DNA of 64,000 bases, from assembly GCF_002564025.1 (NCBI RefSeq), contig NZ_PDJH01000001.1, forward strand, positions 2,790,001 through 2,854,000. The letters are read 5' to 3'. The notes below the pieces were generated by a model. That model worked only from the letters and a program-made list of their open reading frames with translations, ran no database searches and was not told where the DNA came from. Position numbers and translations under genes: made by a program. The DNA is from Flavimobilis soli. Lineage in GTDB: Bacteria; Actinomycetota; Actinomycetes; Actinomycetales; Cellulomonadaceae. Below, in pieces: positions 1 to 64,000 of this stretch (positions are counted from its first letter, which is position 1; each line of letters starts with the position of its first letter).

Positions 1-2
1 TG

Positions 3-665
3 ACGAGCTCGCTGGTCATGTGCGCGCTGACGGTCGCGATCATGCTCGGCCTACTGCTGCCGACCATGGTGTGGGTGCGGCTGCGTGCGCCCCGGGCGGC
101 TCGCACGCTCGAGCTCGTGTGCCTGCTGCCGCTGTCCATCCCCGCCGTCGTGCTCGTCGTCGGCCTCGCGCCCGTGTACCGCTTCATCGCAGGGACGCCG
201 CTCGGCTCGTCTACCGTCTGGCTGTCGTTCGCCTACGTGATCCTCGTCCTGCCGTTCGCATTCCGGGCGCTCGACGCGGGCCTGCGGGCGATCGACCTCG
301 TCACGCTCGCGGAGGCCGCCCGCACGCTCGGCGGCGGCTGGTCCCGGATCCTGCTGCGGGTCGTCGTGCCGAACCTCCGCCCGGCGATCGTGTCCTCGTC
401 GTTCGTGACGGTCGCCGTCGTGCTCGGGGAGTTCACGGTCGCTCGGCTGCTCGCGCGCGAGAACCTCCAGACCGCCCTGTTCCAGGTGAACCTGTCCGAC
501 AGCCAGGTCGCCGCCGCGATGGCGTTCGTGCTCCTGACCGGCACGACGGCGCTGCTCGTCACGCTCGAGCTGCTCGCCACACGCACCGCCCGCACCGCCC
601 GTCCGCGCAGCGCCGAGCCGTCTCGGCCCGGCGTCGGGCGCGAACCTCGAGGAGCCCGTCGATGA
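3..665 (+). CDS. ABC transporter permease subunit, 5' end cut by the window
   Basis: This is the C-terminal part of an inner-membrane permease of a binding-protein-dependent importer. The reading frame is already open at the first base of the window, so the true start lies upstream. Several hydrophobic segments are visible, together with the cytoplasmic EAA loop (LAEAARTLGGGWSRILL near residues 98-114 counted from the Met at position 18), which docks on the ATPase. The last 30 residues are polar and rich in Arg and Pro. The stop overlaps the start of the downstream ATPase, so the two are translationally coupled. The fold fits the PotB/CysW/ThiP-type permeases; the substrate cannot be told because the binding protein is outside the window. 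Confidence 0.85.
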   Translation, partial: TSSLVMCALTVAIMLGLLLPTMVWVRLRAPRAARTLELVCLLPLSIPAVVLVVGLAPVYRFIAGTPLGSSTVWLSFAYVILVLPFAFRALDAGLRAIDLVTLAEAARTLGGGWSRILLRVVVPNLRPAIVSSSFVTVAVVLGEFTVARLLARENLQTALFQVNLSDSQVAAAMAFVLLTGTTALLVTLELLATRTARTARPRSAEPSRPGVGREPRGARR

Positions 666-1825
666 TCACCCAGCCCGCCCCGACCATGCGCACCTCCGCC
701 GACGCCGATCCTCGGCCCGAGGCGCTGGACGCAGCTACCGCTCGGCGTCGTGCAGGTGACGGCGACGCGTCCGACGTCGTGCTCGACGGCCTGTGGCGTC
801 GTCTCGGCGACGTCCAGGCTCTCGCCGGCATGAGCCTGACGGTCCCGGCCGGGACGCTCGTCGCGCTGCTCGGCCCGAGCGGCTGCGGCAAGACGACGGC
901 CCTGCGCGTGCTCGCCGGGCTCGAGGACCTCGACGCCGGCGCGGTCCGGGTCGCGGGCAGGGACGTCTCCCACGTCCCGGCGCACCGTCGTGACAACGCG
1001 ATGGTCTTCCAGGCGTTCTCCCTCATGCCGCACATGACGGCAGGCGAGAACGTCGCCTTCGCGCTCGAGCTGCGCGGCGTCCCGCGCCGGGCGCGGGCCG
1101 CGATCGTCGACGAGCACCTCGAGCTCGTCGGGCTGGGCTCGCACCGCGACCGGTACGCCCACCAGCTCTCGGGAGGGCAGCAGCAGCGCGTCGCCCTGGC
1201 ACGCGCGCTCGCGGTGCGGCCTTCTGTGCTCCTGCTCGACGAGCCGTTGTCCGCTCTCGACGCCAAGGTGCGTGTGTCGCTGCGTGACGAGATCCGGCGC
1301 ATCCAGTCGCAGACCGGCATCACGACGCTGTTCGTGACGCACGACCAGGAGGAGGCTCTCGTCGTCGCCGACCAGGTCGCGGTGATGCGCGCAGGCGCGG
1401 TCGTGCAGGTCGACACGCCGCGAGGGCTCTACCAGCGGCCGCGCGACGAGTTCGTCGCGACGTTCATCGGCGCGACGAACCGCGTGCGTGCCCTCGCGTC
1501 GGACGGGATCGCGCTCGTCGAAGGGTGGGGGCCCGTGCCGCTCCTGCCTGGCTCGGCACAGGGCGAGGTGACGCTCCTCGTGCGCCCTGAGCACGTGCGT
1601 GTCGGTGCCGCGGACTCCCGAGATGCGCGCGTCGCGGACGTGACCTTCCTGGGCACGCACGCCCAGGTGCGGGTCGCGCTCCCAGGGCGGCTCGACGTCG
1701 TCGCGCAGCTCCGGGTCGACGACGCCGCCTCGCTGCGCCCTGGCGACGCGGTCGGTCTGACGTTCGACACGGTGCCTGCGCTCGCCGTCGAGCGCTCGGC
1801 AGCCGACGGCGTGGACGTGCGCTGA
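662..1825 (+). CDS. ABC transporter ATP-binding protein (PotA/UgpC-like)
   Basis: A 387-residue ATPase that energises the importer whose permease precedes it. The Walker A motif GPSGCGKTT lies near residues 71-79. It is followed by a Q-loop (VFQAFSLMPH), the signature LSGGQQQRVALARAL, the Walker B/D-loop LLLDEPLSALDAK and the switch His in FVTHDQEEAL. The last 100 residues resemble the TOBE regulatory domain of polyamine, sugar, iron and thiamine importers. The ATG overlaps the permease stop. An N-terminal extension of about 40 residues before the ABC domain is longer than usual. The substrate is unknown; the spermidine/putrescine or Fe3+/thiamine-like subfamilies are the best guesses. Confidence 0.88.
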   Translation: MITQPAPTMRTSADADPRPEALDAATARRRAGDGDASDVVLDGLWRRLGDVQALAGMSLTVPAGTLVALLGPSGCGKTTALRVLAGLEDLDAGAVRVAGRDVSHVPAHRRDNAMVFQAFSLMPHMTAGENVAFALELRGVPRRARAAIVDEHLELVGLGSHRDRYAHQLSGGQQQRVALARALAVRPSVLLLDEPLSALDAKVRVSLRDEIRRIQSQTGITTLFVTHDQEEALVVADQVAVMRAGAVVQVDTPRGLYQRPRDEFVATFIGATNRVRALASDGIALVEGWGPVPLLPGSAQGEVTLLVRPEHVRVGAADSRDARVADVTFLGTHAQVRVALPGRLDVVAQLRVDDAASLRPGDAVGLTFDTVPALAVERSAADGVDVR

Positions 1826-1843
1826 CCTGGTGGGCGCGGCGGC

Positions 1844-2767
1844 CTACCGGATGGTGCTGAGCACGTCGTTGCACACTGCGACGAGACGTTCGCGCAGCGC
1901 GCTCGCGCGGTCCGCGAAGCCGCGCTGGCGGTCGGAGTACTCGGCCTTGCCCTCGGGCGTCTCGATGGCGACGGCAGGCAGGCCGTACGACGAGACGTCG
2001 TACGGGGAGGCCTGCATGTCGAGGTAGCGCACGTCCCGTGCCAGCTCGAAGCAGTCGAGCAGGAGCGTGCCCGGTACGGCGGGGCCGAGCTTCTCGGCCC
2101 ACTTGAACAGGTCCATGTTGGCGTGCAGGCAGCCGGGCTGCTCGAGCTCGGGCTGGTTCTCACGCGTCGGCTGCAGCCGGTTGAGCGGCGCTGCCTCGGG
2201 CGTGAAGAAGCGGAACGCGTCGAAGTGCGAGCACCGCACGGGGTGGGTCTCGACGACCTCGTCGGTGCCGCGGGCGCCGAGGCGCAGGGGGAGGGGGTGC
2301 CGGGTCGCGTCACCCTGGCGGTAGACCATCGCCCACTCGTGCAGGCCGAAGCAGCCGACGTTCGCGGGGCGGCTCGAGGTGCGGGCGAGCAGGTTGCGCA
2401 CGTAGCGCACCGTGTCGCCGCGATCGGCGAGGAACGCCGCGACGTCGAGCGTCACGCCGTCGCCGTCGGGCGCGTGCCAGCGCCAGGTGAGGCGCTCGCG
2501 GACCTCTGTGACGTCGTCGGCTGCCGAGCCCGGCAGTAGCGTCTCGCCGACGCCTGGGTGCCAGCGGCGAAGGCGCGCCGGTCGTGCTGCGTAGTACGTG
2601 AACAGGAAGTCCTCGACCGCGTGCTTCTCGCCGTGCTCGCGGCGCTCCCGGAAGACGGCGGTGAGCTGGTCGGCGCGTCCGGCGTGCGTCGCCAGGGCCT
2701 CGCGCCACTGCGCGGCCTCGAGGGGGCGGCGGCGCGCGGTGGTGCGGTCCGGGGCGGTCATGCTCAT
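1844..2767 (-). CDS. Conserved actinobacterial protein, usually labelled 3-methyladenine DNA glycosylase
   Basis: A soluble 307-residue protein with no signal peptide or membrane segment. It resembles a conserved actinobacterial family that databases commonly label 3-methyladenine DNA glycosylase; I see no helix-hairpin-helix or other glycosylase motif that confirms that activity. Conserved-looking blocks are HAVEDFLFTYYAARPARLRRWHPG near residues 49-72, split here as HAVEDFLFTYY and RRWHPG, then NVGCFGLHEWAMVY and HANMDLFKWAEKL, with several His, Cys and Trp residues that could bind a ligand or metal. The ATG at the far end is taken as the start; a second Met two codons in is possible. It converges on the ABC ATPase gene with only 18 bp between them. 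Confidence 0.6.
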   Translation of the reverse strand: MSMTAPDRTTARRRPLEAAQWREALATHAGRADQLTAVFRERREHGEKHAVEDFLFTYYAARPARLRRWHPGVGETLLPGSAADDVTEVRERLTWRWHAPDGDGVTLDVAAFLADRGDTVRYVRNLLARTSSRPANVGCFGLHEWAMVYRQGDATRHPLPLRLGARGTDEVVETHPVRCSHFDAFRFFTPEAAPLNRLQPTRENQPELEQPGCLHANMDLFKWAEKLGPAVPGTLLLDCFELARDVRYLDMQASPYDVSSYGLPAVAIETPEGKAEYSDRQRGFADRASALRERLVAVCNDVLSTIR

Positions 2768-2882
2768 CCGTCCAGGCTAGGGCACAGCGCCGCAAGACGG
2801 CCGTGCCTCTGGCCGTTGGCGCGGGCAGTTCCGGGCGCCGAGCCCTCCCCGTGGGACCGTCCGCCGGGTCGACGGCGCGGGG

Positions 2883-3917
2883 CTAGAAGAGCGCCACCTT
2901 CGGCGCCGGGGGGAAGATCTCGTCGAGCGCCGCGAGATCCTCGGAGGAGAGACGGCGCACGGCACGCGCGTTCTGCGCGACCTGCTCCGGGCGCGTCGCC
3001 CCAGCGATGACCGACGACACCTGAGGGTGCGACGCGAGCCACGAGAACGCCACCTCGATCTCGGTCATCCCGCGCTCCGACGCGAACGCGGCGAACCTCT
3101 CGAGCTGGTCCCAGTCGGCCGTCTCGAGCAGGTAGCGCCGCGAGTGGGTCAGGCGCGAGCCCGCAGGGGCCTCGCCCCTGCGGTACTTGCCGCTGAGCAG
3201 GCCGTTCGCGAGCGGGAAGTACGGGAGGACCCCGAGGCCGTACTCCTCGGCGGCCGGAAGGACCTCGAGCTCGGCACGTCGGTCGAGCAGGTTCAGGTGG
3301 TTCTGCGCCGACACGAACCGCTCGGTGCCGATCGCCCGAGCCACGTGCTCGGCGTCGGCGATCTGCCAGCCCGCGCGGTTCGAGTGCCCGATGTAGAGGA
3401 CCTTGCCCGCGTGCACGAGGTCGTCGAGCGCCCGCAGCGTCTCCTCGATCGGCGTGCCCAGGTCGGGAGTGTGCAGCTGCAGCAGGTCGATCCGGTCGGT
3501 CCCGAGCCGACGCAGGGACCCCTCGACCGCGCGCACGATGTAACGACGCGACCCGCGGGCACCCCTGTCCGGCCCGTTGAGGCCGCCGACGTCCATGCCG
3601 AACTTCGTCGCGACGACGACGTCGTCACGCTCGCGGCCGAGCGCCGCGCCCAGCAGCGTCTCGCTCAGGCCCGGCTCGGCGCCGTAGCAGTCCGCGGTGT
3701 CGAAGAACGTGATCCCCGCGTCGAGCGCCGCGCGCACGACGGCGTTCGCGCCGTCGGCGTCGCGCGTCACCGTGCCCGCACGCCCCAGGTTGTTGCAGCC
3801 CAGTCCGACGACGGACACGACGAGACCCGAGCGGCCCAGACGCCGCAGCCCCGGCCTCACCTCGGGCGAGGACTCGGTGGCGGGCGTGGTCGCGGAGGCG
3901 GTCTGCGGCGTCGTCAT
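2883..3917 (-). CDS. Aldo/keto reductase family oxidoreductase
   Basis: A cytoplasmic NAD(P)H-dependent carbonyl reductase of 344 residues with a (beta/alpha)8 barrel. The catalytic tetrad is visible: Asp and Tyr in FFDTADCYG, Lys in ATKFGMD and His in LLQLHTPD. The C-terminal cofactor-binding stretch contains SSVIAGATRPEQVAQN. The N-terminal 25 residues before LRRLGRSGL are a low-complexity Thr/Ala/Pro extension, so a shorter start inside is possible. The protein is closest to the AKR families with a GlyGly-type substrate loop (YgdS/YghZ-like). It lies 24 bp from the acetyltransferase gene on the same strand and may be co-transcribed. The substrate is unknown. Confidence 0.88.
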   Translation of the reverse strand: MTTPQTASATTPATESSPEVRPGLRRLGRSGLVVSVVGLGCNNLGRAGTVTRDADGANAVVRAALDAGITFFDTADCYGAEPGLSETLLGAALGRERDDVVVATKFGMDVGGLNGPDRGARGSRRYIVRAVEGSLRRLGTDRIDLLQLHTPDLGTPIEETLRALDDLVHAGKVLYIGHSNRAGWQIADAEHVARAIGTERFVSAQNHLNLLDRRAELEVLPAAEEYGLGVLPYFPLANGLLSGKYRRGEAPAGSRLTHSRRYLLETADWDQLERFAAFASERGMTEIEVAFSWLASHPQVSSVIAGATRPEQVAQNARAVRRLSSEDLAALDEIFPPAPKVALF

Positions 3918-3941
3918 GGGGCCAAGGTAACCGCGCCGGGC

Positions 3942-4541
3942 TCAGGCGAGCGAGCGCACCACCCGCGCGGGGTTGCCCACGACGACGACGTCGCTCGGGA
4001 CGTCGCGCACGACGACCGACCCGGCACCGACGACGCTCCGCGCGCCGATCGTCACGCCCGGAAGCACGACGACGTTCCCGCCGAGCCACACGTCGTCCTC
4101 GATCGTCACGGGCTCGACGCGCTCCCACCCGGCGCGCCGCGCCTCGACGTCCATCGCGTGCTGGGGCGTGTAGATGCGCGCGGACGGACCGATCAGCACG
4201 TTGCGGCCGATCGTCACGCGGCCGCCGCCGAGCGCCAGGAAGTCCGCGTTGATGAAGGTACCGTCGCCGACGTGCAGGCGCGTGCCGTAGTCGAGGTACA
4301 GCGGGGGGCGGAAGTCGACACCCTCGCCGACCGAGCCGAGCATGTCGCGGAACATCTGCTCGGCGGCAGGGCGGTCCGTGTCGTACAGCTCGGTGATGCT
4401 GCGGCACGTGCGCTGGGTCGATGTCGTCATCTCCGCGAGCGCCGGGTCGAGGCGGTAGCGGTACCAGTCGCCCGCGACCATCTTGTCGTGCTCGCTGCGG
4501 GGATCGTCGGCGGCGTCGGCCGGGGGAGCGCTGAGAGTCAT
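3942..4541 (-). CDS. Maltose/galactoside O-acetyltransferase-like (left-handed beta helix)
   Basis: A 199-residue acetyl-CoA-dependent O-acetyltransferase of the LacA/Maa/NodL type. The N-terminal part (DKMVAGDWYRYRLDPALAEM) is the Maa-type domain. It is followed by hexapeptide repeats typical of a trimeric left-handed beta helix, ending in VTIGARSVVGAGSVV and VVVGNPARVVR. The catalytic His is probably in TPQHAMD. The ATG at 4541 is preferred over an upstream in-frame start because MTLSAPP is followed directly by the conserved domain. The gene is divergent from the methyltransferase at 4622; the 80-bp gap must hold both promoters. Confidence 0.88.
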   Translation of the reverse strand: MTLSAPPADAADDPRSEHDKMVAGDWYRYRLDPALAEMTTSTQRTCRSITELYDTDRPAAEQMFRDMLGSVGEGVDFRPPLYLDYGTRLHVGDGTFINADFLALGGGRVTIGRNVLIGPSARIYTPQHAMDVEARRAGWERVEPVTIEDDVWLGGNVVVLPGVTIGARSVVGAGSVVVRDVPSDVVVVGNPARVVRSLA

Positions 4542-4621
4542 GGCTCGAGGGTACGGCCGTGCGGGCCCACCATGTGGTCGACAAGGGTGCGCGGGGCGCG
4601 CCGCGGCTAGCATCCTGGCCC

Positions 4622-5470
4622 ATGACCTCGAGCACCGACGACGTCGCAGAGGCGACGACGCACCCGCGTGACGCCTACACCCACGGGCACCACGACTCGG
4701 TCCTGCGCTCGCACCGCTGGCGCACCGCCGAGAACTCCGCCGCCTACCTCCTGCCGCACCTCGCGAGCGGCCTGAGCGTCCTCGACGTGGGTTGCGGCCC
4801 CGGCACGATCACGGTCGACCTCGCTCGGACCGTCGCGCCGGGCGTGGTGACGGGGATCGACACCTCTGCCAAGGTGCTCGAGCAGGCGACGCAGTTCGCC
4901 GCCGACCAGGGCGTGCGCAACGTGACGTTCGTCGAGGCCGACGTCTACGAGCTCCCCTTCGAGGACGACGCGTTCGACATCGTGCACGCGCACCAGGTGC
5001 TCCAGCACCTCAGCGACCCGGTCTCGGCGCTGCGCGAGATCAAGCGCGTGACGAAGCCCGGCGGCATCGTCGCCGTCCGCGACGCCGACTACGCGGCGAT
5101 GGCGTGGTACCCGGAAAACGAAGCGCTCACCGAGTGGAACGCGCTCTACCACGAGGTCACGACCGCGAACGGGGCGCAGGCGGACGCCGGGCGTCGCCTG
5201 CTCTCGTGGGTCCGCGAGGCGGGCTTCCCGGCCGAGGGCATCACGCCGTCCGCCGGCGTGTGGTGCTACGCGACCGAGGCCGACCGCACCTGGTGGGGCA
5301 ACCTCTGGGCAGACCGCTGCCTCTCCTCGCAGTTCGGCATCCAGGCCCGCTCGACGGGTCTCGCCGACGACGTCGCGCTCGAGGAGATCGCCGCCGGCTG
5401 GCGCGACTGGGCCCGTGAGCCCGACGGCTGGTTCGCCATCACGCACGGCGAGGTCCTCGCGCGGAAGTAG
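4622..5470 (+). CDS. SAM-dependent class I methyltransferase
   Basis: A 282-residue Rossmann-fold methyltransferase of the UbiE/BioC type. Motif I, which binds SAM, is VLDVGCGPGT near residues 48-57. Motif II Asp is in GIDTSAKVL, and motif IV is the FDIVHAHQVLQHL stretch. The C-terminal third, with WCYATEADRTWWGNLW, probably binds the substrate. The ATG at 4622 is chosen because the more upstream in-frame start would run through the gap shared with the divergent acetyltransferase. The substrate cannot be predicted. The stop is followed after 10 bp by the FAH-family gene, so the two may form one transcript. Confidence 0.85.
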   Translation: MTSSTDDVAEATTHPRDAYTHGHHDSVLRSHRWRTAENSAAYLLPHLASGLSVLDVGCGPGTITVDLARTVAPGVVTGIDTSAKVLEQATQFAADQGVRNVTFVEADVYELPFEDDAFDIVHAHQVLQHLSDPVSALREIKRVTKPGGIVAVRDADYAAMAWYPENEALTEWNALYHEVTTANGAQADAGRRLLSWVREAGFPAEGITPSAGVWCYATEADRTWWGNLWADRCLSSQFGIQARSTGLADDVALEEIAAGWRDWAREPDGWFAITHGEVLARK

Positions 5471-5480
5471 GCTGGGACTC

Positions 5481-6263
5481 GTGCGTATCGCGAGATTCTC
5501 CCAGGGCAACGATCCTCGCTATGCCGTCGTCGACGGCGAGCCGGGCCACGAGGTGCTCCGTGTCATCACGGGCGACCCGATCTACATGCCGGTCCAGGAG
5601 ACCGGCGAGGTCGTCCCGATCACGGACGATGTCCGGCTGCTCGCGCCGGTGATCCCGCGCTCGAAGATCGTGGCGGTCGGCCGCAACTACGCGGACCACG
5701 TCAAGGAGATGGGCAACGACCTGCCCACGACCCCGCTGCTCTTCTTCAAGCCGAACACGGCCGTCATCGGCCCGGACGACCCGATCGTCCTGCCGTCGTT
5801 CTCGAACGAGGTGTCCTACGAGGCCGAGCTCGCCGTCGTCATCGGCAAGGTGACGCGCAACGTCAGCCCCGAGCAGGCGCTCGGCAAGGTCTTCGGCTAC
5901 ACGGTCGCCAACGATGTCACCGCGCGCGACGTGCAGCGGGCCGAGGACCAGTGGGCACGTGCCAAGGGCTTCGACTCCTCGTGCCCGATCGGCCCGTGGA
6001 TCACGACCGGGCTCGACCCCGAGGACCTCGCCGTCTCCTCGCGCGTCAACGGCGAGACCCGCCAGGACGGCCGGACGTCGCAGATGATCTTCGACACCGC
6101 CTACCTGATCTCCTACATCTCGGAGGCGTTCACCCTCCTGCCGGGCGACGTGATCCTCACCGGCACGCCTGCCGGCGTCGGCGAGATCGTCCACGCGGAC
6201 ATCGTCGAGTGCGAGGTCGAAGGGGTCGGCGTCCTGCGCAACCCCGTCATCCGCCGCGACTGA
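5481..6263 (+). CDS. Fumarylacetoacetate hydrolase family protein
   Basis: A 260-residue enzyme of the FAH superfamily, which cleaves or isomerises C-C bonds in beta-diketo or hydroxyheptadienedioate-like acids using a divalent metal. The family signature is clear: [17 protein letters not shown] near the N-terminal third, metal-binding acidic residues in [12 protein letters not shown] (Glu114 and Glu116), [12 protein letters not shown], and the C-terminal [12 protein letters not shown]. The GTG at 5481 is preferred because it gives the usual N-terminus MRIARFS. The position directly upstream of gltX is one often seen in actinobacteria. Oxaloacetate decarboxylase or acylpyruvase activity is possible; no specific substrate is shown. 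Confidence 0.88.
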
Positions 6264-6315
6264 GCCGGCCCCACCAGCCGAACCCCACCCGAACGACCCG
6301 AAACCCAGGTGCGTC

Positions 6316-7950
6316 TTGACCACTGACACCGTCTCGCCGATCCCGTCCGGCTCGGACATCCGCGTCCGCTTCTGCCCGTCCCCGACCGGGACGCCGCACG
6401 TGGGCCTGATCCGTACCGCGCTGTTCAACTGGGCGTACGCCCGACACGTCGGCGGCACGTTCGTGTTCCGCATCGAGGACACCGACGCTGCGCGCGACTC
6501 CGAGGAGAGCTACCAGCAGGTCCTCGAGGCCCTGCGCTGGCTCGGCCTCGACTGGGACGAAGGTGTCGAGGTGGGCGGGCCGCACGAGCCGTACCGCCAG
6601 TCGCAGCGTGGCGACCTGTACCGCGACGTCGCGCAGAAGCTGCTCGAGGGTGGCTACGCGTACGAGTCGTTCTCGACTCCCGAGGAGATCAAGGAGCGCA
6701 ACCTCGCGGCCGGGCGCCCCGAGGCGATGGGCTACGACGGCTTCGACCGCGACCTGACGGAGGAGCAGAAGGCCGCGTACCGCGCGGAGGGTCGCGAGCC
6801 TGTGCTGCGCCTGCGCATGCCCGACGAGGACGTGTCGTTCACGGACCTCGTCCGCGGCGAGGTCACGTTCAAGGCGGGCTCGGTCCCGGACTACGTGATC
6901 GTGCGGGCCAACGGCCAGCCGCTCTACACGCTCGTCAACCCGGTCGACGACGCGCTCATGGACATCACGCACGTGCTGCGCGGCGAGGACCTGCTCTCGT
7001 CGACGCCGCGCCAGGCGGTCCTGTACCGCGCGCTGCTCGAGCTCGGCGTCGCGAAGGTCATGCCGCAGTTCGGCCACCTGCCGTACGTCATGGGCGAGGG
7101 CAACAAGAAGCTCTCGAAGCGCGACCCGGAGTCCAACCTCTTCCTGCACCGCGAGCGCGGCTTCACGCCCGAGGGCCTGCTCAACTACCTGGCGCTGCTC
7201 GGCTGGTCGATCGCCGCCGACCGCGACATCTTCTCGGTCGACGAGCTCGTCGCGGCGTTCGACATCGCCGACGTGAACCCGAACCCGGCGCGCTTCGACC
7301 TCAAGAAGGCCGAGGCGATCAACGCGACGCACCTGCGCATGCTTGCGCCCGACGACTTCCGTGCCCGCCTCGTGCCGTACCTGCACGCGGCCGGTCTCGT
7401 CGCGGCTGACTCGTACGACGCGCTCCCTGGTGACCAGGCCCGGCTGCTCGACGCGGGTGCGCCGCTCGTGCAGGAGCGCATGACGCTGCTGGGCGAGGTC
7501 GTCGGGATGCTCGGCTTCCTCTTCGTGGCCGACGACGCGGTCGCGCTCGACCCCGAGTCGCTCGCCGCGCTCGTCGACAAGAACACGTTCAAGGGCGTCC
7601 TCCCGGGCGTCGAGGCCGTGTTCGACGAGCTGCCCGCGGACGCCCCGAAGGGCACGCCGCTGTCGCTGTCCGAGGCGTCGAAGGAGCAGGTGCGTGAGCG
7701 TCTGCGCGCGATGCTCGACGTGGCGGTCTCGACGATCGAGGGCCTCACGTCCTTCGACCCGGAGACGACGCAGGACGCGCTGAAGGCTGCCCTCATCGAA
7801 GGCATGGGGGTCAAGCCGAAGTTCGCGTTCGCGCCGCTGCGCGTCGCGATCACGGGTCGCCGCGTCTCGCCGCCGCTGTTCGAGTCGATGGAGATCCTCG
7901 GCAAGGAGTCGTCGCTCGCTCGCCTGCGCGCGCTGCGTGCCGCGCTGTGA
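6316..7950 (+). CDS. gltX: Glutamyl-tRNA synthetase
   Basis: A 544-residue class I aminoacyl-tRNA synthetase that charges tRNA-Glu. The ATP-binding HIGH-type motif is [11 protein letters not shown] (residues 21-31), and the KMSKS-type loop is KLSKR (residues 265-269). The C-terminal helical domain, which reads the anticodon, follows. The start is a TTG at 6316; no ATG or GTG in this frame precedes the conserved [10 protein letters not shown], and AGGTG lies just upstream. In organisms without GlnRS this enzyme may also charge tRNA-Gln for later amidation. Its substrate tRNA-Glu and a tRNA-Gln are encoded 3 kb downstream. The stop overlaps the start of the HAD gene. Confidence 0.97.
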
Positions 7951-8717
7951 CGGCGAACCGCATCGAGGGCGTCCTTTTCGACGTCGACGACACGCTCGTC
8001 GACACGCGGGGAGCCTTCGCGTCCGCGATGTCGGTGCTGGCCGACGTCTACCTGCCGCACCTGCCGCGTGAGCAGCACGCCAACGTCCTCGCCACGTGGC
8101 GGCGCGACGTCGGCGGGCACTACCGCGCGTACACGCGCGGTGAGGTGGACTTCCGCACGCAGCGCATGACGCGTGCGAACGAGCTCCACGCCGCGTTCGG
8201 CGGTCCGGTTCTCGACGACGCCGGCTTCGACGTCTGGGACGAGGTCTTCGAGACGGCGTTCGCCGCCGCGTGGCACGCGTTCGACGACGCGCCGCGCGCG
8301 GTCGACGCGCTCCTGGCTGACGGCGTCCGCGTGGGCGCGCTGTCCAACGCCGCGGTCGAGTACCAGGTGCGCAAGCTCGCGACGGTCGGGCTGGGGGACA
8401 GGGTGCCGATGCTCGTCGGCGTCGACACCCTCGGCGTGGGGAAGCCTGCGCCCGAGGTGTTCCTCGAGTCGTGCCGCCGCCTCGGTACCGACCCGGCGCA
8501 CACGCTCTACGTGGGCGACGAGCTCGACATCGACGCGACCGCGGCCCGCCGTGCGGGTCTGCGCGGGGTGTGGCTCGACCGTCCGGGGACGCGCCGTGGC
8601 GGCGTGCACCTCGAGGACCCTGCGGCCGCCGCCGAGGCGGGGGTGGACGTGATCGCGACGCTCGACGCGCTCCCGGGCATCGTCGCGGAGACCCGGGACG
8701 GCGTCCCGACGCTCTGA
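7947..8717 (+). CDS. HAD-superfamily hydrolase (phosphatase-like)
   Basis: A 256-residue haloacid-dehalogenase-type hydrolase. Motif I with the nucleophilic and acid/base Asp is [11 protein letters not shown] near residues 10-20. Motif II is [11 protein letters not shown], motif III Lys is in [11 protein letters not shown], and motif IV is [14 protein letters not shown]. The alpha-helical cap between motifs I and II marks subfamily I. The GTG start overlaps the gltX stop (GTGA), so it is translated with GltX. The substrate is unknown; phosphoglycolate- or nucleotide-phosphatase activity is the usual guess. Confidence 0.85.
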
Positions 8718-8886
8718 CGTCCGGGTTCTCGAGAGCCGAGGACGTTGCGGCGTCCCGAGCACCTGCCGCTGGGACGGGCCGGGGAGCGGGCGTGCCGGGG
8801 GACGCTCGGGACAGGCTGCCCGTGACCATGGTTCCCGGCGTGAGGTCCAGGACCCGGCGCTAGCTGAAGGATCCGGGGGGTCCGCG

Positions 8887-9546
8887 TCAGCGGACGGACG
8901 AGTCCCAGCGCCACCGGGTGCGCCGAGGCCGGTCACCGAGCGGGATGCGTCCCGTGCACCACAGGAGGCGCTGCCCGGCAGGCTCGCAGGCGAGCGAGTC
9001 GGGCACGTCCGGGAAGAGGCGGGCGAGGACCGCCGCCGACATCTCCTCGGGCAGGTCTGTGCTCTCGCCAGTGAGCCCGATGTGCACGTCGTGCGCGTGC
9101 ACGAGGATCTCGAGCACGCCCATCGCGGCGAAACCCTCGGAGTCGGACAGGCCGAACGGGTGGAACGCCCGCACCTGCGGGCCCGACGCGGTCACCTGCG
9201 TCGCGAGGAGCGCGGCTGCGGCGCGCAGCGCCTCGGACAGGCCGAGCGGCCCGCTCTGGGGGTCGACGTGCGCGATCTCCTCCTCGCCGCGCGGCCCGAC
9301 GAGCGGGACGTAGGCGAGCGGAGCCTGTGCGGCGAGCTGGAGCGCGTAGGCGATGAGATCGTCGATCACGTGCTCGACCGTGCGCCAGCACGACCAGGCG
9401 AGGGTGCCTGCGTAGCGCGAGAGGTCCGTCGCGGACGCGTTCTCGAGCAGGGAACCGAGCCAGCCAGCAGCAGCGACGACGTCCTGCCCGGAGACGCGGT
9501 CGGCAAGGGCTGCGCCGGGCGCACGGGAGCTGGGAGGCGTGATCAC
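8887..9546 (-). CDS. DinB/mycothiol-dependent maleylpyruvate isomerase-like protein
   Basis: A predicted four-helix-bundle protein of 219 residues. WSCWRTVEHVIDDLIAYA places a His in the first helix, and EILVHAHDVHIGL supplies a His pair in the third. These are the usual metal ligands of the DinB/MDMPI fold, which in actinobacteria often uses mycothiol. The GTG at 9546 is chosen; another in-frame GTG at 9600 would add 18 residues with no family-like sequence. It shares strand with the methyltransferase at 9661 across 114 bp. It could be a thiol-dependent detoxification enzyme; no substrate can be named. Confidence 0.65.
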   Translation of the reverse strand: MITPPSSRAPGAALADRVSGQDVVAAAGWLGSLLENASATDLSRYAGTLAWSCWRTVEHVIDDLIAYALQLAAQAPLAYVPLVGPRGEEEIAHVDPQSGPLGLSEALRAAAALLATQVTASGPQVRAFHPFGLSDSEGFAAMGVLEILVHAHDVHIGLTGESTDLPEEMSAAVLARLFPDVPDSLACEPAGQRLLWCTGRIPLGDRPRRTRWRWDSSVR

Positions 9547-9660
9547 GTCTCGACAGTAGGTCAAAGTGATGGGATGACCCGGGTCGAGACGGCTGGTCAC
9601 GCCGAGGTGTTATCAGGCCGAGACCGTTCCGAGACGTTTGGGCGAAGAGCGTCGCCGGCT

Positions 9661-10440
9661 TCAGCGGCGTCTCGCGCGCCAGCAGCGCGTGACGTAGGGC
9701 AGCGCGACCTCGTCGCGGCGGGCCAGGTCGGGGTGGGTGCGCGCGAGCGCGTCGACGTCGTCGAGCAGGGCCTCGCGTTCGTCCTCGGGGAGCGTGAGCA
9801 CGTGGCTGCGCGACGCCGCGAGGTCGCGCAAGGCGGTGGTGCGGATGCGGTCCGCCCAGGGGAAGTCGGCGTGCTCGACGTCGGTGAAGTCCTCGGACAG
9901 CAGGGGCGGCCCGTGCGAGGACCCGAGGTCGTCGCCCCGGTGGATGATCTCGGTGAAGCGGGCGACCCAGTCGACCGTGTGGTCGCGGACGTTCCACAGG
10001 ACGCCGAGCCGACCGCCCGGGCGCAGGACGCGAGCGATCTCGCGGCAGGCCGCCTCGGCGTCGAACCAGTGCCACGCCTGGGCGACGACAACACCGTCGA
10101 CGACGCCGTCGTCGACGGGGATCTGCTCGGCAGTCCCGCTGACGGCAGGGACCTGGGGAAGGGTCGCCGAGAGCTCCGCGCGCATCGCGTCGGAGGGTTC
10201 GACAGCGAGGACGTCGCCGCCTGCCTCGACGAGCCGCGCGGTGAGCTTGCCGGTGCCTGCGGCGAGGTCGATGACGCGCGGCGCCCGTCCGGGCTCCGCG
10301 GGGTCAGCGGTGATCCACGCCACGGCCTCGCGCGGGTAGGTGGGGCGGACGCGGCTGTAGACGGCCGCACCGCTGTCGAACGACGCGGCGCGGACGCGGC
10401 GCAGATCTTCGCCTGCCGGGACCGGGTTCGTGCTGGTCAT
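9661..10440 (-). CDS. SAM-dependent class I methyltransferase
   Basis: A 259-residue methyltransferase with the Methyltransf_11 pattern. Motif I is VIDLAAGTGKLT, the acidic motif II residue is in VLAVEPSDAM, and the post-motif segment is VVVAQAWHWFD. The AQAWHWFD signature and the N-terminal FDSGAAVYSRVRPTYP are typical of a common actinobacterial family of uncharacterised methyltransferases. The ATG at 10440 is used because sequence upstream of it is not protein-like. Not paired with an obvious pathway. Confidence 0.83.
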   Translation of the reverse strand: MTSTNPVPAGEDLRRVRAASFDSGAAVYSRVRPTYPREAVAWITADPAEPGRAPRVIDLAAGTGKLTARLVEAGGDVLAVEPSDAMRAELSATLPQVPAVSGTAEQIPVDDGVVDGVVVAQAWHWFDAEAACREIARVLRPGGRLGVLWNVRDHTVDWVARFTEIIHRGDDLGSSHGPPLLSEDFTDVEHADFPWADRIRTTALRDLAASRSHVLTLPEDEREALLDDVDALARTHPDLARRDEVALPYVTRCWRARRR

Positions 10441-10559
10441 GGCTCTACGCTCGCACGCGCTGGGGCGCCAGGCCAGGGGGATCTGGCCCGGTGCCCGGGC
10501 TCTCGGGGCGTGTCCCCGAGCGGTCGTGCGGCCGTCTTCCCGCACGCGCGGCGCTGGTT

Positions 10560-10587
10560 TTGACCCTCGGCGATCCTCAGGTAATGT
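10560..10587 (+). promoter_or_regulatory. Probable promoter of the tRNA cluster
   Basis: A -35 hexamer TTGACC (10560-10565) and a -10 hexamer TAATGT (10582-10587) are separated by 16 bp, about 90 bp upstream of tRNA-Gln. The same -10 sequence recurs upstream of the second tRNA-Glu. Confidence 0.6.
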
Positions 10588-10676
10588 TCTTCCTCGGGAC
10601 AACCCCTGGAAAACGGGTCGGCCACGTGGAGCGCGAGCTTGGCGCGGTGCGGCGACGGACTGGCGGGTTACCCCCT

Positions 10677-10748
10677 TGGGGTATGGTGTAATTGGCAACA
10701 CAACGGTTTCTGGTACCGTCATTCTAGGTTCGAGTCCTGGTACCCCAG
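10677..10748 (+). tRNA. tRNA-Gln (anticodon CTG)
   Basis: A 72-nt cloverleaf. The acceptor arm TGGGGTA pairs with TACCCCA, and the anticodon stem ACGGT/ACCGT encloses the loop TTCTGGT, giving anticodon CTG for CAG codons. The T-arm contains GGTTCGAGTCC. CCA is not encoded. It is the first of three tRNA genes on this strand. Confidence 0.95.
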
Positions 10749-10823
10749 CTGCGAGAGCGGCACGATCCTGCGGATCGTGAGCGTTGTCGTGAGCGTGAGA
10801 ACCTCGGTTCGATCGCAGTTCTA

Positions 10824-10896
10824 GCCCCCGTCGTCTAGCGGCCTAGGACGCCGCCCTCTCACGGCGGTAACACGGGTTCAAATCCCGTCGGGGGTA
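10824..10896 (+). tRNA. tRNA-Glu (anticodon CTC), copy 1
   Basis: A 73-nt tRNA. The acceptor arm GCCCCCG pairs with CGGGGGT, with a terminal G-U pair. The anticodon loop CCTCTCA gives CTC for GAG codons, the main Glu codon in such GC-rich genomes. The T-arm is ACGGG/CCCGT. A strong terminator follows after 5 bp. Confidence 0.95.
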
Positions 10897-10901
10897 CGTC
10901 G

Positions 10902-10933
10902 AAGCCCGACCGCCATTGGCGGTCGGGCTTTTT
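10902..10933 (+). terminator. Intrinsic terminator after tRNA-Glu copy 1
   Basis: Perfect 13-bp stem (10902-10914 with 10918-10930), 3-nt loop ATT, and a run of five T at its 3' end. A classical Rho-independent terminator that ends the tRNA-Gln/tRNA-Glu transcript. Confidence 0.9.
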
Positions 10934-10979
10934 CGTGCGTTCTCGCAGGTGCCGTCGGTGACCCGAGAGACGCTCGCTC

Positions 10980-10995
10980 GGGGGGGGGGGGGGGG
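10980..10995 (+). repeat. Homopolymer of 16 G between the tRNA-Glu copies
   Basis: Sixteen consecutive G residues in a non-coding spacer, 47 bp after the terminator and about 170 bp before tRNA-Glu copy 2. No gene spans it. It is prone to replication slippage and to sequencing error, so its length should be treated as approximate. Confidence 0.9.
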
Positions 10996-11083
10996 CGAGG
11001 GTGCCCGAACGGGGCACCGGGAGCACTGCACGCCCGGGATCCTGCGCGCGTCGAAGTCCGTGGCGCGCGTCACACCGCGGCGA

Positions 11084-11114
11084 TTGGCGTTCCGCCCCGA
11101 CGTCTGTGTAATGT
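11084..11114 (+). promoter_or_regulatory. Possible promoter of tRNA-Glu copy 2
   Basis: TTGGCG (11084-11089) and TAATGT (11109-11114) lie about 50 bp upstream of the tRNA, with a 19-bp spacer that is longer than ideal. The -10 matches that of the first tRNA promoter, and the upstream terminator makes an independent promoter necessary. Confidence 0.45.
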
Positions 11115-11165
11115 TCCTACCCGGCGCACAGCGCAGGCCATCTGGCCAGCGTGAACGTCAGTCCG

Positions 11166-11238
11166 GCCCCCGTCGTCTAGCGGCCTAGGACGCCGCCCTC
11201 TCACGGCGGTAACACGGGTTCAAATCCCGTCGGGGGTA
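11166..11238 (+). tRNA. tRNA-Glu (anticodon CTC), copy 2
   Basis: Identical over all 73 nt to copy 1, which lies 342 bp upstream. Same anticodon CTC and G-U-closed acceptor arm. The flanks differ from copy 1 apart from a few bases, so only the tRNA body is duplicated. Confidence 0.95.
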
Positions 11239-11247
11239 CGAGCAAGA

Positions 11248-11280
11248 GGCCCGGTCATCGTCACGATGACCGGGCCCCTT
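11248..11280 (+). terminator. Terminator after tRNA-Glu copy 2, shared with the convergent regulator gene
   Basis: A 13-bp perfect stem (11248-11260 with 11264-11276) with a 3-nt loop and a short CCTT tail. The IclR regulator gene ends 24 bp further on from the other side, so the hairpin can serve both directions. Confidence 0.75.
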
Positions 11281-11303
11281 CTGCGTTCGGGGATGGACGG
11301 AGC

Positions 11304-12023
11304 TCAGCTCGCCGCGCGGCGCAGGACCTCGGTGAGGCGGTTGGCGGCAGCGACGACCGAGCCGGCGTGCAGACGGCCGGGCTGGCGGCTCAGGCGCTCG
11401 ACAGGACCGGAGATCGACACGGCGGCGACGATGCGCCCCGAAGGGCCGCGCACGGGCGCCGACACGGACGCGACGCCGGGCTCGCGCTCGCCGACGGACT
11501 GGGCCCACCCGCGGCGACGGACGCCCGAGAGGATCGTCGCCGTGAACTTCGCGCCCTGCAGGCCGCGGTGCAGACGGTCCGGCTCCTCCCATGCGAGGAG
11601 GATCTGGGCCGCAGAGCCGGCCTGCATCGTCAGGGTCGCGCCGACGGGGATCGAGTCGCGCAGGCCGATCGGTCGCTCGGCGGCCGCGACACAGATGCGC
11701 TGGTCGCCCTGGCGGCGGTACAGCTGCGCGCTTTCCCCGGTATGATCGCGCAAGGCCGTCAGGACAGGGTTGGCTGCAGCAAGCAGCCGGTCCTCACCTG
11801 CGGCGGTCGCGAGCTCGTTGAGACGCGGTCCCAGGACGAACCGTCCCTGCATGTCGCGCGCCACGAGGCGGTGGTGCTCGAGGGCGACGGCGAGCCTGTG
11901 GGCCGTCGGCCTGGCCAGATGAGTCGCTGCCACGAGCTGTGCGAGCGTCGCCGGTCCGGCCTCGAGGGCGCCGAGCACCGAGGCGGCCTTGTCCAGCACG
12001 CCAACTCCGCTAGAATTGTCCAT
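11304..12023 (-). CDS. ndgR: IclR-family regulator of leucine biosynthesis (NdgR/LtbR-type)
   Basis: A 239-residue IclR-type regulator. The N-terminal winged helix-turn-helix (GVLDKAASVLGALEAG, then ATLAQLVAATHLARPTAHRL) is followed by the IclR effector domain (residues about 85-230, with VGATLTMQAGSAAQILLAW and VSAPVRGPSGRIVAAVSISGP). It is divergent from leuCD. This arrangement is conserved in actinobacteria, where the protein (NdgR in Streptomyces, LtbR in Corynebacterium) controls leuCD and other amino-acid genes. The ATG at 12023 gives the family's usual N-terminus; the frame is open far upstream but through leuC. The operator is expected in the 114-bp gap to leuC. Confidence 0.88.
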   Translation of the reverse strand: MDNSSGVGVLDKAASVLGALEAGPATLAQLVAATHLARPTAHRLAVALEHHRLVARDMQGRFVLGPRLNELATAAGEDRLLAAANPVLTALRDHTGESAQLYRRQGDQRICVAAAERPIGLRDSIPVGATLTMQAGSAAQILLAWEEPDRLHRGLQGAKFTATILSGVRRRGWAQSVGEREPGVASVSAPVRGPSGRIVAAVSISGPVERLSRQPGRLHAGSVVAAANRLTEVLRRAAS

Positions 12024-12093
12024 AGGACGATATTGCAGTCTCGCAGGCTGAGACGCAAGTGCAGAGCACGGCGAGTCGTCGCAATTCTTGAGC

Positions 12094-12113
12094 CGCTCCT
12101 CGCGCGAGGAGCG
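12094..12113. promoter_or_regulatory. Perfect 20-bp palindrome in the ndgR/leuC gap
   Basis: Ten bases (CGCTCCTCGC) are followed at once by their exact reverse complement, ending 24 bp before the leuC start. It could be an operator for the divergent regulator or an RNA hairpin in the leuC leader. Its closeness to the ribosome-binding site would let either mechanism repress leuC. Confidence 0.45.
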
Positions 12114-12137
12114 CTGCAGTGATCGAGAGGACGCACC

Positions 12138-13619
12138 ATGGCGGGCACGCTGGCAGAGAAGGTTTGGGACGCACACCTCGTGCGTCGGGGGAGCGACGGC
12201 GCGCCGGACCTCCTCTACATCGACCTCCACCTCCTGCACGAGGTGACGAGCCCGCAGGCGTTCGAGGGCCTTCGCCTCGCCGGTCGCAAGGTCCGCCGCA
12301 CAGACCTGACGATCGCGACGGAGGACCACAACACCCCGACGCTCGACATCGACCTGCCGATCGCCGACCTCACGAGCCGCACGCAGATCCAGACGCTGCG
12401 CAACAACGCCCAGGAGTTCGGCGTCCGCATCCACTCGCTCGGCGACGCGGACCAGGGGATCGTCCACCAGGTCGGCCCGCAGCTCGGCCTGACGATGCCG
12501 GGCCTGACTGTCGTCTGCGGCGACTCGCACACCTCGACGCACGGCGCTTTCGGCGCCCTCGCGTTCGGTATCGGCACGAGCGAGGTCGAGCACGTCCTCG
12601 CGACCCAGACGCTCCCGCTCGCCCCGTTCAAGACGATGGCGATCACCGTCGACGGCGAGCTGCCGCCCGGCGCCACGTCGAAGGACATCATCCTCGCGAT
12701 CATCGCGAAGATCGGTACCGGTGGCGGGCAGGGCTACGTGCTGGAGTACCGCGGCGAGGCCATCCGCAAGCTCTCGATGGAAGCGCGGATGACCATCTGC
12801 AACATGTCGATCGAGGCCGGCGCCCGCGCCGGCATGATCGCCCCCGACGAGACCACGTTCGAGTACCTCAAGGGCCGTCCCCACGCTCCCGAGGGCGCCG
12901 ACTGGGACGCTGCCGTCGAGTACTGGAAGACGCTCCGCACGGACGACGACGCGACGTTCGACGCCGAGGTCGTGCTGCACGCCTCCGACCTCGAGCCGTT
13001 CATCACGTGGGGCACCAACCCCGGCCAGGGCCTCCCGCTCTCGGCGAACGTGCCCGTCCCCGAGCTCATCGCCGACGAGAACGACCGCGTCGCCGCCGAG
13101 CGCGCGATCGAGTACATGGGCCTCGTGCCCGGCACGCCGCTGCGCGACATCAAGGTCGACACGGTCTTCATCGGCTCCTGCACCAACGGCCGCATCGAGG
13201 ACCTCCGCTCCGTCGCGAAGGTCCTGCGCGGCCGCAAGAAGGCCGACGACGTCCGCGTCCTCGTGGTCCCGGCGTCGGCTCGTGTGCGTCTCCAGGCCGA
13301 GGCCGAGGGCCTCGACAAGATCTTCCTCGACTTCGGTGCGGAGTGGCGCAACGCCGGCTGCTCGATGTGCCTCGGCATGAACCCCGACCAGCTCAAGCCG
13401 GGCGAGCGCGCGGCCTCGACCTCGAACCGCAACTTCGAGGGTCGCCAGGGCAAGGGCGGGCGCACGCACCTCGTGTCGCCGCTCGTCGCCGCCGCGACCG
13501 CGATCCGCGGCACGCTCTCCTCGCTCTCCGACCTCGACCTGCCGGCCGACGTCGACCTGACGTCCTTCGACGGGACGCCGCTGGCGCCGCTCGACCCGAA
13601 CGTCCTCGTTCAGGTCTGA
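12138..13619 (+). CDS. leuC: 3-isopropylmalate dehydratase large subunit
   Basis: A 493-residue aconitase-family enzyme that interconverts 2- and 3-isopropylmalate in leucine synthesis, working as a dimer with LeuD. The three [4Fe-4S] cysteines are visible: one in [12 protein letters not shown], and two in [10 protein letters not shown]. The N-terminal [15 protein letters not shown] and [15 protein letters not shown] are typical. The ATG lies downstream of GAGAGGACG. The leuD start follows 35 bp after the stop, so both subunits come from one message, probably under the divergent IclR regulator. Confidence 0.97.
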
Positions 13620-13654
13620 CCGCCGCACCCCGAGACCCCGAAGGGACCAGTTCC

Positions 13655-14296
13655 ATGGAGAAGTTCACCACCCACACCGGTGTCGGAGTGCCGCTGCGCC
13701 GCAGCAACGTCGACACGGACCAGATCATCCCCGCCGTCTACCTCAAGCGGGTCACGCGCACGGGCTTCGAGGACGCGCTGTTCGCCGCCTGGCGCGGCGA
13801 CGAGTCGTTCGTCCTCAACCAGCCCGCGTACAAGAACGGCAGCGTCCTCGTCGCCGGCCCCGACTTCGGCACCGGCTCGTCGCGCGAGCACGCCGTGTGG
13901 GCGCTCAAGGACTACGGCTTCAAGGCCGTCCTGTCCTCGCGCTTCGCGGACATCTTCCGCGGCAACTCGGGCAAGCAGGGCCTCGTCGCGGCGATCGCCG
14001 CCCAGGAGGACATCGAGCTGCTGTGGAAGGTTCTCGAGAACCAGCCCGGCACCGAGGTCACCGTCGACATCGTCGAGCGCACCGCGTCCGCCGGTGACGT
14101 GACCGTCCAGATCCACCTGGACGACTACACGCGCTGGCGGCTCATGGAGGGTCTCGACGACATCGGTCTCACGCTCCAGCACGAGGACGAGATCGCGGCG
14201 TTCGAGGCGAAGCGCGAGCCGTGGCGCCCGAAGACCCTGCCGGCGAAGCACCTGCCGAAGGTCGACATCGAGGCTGCGCGTCCCGTCGACGCCTGA
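13655..14296 (+). CDS. leuD: 3-isopropylmalate dehydratase small subunit
   Basis: A 213-residue swivel domain of isopropylmalate isomerase. N-terminal [19 protein letters not shown] and [17 protein letters not shown] are the substrate-binding signatures; [10 protein letters not shown] matches the FxxNxxxxGL element. It pairs with LeuC encoded immediately upstream. Preceded by GAAGGGACC as ribosome-binding region. A large hairpin begins at the stop codon. Confidence 0.97.
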
Positions 14297-14362
14297 CATG
14301 ATTCACGACGCCGGGTGCGTCCTCCAGGAACATCGGAGGCCGTGCCCGGCGTTCGTCATGTC
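14295..14362 (+). terminator. Long hairpin after leuD, probable terminator
   Basis: Arms at 14295-14315 and 14345-14362 pair almost fully (outer GACATGA with TCATGTC, inner CGCCGGG with CCCGGCG). The stem starts inside the leuD stop codon and encloses a small CTCC/GGAG stem. There is no U-run. It separates the leu operon from murA. Confidence 0.55.
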
Positions 14363-14469
14363 AGCGCGCGTCCCGCTCCCGAGCGGCGCGAGGTGCCGTG
14401 CACGAACTCCACACGACTCGTTCCCACGAACAGGCGAACGCGACCCGAGCGATAGGCGACGATAGGACA

Positions 14470-15786
14470 ATGAACGATCTCCTCACGGTCAACGGCGGCA
14501 CGCCGCTCAACGGCACCATCACCGTCCGCGGCGCCAAGAACTTCGTCTCCAAGGCGATGGTCGCCTCGCTCCTGGGAGAAGGACCGAGCGAGCTGCGCAA
14601 CGTGCCGCTCATCCGTGACGTCGAGATCGTCTCCGGCCTGCTCGAGCTGCACGGCGTGCACGTCGACTACGACGCGGCCGCCGGCATCCTGAGGCTCGAC
14701 CCGTCGAACGTCGAGTCCGCACACGTCGCCGACATCGACGCTCATGCCGGTTCGAGCCGCATCCCGATCCTGTTCTGCGGGCCGCTCCTGCACCGCCTGG
14801 GCGAGGCGTTCATCCCTGACCTCGGTGGCTGCCGCATCGGCGACCGGCCGATCAACTACCACCTCGACATCCTGCGCCAGTTCGGCGCCGTCGTGGACAA
14901 GCGCGCCCAGGGCATCCACCTGACCGCGCCCCACGGCTTGCGCGGTACCAAGATCTCGCTGCCCTACCCGAGCGTCGGCGCGACCGAGCAGCTCCTCCTC
15001 ACCGCCGTGCGCGCCGAGGGCATCACGGAGCTCTCGAACGCGGCGATCGAGCCCGAGATCATGGACCTGATCAACGTCCTGCAGAAGATGGGCGCGATCA
15101 TCTCGGTCGACACCGACCGCGTCATCCGCATCGAGGGCGTCGAGCGTCTGCGCGGCTTCCGCCACACCGCCCTCGGCGACCGCATCGAGGCGGCCTCCTG
15201 GGCGTCCGCCGCGCTCGCGACCGGGGGCGACATCACGGTCAAGGGCGCGACCCAGCCGGAGATGATCGCGTTCCTCAACACCTTCCGGAAGGTCGGTGGG
15301 GAGTTCGAGGTCGAGGACGACGGCATCCGCTTCTTCCACCCGGGCGGCGAGCTGCGCTCGATCGTCCTCGAGACCGACGTGCACCCCGGCTTCATGACCG
15401 ACTGGCAGCAGCCGCTCGTCGTCGCGCTGACGCAGGCCTCGGGCCTGTCGATCGTCCACGAGACGGTCTACGAGAACCGCTTCGGCTTCACCGACGCGCT
15501 GCGCGGCATGGGTGCGAACATCCAGGTCTACAAGGAGTGCCTCGGCGGGCGTCCCTGCCGCTTCGGGCAGCGGAACTTCTACCACTCCGCGGTCATCTCG
15601 GGCGCGACGCCGCTCGAGGCTGCCGAGATCGAGGTCCCGGACCTGCGCGGCGGCTTCTCGCACCTCATCGCGGCGCTGGCCGCGAAGGGCACGTCGAAGG
15701 TGCGCGGCATCGGCCTCATCGACCGCGGCTACGAGGCGTTCACGGACAAGCTCGCGGCGCTCGGCGCGGACTTCAGCCGCGACTGA
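14470..15786 (+). CDS. murA: UDP-N-acetylglucosamine 1-carboxyvinyltransferase (MurA family)
   Basis: A 438-residue EPSP-synthase-fold enzyme that transfers enolpyruvate from PEP to UDP-GlcNAc, the first committed step of peptidoglycan synthesis. The catalytic, fosfomycin-target Cys is Cys121 in DLGGCRIGDRP. The substrate-binding Lys is in VRGAKNFVSKAM, a departure from the usual GAKNAALP, which suggests the actinobacterial MurA subclass. Other blocks are YPSVGATEQLLL and the C-terminal DLRGGFSHLIAAL. The ATG at 14470 follows a weak AGGAC; an in-frame start at 14398 lies in sequence not like MurA. plsC begins 42 bp after the stop. Confidence 0.93.
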   Translation: MNDLLTVNGGTPLNGTITVRGAKNFVSKAMVASLLGEGPSELRNVPLIRDVEIVSGLLELHGVHVDYDAAAGILRLDPSNVESAHVADIDAHAGSSRIPILFCGPLLHRLGEAFIPDLGGCRIGDRPINYHLDILRQFGAVVDKRAQGIHLTAPHGLRGTKISLPYPSVGATEQLLLTAVRAEGITELSNAAIEPEIMDLINVLQKMGAIISVDTDRVIRIEGVERLRGFRHTALGDRIEAASWASAALATGGDITVKGATQPEMIAFLNTFRKVGGEFEVEDDGIRFFHPGGELRSIVLETDVHPGFMTDWQQPLVVALTQASGLSIVHETVYENRFGFTDALRGMGANIQVYKECLGGRPCRFGQRNFYHSAVISGATPLEAAEIEVPDLRGGFSHLIAALAAKGTSKVRGIGLIDRGYEAFTDKLAALGADFSRD

Positions 15787-15828
15787 TCAGCCGTCCTGAC
15801 GGCGCCCGCGACGGTAGGATCGCTGCTC

Positions 15829-16587
15829 GTGACGATCGCTCATCCCGCTAGCCGGACGTACCGCATCATCGCGGGGATCCTCCGGCCGTTCCTGTTCTCG
15901 ATCACCAAGCGTGACTGGCGAGGCGCGGAGCACCTGCCGTCGTCCGGCGGGTTCATCGCGGCGGGCAACCACATGACGAACATCGACCCGTTGACGTTCG
16001 CGCACTTCCTGTACGACCACGGTCATGCGCCGCGCGTCCTCGCGAAGGCGTCGCTGTTCAAGATCCCTGTCGTCGGCAAGCTGCTCCTTCGTACGGGTCA
16101 GATCCCCGTGCTGCGGAACTCCAGCTCGGCGGCCCACTCGCTGAGCACGGGTGTGGAGGCGCTGCGCGAGGGTTCGTGCGTCGCCGTCTTCCCGGAGGGG
16201 ACGCTCACGCGTGACCCGGACCTGTGGCCGATGGTCGCGAAGACCGGTGTCGCCCGCCTCGCCCTCGAGGCCCGCGTGCCGGTGATCCCGATCGCGCAGT
16301 GGGGCATGCAGGAGATCCTCCCGCAGTACTCGAAGAAGTTCCGGCCGTTCCCGCGCAAGCTCGTGAGCGTGTGGGCAGGCGCGCCCGTCGACCTCGCGGA
16401 CCTCTACGACCGCCCTCGCGACGCCGCGACCCTCCACGAGGCGACCAACCGCGTCATGGACGCGATCACGCGCCTCCTCGAGGAGATCCGCCAGGAGAAG
16501 GCGCCCGCGGGGCGGGTCGACCCTCGCACGGGCGAGCGCGTCCTCGACGAGAAGCCGACCGACGAGCCGGGCGAGCCCCGTGCCTGA
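15829..16587 (+). CDS. plsC: 1-acyl-sn-glycerol-3-phosphate acyltransferase
   Basis: A 252-residue membrane-associated acyltransferase that makes phosphatidic acid or an analogous lipid. The HX4D motif is NHMTNIDP, the second block is RNSSSAAHSLSTGVEAL, and the third is FPEGTLTRD. An N-terminal hydrophobic stretch (IIAGILRPFLFSI) anchors it. The charged tail after about residue 215 is probably disordered. A GTG start is used. The stop overlaps the gpsA start, so acyltransferase and glycerol-3-phosphate supply are encoded together. Confidence 0.9.
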   Translation: MTIAHPASRTYRIIAGILRPFLFSITKRDWRGAEHLPSSGGFIAAGNHMTNIDPLTFAHFLYDHGHAPRVLAKASLFKIPVVGKLLLRTGQIPVLRNSSSAAHSLSTGVEALREGSCVAVFPEGTLTRDPDLWPMVAKTGVARLALEARVPVIPIAQWGMQEILPQYSKKFRPFPRKLVSVWAGAPVDLADLYDRPRDAATLHEATNRVMDAITRLLEEIRQEKAPAGRVDPRTGERVLDEKPTDEPGEPRA

Positions 16588-17623
16588 CGCGACGAACGCG
16601 ACGGCCGGGCAGCCGGACGCGCCGGTGCGCGCCGTCGTGCTCGGGTCCGGTGCCTGGGGCACGACCTTCGCGATGGTCCTCGCGGACGCCGGTTGCGACG
16701 TCACGATCTGGGGCCGCAGCCAGCAGGTCTGCGACCAGATCGAGCGCGAGCACCGCAACTCCCGCAACCTCCCGGGCATCCGCCTCCCCGAGGCGATCCG
16801 CGCGACGACCGACGCAGCGGAGGCCCTCGCGGGCGCCGACCTCGTCGTCGTCGCGATCCCGTCGCAGAGCGCGCGGGAGACCCTCACCGCCCTGCGCGAC
16901 GACGTGCCCGACGGCGCCGTCGTCGTGTCGCTCATGAAGGGTGTCGAGCTCGACACGGACCGCCGCATGAGCGAGGTCGTGTCCGAGGCGCTCGGCATCG
17001 ACGAGTCCCGCGTGGTCGTGGTCTCCGGCCCCAACCTCGCGCGCGAGATCGCCGAGCGTCAGCCGACCGCGACGGTCGTCGCAGGCACGGACCCGGGCGC
17101 GACAGCGCTCGTCGCCCGCGCGTGCTCGACGCCGTACTTCCGCCCGTACACGAACGCCGACGTCGTCGGCGTCGAGCTGTGCGGAGCGGTCAAGAACGTC
17201 ATCGCGGTGGCCGTCGGCATCGCGCAGGGCTGCGGCTACGGTCTCAACACGACCGCGACGGTCATCACACGCGGGCTCGTCGAGATCACCCGGCTCGGGC
17301 TCGCGCTCGGCGCGAACGTCGAGACGTTCCCCGGCCTCGCCGGCATGGGCGACCTCATGGCGACGTGCGCGTCGCCCCTGTCGCGCAACCACACGCTCGG
17401 CAAGCACATCGGCGCGGGGCTCACGCTCGACGAGGCGATCGCCGCGACCGGCGGCACGGCCGAGGGCGTGAAGTCCTCGCGGTCCGTGCTCGAGCTCGCG
17501 CACGCTCACGGCGTCGAGATGCCGATCACCGCGGCGGTCGCCGCCGTCCTGCACGAGGGCATGCCCGTCGAGGAGATGGCGATGTCGCTGCTCGCGCGAC
17601 CGAAGCGCGCGGAAGGCCTCTGA
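16580..17623 (+). CDS. gpsA: Glycerol-3-phosphate dehydrogenase [NAD(P)+]
   Basis: A 347-residue enzyme reducing dihydroxyacetone phosphate to sn-glycerol 3-phosphate, the backbone of phospholipids. The NAD(P)-binding GxGxxG is VVLGSGAWGTTFA, the catalytic Lys is in CGAVKNVIAVAVG, and other signatures are VSGPNLAREIA and FPGLAGMGDLMATC. A 15-residue N-terminal extension precedes the Rossmann fold. The GTG start lies inside the end of plsC. The gene ends 77 bp before a convergent PLP-enzyme gene. Confidence 0.96.
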   Translation: MPDATNATAGQPDAPVRAVVLGSGAWGTTFAMVLADAGCDVTIWGRSQQVCDQIEREHRNSRNLPGIRLPEAIRATTDAAEALAGADLVVVAIPSQSARETLTALRDDVPDGAVVVSLMKGVELDTDRRMSEVVSEALGIDESRVVVVSGPNLAREIAERQPTATVVAGTDPGATALVARACSTPYFRPYTNADVVGVELCGAVKNVIAVAVGIAQGCGYGLNTTATVITRGLVEITRLGLALGANVETFPGLAGMGDLMATCASPLSRNHTLGKHIGAGLTLDEAIAATGGTAEGVKSSRSVLELAHAHGVEMPITAAVAAVLHEGMPVEEMAMSLLARPKRAEGL

Positions 17624-17700
17624 GCCGCGGCTCTGCACCTCGGCGCACCGGGACGGGCTGCCCCAGCCGGCGCACGCGACTCAGCGGGCGCGGGCTGCTG

Positions 17701-18861
17701 TCACAGGAGCGTGCGCAGCGCGGCGTCCAGGTCTGCCCACAGGTCCTCGACGTCCTCGACACCGACGCTCATCCGCAGCAGGTCCTCGGGGACCGTCAGC
17801 GACTCGGTAGCGAAGCGCCGGCGCCGCTCGAGGCTCGACTCGACGCCGCCGAGGCTCGTCGCGGGGACCCACAGCCGCAGCGCGTCGACGACCTTGTCCG
17901 CGCCGTCGGCCCCGCCGAGCGGCCGCAGGCCGATGATCGACCCGTAGCCCTCCATGAGGCTGGTGGCGCGCTCGTGCCCGGGGTCACCGGGCAGGCTCGG
18001 GTGCCGCACGTCGACGACGGCGGGGTGACCGTGGAGACGCGCTGCGATCTCGGCGGCGTTGGCCTGAGAGCGCTCGACGCGCAGCGCGAGCGTACGCAGC
18101 CCGCGCAGCGCGAGCCACACCTCGAACGGCCCGGCGATCGCGCCGTGGAGCGTGCGGTAGGCGCGCACGGCGTCGACGATCCTGGCGTCGCGCGACACGA
18201 CGACGCCGAGGACGACGTCCGAGTGGCCGGCGAGGTACTTCGTCGCGGAGTGCACGACGACGTCGGCGCCCATCTCGAGCGGGCGCTGGACGAGCGGTGT
18301 GGCGAACGTGCTGTCGACCGCCACGAGAGCTCCGGCCTCGTGGCCGGCGGCGACGAGCGCGGGGATGTCCGCGACCTCGAGCATCGGGTTCGTGGGCGAC
18401 TCGACCCACAGCAGGTCCGCGCCCCCGAGCTCGGCGACGACCGCATCGGTGTCGTCGATGTCGACGCGCACGACCGTCGTGCCGTAGCGCTCCGCGAGGT
18501 CGTCGAACAGGCCGAGCGTCACCTGGTAGGCGTGGCGCGCGACGACGATGCGCCCGCCCGCCGGCACGAGGGATACGACCGCCGCGATCGCTGCCATGCC
18601 CGACGACAGCACGACGCCCGGCAGCTCCGTCGACTCGAGCGACGCGACGGCCTCCTCGAACGGCTCCCACGTCTCGGTGCCGATGCGGGCGTAGAGCTTC
18701 TCGCCCGGGCCCTGGATTCCTGCGGACACGTACGTCGAGGACAGGACGACCGGCGGGTTGACCGGCGCTCCTTGCTCACGGCCGGGGCGTCCGACGACGA
18801 CGGCGCGCGTCGACGCGGCGAGCGAGTCCTGCGGGTGGGCGGCTGCGTGCTGCTCGGTCAT
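17701..18861 (-). CDS. Cys/Met metabolism PLP-dependent enzyme (cystathionine gamma-synthase/lyase-like)
   Basis: A 386-residue fold-type I PLP enzyme of the trans-sulfuration family. The Schiff-base Lys is in [13 protein letters not shown]; the phosphate-binding [10 protein letters not shown] and the Asp holding the pyridine nitrogen ([11 protein letters not shown]) are present, as are [13 protein letters not shown] near the N-terminus and [12 protein letters not shown] near the C-terminus. The family contains cystathionine gamma-synthase, gamma-lyase and methionine gamma-lyase, and sequence alone does not decide between them. The ATG at 18861 gives the normal length. It is divergent from ddl across 75 bp. 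Confidence 0.88.
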
Positions 18862-18936
18862 GGCGCGAGCGTACGCCGCGGCAGCCGCGCCCGTCGTCCG
18901 CGTCCGAGCCCTGTCCGACGGGTAGGCTCGGAGGTG

Positions 18937-20115
18937 ATGGACACGAACGCACCGGCGCCCGGCGCCGCCCCGACCACTGCCGTCTCGCCCGTCCCCACCC
19001 CGCAGGAAGCGCGTCGTCGCGTCATGGTCCTGTTCGGCGGGCGCTCGGGGGAGCATGCGATCTCTTGCGCGACGGCGGGAGCCGTCCTGCGTGCGATCGA
19101 CCGTGAGCGCTGGGACGTCGTCCCGGTCGGCATCACCACGCAGGGCCAGTGGGTGCTCGCGGTCGACGACCCTGACCGCTGGGCCATCACGGACGGGACG
19201 CTGCCGTTCGTGCCGGGCTCCGACGGCGACGTCGTCCTGCCGATGGCGTCGGGGGAGCGCACGCTCCAGGTGATCGAGCCCGGCCAGGTGCCGTCGGCGA
19301 TCGGAGACGTCGACGTCGTCCTGCCGCTGCTGCACGGCCCGTTCGGCGAGGACGGCACGCTCCAGGGCCTCCTCGAGATGTCCGACGTGCGTTACGTCGG
19401 CGCGGGCGTGCTCGCGTCGGCGGTCGGCATGGACAAGGACTTCATGAAGATCGTCCTCGCGGGACGTGGCCTGCCGGTCGCGCCGTGGACGGTCATCCTC
19501 CCGGGCCGGTGGGAGCGCGACGAGGCGGGCTGCCGTGCCGAGATCGAGAAGCTCGGCCTGCCCGTTTTCGTCAAGCCCGCGCGTGCGGGCTCGAGCCTCG
19601 GCATCACGCGTGTCGCGGACCTCGCGGACCTGCCCGCGGCGATCGAGGAGGCCCGCCGGCACGACCCGAAGGTCATCGTCGAGCAGGGCGTCGTCGGCCG
19701 CGAGATCGAGTGCGCGGTCCTCGGTGGGCGCGCCGGTGAGCGGGCTCGCGCCTCGCTCCCGGGCGAGATCGTCGTGCACGGCGACAAGCACGCCTTCTAC
19801 GACTTCGAGGCGAAGTACCTCGACGAGTCGTCGGTCGAGCTCACGTGCCCTGCGGACCTGTCGCCCGAGCTCGTCGAGCGCGTCCGCGAGCTCGCGGTGC
19901 GCACGTTCGAGGCGGTCGGCTGCGAGGGCCTCGCCCGCGTCGACGTGTTCGTGACGGCCGACGGCGACGTGATCGTCAACGAGATCAACACGATGCCCGG
20001 CTTCACGCCGTTCTCGATGTACCCGCGGATGTGGGAGCGCACGGGCCTGCCGTACGCCGACCTGATCGACGAGCTCATCGAGCTCGCGCTCGAGCGCCCG
20101 ACCGGCCTGCGCTGA
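18937..20115 (+). CDS. ddl: D-alanine--D-alanine ligase
   Basis: A 392-residue ATP-grasp ligase that makes the D-Ala-D-Ala terminus of the peptidoglycan precursor in the cytoplasm. Family motifs are VLFGGRSGEHAISC at the N-terminus, HGPFGEDGTLQGLLE, the ATP-binding FVKPARAGSSLGITR, and the metal-binding EINTMPGFTPFSMYP. About 28 residues precede the first conserved motif. The ATG at 18937 and a GTG one codon earlier are both possible. Placement next to a DUF3515 gene and thiL is the usual actinobacterial order. Confidence 0.96.
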   Translation: MDTNAPAPGAAPTTAVSPVPTPQEARRRVMVLFGGRSGEHAISCATAGAVLRAIDRERWDVVPVGITTQGQWVLAVDDPDRWAITDGTLPFVPGSDGDVVLPMASGERTLQVIEPGQVPSAIGDVDVVLPLLHGPFGEDGTLQGLLEMSDVRYVGAGVLASAVGMDKDFMKIVLAGRGLPVAPWTVILPGRWERDEAGCRAEIEKLGLPVFVKPARAGSSLGITRVADLADLPAAIEEARRHDPKVIVEQGVVGREIECAVLGGRAGERARASLPGEIVVHGDKHAFYDFEAKYLDESSVELTCPADLSPELVERVRELAVRTFEAVGCEGLARVDVFVTADGDVIVNEINTMPGFTPFSMYPRMWERTGLPYADLIDELIELALERPTGLR

Positions 20116-20224
20116 CCGGAGCACGCCGTACGAGGGCAGCGTCCCGCGGGCTCGCCGGTCGGTCGGCTGGCTCGCTCAGCGGCCACTGCGGCCTCCGCGC
20201 CGGGACGCGAACGCCTCGCGCCGC

Positions 20225-20722
20225 TCAGTAGCAGTGCCGCGACTGCGGGGCGAGGCTCACCGAGCGGTTGAGGTCGACGACGGGTGCCGTCGCGACGCCG
20301 TCGGGCACCGTGACCTCGACCGCCGGGACACGACCGTACGTGGTGAAGGTCCACGAGCCCTCGTCCTCGTCCTCGACGACGAGCCAGTCGACGCTCGTGC
20401 CCGACGCGTCCTCGATCGCCTGGCAGGCCTCGGTCGTCGGCCCGGGCGGCTCGACCCCGCAGCGCAGGGTGATCGCGCTGCTCTGCACGCCCCAGGCCGC
20501 GGTTGCCTGGCTCGTCGTTCGCAGGCGCTCGGCGCCGCCGAGCTTCTCGGGGAGGGCGAGCACGATCGACGCGCACAGCGGGTCGGTCGCGTCCGGGGCG
20601 ACCTCGACCGTGATCGTCGGCGTGCACGCGCCGAGGGCGACGAGGCCGACGGCGGCGAGGGCGCCCGTCCAGCGGCGAGGGCGCGAGGACCTGGCGGGGG
20701 AGCGGGGGGCGAGCGACGGCAC
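20225..20722 (-). CDS. DUF3515 family lipoprotein
   Basis: A 165-residue secreted lipoprotein. Residues 1-33 form an Arg-rich N-terminus, a hydrophobic core and the lipobox LGAC, with lipidation expected at that Cys. The mature part has paired Cys residues (CASIVLALP, LRCGVEPPG, TEACQAI, and a C-terminal RHCY), which suggests disulfides outside the membrane. The function is unknown, but the gene sits between ddl and thiL in many actinobacteria, as here. A GTG start is used. Confidence 0.8.
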   Translation of the reverse strand: MPSLAPRSPARSSRPRRWTGALAAVGLVALGACTPTITVEVAPDATDPLCASIVLALPEKLGGAERLRTTSQATAAWGVQSSAITLRCGVEPPGPTTEACQAIEDASGTSVDWLVVEDEDEGSWTFTTYGRVPAVEVTVPDGVATAPVVDLNRSVSLAPQSRHCY

Positions 20723-20762
20723 GTCACCACGGTACCGGCCCCGGCTGCGCTAGCGTGACCAG

Positions 20763-21791
20763 GTGCATCCGAACCCGCCCGACCTGACCGGGGCGACCGT
20801 CGCTGAGCTGTCCGAGACCGAGCTCCTGGCGCGCGTGTTCCCGCTGCTCGCCGACGCCCGCGCGACGCTCGTCGGGCCTGGCGACGACGCCGCGGTCGTC
20901 GCCGCGCCCGACGGTCGCACCGTCGTGTCGACGGACGTGCTCGTCGAGGACCGGCACTTCCGACGCGAGTGGTCCTCTGGCTATGACGTCGGGTGGCGTG
21001 CCGCGATGCAGAACCTGGCGGACGTCGCGGCGATGGGCGCGGTGCCGACGGCGCTCGTCGTCGCGCTCACCCTCCCGGGTGACGTCGAGGTGCGCTGGGT
21101 CGAGGATCTTGCGCGCGGGTTGTCCGACGCGGCCGCACCGTGGGGCGCGGGCGTCGTGGGCGGCGACCTGAGCGGCGGTCCAGCAGCGGTCGTCGCGGTC
21201 ACGGTGCACGGGTCGCTCGAAGGACGCGACCCTGTGCTTCGGTCGGGCGCCCGGGCCGGGGACCTCGTCGTGCACGCCGGGGTTCGGGGGCGCTCTGCGG
21301 CCGGGCTCGCGGCGCTCTCGGCGGCGCTCCCTGCTGATGAGGCGACCGAGGCGGCGCGCGCGGGATACCTCCGGCCGGTCGCGGCCGTCGATGCCGGGGT
21401 CGCGGCGGCCCGCGCCGGTGCGCGCGCGATGATCGACGTGTCGGACGGGCTCGTGCGAGACGCCCGCCGGATCGCGGCAGCGTCGGGCGTGACGCTCGCG
21501 CTCGACGAGCCGCTCGAGGCCTTCGCGGACGAGGCGGAGCTGCTCGCGCCGGTCGCCGCGGCGCTCGGGGACCCGGGGCTCGGCGACCCGGGGCTCGTGC
21601 GCGCGTGGATCCTCACGGGCGGGGAGGACCACGGGATGCTCGCGACCGTGCCGCGTGAGGTCGGACCGCCCGAGGGCTTCCGCGTCGTCGGCGAGGTCGT
21701 CGAGCGCTCCGAGCACGAGGTGCTCGTCGCTGGCGAGGCCGCGGCGCGAGGCGGGGGTTGGGACCACTTCGGAGGAACCGCGCGGGTCTGA
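20763..21791 (+). CDS. thiL: Thiamine-monophosphate kinase
   Basis: A 342-residue PurM/AIR-synthase-fold kinase that phosphorylates thiamine monophosphate to the diphosphate cofactor. Metal- and ATP-binding motifs are VGPGDDAAVV, STDVLVEDRHF, NLADVAAMGA, and VVGGDLSGG; IDVSDGLVRDA lies in the second half. Residues near 268-277 contain a GDPGLGDPGL duplication, matched by a 15-bp tandem repeat at 21564-21593. A GTG start 40 bp from the divergent DUF3515 gene is used. Confidence 0.94.
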   Translation: MHPNPPDLTGATVAELSETELLARVFPLLADARATLVGPGDDAAVVAAPDGRTVVSTDVLVEDRHFRREWSSGYDVGWRAAMQNLADVAAMGAVPTALVVALTLPGDVEVRWVEDLARGLSDAAAPWGAGVVGGDLSGGPAAVVAVTVHGSLEGRDPVLRSGARAGDLVVHAGVRGRSAAGLAALSAALPADEATEAARAGYLRPVAAVDAGVAAARAGARAMIDVSDGLVRDARRIAAASGVTLALDEPLEAFADEAELLAPVAAALGDPGLGDPGLVRAWILTGGEDHGMLATVPREVGPPEGFRVVGEVVERSEHEVLVAGEAAARGGGWDHFGGTARV

Positions 21792-21919
21792 GCCCGCACG
21801 CGCGCGCTGTCTGCCCCCCGTGGCGCGTCCTTTCGGGCCGGCACGTCCAGCACCGCCGCTCGACGACGACGGCCGCGCCTGGAGCGACCTCCGGACGGGG
21901 CCGCGTCTGCGGTGCTGCG

Positions 21920-22441
21920 TCAGCTCGTGGGGCGGACGTACCTGACCTCGGTCAGAGCGACGTCGCCGAACATCTCGCGGCGCTCGACGCCGTCGGGCAC
22001 GAGGCCGTTGCGGCGGTAGAAGTGCCTGGCGCGCGCGTTGTCCTCGAGGACCCAGAGGGAGAAGCGCACGTCTTCGGGCGCTGCTGCGAGGGCTGTGCGC
22101 AGGAGCGCGCGGGCGATGCCCTGGCCCCACGCGTCGGGGTCCAGGTAGATGGAGTAGAGCTCGATGTCGCCGCGCTCGGCGTCCTCGTCGCGTGCGGGTC
22201 CGATCATCGCGAAGCCGAGGACGTCGGTGCCGTCGCTCGTCGCGATCCACGTCCTGATGCTCGGGTCGCTCAAGAGGGCGGCGGACCGCTCGTAGCGGTC
22301 CGCGGGGTCGAGAGAGGCGAGGTACTCGGCCGGGACGATGCCCGTGTAGGCCTCGCGCCACGACGCGACGTTGACCTGGGCGATCTGCCGCGCGTCGTCG
22401 AGGGTCGCCGGTCTGATGATGAGGTCGTCGCTGTCCGTCAT
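21920..22441 (-). CDS. GNAT-family N-acetyltransferase
   Basis: A 173-residue acetyl-CoA-dependent acyltransferase. The fold is marked by IRPATLDDARQIAQVNVASWREAYTG split as IRPATLDDA and VASWREAYTG, the beta-4 strand IELYSIYLDPDAWGQGIARALL containing the acetyl-CoA loop GQGIARAL, and WVLEDNARARHFYRRNGL near the C-terminus. The substrate is unknown; the WREAYTGI start is common in a large actinobacterial family of uncharacterised acetyltransferases. Confidence 0.88.
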   Translation of the reverse strand: MTDSDDLIIRPATLDDARQIAQVNVASWREAYTGIVPAEYLASLDPADRYERSAALLSDPSIRTWIATSDGTDVLGFAMIGPARDEDAERGDIELYSIYLDPDAWGQGIARALLRTALAAAPEDVRFSLWVLEDNARARHFYRRNGLVPDGVERREMFGDVALTEVRYVRPTS

Positions 22442-22534
22442 GCGTTCAGCCTGCCATCGATTCGGTCATGCGCCAACCGGTCGATGGCAAAGCGCAGGGA
22501 AAGGCAGGTCGCGGGCCTGTGCGTACCGGCGCGC

Positions 22535-22577
22535 AAAAGCGCGAGAGCCCGCGAACCGTGCGGTTCGCGGGCTCTCG
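22535..22577 (-). terminator. Intrinsic terminator of rpmB
   Basis: A perfect inverted repeat of about 17 bp (22542-22558 with 22561-22577) with a very short loop. On the minus strand it is followed by CGCTTTTGCGC. It lies 15 bp after the rpmB stop. Confidence 0.88.
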
Positions 22578-22592
22578 ACGAAGCTGTGCGGC

Positions 22593-22784
22593 TCAGGCGG
22601 GGCGCTGGACCTTGCCGGCCTTGAGGCACGAGGTGCACACGTTGAGGCGCTTGGGGGCGCCGTTCACGATCGCGCGCACACGCTGGATGTTCGGGTTCCA
22701 GCGGCGCTTGGTGCGCACGTGCGAGTGCGAGATGGAGTGCCCGAAGCTCGGGCCCTTGGCGCAGACGTCGCAGTTGGCGGCCAC
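22593..22784 (-). CDS. rpmB: 50S ribosomal protein L28
   Basis: A 63-residue ribosomal protein. CDVCAKGP and [10 protein letters not shown] carry two CxxC pairs that would bind zinc, marking the C+ form rather than the Cys-free paralogue made under zinc starvation. Core [18 protein letters not shown] is the L28 signature. The start is a GTG at 22784 behind AGGAGAGAC; the frame is open further upstream but not protein-like. It has its own promoter and terminator. Confidence 0.96.
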
Positions 22785-22913
22785 TGTCTCTCCTGAAAGT
22801 CGTGCAACGCCGCGTTCGCGGCGAAAACCTGGTCGGTGGGTGGCGCGGCCCTGGCTGGCCAGAGGCCGTCCGGAGCGCGCGCAAGTGCCGAGTTCAACCC
22901 GGGCAACCTGGAT

Positions 22914-22943
22914 AGAGTACCTGAAGACGTGCCGGGACCTCAA
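22914..22943 (-). promoter_or_regulatory. Probable rpmB promoter
   Basis: On the minus strand TTGAGG (22938-22943) and TACTCT (22914-22919) are separated by 18 bp. This predicts a leader of about 120 nt before the rpmB start. The whole 297-bp gap to the divergent DAK2 gene holds no other gene I can support. Confidence 0.5.
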
Positions 22944-23081
22944 ACTTCGGCGGTCCTGACGTCGGCGCGTCACGTGTCACGCTCGTCACACGGCGGTGCC
23001 AGCGCGTTGCCGTCGGTGGTTCGTGGCATCGTGGTCGAGGTTCGCACGCAGCAGGCGGACCAGGCCAGCGGGAGGAGAGCG

Positions 23082-24644
23082 GTGACGCAGGACAGGGCGT
23101 TCGACGCCGGGGCCGTGCGCGCGTGGGGCACGCTCGCCTCCGAGGCGCTCGCCGGCGCGCGGGACCGCATCGACGCGGCCAACGTGTTCCCGGTCGCGGA
23201 CTCCGACACCGGGACGAACCTCTGGCTGACCATCAGCGCCGGAGCGGCAGCGATCGACCCCGCCGAGCAGGACGCCGCCGGTGCCCTCGAGGACTTCGCG
23301 CAGGGCGCGCTCCTCGCGGCCCGCGGCAACTCCGGGATCATCGCGAGCGAGCTGCTGCGCGGCATGTCCGTCTCGCTTCTCTCCGGACCCGCGCGCACCC
23401 CGGCGGGGGTCCTGCTCGCCGACGCCCTGCGCGCAGGCGCCGACGCCGCGATGGCGGCTGTCGCACGCCCCGCCCCCGGCACGATGCTCACCGCAGCGGC
23501 AGGGGCCGCGGCTGCCGCCGCGCAGGCGGCGGACGAGACGGCGCACGACGTCGTCCGTGTCGCCGAGGCCGCTCTCGCCGGCGCGCGCGAGGCTGTGCTG
23601 GGCTCGCCCGGGCAGCTCGACGTTCTCGCGCGGCACGGTGTCCTCGACGCTGGCGCGTACGGCCTCACGCTCGTGCTCGGCGCCCTGCACGCGGCAGTCG
23701 CGCCGTCGTCGGCGGGGGAGGCCCACGCTGCCGGGCTGCCGACCGCGCTCGTCGTCGCAGGCGGACGCGTGCCCGTGCCTGCGCAAGCCTCCGCGCACGC
23801 GCACGGCGCGAGCGACGACCCCGACGGCGAGTTCGAGGTCATGTACGTCGTCGAGGCGGCTCCCGACAGCAGCACCGACGTCGCGCGCGGCCTACGGGCC
23901 GGCCTCGAGCGGATCGGTGAGTCGGTCGTCGTCGTGGGCGGCAACGGGTTGTGGCAGGCGCACGTCCACACGGACGACCCGGCCGCGGCCCTCGCCGCCG
24001 CGGGCGGCGCCACGTTGCGGCAGGTCCGCGTGCGGCACCTCGTCGCCCGCCCCGTCGATACGGGCGGCAGCTCCCGGGTCGGCATCGTCGCGGGCGTCCG
24101 CAGCCCGGCGCTCCTCGCCGAGACCGCGCGCAGCGGCGCGGTCGTCCTCGCACGCACGGACCGGTCGTGGGCACCCGACGAGCTCCGTCGCGTCCTCGAG
24201 GACGCCGCGAGCGAGCGGGTCGTCGCGATCCTGCGCCAGGACTCGACCGCGACCCTGCGCCGCACGCTGCACCGCCTGCCCGGGCTCACGGTCGACACGA
24301 TCGTCGTGCCCGACGACCTCCATGTCGTCGCGGCGCTCGCTGCGCGCGAGGAGGCGCTCGGGGAGGGGGTGGACGACGACGCGGCGCTCGCGGCGATGCG
24401 CGGCGCCGTCGAGGCGCTCACGTGGGGGCAGGCCGACGCCGACGCCGCCGCCGCCCTCGTCGCCGACCTCGTCGCCCGCGCGCCCGAGCGGGAGGTCGGC
24501 CTCGCGATGCTCCTCGTCGGCGCGCACGTACCCCCGGCCACCGTCGACGCCACGAGCGACCGCCTCGCGAGCGGGCTCGGTGTCGAGGTCGTCACGCTCG
24601 CCTCCGGCCACGCCGACTCCCTCGTCCGGGCGGGCGCGCTGTGA
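23082..24644 (+). CDS. DAK2 domain-containing protein (FakA/YloV-like)
   Basis: A 520-residue cytoplasmic protein. The N-terminal DhaL-type ATP-binding domain (residues about 1-200) has ANVFPVADSDTGTNLWLT, with the Asp residues that hold Mg-ATP, and ARGNSGIIASELLRG. The C-terminal half resembles the fatty-acid kinase A/YloV family (EVMYVVEA, VVGGNGLWQAHVHTDDP). In Firmicutes FakA phosphorylates fatty acids bound to FakB; whether this actinobacterial homologue does so is unknown. The GTG at 23082 follows a strong GGAGGAGA. Its stop overlaps recG, the common order in this phylum. Confidence 0.85.
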   Translation: MTQDRAFDAGAVRAWGTLASEALAGARDRIDAANVFPVADSDTGTNLWLTISAGAAAIDPAEQDAAGALEDFAQGALLAARGNSGIIASELLRGMSVSLLSGPARTPAGVLLADALRAGADAAMAAVARPAPGTMLTAAAGAAAAAAQAADETAHDVVRVAEAALAGAREAVLGSPGQLDVLARHGVLDAGAYGLTLVLGALHAAVAPSSAGEAHAAGLPTALVVAGGRVPVPAQASAHAHGASDDPDGEFEVMYVVEAAPDSSTDVARGLRAGLERIGESVVVVGGNGLWQAHVHTDDPAAALAAAGGATLRQVRVRHLVARPVDTGGSSRVGIVAGVRSPALLAETARSGAVVLARTDRSWAPDELRRVLEDAASERVVAILRQDSTATLRRTLHRLPGLTVDTIVVPDDLHVVAALAAREEALGEGVDDDAALAAMRGAVEALTWGQADADAAAALVADLVARAPEREVGLAMLLVGAHVPPATVDATSDRLASGLGVEVVTLASGHADSLVRAGAL

Positions 24645-26857
24645 CCTTCGATCCCGAGGCCCCGCTCGAGCGCCTCGTCGGGAAACGCACCGCCGACGGC
24701 CTCAAGACCCTCGGCCTGACGACGGCAGCCAGCCTGCTGCGCCACTACCCGCGGCGCTACGCGGAGCCTGGCGAGCTCACGGACCTCGGCTCGCTCGAGA
24801 ACGGCGCGCACGTGACCGTCATGGCGCGGATCGTCTCGACGACCGTCCGGCAGATGCGGGCGCGACACGGCGCGCTCCTCGAGACGCGCGTGACCGACGG
24901 GACCCGCGAGCTGAGCCTCACGTTCTTCGGCAAGTCCTCGGGCTTCCTGCGGAGCCACGAGAGCCGGCTCGTCCCGGGCCGCACCGGGCTGTTCTCGGGG
25001 ACCGTCCAGCTCTACCGCGGCGCGCCGCAGCTCACGCACCCCGACTACTGGTTCCTCGACGAGGACGAGGAGTCGGCGGAGGAGGCGTACGAGCGCACCG
25101 CGCGACCGAGCCCCATCTACCCGGCCTCGACGCGCATCGCGTCGTGGAAGGTCGCGAACGCCGTCGGCGTCGTGCTCGGGCCGCTGACCGCCGAGGACCT
25201 TCCCGACCCCGTGCCTGCCGAGCTCCTGGCGAAGCACGGCTACCCGTCGCTCTTCGAGTCCCTGAAGAGCATCCACACGCCCGCCACGGTCGCGGACGCC
25301 CACAAGGCGCGCGCACGGCTGCGTTACGAGGAGGCCCTCGTCCTGCAGGCGGAGCTCGTGCGACGCCGCGCGCTCACCGTCGACCTGCCCGCCCGGGCCC
25401 GCCCGCGCACGGGCGGCGGCACGCTGCTCGCCGAGTTCGACGCCGCGCTGCCGTTCGCGCTGACCGACGGCCAGCGTGCCGTCGGCGGGGAGATCGCCGC
25501 CGACCTCGAGCGGCCGCACCCGATGCAGCGGCTGCTGCAGGGCGACGTCGGCTCGGGCAAGACGATCGTCGCGCTGCGCGCGATGCTCCAGGTGGTCGAC
25601 GCCGGCGGCCAGGCTGCGCTGCTCGCACCGACCGAGGTGCTCGCGGCACAGCACGCCCGGACGATCACCACGATGCTCGGCCCGCTCGCGCAGGAGGGCA
25701 TGCTCGGCGGCGCCGACAACGCCACGCGCGTCACGCTGCTCACGGGCTCGCTCGGCGCGGCCGCGCGCAAGGAGGCGCTGCTGGACGCCGCGTCCGGCCG
25801 CGCGGGGATCGTCGTCGGCACGCACGCCCTCCTCGGCGAGAAGGTGCAGTTCGCCGACCTGGGCCTCGTCGTCGTCGACGAGCAGCACCGCTTCGGCGTC
25901 GAGCAGCGCGACGCGCTGCGCAACCGCGCCGAGGTTGCGCCCCACATGCTCGTCATGACTGCGACGCCGATCCCGCGCACGGTCGCGATGACCGTGTTCG
26001 GCGACCTCGAGGTCTCGACGCTGACCGAGGTCCCTGCGGGGCGAACGCCCGTGACGACGCACGTCGCGCTCGCGGACCGACCGCGCTGGATGGCGCGCGT
26101 GTGGCAGATCGTCCGTGAGCACCTCGACGCGGGCGAGCTTGCCTACGTCGTCTGCCCACGCATCGACCCCGACGACGCGGGGGCCGCGGACGACGACGGT
26201 GGCGAACCTGTCGACGTGGACGAGAGCGCGGGGCCCCGGCCGCCGCTGCGGGCGGTGCTCGAGGTCGCGGAGCAGCTCGCCGCCGAGCCCGCCCTGGGCG
26301 GCGCCGGCATCGGCGTCATGCACGGTCGGCTCGCGCCTGCGGACAAGGACCGCGTGATGACGGACTTCACGCACGGGCGTTCCCCCGTGCTCGTGTCGAC
26401 CACGGTGATCGAGGTCGGCGTCGACGTCCCCGCCGCGACCGTCATGGTGATCTTCGACGCCGACCGCTTCGGCATCTCCCAGCTCCACCAGCTCCGCGGC
26501 CGGGTCGGCCGCGGCGACCGCCCCGGCACGTGCTTCCTCGTGACGTCCGCGGAGGAGGGCACACCCTCGTTCGAGCGTCTGACGCGCCTCGCCGCGACGA
26601 CCGATGGCTTCGAGCTCGCGCAGCTCGACCTCGAGACGCGCAGCGAGGGTGACGTGCTCGGCGCCTCGCAGTCGGGCCGCGGCACGTCGCTGCGCCTCTT
26701 GCGCGTCGTGCGTGACGCGGACGTCATCGCCCGTGCGCGGGCCGACGCCGAGGGGCTCGTCGGGCAGGACCCGACCCTCGAGACGTGGCCCGGCCTCGCG
26801 GCCGCCGTGCGCGCCCGCCTCGCCGAGGTCGACCCGGAGTTCCTCGAACGTGCCTGA
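24641..26857 (+). CDS. recG: ATP-dependent DNA helicase RecG
   Basis: A 738-residue SF2 helicase that remodels stalled replication forks and Holliday junctions. The N-terminal wedge/OB domain contains VTVMARIVSTTVRQ. Helicase motifs follow: Walker A LLQGDVGSGKTIVAL, DEQH box VVVDEQHRFGVEQR, motif III MTATPIPRT, then HGRLAPADKDRVM, VSTTVIEVGVDVP and motif VI HQLRGRVGRGDRPG. An acidic insert near residues 510-530 (DPDDAGAADDDGG) is not conserved. The GTG start overlaps the stop of the DAK2 gene. Complete. Confidence 0.96.
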   Translation: MTFDPEAPLERLVGKRTADGLKTLGLTTAASLLRHYPRRYAEPGELTDLGSLENGAHVTVMARIVSTTVRQMRARHGALLETRVTDGTRELSLTFFGKSSGFLRSHESRLVPGRTGLFSGTVQLYRGAPQLTHPDYWFLDEDEESAEEAYERTARPSPIYPASTRIASWKVANAVGVVLGPLTAEDLPDPVPAELLAKHGYPSLFESLKSIHTPATVADAHKARARLRYEEALVLQAELVRRRALTVDLPARARPRTGGGTLLAEFDAALPFALTDGQRAVGGEIAADLERPHPMQRLLQGDVGSGKTIVALRAMLQVVDAGGQAALLAPTEVLAAQHARTITTMLGPLAQEGMLGGADNATRVTLLTGSLGAAARKEALLDAASGRAGIVVGTHALLGEKVQFADLGLVVVDEQHRFGVEQRDALRNRAEVAPHMLVMTATPIPRTVAMTVFGDLEVSTLTEVPAGRTPVTTHVALADRPRWMARVWQIVREHLDAGELAYVVCPRIDPDDAGAADDDGGEPVDVDESAGPRPPLRAVLEVAEQLAAEPALGGAGIGVMHGRLAPADKDRVMTDFTHGRSPVLVSTTVIEVGVDVPAATVMVIFDADRFGISQLHQLRGRVGRGDRPGTCFLVTSAEEGTPSFERLTRLAATTDGFELAQLDLETRSEGDVLGASQSGRGTSLRLLRVVRDADVIARARADAEGLVGQDPTLETWPGLAAAVRARLAEVDPEFLERA

Positions 26858-26908
26858 CGTCGGGGGCGCGTATCCCTCCGCGGCCTCGCGTGCCTCTACG
26901 CTGGGATC

Positions 26909-27481
26909 GTGACGAGAATCGTGGCCGGCGCCGCCGGAGGACGCAGCCTGCGGGTGCCGCCGAAGGGCACGAGACCCACGAGCGAGAAGGTGCGCGAGGC
27001 GCTGTTCTCCCGGCTCGAGCACCTCGACGTCGTCGACGAGGCGCGCGTCCTCGACCTGTACGCCGGCTCGGGCGCGCTCGGCCTCGAGGCCGCGAGCCGC
27101 GGCGCCGCGCACGTCACGCTCGTCGACTCGTCGCGTCAGGCGATCGAGGTGTGTCGCCGCAACGTCCGGGAGCTCGGGCTCACGTCCGTCACGGTCGTCC
27201 TCGACCGCGCTGAGCGCTTCGTCCTGGGCCAGCCTCCGGCGCCGTGGGACCTCGTCCTGCTCGACCCGCCGTACGACGTCCCGGAAGACGTCGTGGACTC
27301 GGTCCTCGAAGCGCTCGCGAGCCCGGGGATGCTCACCCCGGGCGCGATCGTCGTCGTCGAGCGGTCCAAGCGGTCGGCGCCGCCGACCTGGCCTGCGGGC
27401 TGGGAGGCGCTCGCCCACAAGGACTACGGCGAGACGAGCGTCTGGCTCGCGGGCCCTGCCGAGGACGACGCCCCGGCCTGA
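26909..27481 (+). CDS. rsmD: 16S rRNA (guanine(966)-N(2))-methyltransferase
   Basis: A 190-residue SAM-dependent enzyme modifying G966 of 16S rRNA in the assembled 30S. The N-terminal MTRIVAGAAGGRSLRVPP and TSEKVREALFS are family hallmarks, motif I is LDLYAGSGALGLEA, and the catalytic motif IV is LLDPPYD. GTG start. It precedes coaD, the order found in most bacteria. Confidence 0.95.
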   Translation: MTRIVAGAAGGRSLRVPPKGTRPTSEKVREALFSRLEHLDVVDEARVLDLYAGSGALGLEAASRGAAHVTLVDSSRQAIEVCRRNVRELGLTSVTVVLDRAERFVLGQPPAPWDLVLLDPPYDVPEDVVDSVLEALASPGMLTPGAIVVVERSKRSAPPTWPAGWEALAHKDYGETSVWLAGPAEDDAPA

Positions 27482-27563
27482 GGTCCGCGGCGCCCCGTGA
27501 CGTCGCACGACGCCGCCCGCCCGCACCCCGTGCGGTCGCAGGTTCCTGTACTACCGTGACAAC

Positions 27564-28070
27564 GTGACTGTCGCCGTCTGCCCCGGGTCGTTCGACCCCT
27601 TCACGCTCGGCCACCTCGACGTGGTCCGCCGCGCCTCGTCTCTCTTCGACGAGGTCGTCGTGGGCGTCGCCCGCAACTCCGCCAAGAACGCGCTCCTCGA
27701 CCCCGAGACGCGTGTCCGGCTCGCGAGCGACGCCGTCGCGGACCTGCCCAACGTGCGCGTCGACGTCGTGCCCGGGCTCCTCGTCGACTTCTGCCGCGAG
27801 GTCGGCGCGCGAGCGATCGTCAAGGGCCTGCGCGGCGGCGCCGACCTCGACGCCGAGTCGCCCATGGCTCTGATGAACCGCCACCTCACCGGTGTCGAGA
27901 CCGTCTTCGTCGTCGGCGACCAGGCGCTCGCGCACGTCGCGTCCTCGATGGTCAAGGACGTCGCCCGCTACGGCGGACCGATCGACGACCTCGTGCCGCC
28001 CGGCGTCGCGGACGCCGTCCGCGCCGCCCTCGCCGCCCTCGCCGCTCGAACCCAGGAGGCAGGCCGATGA
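27564..28070 (+). CDS. coaD: Phosphopantetheine adenylyltransferase
   Basis: A 168-residue nucleotidyltransferase making dephospho-CoA from 4'-phosphopantetheine and ATP. The T/HxGH motif is in CPGSFDPFTLGHLDVV; other family blocks are AIVKGLRGGADLD, with the substrate-binding Arg, and HVASSMVKDVARYGG near the C-terminus. GTG start. The stop overlaps the next gene by 4 bp. Confidence 0.96.
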   Translation: MTVAVCPGSFDPFTLGHLDVVRRASSLFDEVVVGVARNSAKNALLDPETRVRLASDAVADLPNVRVDVVPGLLVDFCREVGARAIVKGLRGGADLDAESPMALMNRHLTGVETVFVVGDQALAHVASSMVKDVARYGGPIDDLVPPGVADAVRAALAALAARTQEAGR

Positions 28071-28564
28071 CCGACGACATGCGGCACCAGGACCCGATCG
28101 CGCTGCTCGACGCGCTCACCGACGTCGTGCACGCCGCCCGCGCCATGCCCATGTCGGCGTCAGTCCTCGTCAACCGCGCCGAGGTCCTGGACCTCGTCGA
28201 GCAGATCCGTGCGTCGCTGCCGGAACAGCTCTCGCGCGCCGACGAGGTGCTCTCCGAGGCGGACGGCCGGCTCGCCGACGCCGAGGAGCAGGCCGAGCGC
28301 ATCATCGCGGCCGCCCGGGCGCGCGCCGCACAGCTCGTCACGCAGGAGCAGGTCGCCGTCCAGGCGCAGGCTCACGCCCACGAGATCGTCGAGCGGGCCC
28401 AGGAGGAGAGCGCACGGCTGCGCCACGAGGCGGACGACTACTGCGACCGCAGGCTCGCCGAGTTCGAGATCGACCTCGGCAAGGTCCTCACGCAGGTCCA
28501 GGCCGGCCGGGCGCGCCTGGCCGAGCGCCTCGACGACGCGGCTGATTCCGAGCAGGAGCGCTAG
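28067..28564 (+). CDS. SepIVA/DivIVA-like coiled-coil protein
   Basis: A 165-residue, highly charged, mostly helical protein. MSASVLVNRAEVLDLVEQIRASLP resembles the N-terminal membrane-curvature module of DivIVA-type proteins. A long Ala/Glu/Arg-rich coiled coil runs from about residue 55 to 150. In mycobacteria the septation factor SepIVA is encoded just before the DUF177, rnc and mutM genes, and the same order is seen here, so it is probably the orthologue. It is shorter than mycobacterial SepIVA. A role in cell division or wall growth is inferred from synteny only. Confidence 0.7.
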   Translation: MTDDMRHQDPIALLDALTDVVHAARAMPMSASVLVNRAEVLDLVEQIRASLPEQLSRADEVLSEADGRLADAEEQAERIIAAARARAAQLVTQEQVAVQAQAHAHEIVERAQEESARLRHEADDYCDRRLAEFEIDLGKVLTQVQAGRARLAERLDDAADSEQER

Positions 28565-28665
28565 ACCTCACACGCGGCCCACCAGGTGCGACGGCGTCAG
28601 GCCACTAAGATGGGGTGTTCTCCGGTCCCGCCGGAGGGCGAGGCAACCGAGCAGGAGTGAGAACC

Positions 28666-29280
28666 GTGGACACCAGAACGCCTGACCGCCGATCCCCCTG
28701 GGTGATCGACGTTCACGACCTGTCGCACCGTCCCGGGTCGATGCGCACCCTCGAGCGGACCGCCCCCGCGCCCGCCGACCTCGGCACGGCCGTCATCGGT
28801 GTCCCCGAGGGAACCGACATCGAGCTCGACCTCCGCCTCGAGTCCGTCATGGAAGGAATCCTCGTGACGGGCACCGTCGGCGGCGAGGCCGTCGGCGAGT
28901 GCGTGCGCTGCCTCGAGGAGGTCCGCGAGGACCTCGACACCCAGCTCACCGAGCTGTTCGTCTACCCGGAGCGCGCGGCCGCAGCCGTCGCGGAGGGAGA
29001 CGACGAGGAGGCTGACGAGGTCTTCGAGGTCGTCGACGAGCTGCTCGACCTCGAGCCCGTCGTGCGCGACGCCGTCGTCATGAACCTGCCGTTCCGCCCG
29101 CTGTGCCAGCCCGACTGCCGCGGCCTGTGCTCCGAGTGCGGCGTCCGCCTGAGCGACCCGGGCAACGAGGACCACCACCACGAGTCGATCGACCCCCGCT
29201 GGAAGGCCCTCCAGGGCCTCGGCGAGCTGAGCCAGGACGGCGAGGGGAGCGGCGGCGAGGGCGAGGAGACGGACCGGTGA
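28666..29280 (+). CDS. DUF177 (YceD-like) protein
   Basis: A 204-residue cytoplasmic protein of the YceD family. [18 protein letters not shown] and [16 protein letters not shown] hold six Cys residues, a likely zinc site. The acidic linker and tail ([18 protein letters not shown]) are typical. The GTG at 28666 is preferred because AGGAG lies 9 bp upstream; another GTG lies three codons earlier. YceD is generally linked to rRNA and L32 biology, and the gene normally precedes rpmF; here rnc follows directly with a 4-bp overlap. Confidence 0.85.
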
Positions 29281-29978
29281 GCGTCACCGCCCGCCCCACG
29301 CCCGCGCAGCTCGCCGAGGCCCTCGGGGTCGAGCTCGACCCGGACATCCTGGTCCTCGCCCTGACGCACCGCAGCTTCGCGCACGAAGCGGGCGGCATTC
29401 CGACGAACGAGCGTCTCGAGTTCCTCGGTGACTCGGTCCTCGGGCTCGTCGCGACCGAGGCGCTCTACCGCCGCTTCCCGGACCTGCCCGAGGGCGAGCT
29501 CGCGAAGATGCGCTCCGCGGTCGTGTCGCAGCGTGCGCTCGCCGAGGTCGCGCGCACGCTCGACCTCGGCTCGTACATCCTCCTGGGCAAGGGGGAGACC
29601 CGGACCGGCGGTGCCGACAAGGACTCGATCCTCTCCGACACGGTCGAGGCGATCATCGGCGCGGTGTACCTGAGCCACGGTCTCGAGGTCGCGCGGACGT
29701 TCGTGCACTCGCTCGTCGACCCGCTGCTGAAGACGGCCGCGGGCCTCGGCGCCGGCCTCGACTGGAAGACGAGCCTGCAGGAGGCCGCCGCGGAGCGGTC
29801 GCTCGGCGTCCCGCAGTACGAGTCGTCGGCCGAGGGCCCCGACCACGCGCGCGTGTTCACGTCGCGCGTCCGCCTGAGCGGTGAGGTGCGTGGCACCGGC
29901 ACGGGCACGGCGAAGAAGCACGCCGAGCAGCAGGCGGCCGAGGAGGCCTACCGCTGGATCAACCGACAGGATGCCTGA
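29277..29978 (+). CDS. rnc: Ribonuclease III
   Basis: A 233-residue double-strand-specific endoribonuclease for rRNA processing. The catalytic signature [14 protein letters not shown] and the second acidic helix [12 protein letters not shown] are in the RNase III domain (residues about 10-155). A C-terminal double-stranded RNA-binding domain follows ([12 protein letters not shown] to [13 protein letters not shown]). GTG start behind GAGGAG, overlapping the DUF177 stop; the stop overlaps mutM. Confidence 0.96.
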
Positions 29979-30909
29979 GCTTCCCGAGGTCGAGACCGTC
30001 CGTGACGGGGTCGCGCGGCACGTCGTCGGCGGCCGTGTCACCGACGTCCAGGTCTTCCGGGACTACTCGGTGCGCCGCCACGTCGGCGGTCCGGTCGACC
30101 TCGCGGCGCGGCTCGACGGCGCGCGTCTCGACGCCGCGGTGCGCCGCGGCAAGTACCTCTGGGTCCCGCTCTCCACGGGGACGGCGCCGACGGGGGAGGC
30201 GCTGCTCGTACACCTCGGCATGAGCGGCCAGCTGCTCGTCTCCCACGCGGACGACGACGCCCCTGCGCACCGGCACCTGCGCGTCCGGATGCGCGTCGAG
30301 ATGCCCGACGGCGCCGCGCGTCACCTCGACTTCGTCGACCAGCGCACGTTCGGCCATCTCGCGGTCGAGGAGCTCGTCCCCACGCCCGACGGGCGTCCCG
30401 GCGGGCTCGGGACGGACGTCGCGGCGCTCCCGCGCTCGGTCGCGCACGTCGGGCGCGACCTGCTCGACCTGAGCCTCGACGACCGCGACCTCGCCGCGCT
30501 CGTGGCGCAGGTCCGGCGTCGGGCGAGCGGCATCAAGCGGATCCTGCTCGACCAGACCCTCACGTCCGGCGTCGGCAACATCTACGCGGACGAGGCGCTG
30601 TGGCGCGCCCGCGTGCACCCCGAGCGCCGCGGTGACGCGCTGCGACCCGTCCAGGTCCGCTCCGTGCTCGACTCCGCGCGCGCCGTCATGACGGCCGCGC
30701 TGCGGGCCGGCGGGACGAGCTTCGACTCCCTGTATGTCAACGTCAACGGAGAGTCCGGCTACTTCTCGCGCAGCCTCGAGGCGTACGGCCGCGCGGGCCA
30801 GCCGTGCTCGCGCTGCGGCACCCCGATCGAGCGCATGAGCTTCATGAACCGCTCCTCGCACGTGTGCCCGCGCTGCCAGCCACGACCACGCGGCGTGAGA
30901 CCGTCCTGA
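29971..30909 (+). CDS. mutM: Formamidopyrimidine-DNA glycosylase
   Basis: A 312-residue bifunctional glycosylase/AP lyase that removes 8-oxoguanine. The N-terminal catalytic residues are in [10 protein letters not shown] (Pro2 and Glu3 after Met removal). The conserved Lys is in RRGKYLWV, the H2TH region includes [16 protein letters not shown], and a CxxC...CxxC zinc finger is at the C-terminus (CSRCGTP and CPRCQ). The ATG overlaps the end of rnc. In many actinobacteria smc follows; here it does not. Confidence 0.96.
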
Positions 30910-30958
30910 TTCGCCCGGTACATGCCGTGCGCCGCTGCGTGAGCCGCGCGGATCGGTC

Positions 30959-30972
30959 GGTACCATGGTCCT
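30959..30972. promoter_or_regulatory. Possible operator immediately upstream of the response regulator
   Basis: GGTACCATGGTCCT is an imperfect inverted repeat with core ACCATGGT, ending at the base before the regulator's ATG. It matches 10 of 14 positions of the central part of the mycobacterial DosR box and shares the CC-(A/T)(A/T)-GG centre with the better site upstream of cydA. It could mark autoregulation, but chance similarity is quite possible. Confidence 0.3.
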
Positions 30973-31644
30973 ATGCGAGCGACCAACGCCACTGAGCCGA
31001 GCGCCGGACCGATCACCGTCATGATCGTCGACGACCACGAGGTCGTGCGACGCGGCATCGCCGAGGTCGTCGACCGGTCCGAAGGGCTCAGCGTCGTCGC
31101 TGAGGCCGGCTCGGTCGCCGAGGGCCAGCGCCGCGCGGCGCTCGTCCAGCCCCAGGTGATCCTCGTCGACCTGCAGCTCCCCGACGGCACGGGCATCGAC
31201 CTGATCCGTCGCCTGGCCGCGGCGGGCTCGACCGCCCGCCCGATCGTGCTCACGTCGTTCGACGACGACCGCGCTCTCGCCGAGGCGCTCGACGCCGGTG
31301 CGGCCGCCTACCTCCTCAAGAGCGTGCGCGGCGCGGAGATCTCCGACGTCATCCACGCCGTCGCCGCGGGCCGCGTCCTGCTCGACGAGCGCACCGTCAC
31401 GCGGCGCCGTGCCGAGCACGAGGACCCGACCGCGGACCTCACGCCGAGCGAGCTGCGCGTCGTCGACCTCATCGGCGAGGGCCTGTCCAACCGCGAGATC
31501 GCGGAGCGCCTCTCCGTCGCCGAGAAGACGGTCAAGAACCACATCACGTCGCTCCTCGCGAAGATGGGGCTCCAGCGCCGCACCCAGGTCGCCGCGTGGG
31601 CCGCAGGCCGCAAGAACCGCGAGTGGTCGACCGACCCGCACTGA
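30973..31644 (+). CDS. NarL/DosR-like response regulator
   Basis: A 223-residue two-component regulator. The receiver domain has the acidic pocket IVDDHEVV, the phospho-acceptor Asp66 in ILVDLQLPDG, the switch Thr/Ser in IVLTSFDDD and Lys in AYLLKSV. The LuxR-type HTH near residues 155-215 contains LTPSELRVVDLIGEGLSN and VAEKTVKNHITSLLAKMG. The latter strongly resembles mycobacterial DosR/DevR (AEKTVKN, LLAKLG, ERRTQ). No kinase gene adjoins it, but a DosS-like kinase lies 1.6 kb away on the other strand, beyond an M20 peptidase gene, and is its likely partner. Confidence 0.85.
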   Translation: MRATNATEPSAGPITVMIVDDHEVVRRGIAEVVDRSEGLSVVAEAGSVAEGQRRAALVQPQVILVDLQLPDGTGIDLIRRLAAAGSTARPIVLTSFDDDRALAEALDAGAAAYLLKSVRGAEISDVIHAVAAGRVLLDERTVTRRRAEHEDPTADLTPSELRVVDLIGEGLSNREIAERLSVAEKTVKNHITSLLAKMGLQRRTQVAAWAAGRKNREWSTDPH

Positions 31645-31719
31645 CAGACCAGCACCGACCGGTCCGCGCCCGGTCTGCCGGGCGCTGACACGCACCCAGC
31701 ACGACGAGAGGCACGACCC

Positions 31720-33141
31720 GTGAGCGACTCCACGCCCGACCAGACCAGCACCACGTCTCAGGGCGGGGACGTCGCACGGCTGCGCACCGCCGTCGAGCGC
31801 CACATGCCGCGCGGTCTCGCCGACCTCGCCGAGCTCGTCGCGATCCCGTCGATCGCCGACCCGCAGGTCGTGCCGCCCGAGCGCTGCACCGAGGCCGCGC
31901 TGTGGGTGCGTGACGCGCTGCGCGACCTCGGCATCGACTCCGAGCTCGTGCCGACGCCGGACGGCACCGACGCGGTCATCGGCTACCGCGAGGGCCCTGC
32001 GGGCTCGCCGACCGTCCTCCTCTACGCGCACTACGACGTCCAGCCACCCCTCGACGAGGCCGCGTGGACCACGCCGCCCTTCGAGCTGACCGAGCGCGGC
32101 GGCCGTCTCTACGGGCGCGGTGCGGCGGACTGCAAGGGGAACATCGTCGCCCACCTCACCGCCCTGCGTGCCCTGCGCGACGAGGCCGAGGCAGCCGGCA
32201 CGGACGGCTACCCGGTCACTTTGCGCGTCGTCGTCGAGGGGTCCGAGGAGCAGGGGACGGGCGGACTCGAGCAGTACCTGCTCGCGCACCCCGACGAGCT
32301 CCCGGCCGACGTCGTCCTTGTCGCCGACGCGGGCAACGTCGCCGAGGGCGTCCCGACGCTCACGACGTCGCTGCGGGGCTCCGCCGACATCGACGTCGAG
32401 GTCCGCACGCTCGCGGGACCGCTCCACTCAGGTCAGTACGGCGGCGCCGCACCCGACCCGCTCGGCGCCCTCATCGCGATGCTCGCGAGCCTGCGCGACG
32501 GCGACGGCGTCGTCACGGTCGACGGCCTCGACGCGAGCGGCACGTGGGACGGCGCGCAGTACGACCCCGAGACGTTCCGCAAGGACGCGAGCATCCTCGA
32601 CGGTGTCGAGATCACGGGCCGCGGCACCGTGAGCGACACCCTGTGGGCGCGGCCTGCCCTCACCGTCACGGGCATCGACGGCCCGCGCGTCGTCGGCGCG
32701 GTCAACGCGGTCCAGGCGAGCGCCCGTGCCCACCTGAACCTCCGCGTCCCGCCGGGCACCGACCCGGCCGAGGCGCAGGACCTCCTCGTCGCGCACCTCG
32801 AGCGGCGCGTGCCGTGGGGCGCCCACCTGAAGATCGACCGCGACGCTCCCGGCAAGCCGTTCAGCGCCCGCACCGACGGCCCCGCGTTCGCGGTGCTCGG
32901 CCGGGCGCTCGCCGATGCGTTCGGCGTCGACTCGACGGTCACCGCGGGCGAGGGCGGGTCCATCCCGCTGTGCTCGGTGTTCCAGGAGGTCAACCCCGAC
33001 GCGGAGATCGTGCTCATGGGCTGCGAGGAGCCTGCTGCGCTCATCCACGCGCCCAACGAGAGCGTGTCCCCGCACGAGATCGAGAAGCTGGCCCTCGGCG
33101 AGGCGCTCTTCCTCACGCGACTCGGCGCCGCGACCGCCTGA
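31720..33141 (+). CDS. M20 family dipeptidase
   Basis: A 473-residue zinc aminopeptidase/dipeptidase with no signal peptide, so cytoplasmic. Metal ligands can be assigned: His in LYAHYDVQP, bridging Asp in GRGAADCKGN, catalytic Glu pair in VEGSEEQG, Asp in LVADAGNV, and His in ALIHAPNES. The lid/dimerisation domain with HSGQYGG lies in between. It cleaves dipeptides or similar amides; the substrate is unknown. A GTG start is used. It lies between the response regulator and its likely kinase without an obvious functional link. Confidence 0.9.
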   Translation: MSDSTPDQTSTTSQGGDVARLRTAVERHMPRGLADLAELVAIPSIADPQVVPPERCTEAALWVRDALRDLGIDSELVPTPDGTDAVIGYREGPAGSPTVLLYAHYDVQPPLDEAAWTTPPFELTERGGRLYGRGAADCKGNIVAHLTALRALRDEAEAAGTDGYPVTLRVVVEGSEEQGTGGLEQYLLAHPDELPADVVLVADAGNVAEGVPTLTTSLRGSADIDVEVRTLAGPLHSGQYGGAAPDPLGALIAMLASLRDGDGVVTVDGLDASGTWDGAQYDPETFRKDASILDGVEITGRGTVSDTLWARPALTVTGIDGPRVVGAVNAVQASARAHLNLRVPPGTDPAEAQDLLVAHLERRVPWGAHLKIDRDAPGKPFSARTDGPAFAVLGRALADAFGVDSTVTAGEGGSIPLCSVFQEVNPDAEIVLMGCEEPAALIHAPNESVSPHEIEKLALGEALFLTRLGAATA

Positions 33142-33170
33142 GCCGGGCTGGCCGCGAGGCCTGGAGCCGC

Positions 33171-33206
33171 GGTGCTGGAGCGCCCACGGGCGCTCCAGCG
33201 TGCACC
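33171..33206. terminator. Hairpin between convergent M20 peptidase and kinase genes
   Basis: CTGGAGCGCC (33175-33184) pairs with GGCGCTCCAG (33189-33198), with further flanking pairs. There is no U-run on either strand. Position between two convergent genes supports bidirectional termination. Confidence 0.65.
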
Positions 33207-33210
33207 AGGA

Positions 33211-34917
33211 TCAGCCGAGCGGCGCCTGCCAGCGGATGACGGCGCCCTGACCCTCCGGGTTCGGCATGAGCTCGAACGTCCCGCCGTGCTGGCGGGCACG
33301 CGCCGCGAGGTTGCCCGTGCCCGAGCGGCGCCCGGACACCGAACCGAGGCCCACGCCGTCGTCGGTGACCGTCACGCACACCTCGCCGGGCAGGATCACG
33401 CCCGGCAGGGCGTCAGGGCGCGTGCTCGTGACGTCGATGCTCACCTGGACCGACGACGCGTGCGCGTGCCGGGCGGCGTTCGCGAGGCCCTCGCGCACGA
33501 CCGCGACGACGTCGTCCGCGAGACCGTCGGCCACGAGGTCGTCGATCACGTCCTCGTCGACCTGCAGCCCCTCGGTGTTCTCCGAGCCGATGACGTGGCC
33601 GTCGAGCGTGATGACCATCGAGGGCGCGAAGCTCAGGCCCGTGCGAGCGAGCGACGCCTCGCGTCGCAGACGCTCCACGACGCTCGTCGCTGCGTCCGGG
33701 TCGCGCAGCGCGTGCACGATCGCGCGGATCTGGCGCACGGTCGAGTCGACGTTGTCGAGCGCCTCCTCGACGATGCTCACGAGCTCGCTCGGGTCGACGC
33801 CGCGCGCGGCGCGTCGGCGCACCGTCTCGAGCTGCATGCCGGTCGCGAAGAGCTGCTGGATCGCGAGGTCGTGCAGGTCGCGTGCGATGCGGTCGCGCTC
33901 GCCCGCGAGCTCCGCCTCTGCCTGCGCCTGGCGCGCCGACGCGAGGATCATCGCGATCGCGGCCTGACCCGCGAAGGTCTCGGCGGTCGCCAGGTCGGAC
34001 TCGTCGAACGGCTCAGCACCCGGCTGGCGGAGCAGCACGAGCACGCCCACAGGGTCCTCGACGGTGCCCATCGGCGCGTAGAGCGCGGGGCCGAAGCGCC
34101 GCATGACGGGCACACGGATACCCGGCGCGGTCGACAGGTCGAGCAGCGTGCCCCACCCGGACGCGAGCGCCGTCCCCGCGACGCCGTCGGCCGGCACCTC
34201 CGTGCCGATGATGTCCTGCGCCGACCAGCCCTCGGCGAACTCGATGAACAACCGGCCGCGCACGCCCGGGAGGATCAGCGCCGCCGTGTCCGCCCCCGAG
34301 ATGTACCGCGACGTCGAGACGATCTCCTGGAGGACCTCCTCCTCGTCCTTCTCTCCCGACAGAAGCAGCGTCGTCAGCTCCTGGCCCGCGCGCAGCCAGC
34401 GCTCACGGCGCGCCGCGAGGTCGTACAGCTGCGCGTTCTCGACCGCGACGCTCGCCGCGGCGGCGAGCGCCATGACGATCCGCGAGTCCTCCTCTGTGAA
34501 GCCGCCGGGCTTCTCCGCGAGGTAGAGGTGCCCATAGACGGAGTCCTGGACGCGGATCGCCGCACCGAGGAACTGGTGCATCGGCGGGTGCCCGGGCGGG
34601 AAACCCTTGAACGCCGGGTCCTTCATGAGGTCGAACAGGACGAGCGTGCCGCGCGACGGGATCGTCGCGAGAACGCCGTGGTGGCCAGGCGGGTGCTCGA
34701 GCTGCGCCGCGGTGCGCTCGTCGACGCCGACCTGGACGAACGTCGTCGACTTGTCGTTCTTGTCGGTGACGTTGATCGCCGCGTAGGGCGCGCCCGTGAG
34801 GCGCGAGCACGTCTCGACGAACGTCTGGAGCACGTCGGGCAGCTCGAGGTTGGCCGCGAGGGCCAGGACCGCGTCGAGCAGCTCCTGCTCGGTGCGGCGC
34901 GGGTCGGTGAAGCTCAT
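33211..34917 (-). CDS. DosS-like GAF-domain sensor histidine kinase
   Basis: A 568-residue soluble kinase with no membrane segment. Two GAF domains (about residues 20-165 and 185-330) are followed by a HisKA_3 dimerisation domain with the phospho-acceptor His349 in ARDLHDLAIQQLF, and by an HATPase_c domain whose N-box is EGLANAARHAHA. GAF-1 contains FPPGHPPMHQFLG, matching the region that carries the heme-ligating His149 of mycobacterial DosS; His110 is the candidate ligand here. The ATG overlaps the cydC stop (ATGA), so the kinase is translated with the cytochrome bd assembly transporter. The partner is probably the DosR-like regulator at 30973. Oxygen, NO, CO or redox sensing is inferred, not shown. 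Confidence 0.83.
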   Translation of the reverse strand: MSFTDPRRTEQELLDAVLALAANLELPDVLQTFVETCSRLTGAPYAAINVTDKNDKSTTFVQVGVDERTAAQLEHPPGHHGVLATIPSRGTLVLFDLMKDPAFKGFPPGHPPMHQFLGAAIRVQDSVYGHLYLAEKPGGFTEEDSRIVMALAAAASVAVENAQLYDLAARRERWLRAGQELTTLLLSGEKDEEEVLQEIVSTSRYISGADTAALILPGVRGRLFIEFAEGWSAQDIIGTEVPADGVAGTALASGWGTLLDLSTAPGIRVPVMRRFGPALYAPMGTVEDPVGVLVLLRQPGAEPFDESDLATAETFAGQAAIAMILASARQAQAEAELAGERDRIARDLHDLAIQQLFATGMQLETVRRRAARGVDPSELVSIVEEALDNVDSTVRQIRAIVHALRDPDAATSVVERLRREASLARTGLSFAPSMVITLDGHVIGSENTEGLQVDEDVIDDLVADGLADDVVAVVREGLANAARHAHASSVQVSIDVTSTRPDALPGVILPGEVCVTVTDDGVGLGSVSGRRSGTGNLAARARQHGGTFELMPNPEGQGAVIRWQAPLG

Positions 34918-36695
34918 GCGGTGGGGCTCCCGTGCTCCGGGGCGGGCCGCGCGGCGGCCTGCTCGTGGTCGTAGGCCCCACGGTACGCAGGATCGTGGCT
35001 CAGGAGGTATTCGTGCGTGCCGCGTCGGGCGACGTGCGCGACGCCGTCGTCACGCCGCTCGAGGACGAGCACCTCGTCGGCGGCTTCGAGCCCGGAGAGG
35101 CGGTGCGTTGCGAGGATGACGCCGCGGCCGTCGGCGACGAGCCGGGGAAGGACCTCGGCGAAAAGGGAGCGTGCCGCGTCGTCGTCCATGTGCTCGGCAG
35201 GCTCGTCGACCGCGACGAGCGGTGCCCGGGTGAGCAGGGCGCGGGCGAGGAGCAGACGGCGTCGCTCGCCGCCCGAGACCGTGGCCCCGCCGGGGCCGAG
35301 GTCGGTGTCGAGACCGTCGGGCAGGCCGGAGAGCCACGTGTCGAGGCCGACGGCCTCGAGCGCCTCTCGCGCCTCGTCGGGGGTGACGTCGCCGCGGGCG
35401 ACGCGCAGGTTCTCGAGGAGCGTCGTGCGGAAGACGTGCGCGTCCTCGGGGGTGACGGCGACGTCCGCGCGCCGGGTCGTCAGGTCGCCGGCGTGCGGCG
35501 GGAGCAGGCCGGCGAGCGTGAGGAGCGTCGTCGTCTTGCCGGCGCCGCTCGGGCCGACGAGCGCGACGAGGCGGCCGGGGGAGAGGTCGACGTCGAGACC
35601 GCCGAGGACCGGGGCGTGCCCCGGCCAGCCGGCGGTGACGCCCTTCGCGCGGATGTGGGCGGGGCCGTCGGCCGGTGCCTCGACGGCCGCGTCGAGCGCG
35701 TCCGCCGCGGGGGCGTCGGCTGCGCCGTCGAGCAGCTCGAGGACGCGCGCGGCTGCCTCGCGCGACCGCAGCACCTGCACGGCGGCCGCGGGCAGGACGC
35801 TCGTCGCCTCGAACATCGCGAGAGGGGAGAGGACGACGACGGCGAGCTCGACGGGCGCGAGGGTGCCGGCGCCGACGGCGGGAATGCCGAGCAGGATCGC
35901 GCCGAGCACCGCGACGCCGACGGCGGCGTTCGCGAGCGCTGCGCTCGTCGCGAGCGGTCGCGCGCCGTGGTCGACGGCGTCCGCGAGGTCGTCCTCCGCG
36001 GCCTGCAGCCGCGCGAGCTGTGCGGGGAGCTGGCCCGAGACGCGCAGGGCTGCGGAGTCCTCGAGGACGGTGAGCGCGGCGTCGGACATCTCGGCGCGCG
36101 CCGCCGCGGACGCGATCTCGGTCGCGCGCGTCGCGCGGGCCGTGAGCCAGGGCGAGAGCACGCCTGCGACGAGGAGGCACACGAGCAGCACGACGGCGGC
36201 CGACGGCAGGAACGCCGCGACGAGCGCGACGGACCCGACGCCGAGGACCGCGGCGACGCCCGCGGGCACGAGTGCTCGCACGACGACGTCGCCGACCGCG
36301 TCGACGTCCGCGCCGACGCGCGCGAGCAGGTCGCCGCGGCGCAGCGCCGCGACCGCGTCGAGGCGGCCGGCGGCCAGGCGCTCGTACACGGTCGTGCGGA
36401 GGTTGGCCATGCCGCGCAGCGCGACCTCGTGCGACGCGAGCCGCTCGAGGTACCGGAACACGCCGCGCGAGATGCCGAACGCGCGCACGGAGACGGTCGC
36501 GACCGACAGCGTCAGGACGGGTGGCATCTGCGACGCGCGCGCGATGAGCCATGCCGAGACGGCGGCGAGGGCGATGGCCGAGCCGAGGGCGAGGCTGCCG
36601 AGCAGCACGGCGCTGACGACGCGGCGGCGGTCGACGTCGAGCAGCGCGATCGCGCGGCGCAGCACGTCGTCACGGGCGGGTGCGGGCGTGCTCAT
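34914..36695 (-). CDS. cydC: Thiol reductant ABC exporter subunit CydC
   Basis: A 593-residue fused membrane-ATPase half transporter. Six hydrophobic segments occupy residues about 30-310, including LASHEVALRGMANLR. The ATPase has Walker A VGPSGAGKTTTLL and signature TVSGGERRRLLLARAL. The Walker B/D-loop reads LVAVDEPAEHMDDDA, where most family members have LLDEPTAHLD, an unusual set of changes. With CydD it exports glutathione, cysteine or equivalent thiols needed to mature cytochrome bd. The start overlaps the cydD stop; the stop overlaps the kinase start. Confidence 0.9.
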   Translation of the reverse strand: MSTPAPARDDVLRRAIALLDVDRRRVVSAVLLGSLALGSAIALAAVSAWLIARASQMPPVLTLSVATVSVRAFGISRGVFRYLERLASHEVALRGMANLRTTVYERLAAGRLDAVAALRRGDLLARVGADVDAVGDVVVRALVPAGVAAVLGVGSVALVAAFLPSAAVVLLVCLLVAGVLSPWLTARATRATEIASAAARAEMSDAALTVLEDSAALRVSGQLPAQLARLQAAEDDLADAVDHGARPLATSAALANAAVGVAVLGAILLGIPAVGAGTLAPVELAVVVLSPLAMFEATSVLPAAAVQVLRSREAAARVLELLDGAADAPAADALDAAVEAPADGPAHIRAKGVTAGWPGHAPVLGGLDVDLSPGRLVALVGPSGAGKTTTLLTLAGLLPPHAGDLTTRRADVAVTPEDAHVFRTTLLENLRVARGDVTPDEAREALEAVGLDTWLSGLPDGLDTDLGPGGATVSGGERRRLLLARALLTRAPLVAVDEPAEHMDDDAARSLFAEVLPRLVADGRGVILATHRLSGLEAADEVLVLERRDDGVAHVARRGTHEYLLSHDPAYRGAYDHEQAAARPAPEHGSPTA

Positions 36696-38452
36696 CGGGT
36701 CACCTCCGCGCCGGTGTCGTCGACCGCGTCCGCTGCGGGGTCGAGCGCTCGGGCGCTGACCTCGACGACGTCGTCGGCGAGCTCGACGAGCGCTGCGCGG
36801 TGTGCGACGACGAGCACGGCGCGCCCTGCGGCGCGCATCGTGGCGACGGCGTCGAGCACCTGCTGCTCGGACAGCGCGTCGAGGTGGGCGGTCGGCTCGT
36901 CGAGGACGACGAGCGGCTTGGCGGTGACGAGGGCGCGCGTGAGGACGACACGCTGGCGCTGGCCGAGGCTCAGACCCACCCCGCCGGTGCCGACGCGCGT
37001 GGCCCAGCCCGCGGGGAGAGACTCGACGACGCGGTCGAGGCCGGTGAGGCGGGCGGCGTCGAGCACCTCGGGGGAGGGCGCGTGCTCCGCGGAGGTGTCC
37101 TCGGTTGGACCAGTCGTGCCGCGGACGGCGTCGAGGACGGTCCCGGGCGTGAGGACGGCGCGCTGCGGCACCCAGGCGACCTGGCGGTGCCACGCGGCGA
37201 GGTCGAGGTCGTCGAGCGAGGTCTCGGACACCTGGCCGCCCGGGTCGGCCGTGCGGACGGCGATGGTCCCGGCGTCGACGGGCTCGAGGCCGAGGAGCGC
37301 GAGGACCGCGGTCGACTTCCCGGCCCCGTTGGGGCCGACGAGCGCGACGACGCGACCGGGCGCGACGTCGAGGTCGAGGCTGTCGGGCGCGACGACGTCG
37401 CGCCCCGGCGCCCGCACGCTCACACCGGTGAGACGGACGCCTGCGAACGTGCCGCCGTCGAACGGGTCAGCGGCGCCCGGGTGCTCCGGCCGCGCCTCGG
37501 GGGACTCGATGACGGCGAATGCGGCGTCGGCGGCCGCGAGGCCGTCGGTCGACGCGTGGAAGTGCAGGCCCACCTGCCGCAGCGGCAGGAACACCTCGGG
37601 TGCGAGCACGATGACGACGAGGCCCGTCTGCAGGTCGAAGCCGCCGGAGACGAGGCGCAGGCCGACCGAGACGGCGACGACCGCGACGCACAGCGTCGTC
37701 AGCAGCTCGAGGACCATCCCCGACAGGAACGCGACGCGCAGCGTGCCCATCGTCGCGCGGCGGTGCGCGTCGCCGAGCGCGCGGACGCGGGCGGCCGGGC
37801 CCTTCTCGCGGCCGAGCGCGCGCAGCGTCGGCAGGCCCGCGACGAGGTCGAGGACCTGAGAGCCGAGCCGCTGCATCGTTGCGAGGCGCCGGTCGGAGAC
37901 GCCTTGCGTGAGCTGGCCGACGAGGGTCATGAAGATCGGCACGAGCGGGATCGTCGCGAGGATGATCACGCCCGCCACCCAGTCGTGCCACCAGACGACG
38001 GCGAGCGTCGCTGGCGTGAGCGTCGCCGCGAGCAGCAGCTGGGGGAGGTAGCGCACGAAGTACGGCTCGAGGTCCTCGAGCCCGCGCGTCGCGAGCGTGA
38101 CGGTCGCGGGACCTTCGCCGCCCGCGAGCCAGCGCGGCCCGCGCGCGACGGCGGCGGTGACGACCTGGCGGCGCAGGTCGATGATCGTGCGCGTCGCGGC
38201 GCGGTGCGCGAACCGCTCCTGCAGGTGCACGACGCCGGCGCGCACCGTGACGACCGCGGCGAGCCACGCGACGAGGTGCCACGCGTCCGCGAGCGGACGC
38301 GCGTCCGACACGGCAGGCGCGAGGATCGCGGCGACCAGGATCGCCTGGGCGACGACGAGCCCCGTCGTGGCGACGCCCGTCGCCGCCGTCAGCAGTACGT
38401 AGCGTCGGGCGGGACGGGCGTGCCGGAGGAGTCGAGGGTCGAGGGGCTTCAC
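36692..38452 (-). CDS. cydD: Thiol reductant ABC exporter subunit CydD
   Basis: A 586-residue half transporter partnering CydC. The transmembrane domain has ARGPRWLAGGEGPATVTLATRG, here marked by RWLAGGEG and VTLATRGLEDLEPY, the typical CydD extracytoplasmic/coupling region. ATPase motifs are Walker A LVGPNGAGKSTAVLAL, signature VGLSLGQRQRVVLTRAL and Walker B LVVLDEPTAHLDALS. LSLGQ instead of LSGGQ is notable. Begins 13 bp after cydB and overlaps cydC by 4 bp, so all belong to the cyd operon. Confidence 0.9.
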   Translation of the reverse strand: MKPLDPRLLRHARPARRYVLLTAATGVATTGLVVAQAILVAAILAPAVSDARPLADAWHLVAWLAAVVTVRAGVVHLQERFAHRAATRTIIDLRRQVVTAAVARGPRWLAGGEGPATVTLATRGLEDLEPYFVRYLPQLLLAATLTPATLAVVWWHDWVAGVIILATIPLVPIFMTLVGQLTQGVSDRRLATMQRLGSQVLDLVAGLPTLRALGREKGPAARVRALGDAHRRATMGTLRVAFLSGMVLELLTTLCVAVVAVSVGLRLVSGGFDLQTGLVVIVLAPEVFLPLRQVGLHFHASTDGLAAADAAFAVIESPEARPEHPGAADPFDGGTFAGVRLTGVSVRAPGRDVVAPDSLDLDVAPGRVVALVGPNGAGKSTAVLALLGLEPVDAGTIAVRTADPGGQVSETSLDDLDLAAWHRQVAWVPQRAVLTPGTVLDAVRGTTGPTEDTSAEHAPSPEVLDAARLTGLDRVVESLPAGWATRVGTGGVGLSLGQRQRVVLTRALVTAKPLVVLDEPTAHLDALSEQQVLDAVATMRAAGRAVLVVAHRAALVELADDVVEVSARALDPAADAVDDTGAEVTR

Positions 38453-38465
38453 AAGGTCGATCGAA

Positions 38466-39503
38466 TCACGCGGACGTGAGGTCGTCCGTCTTCTTGAGCG
38501 ACAGACCGATCGGCTCGGGGATGTGGGCGACCGTGATGCGCTTCTTGAACACCCAGTACGTCCAGCTCTGGTAGAGCAGGACGACCGGCACGAGCGCGAC
38601 GGCGACCCAGGTCATCACGGTGAGCGTGTAGTCCGTCGAGCTCGCGTTGCGGATGTTGAGCGAGTTCGCCGGGTCGATCGCGGGCATGACGTCGGGGTAC
38701 ATCGAGCCGAAGATCAGCACGACGGCCGCGACGATGCCGAGCGCCGAGAAGATGAACGCCCAGCCCTCGCGGTCCTTGGCGACCATGACGACGACGAGCA
38801 CGAGGCTCACGGCAGCGACGAGGACGGCGGCCCAGGTCCACGCGACCGAGTAGGCGAGCTGCGCCCAGACCGCCCACAGGCCGGCGGCGACGGTCGTGCC
38901 GGTCGAGAGCTTCAGGCCGAGGGCGCGAGCGCGGGTGCGGATGTCACCGTCGGTCTTGAGCGCGAGGAACACTGCGCCGTGCGTGAGGAACAGGCCGAGC
39001 GTCACGGCACCGCCGAGGAGGGCGAACGGGCTCAGCAGCGAGAAGAACCCGCCGGTGAACGTGTGCGACGCGTCGAGCTCGACGCCGCGGACCAGGTTGG
39101 CGAACGCGACGCCCCACAGGATCGCGGGCAGCCACGAGCCCACGATGATGCCGCGGTCGCACCAGGCTGCCCAGCGCGGGTCGGAGATCTTGCCGCGGTA
39201 CTCGAAGGAGACGCCGCGGACGATGAGCGCGAGCAGGATCAGCAGCAGCGGCAGGTAGAACCCGGAGAAGAGGGTCGCGTACCACTCGGGGAACGCGGCG
39301 AACGTCGCGCCGCCTGCCGTGAGCAGCCACACCTCGTTGCCGTCCCAGACGGGCCCGATGGTGTTGATGATCGCGCGGCGGTCCTTGTCCTTGCGGCCGA
39401 GGACGGGCAGGAGCATGCCCACGCCAAAGTCGAATCCCTCGAGGACGAGGTAGCCGGCCCACAGGACGGCGATGAGGATGAACCAGAGGACGGGGAGGTC
39501 CAT
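38466..39503 (-). CDS. cydB: Cytochrome bd quinol oxidase subunit II
   Basis: A 345-residue integral membrane protein with eight to nine hydrophobic segments. The first, MDLPVLWFILIAVLWAGY, leads into LEGFDFGVGMLLP, a CydB hallmark. GPVWDGNEVWLLTAGGATFAAFP is also conserved, here quoted as WDGNEVWLL and AAFPEWYATLFSGFYLPL. It forms the quinol-oxidising, oxygen-reducing heterodimer with CydA in the cytoplasmic membrane. It lies 30 bp after cydA. Complete. Confidence 0.95.
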   Translation of the reverse strand: MDLPVLWFILIAVLWAGYLVLEGFDFGVGMLLPVLGRKDKDRRAIINTIGPVWDGNEVWLLTAGGATFAAFPEWYATLFSGFYLPLLLILLALIVRGVSFEYRGKISDPRWAAWCDRGIIVGSWLPAILWGVAFANLVRGVELDASHTFTGGFFSLLSPFALLGGAVTLGLFLTHGAVFLALKTDGDIRTRARALGLKLSTGTTVAAGLWAVWAQLAYSVAWTWAAVLVAAVSLVLVVVMVAKDREGWAFIFSALGIVAAVVLIFGSMYPDVMPAIDPANSLNIRNASSTDYTLTVMTWVAVALVPVVLLYQSWTYWVFKKRITVAHIPEPIGLSLKKTDDLTSA

Positions 39504-39533
39504 GATCGCTTCTTCTCTCGTTTCTCGGTCGGC

Positions 39534-41075
39534 TCAGTAGGCGAAGGACAGCGGGGCGTCCTCGTCCTTGTCGGGGTTCGCCTCGGGCGACTCGTCGTGG
39601 ACCTCGGTCGGGACGCCCTCGATCGCGTAGCGGTGCATGAGCTTGCCCCAGACGACGGCGAGGGCGCCGTAGACGAGGGTGAAGGCCACGAGCGAGGTGA
39701 TGACCGAGCCGGAGCCGACGGCGGTCGAGACGCCGCGCCACGTCATCATCCAGACGCCGTCGACGCCGCTCGGGTTCGGGTTGGGGTACACGACCCAGGG
39801 CTGGCGGCCCATCTCGGTGAAGATCCAGCCGAACGCGGAGGCGAGGAACGGCGCCGGGATGGCGACGAGAGCGATGCGCTTGATCCACCTCGAGTCGCTG
39901 ACGCCGCCCTTGCGGGTGACCCAGAGGCCGCCGAGCGCGAGAGCTGCGGAGAAGATGCCGAAGCCGATCATCAGGCGGAAGGACCAGTAGGTGACCGCGA
40001 GGTTCGGGATGTAGCTGAGCTCCTGGTCGGCGGTGCCGTCCGTGGGGGCGTCGACGCCGACGATCTCGGAGTGCTCGCCGCGGGTCGCGCCGAACTTCTG
40101 GGTCATCTCGTCCTGGATCTGGATCGTGCCCTTGATCTCGGCGTCGAACGTGTTCGTCGCGAGGAACGAGGTGAGGTTGGGCAGCGCGATGAGGTGGCGG
40201 ACGCTCTCGCAGTCGCCGTTGAGGTTGCCGATCGTCAGGATCGAGAAGTCGGCGCCCTGCTCCGTGTGGCACAGGCCCTCGGCCGCGGCCATCTTGGCGG
40301 GCTGCTGCTCGAACATGAGCTGCGCCTGCCAGTGGCCGGTGAAGGCGACGCCCACACCGGCGACGAGCATGACCCACATGCCCAGGCGCAGGCCCGAGCG
40401 GTAGACCGTCTTGGCGAGGGTGACGTTCTCGGCCTTCTTGGAGCGGACGAGGCGGACCATCCACCAGGCGCTGATCGCAGCGACGAACGTGCCGGCCGTG
40501 ACGAACGCGGCGGTGATCGTGTGCGGGAACGCGGCGAGCACCGTGTTGTTGGTGAGCACGGCCCAGATGTCGACGAGCTCGGCGCGGCCGGTCTCCTCGT
40601 TGAAGATCGCACCGACGGGGTGCTGCATCCACGAGTTGGCCGCGAGGATGAAGTACGCGGAGAGGTTGGTCGCGAGGGCGACGGCCCAGATGCACGCGAG
40701 GTGGATCTTCTTGGGCAGGCGACCCCACCCGAAGATCCACAGACCGAGGAACGTCGACTCGATGAAGAAGGCGGCGAGCGCCTCCATCGCGAGCGGCGCG
40801 CCGAAGACGTCACCGACGAAGCGCGAGTACTCGCTCCAGTTCATGCCGAACTGGAACTCCTGGACGATGCCCGTCACGACACCGATCGCGAAGTTGATGA
40901 GCAGCAGCTTGCCGAAGAACTTCGTGAGCTTGAGCCACTTCTCGTCCCCGGTCCTGACCCACGCGGTCTGGAGGCCGGCCACGAGCGGCGACAGGCCGAT
41001 CGTGAGCGGGACGAAGATGAAGTGGTAGACGGTCGTGATGCCGAACTGCCATCTGCCGAGGTCGAGTACGTCCAC
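39534..41075 (-). CDS. cydA: Cytochrome bd quinol oxidase subunit I
   Basis: A 513-residue integral membrane subunit carrying the three hemes. The N-terminal LGRWQFGITTVYHFIFVPLTIGL is cut here to RWQFGITTVYHF, with His18 equivalent to the high-spin heme ligand. Other conserved elements are VQEFQFGMNWSEYSRFVGD, AFPHTITAAF and GRQPWVVYPN. The GTG at 41075 is chosen because it matches family N-termini and has AAGGAAG just upstream; an in-frame ATG at 41138 coincides with the predicted transcription start. It is the first gene of cydABDC-kinase, high-affinity respiration for low oxygen or respiratory stress. Confidence 0.95.
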   Translation of the reverse strand: MDVLDLGRWQFGITTVYHFIFVPLTIGLSPLVAGLQTAWVRTGDEKWLKLTKFFGKLLLINFAIGVVTGIVQEFQFGMNWSEYSRFVGDVFGAPLAMEALAAFFIESTFLGLWIFGWGRLPKKIHLACIWAVALATNLSAYFILAANSWMQHPVGAIFNEETGRAELVDIWAVLTNNTVLAAFPHTITAAFVTAGTFVAAISAWWMVRLVRSKKAENVTLAKTVYRSGLRLGMWVMLVAGVGVAFTGHWQAQLMFEQQPAKMAAAEGLCHTEQGADFSILTIGNLNGDCESVRHLIALPNLTSFLATNTFDAEIKGTIQIQDEMTQKFGATRGEHSEIVGVDAPTDGTADQELSYIPNLAVTYWSFRLMIGFGIFSAALALGGLWVTRKGGVSDSRWIKRIALVAIPAPFLASAFGWIFTEMGRQPWVVYPNPNPSGVDGVWMMTWRGVSTAVGSGSVITSLVAFTLVYGALAVVWGKLMHRYAIEGVPTEVHDESPEANPDKDEDAPLSFAY

Positions 41076-41142
41076 TGGTCTTCCTTGGTCCGGTTCCGGT
41101 TGCGCAGGCAGCCATGAGGTGACGCGCTGTCGTGTCATGTCG

Positions 41143-41148
41143 AACCTA
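41143..41148 (-). promoter_or_regulatory. Candidate -10 element of the cyd operon
   Basis: On the minus strand TAGGTT fits the TANNNT pattern and would start transcription near 41136, leaving a leader of about 60 nt before the GTG of cydA. No good -35 hexamer is present, which fits an activator-dependent promoter. Confidence 0.4.
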
Positions 41149-41167
41149 GGACCTCGGTACTAGGAGG

Positions 41168-41187
41168 CCCGGGACCAAGGTCCCGAA
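41168..41187. promoter_or_regulatory. DosR-box-like palindrome upstream of cydA
   Basis: Read on the minus strand the site is TTCGGGACCTTGGTCCCGGG. It matches 16 of 20 positions of the mycobacterial DosR/DevR consensus TTSGGGACTWWAGTCCCSAA, including both GGGAC/GTCCC half-sites. Its centre is about 41 bp upstream of the transcription start predicted from the -10 element, the usual place for an activator touching RNA polymerase. A degenerate second inverted repeat (41145-41164) lies 23 bp closer to cydA. Confidence 0.6.
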
Positions 41188-41526
41188 ATCGTCGGGCTGT
41201 GAGCCGCGTCGCTTCCCGGGCGCGACAGGGGTGCTGTGAGATACTTGGCCGAGCGGGGGCCCGTCACACCACGGACCTTCGCGACGAGCTCGCAGCAGGC
41301 ACCGGTCCACCCGATCGGTTCGCGGGGCGCGGGATCGGCGTGAGTCGCCGTCCTCGACGCCCGTGGACCCGTCGTCGCGGAACGCAGCCGTCGACATCGA
41401 CGCGCGACCGCCCCGCGTGCGCTGCCGAGCCGTCTCGACGACTTCCGTCGCCGCCCGCGGGTGAGCGACGACCGAGCTTCTCGGGCCCGCCCGGTGTGTG
41501 GCGCAGCCTGGGGCAGGAGTACCCGA

Positions 41527-44500
41527 GTGAACCTCGACAACAGCACCACGAACGCCGAGGGCTCAGCCGAGCCGGTGAAGAAGACGCGTCGCCGCGTCGT
41601 GCGGTCGGCAGGAACGCCGACCCCCGTGCAGAGCGAGGCCGTGGCGCCTGTGAGTGTCCCGGCCTCTGCTGCGTCGGAGCCGACGGACGCGCCGCAGGAG
41701 AAGGCCCCGCGCACCCGCAAGGCGCGCCCCAAGACCGAGTCGCCCGCCGTCGAGTCGCCGGCTGCCGAGACCCCCGCGGCCGAGGAGAAGCCCGCGCCGA
41801 AGCGCCGCACCCGTGCCACCCGGGCGACCGCTCCAGCCGCGACGGCTGAGGCTGCGCCCGAGGCGGCGACTGTTGCTGCACCCACGCCTGCCGCCGACGC
41901 CGAGGCGCCCGCGCCGAAGAAGTCCACGCGCAGCCGCCGCGCCACCAAGCCGGCCGCCGAGCCTGCGGAGACGAAGTCCGAGGCACCCGCAGCCGACGAG
42001 ACGGTTGCGGACGACAGGGCCGCAGAGGACAAGAGCACGGAGAAGGCGGCCCCGCGTCGCCGCTCTGGCCGTGCCAAGGCTGCACCTGCCGAGGCCCCCG
42101 AGGCCCCCGCGGCCGAGACGGCGACGGAGGAGCAGGCGGAGAAGCCGGCGCGCCGCTCGCGCCGCGCGACCAAGCCGAGCGCCGTCGAGGCGCCCACCGA
42201 GACCACCGCACCCGTCGAGGCTGTCGAAGCCGCGGCCGAGGAGGGCGAGCAGGCGCCGGTCGTCGAGACCCGCCTGCCGATGACCGCTCTCCTCTTCCAG
42301 GCTCCGGACCCGACCAAGGGCCGTGCACGCCGCCGCCGGGTCTCCGCGCCCGCGGGCCCGCCCGAGGCGATCGTCCCCGTCCCCGTGGAGGAGGCCGACG
42401 ACGAGACCGAGGAGGTCGTCGACGCGGCTGCCGAGGTCGAGGCCCCGGAGGACGTCGAGACGCCCGAGGCGCAGGACGACGCGACGCCGCAGGACGAGAC
42501 CGAGGACGACGAGCCGAGCGACGAGCAGGAGTCCGGCTCCGCCTCGGGCCAGCGCCGTCGTCGCCGCCGGGGCGGCCGGGGCCGTCGCCGCAGCTCCGCG
42601 CAGAACGGCGACCAGGCCGAGGGCGACACGGACGCCGAGGCGTCCGACGAGACCGACGCGACCGAGGTCGAGCAGGACGACGAGGGTGACACGGAGAAGA
42701 CCTCGGGTCGCTCGCGCAACCGCTCGCGTCGGGGTTCGGGCCGCTCTGCCGAGGCGTCCGACGCCGAGAGCGAGTCGGACGACGAGGCTCAGGACCAGGA
42801 CGAGGACACCTCTGACGAGGCGGGCGAGGACAGCGAGGGCACCGGTTCCTCGAGCCGCCGCCGTCGTCGCCGCCGCCGCACGGCTGGCAGCCGCGAGGGC
42901 GAGCCGGCCAGCACCTCGACCGCGACCCGTGCCCGTCGCGGCACCGGGGCCGACGAGGTCACCGCGCTCAAGGGCTCGACGCGCCTCGAGGCGAAGCGCC
43001 AGCGTCGCCGCGAGGGCCGCGACGCGGGCCGCCGTCGCCAGATCATCACCGAGGCCGAGTTCCTCGCCCGCCGCGAGTCTGTCGAGCGGTCGATGGTCGT
43101 GCGCGAGCGCGACGGCCGCACGCAGATCGCCGTGCTCGAGGACGGCGTGCTCGTCGAGCACTACGTCTCGCAGCAGGAGCAGGCCTCGATGGCCGGCAAC
43201 GTCTACCTCGGTCGCGTGCAGAACGTGCTGCCGAGCATGGAGGCCGCGTTCATCGACGTCGGCAAGGGCCGCAACGCCGTGCTCTACGCCGGTGAGGTCA
43301 ACTGGGACGCTGCGGGCCTCGAGGGCCAGCCGCGCCGCATCGAGCAGGCGCTCAAGTCGGGCGACTCGGTCCTCGTGCAGGTCACGAAGGACCCGATCGG
43401 CCACAAGGGCGCTCGCCTCACCTCCCAGATCACGCTCGCGGGCCGCTACCTCGTGTACGTCCCCGGCGGCGGCATGACGGGCATCTCCCGCAAGCTCCCC
43501 GACACGGAGCGTGCGCGCCTGAAGAAGATCCTCAAGGAGATCGTCCCCGACCACGCAGGCGTCATCGTCCGCACCGCGGCCGAGGGAGCGAGCGAGGAAG
43601 AGCTCCGCGCCGACGTCGCCCGCCTGCAGGACCAGTGGGCGAAGATCGAGAAGAAGTCCAAGACCGCATCGGCGCCCGCGCTGCTGCAGGGCGAGCCGGA
43701 CCTCGCGATCCGCGTCGTGCGCGACATCTTCAACGACGACTTCTCGTCGCTCGTCGTCCAGGGCGACTCCGCTTGGGACGAGATCTCGAGCTATGTCGGC
43801 GAGCTCGCTCCCGACCTCGCCGAGCGCGTCACGCGCTGGACGGGGGAGAAGGACGTCTTCGCGTCGCATCGCATCGACGAGCAGCTCGCCAAGGGCATGG
43901 ACCGCAAGGTCTGGCTCCCGTCCGGCGGCTCGCTCGTGATCGACCGCACCGAGGCGATGACCGTCGTCGACGTCAACACGGGCAAGTTCACCGGCTCCGG
44001 TGGCACGCTCGAGGAGACGGTGACGCGCAACAACCTCGAGGCTGCCGAGGAGATCGTCCGCCAGCTCCGCCTGCGGGACATCGGCGGCATCATCGTCATC
44101 GACTTCATCGACATGGTCCTCGAGTCGAACCGTGACCTCGTGCTGCGTCGTCTCGTCGAGTGCCTCGGACGCGACCGGACGAAGCACCAGGTCGCGGAGG
44201 TGACGTCGCTCGGCCTCGTCCAGATGACGCGCAAGCGTGTCGGCCAGGGCCTCGTCGAGGCCTTCAGCACGACGTGCGAGCACTGCAACGGCCGTGGCTT
44301 CATCGTGCACGCCGAGCCGATCGAGAAGGGCAACGGCGGCCAGAACGGTGGCGGCCAGGACCGTCCCGAGGGCGAGTCGAAGCGGTCGCGCCGCAAGCGT
44401 GGCGGCGGTGACAAGGACGAGTCCTCGTCGTCGGCCCCCGCGGTGCCGGTCCTCCCCAAGGAGGAGGCGCGCAAGGCGGTCAAGGAGACGCTCGCGACGA

Positions 44501-45006
44501 TCGCCGCCGCTGCGGCGCACGCGCACGAGCACGAGCACGACCACGCGGTCGAGAAGCCGGCTGCCGAGAAGGTGGCCGTCGAGGCTGCTCCGGCGCTGCA
44601 GGCCGACGCTGAGCCCGCGCCTGTCGCGGAGGACGCCGTCGAGCCCGCGGCCGAGCCGGTCGTCGCCGAGCCCGTCGCTGCCGAGCCGAAGCGCCGCCGT
44701 CGTGCGGCGACGCGTCCGGCTGCCCCGGCCGTCGAGGTCGAGGCGCCGGCGTCCGAGAGTGCAGAGGCGTCGTCGGAGGCCCCGGTCCTCGACGTCCTCG
44801 CGGAGCTCGCTTCCGTCCGTCGGGTCCACGCTCCCGAGGTGCCCGCCGCGCCGAGCAGCGACACGATCACGTCGGTCGACGACATCGCGGTCCCCGCGGG
44901 CCCGTCGGAGCCGTCGACGACGGCGCCCAAGCGGCGCCGGGCCTCGTCGCGCGGCCGGTCGACGCGCGCCGCCGGCGCACCGAGCAACAGCCCCGACGAG
45001 GGCTGA
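41527..45006 (+). CDS. rne: Rne/Rng family ribonuclease (actinobacterial RNase E/G)
   Basis: A 1159-residue endoribonuclease for rRNA maturation and mRNA decay. Residues 1-500 are disordered, alternating Ala/Glu/Pro-rich, acidic and Arg-rich blocks. The catalytic core has an S1 domain (about 555-640, with AAFIDVGKGRNAVLYAGEV), the metal-binding Asp815 in VVDVNTGKF and Asp859 in IIVIDFIDMV, and a Zn-link CEHC at 917-920. After the core comes another disordered arm with a His-rich patch (HAHEHEHDHA) and a basic C-terminus. Central catalysis with tails on both sides is the actinobacterial layout. The GTG at 41527 follows AGGAG. Confidence 0.93.
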   Translation: MNLDNSTTNAEGSAEPVKKTRRRVVRSAGTPTPVQSEAVAPVSVPASAASEPTDAPQEKAPRTRKARPKTESPAVESPAAETPAAEEKPAPKRRTRATRATAPAATAEAAPEAATVAAPTPAADAEAPAPKKSTRSRRATKPAAEPAETKSEAPAADETVADDRAAEDKSTEKAAPRRRSGRAKAAPAEAPEAPAAETATEEQAEKPARRSRRATKPSAVEAPTETTAPVEAVEAAAEEGEQAPVVETRLPMTALLFQAPDPTKGRARRRRVSAPAGPPEAIVPVPVEEADDETEEVVDAAAEVEAPEDVETPEAQDDATPQDETEDDEPSDEQESGSASGQRRRRRRGGRGRRRSSAQNGDQAEGDTDAEASDETDATEVEQDDEGDTEKTSGRSRNRSRRGSGRSAEASDAESESDDEAQDQDEDTSDEAGEDSEGTGSSSRRRRRRRRTAGSREGEPASTSTATRARRGTGADEVTALKGSTRLEAKRQRRREGRDAGRRRQIITEAEFLARRESVERSMVVRERDGRTQIAVLEDGVLVEHYVSQQEQASMAGNVYLGRVQNVLPSMEAAFIDVGKGRNAVLYAGEVNWDAAGLEGQPRRIEQALKSGDSVLVQVTKDPIGHKGARLTSQITLAGRYLVYVPGGGMTGISRKLPDTERARLKKILKEIVPDHAGVIVRTAAEGASEEELRADVARLQDQWAKIEKKSKTASAPALLQGEPDLAIRVVRDIFNDDFSSLVVQGDSAWDEISSYVGELAPDLAERVTRWTGEKDVFASHRIDEQLAKGMDRKVWLPSGGSLVIDRTEAMTVVDVNTGKFTGSGGTLEETVTRNNLEAAEEIVRQLRLRDIGGIIVIDFIDMVLESNRDLVLRRLVECLGRDRTKHQVAEVTSLGLVQMTRKRVGQGLVEAFSTTCEHCNGRGFIVHAEPIEKGNGGQNGGGQDRPEGESKRSRRKRGGGDKDESSSSAPAVPVLPKEEARKAVKETLATIAAAAAHAHEHEHDHAVEKPAAEKVAVEAAPALQADAEPAPVAEDAVEPAAEPVVAEPVAAEPKRRRRAATRPAAPAVEVEAPASESAEASSEAPVLDVLAELASVRRVHAPEVPAAPSSDTITSVDDIAVPAGPSEPSTTAPKRRRASSRGRSTRAAGAPSNSPDEG

Positions 45007-45017
45007 ACGAGACGTCG

Positions 45018-45042
45018 CACCGGGGTCCCGAGGACCCCGGTG
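45018..45042 (+). terminator. Hairpin after rne
   Basis: An 11-bp perfect stem (CACCGGGGTCC with GGACCCCGGTG) and 3-nt loop, 12 bp after the rne stop. There is no U-run. The remaining 220 bp to rplU must contain the ribosomal-protein promoter and leader; I recognise no known L21 leader motif in it. Confidence 0.7.
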
Positions 45043-45266
45043 TGACGCCTCACACGGGCGGATCGGCGCGTCGCACCTGGTGCGGGAGCCGATCGTCCGA
45101 GATGATGGAGGGGCGAGCGACGCCCAGGGCGTCGTGGGGGACCCGAGCAATTTGACCCCCCGCTCCAAGTTCCGTAACCTTGAACGTCGGCGCGTATTGG
45201 TTCGCGCCTGTTCCCGTGTGCTCCCGGCCCCGTCCGGTGATGAGCACGCCGAGAAGACCTAGAGAG

Positions 45267-45587
45267 ATGAGCAGCAACGTGGTGTACGCGATCGTCAAGG
45301 CTGGTGGCCGCCAGGAGAAGGTCTCTGTTGGTGACGTCGTCGTCGTCGACCGTCTCTCCGGCAAGTCCGGTGAGTCCGTTCAGTTGCCCGCACTCCTCCT
45401 TGTGGACGGTGAGAAGGTGACCTCCGACGCTGCGGCTCTGGCCAAGGTGACGGTGACCGCCGAGATCGTTCGGGACGAGAAGGGCCCGAAGATCGACATC
45501 CTCAAGTACAAGAACAAGACCGGCTACCGCAAGCGCATCGGCCACCGCCAGGCCCTCACGCGCCTCAAGGTCACCGGCATCAAGTGA
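45267..45587 (+). CDS. rplU: 50S ribosomal protein L21
   Basis: A ribosomal protein of 106 residues from the ATG at 45267. [20 protein letters not shown] and the C-terminal [19 protein letters not shown] identify it. Most family members begin [10 protein letters not shown], so GTG codons at 45279 or 45282 may be the real start, giving 101-102 residues; no ribosome-binding site clearly favours one. L21 binds 23S rRNA next to L20. Followed after 71 bp by rpmA, the usual pair. Confidence 0.95.
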
Positions 45588-45658
45588 TCTTCCTCCGGGC
45601 CGCGTCTCAGCGGCTCGGGGCACGTCCTATTCGTTCAGCAAGAAGGTAGGTTGCCGTC

Positions 45659-45913
45659 ATGGCACACAAGAAGGGTGCGAGCTCCTCTCGCAACGGTCGT
45701 GACTCCAACGCTCAGCGTCTCGGCGTCAAGCGCTTCGGTGGCCAGGTCGTCAAGGCCGGCGAGATCATCGTCCGCCAGCGCGGCACGCACTTCCACCCCG
45801 GCGTCAACGTCGGTCGTGGCAAGGACGACACGCTGTTCGCCCTCGAGGCCGGCGCCGTGAAGTTCGGCACCCGTCGCGGCCGCAAGGTCGTCGACATCGA
45901 GGCTGCTGCCTGA
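45659..45913 (+). CDS. rpmA: 50S ribosomal protein L27
   Basis: An 84-residue ribosomal protein starting [17 protein letters not shown], whose flexible N-terminus reaches the peptidyl-transferase centre. It has no Firmicutes-type cleaved leader. [24 protein letters not shown] is cut here to [10 protein letters not shown] and [21 protein letters not shown] precedes the ATG. Followed by a strong terminator. Confidence 0.97.
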
Positions 45914-45930
45914 TCGTCAGATCATCTTCG

Positions 45931-45969
45931 AGAGGGGCGTACCGTACGGTGCGCCCCTCTTGCCTTTTT
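45931..45969 (+). terminator. Intrinsic terminator after rpmA
   Basis: AGAGGGGCG (45931-45939) pairs with CGCCCCTCT (45952-45960), and the inner ACCGT/ACGGT extends the stem. TGCCTTTTT follows, a classical U-run. It ends 25 bp before the obg start, so obg likely depends on readthrough or a close promoter. Confidence 0.92.
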
Positions 45970-45993
45970 CACCGCAAGCATTGAGGAACCCCC

Positions 45994-47514
45994 ATGGCCA
46001 GCTTTGTCGACCGCGTCGTCCTTCACGCCTTCGGCGGTGACGGCGGCAACGGCTGTGCGTCGATCCGCCGGGAGAAGTTCAAGCCCCTCGCAGGTCCGGA
46101 CGGCGCCAACGGCGGCGACGGCGGATCGGTCCGCCTCGTCGTCGACCCCCAGGTGACGACGCTGCTCGAGTACCACCACTCGCCGCACCGTCGTGCCGAG
46201 AAGGGTGCGATGGGCATGGGGGACTACCGCCAGGGGGCGCACGGCCAGGACCTCGTGCTGCGCGTCCCTGACGGCACCGTCGTCAAGGACCTCGACGGCA
46301 ACATCCTCGCCGACCTCGTCGGTGACGGTGCCGAGTACACGGTCGCGGCCGGCGGCCGCGGCGGGCTCGGCAACATGTCGCTCGCCTCGGCCAAGCGCAA
46401 GGCGCCCGGCTTCGCGCTCCTCGGCGAGCCCGGTGAGGAGGCGGACGTCGTCCTCGAGCTCAAGACGATCGCCGACGTCGCGCTCGTCGGCTACCCGAGC
46501 GCGGGCAAGTCCTCGCTCATCGCAGCGATCTCGGCCGCGCGGCCCAAGATCGCGGACTACCCGTTCACGACGCTCGTGCCGAACCTCGGCGTCGTCCAGG
46601 CGGGCGACTCGCGCTACACGGTCGCCGACGTCCCCGGGCTCATCCCTGGCGCGAGCGAGGGCAAGGGCCTCGGGCTCGAGTTCCTCCGCCACGTCGAGCG
46701 TTGCGCCGTCCTCGTGCACGTCCTCGACTGCGCGACCCTCGAGCCCGGCCGTGACCCGATCTCGGACCTCGACGTCATCGAGGCGGAGCTCGCCGCCTAC
46801 TCGGCGGACCTCGACATCGACGGTTCGCGCGTCCCGCTCGCCGAGCGTCCGCGCCTCGTCGTGCTCAACAAGATCGACGTTCCCGAGGCGCGCGAGCTCG
46901 CCGACTTCGTGACCGCCGAGCTCGAGGGGCGCGGCCTGCGGGTCTTCGAGATCTCCGCCGTCAGCCACGAGGGCCTCAAGCAGCTCACGTACGCGCTCGC
47001 CGAGCTCGTCGAGCAGGCGCGCAAGGACGCTCCGGCTCCCGAACCTGCTCGCATCGTCCTGCGTCCCAAGGCCGTCGACGACTCCGGCTTCACCGTCACG
47101 CGCGTCGAGGAGAACGGCCAGGAGTACTTCCGCGTCACGGGTTCCAAGCCTGTGCGCTGGGTGCGCCAGACCGACTTCAACAACGACGAGGCCGTCGGTT
47201 ACCTCGCGGACCGTCTCGCGCGTCTCGGCGTCGAGGAGGCCCTTCTCAAGGCTGGCGCTCGCGCCGGCGCCGAGGTGCTCATCGGCACGGGTGACAACGC
47301 GGTCGTGTTCGACTGGGAGCCCACGCTCATGACGGGTGCCGAGCTGCTCACGGGTCCGCGCGGCACCGACCTGCGTCTCGAGGACCACTCTCGTCCGAGC
47401 CGCTCCGAGAAGCGCGAGCGCTACCACGACCGCATGGACGCCAAGGCTGAGGCTCGCAGCGAGCTGTGGACCGAGCGCGAGGCAGGCAAGTGGACGGACG
47501 CTGCCGAGGACTGA
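45994..47514 (+). CDS. obgE: GTPase Obg/CgtA
   Basis: A 506-residue ribosome-associated GTPase. The Gly-rich Obg domain (about 1-158, with [17 protein letters not shown] and [13 protein letters not shown]) precedes the G domain with G1 [15 protein letters not shown]3 [16 protein letters not shown] and G4 NKIDVPEA. The OCT domain with [20 protein letters not shown] follows, and the last 70 residues are a charged tail seen in actinobacteria. It acts in 50S assembly and stress control. ATG start. Downstream are a hairpin and proB. Confidence 0.96.
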
Positions 47515-47523
47515 CGATCGCCT

Positions 47524-47559
47524 GACGACGGCGCCGCTGGGAACAGCGGCGCCGTCGTC
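47524..47559 (+). terminator. Hairpin after obgE
   Basis: A perfect 16-bp stem (47524-47539 with 47544-47559) with a GGAA tetraloop, 10 bp after the obgE stop. No U-run follows, common in this GC-rich genome. Confidence 0.72.
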
Positions 47560-47609
47560 GCGTCCGGGCAGGGGCACGGGCGTGGGACGCTCTCCGACCA
47601 TGAGCACCG

Positions 47610-48890
47610 GTGGTGGACAATGTGGGCGTGGTGAACGACCAGGTGGAGCACGAGAGCCCCGACGTCCAGGGCGGCGACGCGAACGCGTCGAGCGCTGACC
47701 AGCCGAGCGCTGATCAGCCGAGCTCTGATCAGCCGAGCTCTGATCAGCAGACCGCGGTGCAGTCGCGCGCCCAGATCGCCGACGCGCGCCGCGTCGTCGT
47801 GAAGATCGGCTCGTCGTCGCTCACGCAGGCGGACGGTCACCTCTCCCTCGACGCGCTCGGCGCGCTCGTGGGCGTGCTCGCCGAACGACGTCGGGCCGGT
47901 GTCGAGGTCGTCCTCGTGACGTCGGGTGCCGTCGCTGCGGCGCTCCTGCCGCTGGGCCTGACGTCGCGCCCGCGCGACGTCGCGACCCAGCAGGCGGCTG
48001 CGTCCGTCGGGCAGGGCCAGCTCATCGCCCGCTACACCGAGGCGTTCGCGTACCACGGCATCCGCGTCGGGCAGATCCTCCTGACAGCTGAGGACACGAT
48101 CCGTCGGTCGCGCTACCGCAACGCGCAGCGCGCGCTCGAGCGCCTGCTGGCGCTCGGCGTCGTCCCGATCATCAACGAGAACGACGCCGTGACGACGGAC
48201 GAGCTGCGCTTCGGCGACAACGACCGCCTCGCCGCGCTCGTGTCGCACCTCGTGCGCGCCGACGCGATGGTCCTGCTGACCGACGTCGACGGTCTGTACG
48301 ACGCCCCGCCGTCGCGTCCCGGCGCTCGGCGCATCGCCGAGGTGCGCTCCGCCGCGGACCTCGCCGGCATCGAGGTCACGGGCCGTGGTTCGGCGGTCGG
48401 CACGGGCGGGATGCTCACGAAGCTCGACTCGGTGCGCATGGCGACGAGCTCCGGCATCCCCGTCGTCCTCACGTCCGCGCCGAACGTGCGTCAGGCCCTC
48501 GCCGGCGAGGACACGGGCACGTGGTTCTCGCCGTTCGGCAAGCGCGGCTCGGCCCGCGCGATGTGGCTCGCGCACGCGGCGCGCGCTCACGGCGTGCTCA
48601 CGCTCGACGACGGCGCGGTGCGCGCGGTCGAGGGCGGCAAGGCTTCGCTCCTCGCCGCGGGCGTGACGGCGGTCGCGGGGGAGTTCGGTGCGGGCGAGGT
48701 CGTCGAGCTGCACGACGGCGCCGGGCGTGTGGTCGCGCGCGGCGTCGTGTCGTTCGGGTCGAGCGAGCTGCCCGCCCTCCTCGGCCGGACGACCGCCGAG
48801 CTGCGCGAGAAGTTCGGCGAGGGTTACGACCGCACGGTCGTGCACCGTGACGACCTCGTCGTCGTGCGACGTCGCCCGAGCAAGGTCTGA
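47610..48890 (+). CDS. proB: Glutamate 5-kinase
   Basis: Catalyses the first step of proline synthesis, glutamate to glutamyl phosphate. The amino-acid kinase domain starts at RRVVVKIGSSSLT near residue 60 and contains VTSGAVAAALLPLG and INENDAVTTDELRFGDND. A C-terminal PUA domain is present, from about residue 335. The start is uncertain: GTG codons at 47610, 47613, 47622, 47628 and 47631 are all in frame. All give an N-terminal extension of more than 50 residues absent from standard ProB, holding four SADQP-like repeats. proA follows. Confidence 0.92.
   Translation: MVDNVGVVNDQVEHESPDVQGGDANASSADQPSADQPSSDQPSSDQQTAVQSRAQIADARRVVVKIGSSSLTQADGHLSLDALGALVGVLAERRRAGVEVVLVTSGAVAAALLPLGLTSRPRDVATQQAAASVGQGQLIARYTEAFAYHGIRVGQILLTAEDTIRRSRYRNAQRALERLLALGVVPIINENDAVTTDELRFGDNDRLAALVSHLVRADAMVLLTDVDGLYDAPPSRPGARRIAEVRSAADLAGIEVTGRGSAVGTGGMLTKLDSVRMATSSGIPVVLTSAPNVRQALAGEDTGTWFSPFGKRGSARAMWLAHAARAHGVLTLDDGAVRAVEGGKASLLAAGVTAVAGEFGAGEVVELHDGAGRVVARGVVSFGSSELPALLGRTTAELREKFGEGYDRTVVHRDDLVVVRRRPSKV
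47691..47750 (+). repeat. Four 15-bp tandem repeats in the proB N-terminal extension
   Basis: Units at 47691, 47706, 47721 and 47736, consensus AGCKCTGATCAGCCG, each containing the palindrome TGATCA in three of four units. They encode SADQP, SADQP, SSDQP and SSDQQ. Copy number could vary by slippage without changing the frame, since each unit is five codons. Confidence 0.9.
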
Positions 48891-48992
48891 CGCGCCGATA
48901 GCAGGCCCCACCTGCGGCGACGCGCTTCGGCGCGCGTCCGGGCGGTGGACCGCCCCTGCCCAGATCCGCGACCGCGGACTAGGCTCGCCCGC

Positions 48993-50300
48993 ATGAGCGT
49001 CGACTCCACCACCCTGTCCGAGAAGGCCGCGACGTCCGACGACGTCACCGAGCAGGTCTTCGACGTCGCCCGCCGCGCGAAGGTCGCCTCGCGCGCCCTC
49101 GCGACCGCGCCGCGCGGCGTCAAGGACGCGGCGCTGCACGCGCTCGCCGACGCGCTCGTCGCACAGGCCGACGTGATCGTCGCGGCCAACGCCGATGACG
49201 TCGAGCGGGGCCGGACGAACGGCATGACGGCCGGTCTGCTCGACCGCCTCACCCTGACGCCCGAGCGGGTCGGCGCGATCGCCGACGCGCTGCGCGAGCT
49301 CGCGGCCCTGCCCGACCCGGTCGGCGAGGTCGTGCGCGGCTCGACCCTCCCCAACGGCCTGCGTCTGCGTCAGCTGCGCGTGCCCATGGGTGTGGTCGGC
49401 ATGATCTACGAGGCGCGTCCGAACGTCACGGTGGACGCCGCAGGGCTCGCGCTCAAGAGCGGCAACGCGGTCGTGCTGCGTGGTGGCTCGGCTGCCGCGA
49501 GCTCGAACGAGGTGATCGTGCGCGTCCTCGGCGAGGCGCTCGAGGAGCAGGGGCTGCCCGCTGACCTGGTGCAGTCGATCGACCGCTTCGGGCGCCCGGG
49601 CGGTGTCGCGCTCATGCGTGCGCGGGGCCTCGTCGACGTGCTCGTGCCCCGTGGCGGCGCGGACCTCATCCAGACGGTCGTGCGCGAGTCGATCGTTCCC
49701 GTGATCGAGACGGGCGTCGGCAACTGCCACCTGTTCGTCGACGCGAGCGCGGACCGCGACATGGCGCTGCAGATCCTGCTCAACGCGAAGCTGCAGCGCG
49801 TCGGCGTGTGCAACGCCGTCGAGACGCTGCTCGTCCACCGCGAGGCGGCGGACTTCCTGCCGGTCGCGCTCAGCGCGCTCGCGTCCGCCGGCGCCGTCGT
49901 GCACGGCGACGAGCAGACCGCGTCGCTCGCGCCCACGGGCGTCGAGGTGATCCCTGCGACCGATGTCGACTGGGAGACCGAGTACCTGGCCGCCGAGATC
50001 GCGGTGAAGGTGGTCGACGACCTCGACGCGGCGATCGAGCACATCCGCACGTGGAGCTCCGGTCACACCGAGGCGATCGTCACGAAGGACCTCGCGTCCT
50101 CGGAGCGTTTCGTCGCGGAGCTCGACTCGGCCGTGGTCAACGTCAACGCCTCCACCCGCTTCACCGACGGTGGGCAGTTCGGCCTCGGCGCCGAGATCGG
50201 TATCTCGACGCAGAAGCTCCACGCGCGCGGCCCGATGGGCCTCGCCGAGCTCACGACGACCAAGTGGATCGTCAACGGCGACGGTCAGGTCCGCTCCTGA
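48993..50300 (+). CDS. proA: Glutamate-5-semialdehyde dehydrogenase
   Basis: A 435-residue NADPH-dependent reductase of glutamyl phosphate, the second step of proline synthesis, probably in complex with ProB. The cofactor region has [18 protein letters not shown] and [11 protein letters not shown], the catalytic Cys is in [14 protein letters not shown], and [20 protein letters not shown] is near the C-terminus, quoted as [15 protein letters not shown]. The ATG at 48993 is used. It lies 102 bp after proB. Confidence 0.95.
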
Positions 50301-50426
50301 ACCTGCCGGTCAGCGGTGAGCGTGGCGCGTCTTCGCGTGCCGCACGACCCGTGAGAGACTGGTGACTTGCCCCGCCGCGGGACCTTGCCGCAGCGGTCGA
50401 ACCCCTGATCTACCTTGGAGGATCCG

Positions 50427-50576
50427 ATGGTCGCGGCCACCCTGCTCGCTTCCGAGAGCGCAGTCGTCACCGAGCTCCCGATCGAGCCGAGCGCCTACGG
50501 GGTCATCACGTTCGTGGGGTTGGTCTCGCTGCTCCTCGTCACCTTCGCGTTCCGGAGCGTCGGCAAGCGTCACTGA
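50427..50576 (+). CDS. Small single-pass membrane protein (49 aa)
   Basis: A very short gene behind a strong site, GGAGG five bases before the ATG. It encodes an N-terminal stretch with acidic residues ([18 protein letters not shown]), a single hydrophobic helix ([17 protein letters not shown]) and a short basic tail RSVGKRH. This predicts an inner-membrane protein with its C-terminus in the cytoplasm. I recall similar small proteins with a YGxxxF...FRSV/xxRH pattern next to nadD in other Micrococcales, which supports it as a real gene. The function is unknown. Confidence 0.75.
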
Positions 50577-50607
50577 CGTAGCGCGACTGTCCGACCTGGA
50601 TAACTCA

Positions 50608-51240
50608 GTGAGCATCTCGGGGGAGAGCGGCACGCCGAGGCGCACCCGTCTCGGGGTGATGGGCGGCACCTTCGACCCGATCCACCACGGGCACCTCGTC
50701 GCCGCGAGCGAGGTCGCGGCGCGCTTCGACCTCGACGAGGTCGTCTTCGTGCCGACCGGCCGCCCGTCCTTCAAGCAGGACACGACGGTCACGCCGGCCG
50801 AGCACCGCTACCTCATGACGGTCGTCGCGACGGCCTCCAACCCGCGCTTCACGGTCAGCCGCGTGGACATCGACCGTGAAGGTCTGACGTACACGATCGA
50901 CACGCTGCGGGACCTTCGCCGGGAACGTCCACATTCGGACCTCTTCTTCATCACCGGGGCCGACGCGATCGCGCAGATACTGTCGTGGAAGGATGCTCCG
51001 GAGCTCTTCGATCTGGCACACTTCGTCGCGGTGACGCGTCCAGGGCACACGATGTCGTTGGAGGGTCTGAACCCGGAGTCGGTGACGGCTGTCGAGGTCC
51101 CGGCTCTCGCGATCTCGTCGACCGAGTGCCGTGAGCGCGCAGCGTCCGGTCAGCCGGTCTGGTACCTCGTCCCGGACGGCGTCGTGCAGTACATCAGCAA
51201 GCATCGTCTCTACCGGGAATCGATCGATGGCCAGTTCTGA
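50608..51240 (+). CDS. nadD: Nicotinate-nucleotide adenylyltransferase
   Basis: A 210-residue enzyme forming deamido-NAD from nicotinate mononucleotide and ATP. The nucleotidyltransferase motif is [15 protein letters not shown], and the second is [13 protein letters not shown], where the family commonly has SSTx[19 protein letters not shown] is also characteristic. The GTG at 50608 is used; no conserved sequence lies upstream. The last five codons overlap the next gene. The nadD-X-rsfS-phosphatase order is conserved in actinobacteria. Confidence 0.94.
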
Positions 51241-52738
51241 GAACGACCGCGCAGCGGCGCCCCTGACGCGCCGCCAGCTGCGCGAGCGTGCGATGAGCCA
51301 GCAGGCCGCGCAAGCCACGGGACCGACGGGCGCTGCCTCGGCAGTGCCGTCGGACACCGTCTCGTCGCAGGACGCGGCGCCGCTCTCGCGGCGCGCGCTG
51401 CGCGAGCACTCCCACGACCACGACCCTCACGAGAGTGGCGCACATCCCGCGCGCCCCACGCAGGCCCAGGCCACGCAGGCGGCCCAGCGTCCCACCGCAC
51501 CGGCCCCGCAGCGCCCGGCCGACCCCGCAGTTCCCGCGCAGCGTCCCGCTCCGGTGCGTCCGCAGCAGGCGCCGCAGACGGCCCCGGCACGGCCGAACGC
51601 TGCGCCCGCCTCGGGTGCAACGCCCGCCCCGGGTGTCGCGCCCGCCCCGGGTGTCGCGCCCGTCCCGGGCGCCGCCGGTGCCGCCGTGCAGCGCCCGGCC
51701 GCGGCGGCCGCACCCGCGCCGCAGGGCGTGCGCGCTCCGGCCCAGCCGCAGCAGCGCCCGACGCCGTCGGCGTCGCCGCAGCAGCAGTCCCCTCTTCCGC
51801 AGCGCCCGGTCGAACCGCCGTCGCGTACCGCGCAGACGGCAGCGCGCGCGCAGGCTGAGCGCGCCGCAGCGCAGGCACGTCCGCAGCAGGCCCCCGTCGT
51901 CGCGCCCCCGGCCGTCACGGGCGCGGTGCGCCGCATCGACGAGACCGGACGGCTGACGCCCGCCGTCGCCGTGAACAGCGACGGCGTCCCTGCGGTCGAG
52001 CCGGACCGACGCCCCGCGTCGGGCCAGCCCAACCGTGTCGGGGTGCGCGACGCCGTCGCGAAGGCCCAGCAGGGCTCGGCACCCCGCGTCTACCCCGCGG
52101 GCACGACGCCGTACCCGGCCGAACCGAACCAGCCGTCGCGCCTCAGCTCGCAGCCCGCGCGGCCGGTCGCGCCACGCACGCCGGCGCCGCACGTCGCTGC
52201 CGCGCCCGCTGTCGCGCAGGCGCCCGTCCAGCAGGCGCCGGTCCAGCAGGTGCCCACGCAGCCTGCCGCGTCCCAGCAGACGCAGGCGTGGGCCCCGCCG
52301 GCCCAGCCCGCTCCAGGACGGCCGTTCGAGCCAGCGCAGGCCGCGGCGCAGCCCCTTCCCACCGTCGGCTACCCGTCCGCGACGACGCAGCAGCCGCCTG
52401 CCTTCCAGCCCGCGACCCAGCCGCAGGACGAGCCCGACGTGACCGTCCCGAGCTGGGACGCCGTCCTGGGCGGGGGAGCCGAGCAGCCCGCCGCCGAGGC
52501 GTCGCCCTTCTCGCCGGTCGCGTCGTCCGAGCCGGTCGCGGAGATCGAGGACGAGGAACCCGCGTCGAGCGACTCGTGGCTCGGCTACACACCGTTCCAC
52601 TACGTCATCCTCGTCGTCATCGGTCTCGTGCTCGGGTTCGTGTGCTGGCAGCTGCTGTCCGGTACGTCCGACGCCGGCACGCCCGCCGCGCAGGCCGTCG
52701 TCGCCGCCGTGCAGGGGCTCGCGCCCGGTCTCGCCTGA
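51227..52738 (+). CDS. Pro/Ala/Gln-rich single-pass membrane protein
   Basis: A 503-residue protein of low complexity. Residues 1-60 have two copies of a [10 protein letters not shown] / [10 protein letters not shown] element, and residues 75-440 are Pro, Ala and Gln-rich and certainly disordered. A single transmembrane helix ([18 protein letters not shown]) is near the C-terminus, followed by a short extracytoplasmic tail. Similar proteins carrying the (L/S)RR(x)LRE element occur at the nadD-rsfS junction and elsewhere in Micrococcales. The function is unknown; the start overlaps nadD by 14 bp. Confidence 0.78.
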
Positions 52739-52798
52739 CGGCTGCCGCCCTGCGGCAGGCATACTTGTGGGTACACACCCACGTATCTGAGGAGAACC

Positions 52799-53215
52799 GT
52801 GCCCGCCACCCAGCGCGCCACCGAGCTTGCCATCGTCGCCGCCCGCGCGGCCAGCGACCTGAAGGCCGAGGAGATCATCGCCCTCGACGTCAGCGAGCAG
52901 CTCGTCCTGACCGACGTCTTCCTGATCGCCTCGGCGAGCAACGAGCGTCAGGTCGTCGCGATCGTCGACGCCGTCGAGGAGGCGATGCACAAGGCTGGCG
53001 CCAAGGCGCTGCGCCGCGAGGGTAAGTCCGAGGCCCGCTGGGTCCTCATCGACTTCGGCGACGTCGTCGTGCACGTCCAGCATTCCGAGGACCGCGTCTA
53101 CTACGCGCTCGAGCGCCTCTGGAAGGACTGCCCCGTCGTCGAGCTGCCCGCCGACGTGCACGGCACGACGGCTGACGCCGAGCCGACCGACGGCGAGGCT
53201 GGCGGCCAGGAGTGA
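52799..53215 (+). CDS. rsfS: Ribosomal silencing factor RsfS
   Basis: A 138-residue DUF143-family protein that binds L14 on the 50S and prevents subunit joining in poor nutrition. Signatures are LTDVFLIASASNERQVVAIVD, GKSEARWVLIDFGDVVVH and VQHSEDRVYYALERLW, each shown in part. The GTG start follows GAGGAGAAC. The acidic tail is variable. Its stop overlaps the phosphatase start. Confidence 0.95.
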   Translation: MPATQRATELAIVAARAASDLKAEEIIALDVSEQLVLTDVFLIASASNERQVVAIVDAVEEAMHKAGAKALRREGKSEARWVLIDFGDVVVHVQHSEDRVYYALERLWKDCPVVELPADVHGTTADAEPTDGEAGGQE

Positions 53216-53892
53216 CCGCCGGGACGCTCGTGCTCGTGCGCCACGGGCGCACCGAGTACAACGCGGCGCAGCGCCTGCAGGGGCAGGTCGACATCCCGCT
53301 CGACGACGTCGGGCGTTGGCAGGCCGAGGTCGGTGCGCAGGCGTTGCTCGCACGCTTCTCGCCGACGGCGATCGTGTCGTCGGACCTGCAGCGCGCCGCG
53401 GCGACCGCGCAGTACCTGGGCGACGCCGTCGGCCTCGAGGTCACGTACGACGTACGGCTGCGCGAGCGCAGCTTCGGCGCGTGGGAGGGGCTGACGGCGG
53501 ACGAGATGGTCGCCGGCTGGCCCGACGAGTACGCGGGCTGGAAGAGCGGCAGCGAGCCGACGTCGATCGGCGCCGAGCGCCGCGGGGACGTGGGGGAGCG
53601 GTTTGCCGCTGCTGTCGCGGAGCACGCCGAGGCCCTCGGGCCGAAGGACGTCCTGGCGGTCGTGTCGCACGGCGCCGCGATCTCGATCGCGATCACCGCG
53701 CTGCTCGGTATCGACCCCGACACGTGGAAGGGCATCCAGGGGATGCACAACGCGCACTGGTCCGTCCTGCGAGCGTCCGGCCCTGGAGCGACGCCCGCGT
53801 GGCGGCTCACGGCGCACAACGTCGGGCCTGACTACCCGGTCGAGCACTGGGTCGCGGGACCCGATTTCGCGATCGAGCGAGGATCGGTCTAA
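53212..53892 (+). CDS. Histidine phosphatase (GpgP-like)
   Basis: A 226-residue phosphoglycerate-mutase-superfamily enzyme. The phospho-His is in LVLVRHGRTEYNAAQRLQG, and the catalytic acid and second His are in LRERSFGAWEGLT and AVVSHGAAIS. In Mycobacterium tuberculosis the gene after nadD and rsfS encodes GpgP, glucosyl-3-phosphoglycerate phosphatase; the same position suggests the same role here, but other phosphatase substrates are possible. A GTG start overlapping rsfS is used. Confidence 0.85.
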   Translation: MTAGTLVLVRHGRTEYNAAQRLQGQVDIPLDDVGRWQAEVGAQALLARFSPTAIVSSDLQRAAATAQYLGDAVGLEVTYDVRLRERSFGAWEGLTADEMVAGWPDEYAGWKSGSEPTSIGAERRGDVGERFAAAVAEHAEALGPKDVLAVVSHGAAISIAITALLGIDPDTWKGIQGMHNAHWSVLRASGPGATPAWRLTAHNVGPDYPVEHWVAGPDFAIERGSV

Positions 53893-53956
53893 GATTACGG
53901 AGTCCCGCTGAGGCGGGGCCGGAACGGTAGTGATCTTCCCGATCGTTGCTGGTCCC

Positions 53957-54029
53957 GGGGCTGTGGCGCAGCTGGTAGCGCACCTGCATGGCATGCAGGG
54001 GGTCAGGGGTTCGAGTCCCCTCAGCTCCA
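53957..54029 (+). tRNA. tRNA-Ala (anticodon GGC)
   Basis: A 73-nt cloverleaf. Acceptor GGGGCTG pairs with CAGCTCC, anticodon stem CCTGC/GCAGG closes the loop ATGGCAT, giving GGC for GCC codons. T-arm AGGGGTTCGAGTCCCCT. CCA is not encoded. Marks the border between housekeeping genes and the accessory stretch that follows. Confidence 0.95.
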
Positions 54030-54034
54030 CAATT

Positions 54035-54069
54035 CGAGGTCCGACCCCAGCGGGGTCGGGCCTCGTTTG
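54035..54069 (+). terminator. Intrinsic terminator after tRNA-Ala
   Basis: A 14-bp stem with one G-T pair (54035-54048 with 54052-54065), loop AGC, then TTTGT. A good Rho-independent terminator five bases after the tRNA. Confidence 0.88.
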
Positions 54070-54154
54070 TCGTTCACCCGGCGGCGACGCCGCAGGCGGG
54101 GGACAGGGACGTCGGGCCCGGGACGTGCCGGCCCCGGCTGGCTAGGGTCGTCCC

Positions 54155-54610
54155 ATGGGAGCAGCGGCACTCGCACCGACAGGCACCAGGGCGGCACGCC
54201 TGGTCCGGGTCGCTGCCCTGCGCGCCCTCCTCGCAGCCGCGATCGTCGCCGGGCTGCTGTCGATGCACGGCCCGAGCGCGCTCGCGCCTCCCGCGGCCGC
54301 AGCACCAGACGGTTCGGCGGCGACCGCGATCACGCACCACGCCCAGCAGAGCCTCGACGCAGCCGTCAGCAGCGGCGCCATCCCGGGCGACCTCAACGAC
54401 CTGTGTGGCGGGTGCGGAGCGGCCGGTCACGTGACCGTTGCGACGGCTTGCGCGCTCGGACTGCTGCTCGCGCTCGTCGTTCTCGTCGTCCCTCGCGCTC
54501 CGACCAGATGGCTGCCTCAGGCCGCACGTGTCGCCCGGCGCACAGGCCCGACGTCGCACGTGCTGCGGCGACCGCCGTCGCTTCACGTCCTCTGCATCAG
54601 CCGGACCTGA
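54155..54610 (+). CDS. DUF6153-like small membrane protein
   Basis: A 151-residue protein. Residues about 15-50 form a signal or first membrane segment (ALRALLAAAIVAGLLSMHG), and a second helix is at about 93-112 (VATACALGLLLALVVLVV). Between them is an extracytoplasmic loop with two His and a CGGC pair (LCGGCGAAGH). The C-terminal RPPSLHVLCISRT resembles the end of DUF6153 proteins, which in actinobacteria often lie near copper genes. The next gene encodes CueP, so a part in copper handling is likely but not proven. Confidence 0.6.
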   Translation: MGAAALAPTGTRAARLVRVAALRALLAAAIVAGLLSMHGPSALAPPAAAAPDGSAATAITHHAQQSLDAAVSSGAIPGDLNDLCGGCGAAGHVTVATACALGLLLALVVLVVPRAPTRWLPQAARVARRTGPTSHVLRRPPSLHVLCISRT

Positions 54611-54746
54611 CGCCGCCAGGGGTGCCCGTGCCTCGCCGCCCGCGTCCTGTGAGCCGCAGGCTCGACGTGCCCCATCTCGCCCCTCGACTCCTCGGCGCTC
54701 GGTGCCCAGTCCCGAGTCGCTACACCCTTCACAGCTGGAGCTCACC

Positions 54747-55370
54747 ATGCCTTACCTCGCCATGCCCTACGCCGCCACGCCTCGGCGGCGGATCCTCGCC
54801 ACTGCTGCACTTCTGGCCTCCGGACTCGCCTTCGCGGGCTGCGCCTCGCCCAACCCTTCGCCAGCGCCGTCGTCCACCTCGTCTCCCGCGACGAGCATCC
54901 TGTCCGAGCACGGACTCGACGGGCTCGACGCCCGCGCCGTCGTCGACCGGCTCGACGCCATGGCCGTCGCAGATCGTCCCGCTGACCTCATGGCGTCGGT
55001 GCGACCAGACGTCCTGATCCTCACCGACGACCAGGACCGCGAGACTCGCCTGCCGATGCCAGAAGACCAGGTGTACGTCTCGGTCGCGCCGTACCGCGAC
55101 GAGACCCACGACTGCTACTTCCACAGCCTCACGACGTGCCGCGGCGAGATGGCCAACGAGGACGTGCAGGTCGTGCTGACGAGCGCGGACGGCACCGTGG
55201 TCCTCGACGAGACGCGCACCACCTACGACAACGGGTTCATGGGCTTCTGGCTGCCTCGGGACTTCTCGGGCGAGCTCGTCGTGAGCCAGGACGGCGTCAG
55301 CGGGTCTGCGAAGATCTCCACGACGAGCGTGGAGGACCCGACCTGCGTCACGACCATGCAGCTCACCTGA
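54747..55370 (+). CDS. cueP: CueP-family copper-binding lipoprotein
   Basis: A 207-residue exported protein. The signal segment ends in the lipobox LAFAGC, so it is membrane-anchored outside the cell. The mature part matches CueP: GLDARAVVDRLDAM, LPMPEDQVYVSVAPYRDETHDCYFHSL cut here to YVSVAPY and THDCYFHSLTTCRGEM, then YDNGFMGFWLPRDF and DPTCVTTMQL. The three conserved Cys (two in CYFHSLTTC, one near the end) bind copper in the Salmonella and Corynebacterium proteins. ATG behind GGAG. It protects extracytoplasmic proteins from copper, probably with the upstream DUF6153-like protein. Confidence 0.85.
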   Translation: MPYLAMPYAATPRRRILATAALLASGLAFAGCASPNPSPAPSSTSSPATSILSEHGLDGLDARAVVDRLDAMAVADRPADLMASVRPDVLILTDDQDRETRLPMPEDQVYVSVAPYRDETHDCYFHSLTTCRGEMANEDVQVVLTSADGTVVLDETRTTYDNGFMGFWLPRDFSGELVVSQDGVSGSAKISTTSVEDPTCVTTMQLT

Positions 55371-55374
55371 GATC

Positions 55375-55798
55375 TCAGGACGGCCCTGCGCCTGGAGCGC
55401 GCCCTGCGGGGACGCGCTCCACGGCGCTGGGCGCGCGCAGCGCCTGGGGGATCTCCGCGACCGCGTCGACCCTGGCGAGCAGGTCGTCGACGGCAGACGC
55501 GGGAGCTGGGCTGTCGACGTCGACCGTGTAACGGATCCCTTCCGACCGCCACGTCTCCTCGGAGAGACGGCCGACAGCCCCTGACCTGCACCCCCTCGAC
55601 GGGGACGTCGAGCGCGGCTGCTTCCCGGTACACGTCGTTGAGGACGCACCCCGCAGGGGCGAGCACCCAGAGATGCCCACCCGTGAACTGAGCCTCGACC
55701 GTGACGCCCTCGCTCGTCCAGCGGTGCGGGAAGCGCACGGCCGTCCCGGACGGGCTGCGCAGCGTCCCGGCGCCGACGACCACCTCAAAATCGACCAT
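55375..55798 (-). pseudogene. OsmC-family protein, frameshifted
   Basis: Two halves of one OsmC-type peroxidase lie in different frames. From the ATG at 55798 the first frame reads VDFEVVVGAGTLRSP through GGHLWVLAPAGCVLNDVYREAA, with the first OsmC Cys. The downstream half, RLSEETWRSEGIRYTVDVD to DDLLARVDAVAEIPQALRA, is in another frame. The switch falls at a CCCC run near 55578-55581; removing one base there would restore a gene of about 140 residues. Either a real inactivating mutation or a sequencing error. OsmC proteins reduce organic hydroperoxides. Confidence 0.78.
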
Positions 55799-55937
55799 GG
55801 TGACACCGTGCGGCCCGCTGCGCGAGACCGACAGGGTGGTTCAGCGTGCCCACCCCGACGACGGTGGGCAGTGCCGGGCTTCGCTCGGCAGCCCGGTTCG
55901 CCCTTCGGCGCGACGGGATCTTCGGCACAATGGCGAC

Positions 55938-56525
55938 GTGACGACCGCGGCTCCGACCCCGACCGACTATCTCCGTGCCAACGCCTGGGTCGAGTCCGAC
56001 CACCCCGACGTGGTCAGGCTCGGCACCGAGCTGCGCGCCGAGCACCCGGACGACGTCGACTTCGCGCGCGCGTCGTTCGAGTGGGTGCGTGACGAGGTCG
56101 CGCACTCGTACGACGTGCAGGACCCGCGGGTGACGCTCTCCGCCACCGCCGTCCTGCGCGAGCGGGTAGGGCTCTGCTACGCGAAGTCGGTCCTGTATGC
56201 CGCCGTGCTGCGCAGCCAGGGCGTCCCAGCGGCTCTCGGCTATCAGCGCCTCAGGTCGTCGAGCGCCGGGTTCGTGCTCCACGGGCTCGTGTCGGTGCAC
56301 CTCGACGGCGCATGGCACCGGCAGGACCCGCGAGGGAACAAGCCGGGCGTCGGCGCGCAGTTCTCGATCGGCACCGAGAGCCTCGTCTACCGCGTCGACG
56401 AGAGCCTGGGGGAACGGGACTACCGGACGCTCTACGACGAGCCCGCACCCGAAGTCGTCGCGGCGCTCACCGGCACCTCCGACCTGCTCGTGTGCCAGCT
56501 CCCCGCGGAGCTGGCGCAGCCGTAG
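55938..56525 (+). CDS. Transglutaminase-like (cysteine-protease fold) protein
   Basis: A 195-residue cytoplasmic protein with the transglutaminase core. The catalytic triad can be read as Cys in VGLCYAKSVLYAA, His in VLHGLVSVHLDG and Asp in HRQDPRGNK. The N-terminal part (VESDHPDVVRL, SFEWVRDEVAHSYD) is the family's helical lead-in. It has no signal peptide. The GTG at 55938 is used; an ATG just upstream is in another frame with an immediate stop. It may be a peptidase or amidase; substrate unknown. Confidence 0.8.
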   Translation: MTTAAPTPTDYLRANAWVESDHPDVVRLGTELRAEHPDDVDFARASFEWVRDEVAHSYDVQDPRVTLSATAVLRERVGLCYAKSVLYAAVLRSQGVPAALGYQRLRSSSAGFVLHGLVSVHLDGAWHRQDPRGNKPGVGAQFSIGTESLVYRVDESLGERDYRTLYDEPAPEVVAALTGTSDLLVCQLPAELAQP

Positions 56526-56574
56526 GGGGCCGCCGCTGCGCCCATGGCCCCGGACCGCCGATATCGTCGGACGC

Positions 56575-56811
56575 ATGGCGAGCCGACGAGCACCCGTCCA
56601 CTTCGAGCTCTACGCCGAGGGCCCCTACCTCCACAGGACCAGAGCAGACCTCGCCCCCGGCAACCCGACGCGCTCCTACCGCAGCACCGCCCCCGTCCGG
56701 GTGATCGGGGAGATCGACGACTGGCAGGGGCACCCGCCCGAGCAGGTTGAGACGATGCTCGCGAACCTTCGACGCCTGCGCGAGGCCGGCGCGGCCCCGA
56801 TCATCGACTGA
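56575..56811 (+). CDS. Small uncharacterised protein (78 aa)
   Basis: I do not recognise this family. The 78-residue protein is soluble, mixed-charge and has the clear codon bias of the neighbouring genes. Conspicuous blocks are FELYAEGPYLHRTRADL and a C-terminal helix VETMLANLRRLREAG. It lies between the transglutaminase-like gene and the M23 peptidase gene on the same strand, 10 bp before the latter, so co-transcription is likely. Confidence 0.6.
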   Translation: MASRRAPVHFELYAEGPYLHRTRADLAPGNPTRSYRSTAPVRVIGEIDDWQGHPPEQVETMLANLRRLREAGAAPIID

Positions 56812-56821
56812 GGAGGCGAGC

Positions 56822-57436
56822 GTGTCCCGCACCGTCGACCTCGCCTACCCGTTCACCGGGCGGTGGCTCGTGCAGAACAGCCCCGCCGATCGCGTGCCCA
56901 GCCATGGCACGACGCTCTTCGCGTCGTCGCGGGCGATCGACTTCGTGCCTGTCGGCGCACGTGATCGCACGGCACCGTTCACCCTCCGGTCAGCCGTTTT
57001 GCCCGAGCCGCCTGACGCATTCCCCGGGTTCGGACGTGAGGTGCTGGCTCCGCTCGACGGGGAGGTCGTCGCAGCCGAGAACGACGAGCGAGACCACCCC
57101 GCCTACCGCGGGCTGCCGTCGATCGGGTATGCCCTGACGCAGCGACGTCGGGTGCGCCGCGGCTGGCGCGCGCTCGCGGGGAACCACGTGCTCGTCGCAG
57201 GCGAGGGCGTCGTCGTCGCGCTGTGCCACCTCGCGCACGGCAGCCTGCGCGTGCAGGTGGGGCAGCAGGTGAGGGCAGGCGACGTCCTCGGGAGGTGCGG
57301 GAGCACGGGGAACTCCACCGAGCCGCACCTCCACGTGCAGGCCGTCGTCCGGGTCGACGTCGCCCGCGCCTCCGCCGTGCCGGTCACCTTCCGAGGGGTG
57401 ATTCCCCGCAACGGGGAGATCGTCGACGCAGGCTGA
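56822..57436 (+). CDS. M23 (LytM-type) peptidase family protein
   Basis: A 204-residue protein with the lysostaphin/LytM fold. Metal ligands are His and Asp in PSHGTTLFASSRAIDFVP and the HxH motif in TEPHLHVQAVV; the catalytic His is in ALCHLAHG. VGQQVRAGDVLGRCGSTGNS is the usual turn before the HxH. There is no signal peptide, unusual for a cell-wall hydrolase, so it may act on another substrate. The GTG at 56822 is used. Ends at a hairpin shared with the convergent MerR gene. Confidence 0.82.
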   Translation: MSRTVDLAYPFTGRWLVQNSPADRVPSHGTTLFASSRAIDFVPVGARDRTAPFTLRSAVLPEPPDAFPGFGREVLAPLDGEVVAAENDERDHPAYRGLPSIGYALTQRRRVRRGWRALAGNHVLVAGEGVVVALCHLAHGSLRVQVGQQVRAGDVLGRCGSTGNSTEPHLHVQAVVRVDVARASAVPVTFRGVIPRNGEIVDAG

Positions 57437-57452
57437 CGCTCTGGACTGCGCC

Positions 57453-57483
57453 CCTGGGACCGTCGGCCCGGACGGTCCCCAGG
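57453..57483. terminator. Bidirectional hairpin between M23 and MerR genes
   Basis: GGGACCGTC (57456-57464) pairs with GACGGTCCC (57471-57479) around a 6-nt loop, extended by CCT/AGG after a bulge. Lies between convergent genes and has no U-run. Confidence 0.65.
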
Positions 57484-57490
57484 AACCGCC

Positions 57491-58318
57491 CTAGCTCCCG
57501 AGGATCGGGAAGCAGACGTCCGTGACCCACGCGCTCGGGTCGGGATCCTGCGACGGGCTCACGCGGTAGATGTTGAACATCGGTCCCGTCCGGAGCTGGT
57601 GCTCGGCGAGATGCGCACCGATGGCGCCGGTGACCACCGGCATCTGCGAGTAGTCGCCGACGAGCGTGGCCGTGACGATCTCCTGGGCCGGCTGGTGGCG
57701 GCAGGAGAGCGGCGCCACGGGTGCGAACGGCGCTGTGACCTGCATCCAGACCTCGACGTCGACGTCCGACTCGCGGTACTCCGGGTCGTGGAACGTGGCG
57801 CCTGAGATGCCGTCCGGCGCGAGCTCTGCGTCTGACTGCGTCGCGAGCGGTACGAGGTCCTGCCAGAGCAGGCCCTCGTCGCCGTAGCCGGGCAGCGTCC
57901 TGCGGAGGCTGGCGAACGTCATCTCGGGAAGGTGCGCGACGGTCACGTCGATCGTGCTCATGATGGTCTGTCCTCTCAGTGCGGTGCTGACACGATCCAG
58001 GGCGGCGAGCTTGCCGCGGAGGTCCTCACGCTGCTGCGAGAGGACAACGCGCTGCGCGCTGAGCGCAGCATCGATCCTGGAAGGATCGGTCGACCCGAGG
58101 AGCTGAGCGATCGTCGCGACCGGGAAGCCCGCGTCGCGCAGCTGGGCCGCCAGCTGAGCGGTGGCGAGCTGTTCCGGTCGGTAGAACCGATGACCCGAGA
58201 GAGGGTCGACCCAGGCCGGGGCGATCACCCCGTGCTCCTGGTAGTGGCGCAGCATCCGCACGCTGATCCTCGACAACGTCGAGAACGTGCCGATCCGCAG
58301 CAACCTGTCGTGATCCAT
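57491..58318 (-). CDS. MerR-family regulator with GyrI-like effector domain
   Basis: A 275-residue regulator. The MerR DNA-binding domain (residues 1-75: RIGTFSTLSRISVRMLRHYQEHG, FYRPEQLATAQLAAQLRDAGF) is followed by a dimerisation coiled coil (about 80-115) and a C-terminal GyrI/BmrR-type ligand-binding domain (about 120-275, VTVAHLPEMTFASLRR). Such proteins sense hydrophobic compounds and usually activate efflux or detoxification genes. The divergent DUF4260 gene across 124 bp is the nearest candidate target. ATG at 58318. Confidence 0.85.
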   Translation of the reverse strand: MDHDRLLRIGTFSTLSRISVRMLRHYQEHGVIAPAWVDPLSGHRFYRPEQLATAQLAAQLRDAGFPVATIAQLLGSTDPSRIDAALSAQRVVLSQQREDLRGKLAALDRVSTALRGQTIMSTIDVTVAHLPEMTFASLRRTLPGYGDEGLLWQDLVPLATQSDAELAPDGISGATFHDPEYRESDVDVEVWMQVTAPFAPVAPLSCRHQPAQEIVTATLVGDYSQMPVVTGAIGAHLAEHQLRTGPMFNIYRVSPSQDPDPSAWVTDVCFPILGS

Positions 58319-58442
58319 GCCCTCACTGCACACCCTGACACCATGGCAGAAGCAAGCCTGGCGCGGCACCGCGCACGCGCCGCCGCCGCCCGGTGCACCA
58401 GACTGGTGCTGGACCGACCACCACCGAGGACGGAGCCCCACC

Positions 58443-58868
58443 ATGAGCACACCGGAGACCGTGGACGACGGCGCGCCGACGGGCGCGCGCGACGTCGTCG
58501 TCCTGCAGCGCCTCGAGAACGGCGCGATCGCCGCCATGATCGTCGTCGCGCTCGTCGCGCTCGACCTGCCCGCATGGTGGCTCGCCGCGTCGTTCCTGCT
58601 CTTCGATCTCTCGATGGTCGGATACGCGCGCAGCCCGCGCCTCGGCGCGGTCACCTACAACGTCGTGCACAACTACACGGGCCCCGCTGCCGCACTCGCC
58701 GGCTACTTCCTCGCCGGGGACGCGCGACCCGACTGGCTCGTCGTTCTCGCCGCCTGCTGGGCGTTCCACGTCTCCGTCGACCGGGCGCTCGGGTTCGGGC
58801 TCAAGCTCCACGGGTTCGCGCACACGCACCTCGGCAGCCTCCAGGCTGCAGAGAAGGACGCTGCCTGA
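58443..58868 (+). CDS. DUF4260 family membrane protein
   Basis: A 141-residue integral membrane protein with about four hydrophobic helices (AAMIVVALVALDLPAWWLAA, FLLFDLSMVGYA, GPAAALAGYFLAG, LAACWAFHVSVDRALGFGL). RLENGAIAAM, SPRLGAVTYNVVHNY and HVSVDRALGFGLK are typical of DUF4260. Function unknown. It is divergent from the MerR regulator and may be controlled by it. ATG behind GGAG. Confidence 0.8.
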   Translation: MSTPETVDDGAPTGARDVVVLQRLENGAIAAMIVVALVALDLPAWWLAASFLLFDLSMVGYARSPRLGAVTYNVVHNYTGPAAALAGYFLAGDARPDWLVVLAACWAFHVSVDRALGFGLKLHGFAHTHLGSLQAAEKDAA

Positions 58869-58970
58869 CGTCATGACGCGCCCCACCCGTGGTCGGCGCT
58901 CTCCCCGGATGCCGTCTGCGCAGGTCATGCCTACGTTGGAAAGGAAGCGACCCGACCCGTAGGAGGACGC

Positions 58971-59486
58971 ATGACTGCTCAGGACGTCACGACCGTCGCC
59001 CACCTGAACCTCGAGAGGTACCTCGGGCTCTGGTACGAGATCGGGCGGCTCCCGCTCAAGTACGAGGAAGACGGGGCGCGCGACGTCACCGCCGAGTACT
59101 CGCTCGACGAGGACGGTTCGATCCGAGTCGACAACAGGTGCATCGGCGAGGACGGCAAGCCCACGCAGGCGCTCGGCCGTGCCAAGCCCGTCGACGACGC
59201 CGACCCCACTCGTCTGACCGTCTCCTTCCTGCCGAAGTACCTACGCTGGATCCCCTTCACGGAGGGCGACTACTGGGTCCTCAAGCTGGACGAGGGCTAC
59301 ACGGCGGCGCTCGTCGGCACGCCCGACCGCTCCAACCTCTGGCTGCTCGCCCGGGCCCCGCACATCGACGCGTGCACCGAGCAGGACTACCTCGACGAGG
59401 CACGTCGCCAGGGCTTCGACCTGACCGACTGGATCCGCCCGGATCAGTCCGGCAGCCGCGTCACAGACGACATGATCGACGACTGA
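58971..59486 (+). CDS. Lipocalin family protein (Blc-like)
   Basis: A 171-residue beta-barrel protein. NLERYLGLWYEIGRLP holds the lipocalin GxW signature, and VDNRCIGEDGK matches the NxC motif of bacterial lipocalins. WVLKLDEGYTAALVGTP and LWLLAR are barrel strands. No signal peptide is visible, unlike E. coli Blc, so it may be cytoplasmic. It would bind small hydrophobic ligands such as fatty acids or tetrapyrroles. ATG start behind AGGAGG. Confidence 0.88.
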   Translation: MTAQDVTTVAHLNLERYLGLWYEIGRLPLKYEEDGARDVTAEYSLDEDGSIRVDNRCIGEDGKPTQALGRAKPVDDADPTRLTVSFLPKYLRWIPFTEGDYWVLKLDEGYTAALVGTPDRSNLWLLARAPHIDACTEQDYLDEARRQGFDLTDWIRPDQSGSRVTDDMIDD

Positions 59487-59551
59487 CTCCGCGCGCGGGG
59501 CCCCGTCGCTAGGCTGCAGGTCGAGCAGCCACCGAGCGTCGGGAGGACGAC

Positions 59552-59980
59552 ATGACTCTGCCCCCGCTCGCGATCACGCGCCGGGAGGCGGCGGGGCGGT
59601 GCACGAGCGACGGCGCCACGCTCGTCACTCTCGCGGCCGGGCTCGCGTTCGGGAAGAACCAGCCGATCGTCGCCGAGGGTGCGCTCGACGGCCCGTTCGG
59701 CGCGCGTCTTGCCGAGAACGTCGCGGCAGGTCCGTGGTCGGCGCCCCTCTTCGTCGCGCACGGCGACGCCGACACCGTGGTACCTGCGCGGCTGAGCGAC
59801 GACCTCGCCTCGCGTGCGTGCGCGGCGGGGGAGCAGATCGAACTCTTGCGCATCCCGGACGGCGGCCACCTCGACGTTCTTGCCGACGGTTCCCCGCTCG
59901 GCGAACGCCTCGAGAGCTGGACCCTGGAGCGGTTCGCGGGCTCCGCGCCGTCGAGCACGTGCGGTGCGGACGGGGCGTGA
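59552..59980 (+). pseudogene. Truncated alpha/beta-hydrolase (lipase C-terminal remnant)
   Basis: The 142 codons match only the last third of secretory-lipase-type alpha/beta hydrolases. SAPLFVAHGDADTVVP carries the catalytic Asp and IPDGGHLDVL the His, while the GxSxG nucleophile and signal peptide are absent. The fragment has a reasonable ribosome-binding site (GGGAGG) before its ATG, so it may still be made, but it cannot be an active lipase. Probably the relic of a deletion or a domain kept for another purpose. Confidence 0.65.
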
Positions 59981-60081
59981 GCGTCGGCTGAGCAGGGCCC
60001 GGGGGCTAAAACCCCCGCGCCCGCTAGGTGGTGTTTCGCCTAGTCTGTCGGAATTGTGGCATCCGGTCCGGGGGGACGTTG

Positions 60082-62226
60082 ATGGCAACCGACACGACAG
60101 CAGGGGCGAGCGCGACGGCGACGGTCGACGCGGCTGAGCAGCGCCCGCCAGCCGCGGGCGCTGAGCGACGGCGCACCGTCCGCAAGGACATCGAGGGCCT
60201 CCGCGCGCTCGCCGTCACGCTCGTCGTCGTCTACCACCTGTGGCCCGGCGTCGTCACCGGCGGCTTCATCGGCGTCGACGTCTTCCTCGTCGTGTCGGGC
60301 TTCCTCATCACGTCCCACCTGCTGCAGCACCCGCCGCGCACACCGCGTGACCTCGCCGAGTTCTGGGGCCGGCGAATCCGCCGCCTCCTGCCGGCGTCCT
60401 TCCTCGTCCTCGCCGTGACGCTCGTGGCGTCGTGGCTCGTCGCGCCCCCGACGCAGTGGGCCGAGACGACGCGCCAGATCATCGCGTCGACCTTCTACCT
60501 CGAGAACTGGGCCCTCGCGAAGCGCGCGGTCGACTACCTCGCCGCAGACTCCACGCCGACGCCGGTCCAGCACTTCTGGTCCCTCGGCGTCGAGGAGCAG
60601 TTCTACCTCGGCTGGCCCGTGCTCGTCCTGGTCCTCGCCGCCGTCGCACGCGTCGTCGCCCGCCGCAGCGGGCGAGCCGGGCGCATGCGGCTGTGGGTCA
60701 CGGGAGGTCTCGCTGGCGTCGTCGCCCTGTCCTTCTCGGCGTCCGTCCTCGTAACCGCGAAGGACCCCGCGCAGGCCTACTTTGCGACGCACGTGCGCGT
60801 GTGGGAGCTGGGCGCAGGGGCTCTGCTCGCAGGAGCGGCACCCGTCGTCGCGCGGGCGCTCGACCGGAGGCGCGTCGCCCGAGCCGTCCTCGCGTGGGCA
60901 GGGCTCGCCGCGATCGTCGCCGCCGCGCTCGTCCTGGACGCATCGGCACCGTTCCCGGGCGCCGTCGCGCTCGCGCCCGTGCTCGGGACCGTCGCCGTGA
61001 TCGCCGCCCACAGCGAGGGGAGAGGCTCGCCCGAGCCGCTGCTGACGCCCGGGCCGGTCCAGTACGTCGGGTCCGTCTCGTACGCGATCTACCTGTGGCA
61101 CTGGCCGCTCATCGTGCTCCTCCCGCTCGCGCTCGGGCGCGACCGGACGCTGCTCGACGCCGTCGTCATCGTCGCCCTGACCCTCGCCCTCGCCGCTGCC
61201 ACGAAGGTGTGCGTCGAGGACCCGCTGCGGGGGCGCCACCCGCTCGGCGTCCCGTTGCGGCGGACCTACGTCTTCATGGCGCTCGGCATGGTCGTGCTCG
61301 TGTCGCTCGCGCTGCTCGTGCGGGCGGACCTGCGGCGGGTCGTCGACGCGGGCGAGCAGCGGCTCGCCACCGCCTTCGCACAGCCGGACCCGTGCTTCGG
61401 TGCCGCGGCCCTCGTGACGCCGGGGTGTGCCCCGCACGGCGCCGAGCTCGTGCACGAGCCGGTCGTCGCGATGGACGACATGCCCGACCCGTACGAGGAC
61501 GACTGCTGGGTCCTCGGCCCCCTGACGCGGCAGAAGGTCTGCACGTACGGGTCGACGGCGCCCGACGCGCGGGACATCGCCCTGGTCGGCAACTCGCACG
61601 GCGGCCACTGGCTGCCCGCTCTGCAGGAGCTCGCCGAAGAGGAGAACCTGCGGATCCACACGTATCTGGTGTCCCGGTGCTTCACGGTCACCGAGCCGCT
61701 CGCGTTCGGTGACGCGCGCACGCAGGCCTGCCAGTCGTGGAACGAGCGGGTCCTGTCGGAAACGTCCGACGGGCGGTACGACCTCGTGGTCGTGTCCAAC
61801 CTGTTCGGGATGCGCCTCGCAGGGGTGCCCGAGGACGAGCAGGAAGCGGCCGCTCGCGCGGCGTACACGCGCTCGCTCGACCGCTGGGTAGCCGGCGGCG
61901 TCCCGACGATCGTCGTGCGCGACACACCGCACTCCGACCTGCCGAGCGTCCCGGACTGCGTGGCCGCGCACCTCGACGACCTCGGGGCGTGCGACGGCGG
62001 CCGCGACCGCGAGCAGGTCGACCCGCTCGCCGACGCCGCCGAGGAGCACCCGAGCCCGCTCGTCACGGTCCTCGACCTCACCGACCGCTTCTGCCGGGAC
62101 GACACGTGCTACTCGACGATCGGCGGTCTCATCGCCTACTTCGACGGTGGGCACATGAGCGCGTCGTTCGCGCGCACGCTCGCGCCCGCGCTCGCTGGGG
62201 AGGTGCGAGCTGCGCTCAGCCGCTGA
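60082..62226 (+). CDS. OafA/YrhL-type acyltransferase with SGNH domain
   Basis: A 714-residue membrane O-acyltransferase. The N-terminal acyltransferase-3 domain (about 45-425) has ten or so membrane helices, starting RKDIEGLRALAVTLVVVYHL, with GGFIGVDVFLVVSGFLIT and RRIRRLLPAS; the conserved His is in VVYHL. The C-terminal extracytoplasmic SGNH domain (about 480-714) has the GxSxG-like VGNSHGGHWLPAL and the late His in GGHMSAS. It probably acetylates a cell-surface polysaccharide or peptidoglycan outside the membrane. ATG behind GGGGGACG. Confidence 0.88.
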   Translation: MATDTTAGASATATVDAAEQRPPAAGAERRRTVRKDIEGLRALAVTLVVVYHLWPGVVTGGFIGVDVFLVVSGFLITSHLLQHPPRTPRDLAEFWGRRIRRLLPASFLVLAVTLVASWLVAPPTQWAETTRQIIASTFYLENWALAKRAVDYLAADSTPTPVQHFWSLGVEEQFYLGWPVLVLVLAAVARVVARRSGRAGRMRLWVTGGLAGVVALSFSASVLVTAKDPAQAYFATHVRVWELGAGALLAGAAPVVARALDRRRVARAVLAWAGLAAIVAAALVLDASAPFPGAVALAPVLGTVAVIAAHSEGRGSPEPLLTPGPVQYVGSVSYAIYLWHWPLIVLLPLALGRDRTLLDAVVIVALTLALAAATKVCVEDPLRGRHPLGVPLRRTYVFMALGMVVLVSLALLVRADLRRVVDAGEQRLATAFAQPDPCFGAAALVTPGCAPHGAELVHEPVVAMDDMPDPYEDDCWVLGPLTRQKVCTYGSTAPDARDIALVGNSHGGHWLPALQELAEEENLRIHTYLVSRCFTVTEPLAFGDARTQACQSWNERVLSETSDGRYDLVVVSNLFGMRLAGVPEDEQEAAARAAYTRSLDRWVAGGVPTIVVRDTPHSDLPSVPDCVAAHLDDLGACDGGRDREQVDPLADAAEEHPSPLVTVLDLTDRFCRDDTCYSTIGGLIAYFDGGHMSASFARTLAPALAGEVRAALSR

Positions 62227-62280
62227 GGGGAAGCGGCCAGCGCGCAGCTCGCAGGAGCGAGGCGGGCGCGGGCGGGTTCG

Positions 62281-62604
62281 TCAGATCTGCGCGGACGGCG
62301 GAGGTGCGGGCGCCTCCGCGGAGTCGCTCTCGTCGTCGTGGTGGCGGAGCGACGAGACCTTCGACTTGAGCGCCTCGCCGGCCTCCGACGCCGTCTCTGC
62401 GACCTTGTCCTTCACGGCACCGCCCGCCGCACCAGCGACGTCACCCAGCTTGTCCTTCGCGGTCGCGACAGCGCTCTGGACGCGCTCGTCCTGCATGAAG
62501 TGGTCGGCCTTGTTCTTGATCTGCTCGTAGCGGGCACGACCTGCCTTCGTGCCGAGGACGTAGCCCACGCCCGCGCCGAGGAGAAATGCTGCCTTGGAAC
62601 CCAT
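62281..62604 (-). CDS. YtxH-like small membrane-associated protein
   Basis: A 107-residue protein with a short N-terminal hydrophobic helix (AAFLLGAGVGYVLGTKAGRARY), characteristic of YtxH-like stress proteins. A long amphipathic helix with LEA-like AVKDKVAETASEAGEALKSK repeats follows, and a His/Asp/Pro-rich tail ends it. The ATG at 62604 follows GGAAGGACG. It likely associates with the membrane under stress. Function unknown. Convergent with the acyltransferase gene. Confidence 0.72.
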   Translation of the reverse strand: MGSKAAFLLGAGVGYVLGTKAGRARYEQIKNKADHFMQDERVQSAVATAKDKLGDVAGAAGGAVKDKVAETASEAGEALKSKVSSLRHHDDESDSAEAPAPPPSAQI

Positions 62605-62780
62605 CGATCGTCCTTCCGTCGGCCTGCTTCGGTCCCTCCATCCTGCGGGCGCACCGGTGGACCTGCACGTCGGGCCGGAGCGGTCGTAGGCGCGTAGGGT
62701 GCGGGTCACACCGGCCCGGCTCGCGCGCCGCTCACGACAGGGCGATCATCGTTCCAGACCGCTGACCTGGGAGGACACGC

Positions 62781-63538
62781 ATGACGGAGATCTACGGAAC
62801 GGTGCGGCTGACCGGGGCCCACGGGGGGGACGTGCTGCGCGACGCCGCACTCTCCCGTCTCGAGGCAGCTCGGTCTGTCGACGACGCGCTCGCGGCCGCA
62901 CCTGAGCTTCCGCCGGGCCTTCGCCCGGGAGGCGCCGGGACGGTCGCGCTCTGGGAGGTGCTGGCGACCGTCGCGTCGCGCGACCTTGCGCTCGCCCGCG
63001 TGATCGAGACGCACCTCGACGCGCTCGCGATCCTCGACCAGGCGGGCGTCGACGGCGACGCGCTGGCCTCCGTCGTCGGCCCCGCGGCGGGGCGCACCTG
63101 GGGGGTGTTCGCCGCCGAGGGGCCGGGCGTGCGCGTGGACGCGACCGAGGGCGCCGACGGCACCTACCGCCTCGACGGCACCAAGCCGTGGTGCTCGCTC
63201 GCTGGCAACCTCACGTCTGCGCTCGTCACGGCACACCTGCACGACGGCGAGCGAGCGCTCTTCGCGATCGACCTGCGCCACGCGGGCGTGCGGCAGGGCG
63301 ACGAGGCCTGGGCGGCGCGAGGCCCTACCGAGATCTCCAGCACGTCCATCCACCTCGACGGCGTACCCGCCGTCCCGGTCGGCGGTCCCGGCTGGTACCT
63401 GCGCCGTCCCGGCTTCGCGTGGGGCGGAGCGGGCGTCGCGGCCTGCTGGTACGGCGGTGCGGTCGGCCTCGCCCGGACGCTCGCGACGTCGGTCGCGAAG
63501 CGTCCCGACGCTGAGCTGCTGCTCATGCACCTGGGCGA
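62781..63538 (+). pseudogene. Acyl-CoA dehydrogenase family protein, 3' part replaced
   Basis: About 250 residues match the N-terminal and middle domains of acyl-CoA dehydrogenases: TVALWEVLATVASRDLALARV, the middle-domain beta strands YRLDGTKPWCSLAGNLTSALV, and the start of the C-terminal helical bundle (WGGAGVAACWYGGAVGLAR). At LLMHLGE the family similarity ends, where about 100 residues with the rest of the helical domain should follow. The frame stays open to the window end but reads non-family sequence, while a rhodanese reads in another frame. ATG behind GGGAGG. Confidence 0.75.
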
Positions 63539-63541
63539 GAG

Positions 63542-64000
63542 GGGCTCGGGATCGGCGACGACACGCAGGTCGTCGTCTACGACAACGTCGGCAACGCGTG
63601 GGCGACGCGCGTGTGGTGGCTCCTGCGCTACTTCGGCCACGACAAGGTCTCCGTGCTCGACGGCGGCCTCGGCGCGTGGAAGGCCGCCGGGCTCCCGGTC
63701 GTGTCCGGCACGGACGACGCGGAGGCGGTCGCCACGGCACCCGCGGTCACCTTCACCCCGTCGCCCAGGCCGCACCTGCTTGCGACGCGTGACGAGATCG
63801 TCGCGACCCTGCCCGGCTCCGGCAACGAGGGGACCGTCGTCGTCAACGCGCTCGACCCCGCCACGTTCGCCGGCACGCCCGAGCTCAACCCGTACCCGCG
63901 TCGCGGCCGGATCCCCGGCAGCGTCAACCTGCCGCTGTTCACGCTGCTCGACCCCGCGACCGGGCGCTTCCTCCCCGAGGAGCAGCTCGTCGAGAAGCTC
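63542..64000 (+). pseudogene. Thiosulfate/3-mercaptopyruvate sulfurtransferase (rhodanese), 5' part missing, 3' end beyond the window
   Basis: From GLGIGDDTQVVVYDNVGN the frame matches two-domain rhodaneses just after the middle of the N-terminal domain (WWLLRYFGHDKVSVLDGGL), continuing into the inter-domain linker and C-terminal domain (VVNALDPATFAG, RRGRIPGSVNLPLF). The first 80 or so residues are missing; instead the frame is preceded by a stop at 63512-63514 and acyl-CoA dehydrogenase sequence in another frame. No start codon is convincing. The catalytic Cys would lie beyond the window. Confidence 0.75.

Follow-up and report, generated by a model that had tools for sequence, protein, structure and literature searches.

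To our knowledge, DosRS is known almost only as a mycobacterial dormancy switch. The DosS-DosT/DosR (DevS/DevR) systems of mycobacteria use GAF-GAF kinases with a heme-ligand histidine (available text of PMC4082495), and at DevR-activated promoters the binding site proximal to the transcription start point overlaps the -35 element (available text of PMC3029386). As far as the accessible portion of PMC7739888 goes, cydAB of M. smegmatis falls outside the 49-gene DevR regulon, and cydA induction was similar in a devR mutant, a result reported there as data not shown. Streptomyces coelicolor has a DosRS-type pair of its own, OsdK/OsdR, with a role in hypoxia and stress and a palindromic site of consensus AGGGCCGATCGGCCCT (available text of PMC5069765); the words 'cyd' and 'cytochrome' are absent from the main text of that paper. 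Two-component control of terminal oxidases is described for the actinobacterium Corynebacterium glutamicum, where the heme-responsive HrrSA activates both oxidase branches (available text of PMC7337898, in which 'GAF' does not occur), and for Escherichia coli, where ArcBA represses cyo and activates cydAB (available text of PMC4182436).

Here, we analyze a 64,000-nt stretch of the Flavimobilis soli genome (NZ_PDJH01000001.1, 2,790,001-2,854,000; hereafter the window, whose own positions are used below). We propose, with a probability of about 0.7, that a DosS/DosR-type pair in this window is wired to the terminal oxidases such that bd would be turned on and aa3 off. The pair resembles the mycobacterial system in its GAF-GAF kinase with a heme-ligand-type histidine, its related regulator, a box close to the DosR consensus and the predicted placing of the cydA site over the -35 element. 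It differs in that the kinase gene belongs to the cyd operon, in that the box stands at cydA, and in the inner box base pair, which is mostly C-G here and T-A in the DosR type. Given the reported DevR independence of M. smegmatis cydA, the wiring differs from that of mycobacteria. The predicted outcome is like that of ArcBA, which is built from other protein families: ArcB is a membrane hybrid kinase, while the system described here consists of a GAF-GAF-HisKA_3 kinase and a LuxR-HTH regulator.

Results

The locus contains the following features.

30959-30972, no strand: degenerate box GGTACCATGGTCCT abutting the regulator start, 8/10 core positions (site scan)
30973-31644, plus: DosR-like NarL-family response regulator, 223 aa (Pfam Response_reg and GerE; solved DevR 3c3w nearest)
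31720-33141, plus: M20 peptidase between regulator and kinase (domain matches)
33211-34917, minus: DosS-like sensor kinase, GAF-GAF-HisKA_3-HATPase_c, 568 aa, final gene of the cyd operon (domain profiles)
34914-34917, minus: 4-bp ATGA in which the cydC stop and the kinase start overlap (sequence)
34914-36695, minus: cydC (TIGR02868 CydC, 1.6e-167; start inferred as ATG 36695, overlapping the cydD stop)
36692-38452, minus: cydD (TIGR02857, 8.4e-166)
38466-39503, minus: cydB (TIGR00203)
39534-41075, minus: cydA (PF01654, 6.2e-162; inferred start GTG 41075; the longest ORF starts at ATG 41138)
41143-41148, minus: predicted -10 element TAGGTT, 22 nt 3′ of the box (consensus call)
41171-41184 (20-mer 41168-41187), no strand: DosR-type box GGGACCAAGGTCCC, about -42 from the predicted transcription start site (TSS) (pattern scan)

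Pfam and NCBIfam profiles confirm the identities of cydA, cydB, cydD and cydC. The ATG of the kinase overlaps the TGA of cydC as ATGA, which makes the kinase the last gene of cydABDC, as the original prediction held. The regulator, placed by that prediction about 1.6 kb away, lies convergent to the kinase at about 1.57 kb and is indeed DosR-like, its best match among solved structures being DevR 3c3w (1.1e-49; 172 bits vs 128 for the runner-up). Its recognition helix EKTVKNH is invariant in all 17 orthologues of an alignment that leaves out five outgroup regulators; within it, KTVKN presumably comprises the residues that touch DNA. The intervening M20 peptidase is probably a bystander, and in most other genera the regulator and kinase are separated by at most a few hundred base pairs. 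A near-box of the GGTACCATGGTCCT type stands at the regulator start in four of the six genomes of the genus (G000, G025, G045 and G075), making it possible, judging by these sites, that the regulator controls its own gene in part of the window's genus only. General autoregulation was rejected, since the start-site near-box is no general feature among the 42 loci scanned.

GAF-1 of the kinase had been likened to the heme-ligand region of DosS, and the alignment bears this out: FPPGHPPMHQFLG spans residues 106-118, and the DosS residue opposite His110 is His149. By sequence comparison, DosS/DosT GAF-A is nearest to residues 25-168 among solved structures (1.9e-26). Tyr132, at the position of the distal Tyr171 of DosS, is invariant in 27/27 aligned kinases, and the histidine is present in 32 of the 33 full-length kinases examined, a count that omits those of G001, G005 and G022. 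The single kinase examined that lacks it belongs to G020, which is linked yet also has a poor cydA box. Glu87 and His89 of the DosS distal network are not conserved in the alignment, where the window's kinase has Asn49 and Thr51, and we therefore class it as DosS-like rather than as an orthologue with DosS chemistry. GAF-1 is absent from 14 linked kinases. The GAF-1-less kinases form one clade, a sister lineage with the wiring intact (13 rows of a tree that omits G012, whose frame is split). A single kinase match at E <= 1e-20 was found in the F. soli genome, with 13 of 20 candidates scored.

The palindrome before cydA, GGGACC-WW-GGTCCC, is perfect (10/10 core positions) and is the sole 10/10-core site within the window. 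Our reading gives the same 16/20 agreement with the DosR consensus as was originally counted. The position assigned to it, centered about 41 bp before the cydA start, has to be revised: ATG 41138 is probably the wrong start, and GTG 41075 is preceded by an SD-like AAGGAAG leader. The predicted -10 element places the TSS near 41136 (both positions being consensus calls), so that the box center lies upstream of both the likely start, by about 102 bp, and the predicted TSS, by about 42 bp. The GGGACCWWGGTCCC box thus occupies the -35 place of the predicted cydA promoter. Genome-wide, RGGACYWWRGTCCY occurs at 7 sites vs 1 for the reversed pattern, although a single repeated segment accounts for 3 of the 7, and GGGACYWWRGTCCC with at most one mismatch occurs at 16 vs 2. 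Less can be read from the bare core GGGAC-N2-8-GTCCC (64 sites vs 23 reversed), and with a spacer of 4 it is no commoner than expected at the GC content of the genome by our own estimate. As GC content may explain the bare-core counts, we did not use them as evidence and relied on the WW-centered pattern instead.

Of 101 genomes of the window's family, 50 carry the kinase orthologue, and exactly these 50 carry the regulator orthologue; these and the following counts cover drawn samples of the family and order, whose members, being related, do not count as independent observations. Each genome contributed its best kinase, its best regulator and its best cydA, and second kinases of 51-54 % identity were excluded in six (G013, G047, G050, G053, G063 and G098). 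The kinase ends the cyd operon in 44/101 family genomes (the linked genomes), on the same strand and 4.5-5.3 kb downstream of cydA, and is convergent with the regulator in 42/42 linked loci with both genes on one contig. A cydA box at about -42, followed after 21-25 nt by a TANNNT -10, is found in 47 of the 50 family genomes with the pair and in 0 of the 51 without it (Fisher test, 1e-25, relatedness ignored). Sorted by linkage, the figures are 43/44 linked and 4/57 unlinked, all four of the latter holding the pair; shuffled cydA upstreams yield 72/14100. Two genomes with the pair, G005 and G076, lack this geometry, and G047 shows it weakly (8/10 core, at -198). The exact box sites are few per genome, and total 168 vs 25 reversed controls in the 50 family genomes with the pair, and 45 vs 41 in 37 genomes without a related pair.

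The linkage of kinase and cyd, which the original prediction proposed to seek in relatives, extends to at least 59 further genomes in six other families of the order. The cydA geometry is kept in 26 of 36 sampled linked genomes outside the family and absent from 10; two of the 36 show a repressor-type arrangement at cydA (G348 and G196, the latter also of activator type). Genomes of genera g8 and g24, as well as G011, have a cydA box without the orthologous pair and without activator geometry. Rex was weighed as a regulator of the window's cydA and not retained: when cydA upstream regions were read by eye, Rex-like TTGTGA-N6-TCACAA sites were seen in g8, g24 and G011 and not in linked genomes.

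At ctaC, a gene of the aa3 oxidase, the -10 element is closely followed by the box, at near-fixed spacing, in all 33 linked family genomes tested, out of 44 (6/6 in the genus, 27/27 in other genera of the family), compared with 87/11400 shuffles. A site just downstream of the -10 is a usual repressor position. What is new here is this ctaC box, in a predicted repressor position, in linked genomes of the window's family. The family ctaC box is a variant, mostly AGGACGAAGGTCCC/T, that keeps 8-10 of the 10 core positions. Repressor-type geometry was found in 0/101 family cydA upstreams and activator-type geometry in 0/57 ctaC upstreams of family and order. Outside the family, the ctaC geometry occurs in 1/23 linked genomes, with a ctaC match missing in 2/30 order-level genomes (G192 and G114); among unlinked family genomes it occurs in 1/3 tested (G058). 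To judge from these predicted sites, the ctaC half of the wiring is nearly confined to the window's family. Besides ctaC, the same box precedes acs and ribonucleotide-reductase genes in the window's genus, and an nrdD box has activator spacing in two genomes. No dormancy genes (universal stress proteins, alpha-crystallin) were recognized beside the F. soli sites inspected, mostly by eye and with site 2688708 and most flanking genes unannotated.

Discussion

We propose that, when oxygen is low, NO is present or the respiratory chain is reduced, the kinase would phosphorylate the regulator, which would then activate cydABDC and the kinase from the -42 site. Since the kinase is part of the activated operon, it would also amplify itself. 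From a site over the transcription start, the phosphorylated regulator would repress ctaC and, in the window's genus, acs, so that the aa3 oxidase would be exchanged for the bd oxidase. This ArcA-like exchange is predicted from the opposite box positions at cydA and ctaC. In the window's lineage, the signal would most likely be a heme-bound gas or the heme redox state, read by GAF-1 through its His110. The sister lineage has no GAF-1, and there the signal must come in by another route, GAF-2 being one candidate. Of the self-contained switch originally envisaged, linkage, co-occurrence and a conserved activator geometry support the wiring that joins kinase, regulator and cydA site. 'Self-contained' is too narrow, because the box is also found ahead of ctaC, acs and ribonucleotide-reductase genes in the genus, and because the regulator is encoded apart, by a convergent gene.

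The heme, oxygen or NO input is putative. GAF-2 or a small molecule could feed the kinase in place of heme ligands or redox, leaving His110 as a relic of the fold; the clade with intact wiring and no GAF-1 and the altered Glu87/His89 positions point that way. We nevertheless find this doubtful, as the histidine and Tyr132 are so widely retained and the sole kinase without the histidine also has a poor cydA box. That the palindrome and linkage are accidents of a GC-rich genome has next to nothing in its favor beyond the spacer-4 bare-core count, which is about the number expected by our estimate, and is contradicted by the conservation, the spacing and the reversed and shuffled controls.

On the output side, the pair might be a plain cyd-specific activator that controls only the bd operon and the kinase, the ctaC, acs and nrd sites being secondary or non-functional. 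Conservation at cydA across the order, the near absence of the ctaC geometry from linked genomes outside the family and the scarcity of exact sites are consistent with this; it is unlikely given the near-fixed spacing of the ctaC box in every linked family genome tested and the nrdD boxes with activator spacing. Still harder to sustain is that the regulator drives both oxidases in the same direction, like HrrA in C. glutamicum, an activator of ctaE and cydAB and so of both branches (available text of PMC7337898), or that another protein binds the ctaC box. The ctaC boxes of other genera are mostly the variants AGGACGAAGGTCCC or AGGACGAAGGTCCT, which would fit either idea, but the variant keeps most of the core throughout the linked family genomes tested, and a place just 3′ of the -10 is a usual one for a repressor.

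Returning to the exchange of aa3 for bd, we lean slightly towards a history in which a DosR-family regulator became an ArcA-like two-way switch. The cyd half is seen in seven families of the order; the aa3 half would be an addition made within one of these or close to it, and the putative heme domain would have been lost later in one lineage. As the putative heme domain was lost and the circuit retained, the input would have been exchanged and the output kept.

DosRS-related parts seem to govern the choice of terminal oxidase over much of an order. The circuit offers non-pathogenic hosts in which to ask what a DosS-like kinase senses, how box position decides between activation and repression, and how wiring outlives a sensor domain that is lost. 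For the role of GAF-1, nature already supplies a test in the 14 kinases that lack it.

Kinase and regulator at the cyd operon

In the 2.89-Mb, single-contig genome, cydA, cydB, cydD, cydC and then a sensor kinase form one tight minus-strand unit, with ATGA overlaps at the cydC/kinase junction and at cydD/cydC (from an inferred cydC start). The kinase is therefore the operon's last gene, as the original prediction held, and the DosR-like regulator noted nearby is present.

30973–31644, plus strand: regulator, closest solved relative DevR
Between regulator and kinase: M20 peptidase gene
33211–34917, minus strand: kinase with two GAF domains, HisKA_3 and HATPase_c (domain search)

The nearest named relatives of the kinase (lineage Micrococcales) are in Sanguibacter hominis (95%) and Flavimobilis rhizosphaerae (79%), and its top solved relatives are the GAF-A and ATPase domains of DosS and DosT. 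The supposed resemblance of GAF-1 to the DosS heme-ligand region holds in part: His110 and Tyr132 align with His149 and Tyr171 of DosS, but DosS Glu87/His89 are replaced by Asn49/Thr51 (roles of these DosS residues, PMC4082495).

One set of 101 family genomes was searched for kinase, regulator and CydA alike. The best kinases per genome are at least 53% identical before a step to at most 43% over full length (up to 50% for shorter matches), the best regulators step from at least 69% to at most 50%, and an identical set of 50/101 genomes lies above both steps. In 44/101 genomes the kinase shares the strand of cydA and follows it at 4.5–5.3 kb ("linked"), a count that, like those below, overstates independence because the genomes are related. 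Wherever a linked genome has the regulator on that contig (42/42), it is convergent with the kinase, 12 bp to 4.8 kb apart. The linkage, proposed for search in other Micrococcales, recurs in at least 59 of the 122 genomes with a kinase match outside the family.

Linkage and joint cydA test (defined below) in numbered families outside the window's family. Linked counts are each lower bounds.
Family Linked/kinase matches Passing/linked sampled
f9 23/23 6/8
f13 16/22 13/13
f3 13/23 3/9
f20 3/14 2/2
f15 3/11 1/3
f12 1/2 1/1
Others, among matches listed 0/27 –

Two tandem DosS-like kinases precede one regulator in genome G063 (locus L155, 4570–7933), not near cydA, and five further genomes have second kinases at 51–54% identity. 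In G012 (locus L021) the kinase ORF is broken into two overlapping pieces, by a frameshift or a sequencing error.

A box with conserved spacing to a predicted −10 upstream of cydA

All 44 linked family upstreams were scanned for the DosR-type box (core GGGAC-N4-GTCCC, 10 core positions scored). The box matches at least 9/10 positions in 42/44 and 8/10 in G055 and G020, and TANNNT follows it by 22, 23 or 24 nt in 43/44. With this spacing the box is centred near −42 and would stand in for a −35 element. At DevR-activated promoters the proximal site is described as overlapping −35 (PMC3029386).

A joint test, combining at least 8/10 core positions with TANNNT (a −10 called by consensus match) 21–25 nt downstream of the box, was passed by 43/44 linked genomes (G020 fails) and 4/57 unlinked ones. 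Those four (G001, G022, G047 and G063) each hold the pair, and G047 passes weakly (8/10 core, at −198). Sorted by the pair, the result is 47/50 with it vs 0/51 without, and 72/14100 shuffled upstreams pass. Outside the family, 36 of the 59 linked genomes were sampled; 26/36 pass, as does 1/4 unlinked (G122).

Separately, a GAC-N5-GTC inverted repeat begins 16–19 nt upstream of the cydA box in 20/44 linked genomes (counted by eye; including loci L020, L024, L031 and L039), and strict TGAC-N5-GTCA occurs within 45 nt in 9/44. This repeat may serve the regulator as a second site or be the operator of a different factor.

Other genes carrying the box

In the window's own genome, the pattern RGGACYWWRGTCCY gives 7 sites vs 1 control, a count inflated by three copies of one VKOR-family gene with its box (16755, 2880174 and 2883984; loci L007 and L018), partly inverted at both contig ends, which looks like an assembly duplication. 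Five distinct sites result: two at respiratory genes, ctaC and cydA, and the others at nrdI, acs and the VKOR-family gene. Allowing one mismatch adds sites beside other genes. Genes at boxes were named by family searches for one or a few representatives, the remainder by likeness of sequence. Within the genus (six genomes), the box lies upstream of ctaC in 6/6 and acs in 5/6, and at class III ribonucleotide reductase genes in G045, G025, G061 and G086. NrdR-like ACTAGATGTAGT repeats occur near such box-bearing genes at loci L140, L144, L147, L125 and L132.

Across the family, the 50 genomes that have the pair contain 168 sites of the pattern vs 25 of the reversed control. The count is 78 vs 7 for genera g8, g24 and g12 (14 genomes) and 45 vs 41 for the remaining 37 genomes. 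Kinase matches in g8, g12 and g24 align at GAF-1, and those in g8 and g12 also at the kinase part. In 11/14 of these genomes the cydA box has 9 or 10 core positions and an A/T centre; the −10 spacing of linked genomes was not found at those 11 boxes. At cydA of g8 (L099, L112, L117, L081), g24 (L075, L086, L095, L103, L110, L115) and genome G011 (L070), the box lies immediately ahead of a Rex-like palindrome, TTGTGA-N6-TCACAA, so that these genes may have both controls.

Two promoter geometries

Within the genus, the ctaC box follows a −10 (TAGGCT) by 16 nt in 6/6 genomes, which places it at about +4 to +17. As the genus prompted this test, its independent part is the 27 linked genomes sampled from other family genera (with 3 unlinked; window 14–20 nt): the box, mostly AGGACGAAGGTCCC or AGGACGAAGGTCCT, begins 15–19 nt after the TANNNT start in 27/27 linked and 1/3 unlinked genomes, and in 87/11400 shuffles. 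Outside the family it appears in 1/23 linked and 0/4 unlinked genomes having a ctaC match. All five acs boxes have a −10-like element 12–18 nt upstream (by eye). nrdD of G045 and G025 shows cydA-type spacing (22 nt), absent at the other four nrdD boxes examined. The repressor arrangement occurs at cydA in 0/101 family genomes and 2/36 linked genomes outside it, one of which also has the activator type; the activator arrangement occurs at ctaC in 0/57 (family and order samples).

Loss of GAF-1

Fourteen linked kinases start just after GAF-1, the putative sensor domain. In a tree of kinase parts, 13 of them (G012 was left out) form one clade adjoining the window's genus (support 100/99), so one loss event suffices. 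The cydA arrangement is intact in 14/14 of these genomes and the ctaC arrangement in 11/11 tested; their kinases are either constitutive or use another input. In G185, G250 and G355 (family f13, genus g72; cydA upstreams of the first two, L218 and L219), the cyd-linked kinase match begins at query residue 143–148, a possible second loss of GAF-1. His110 is kept in 32/33 full-length kinases examined; the exception, G020, is also the only linked family genome failing the cydA test.

Comparison with known systems and proposed model

M. smegmatis differs: PMC7739888 reports that cydAB lies outside the DevR regulon, names Crp1 as inducer, and states, from data it does not show, that a devR mutant has similar hypoxic cydA induction. 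In linked genomes of the window's family, by contrast, a DosR-type box sits at cydA and the kinase in the cyd operon, and the supposed departure from mycobacteria stands to that extent. A known DosR-type regulator outside the mycobacteria is OsdR of S. coelicolor, and the main text of its paper (PMC5069765) contains neither cyd nor cytochrome. As proposed here for ctaC and cyd, ArcA acts in opposite directions, repressing cyo and activating cydAB (PMC4182436), whereas in C. glutamicum HrrA turns on both oxidase branches (PMC7337898). In the open-access literature as far as accessible, with most subscription journals outside it, we found no description of a kinase in a cyd operon or of a DosR-type aa3/bd exchange.

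The original view that kinase, regulator and cydA site are wired together is supported by linkage, co-occurrence and geometry; "self-contained" is too narrow, the box also lying at ctaC, acs and nrdI. What is observed is this anatomy, and from it we infer phosphotransfer, DNA binding, the direction of control and the signal. For kinases that have GAF-1, the likeliest signal would be a heme ligand or the redox state of the heme, in view of the retained His110. Most likely, judging from promoter layout, the regulator would activate cydABDC-kinase from −42 and repress ctaC and acs at the start of transcription, such that turning the kinase on would exchange the aa3 oxidase for the bd oxidase. Because the kinase is the operon's last gene, activation would also raise the circuit's own sensor.
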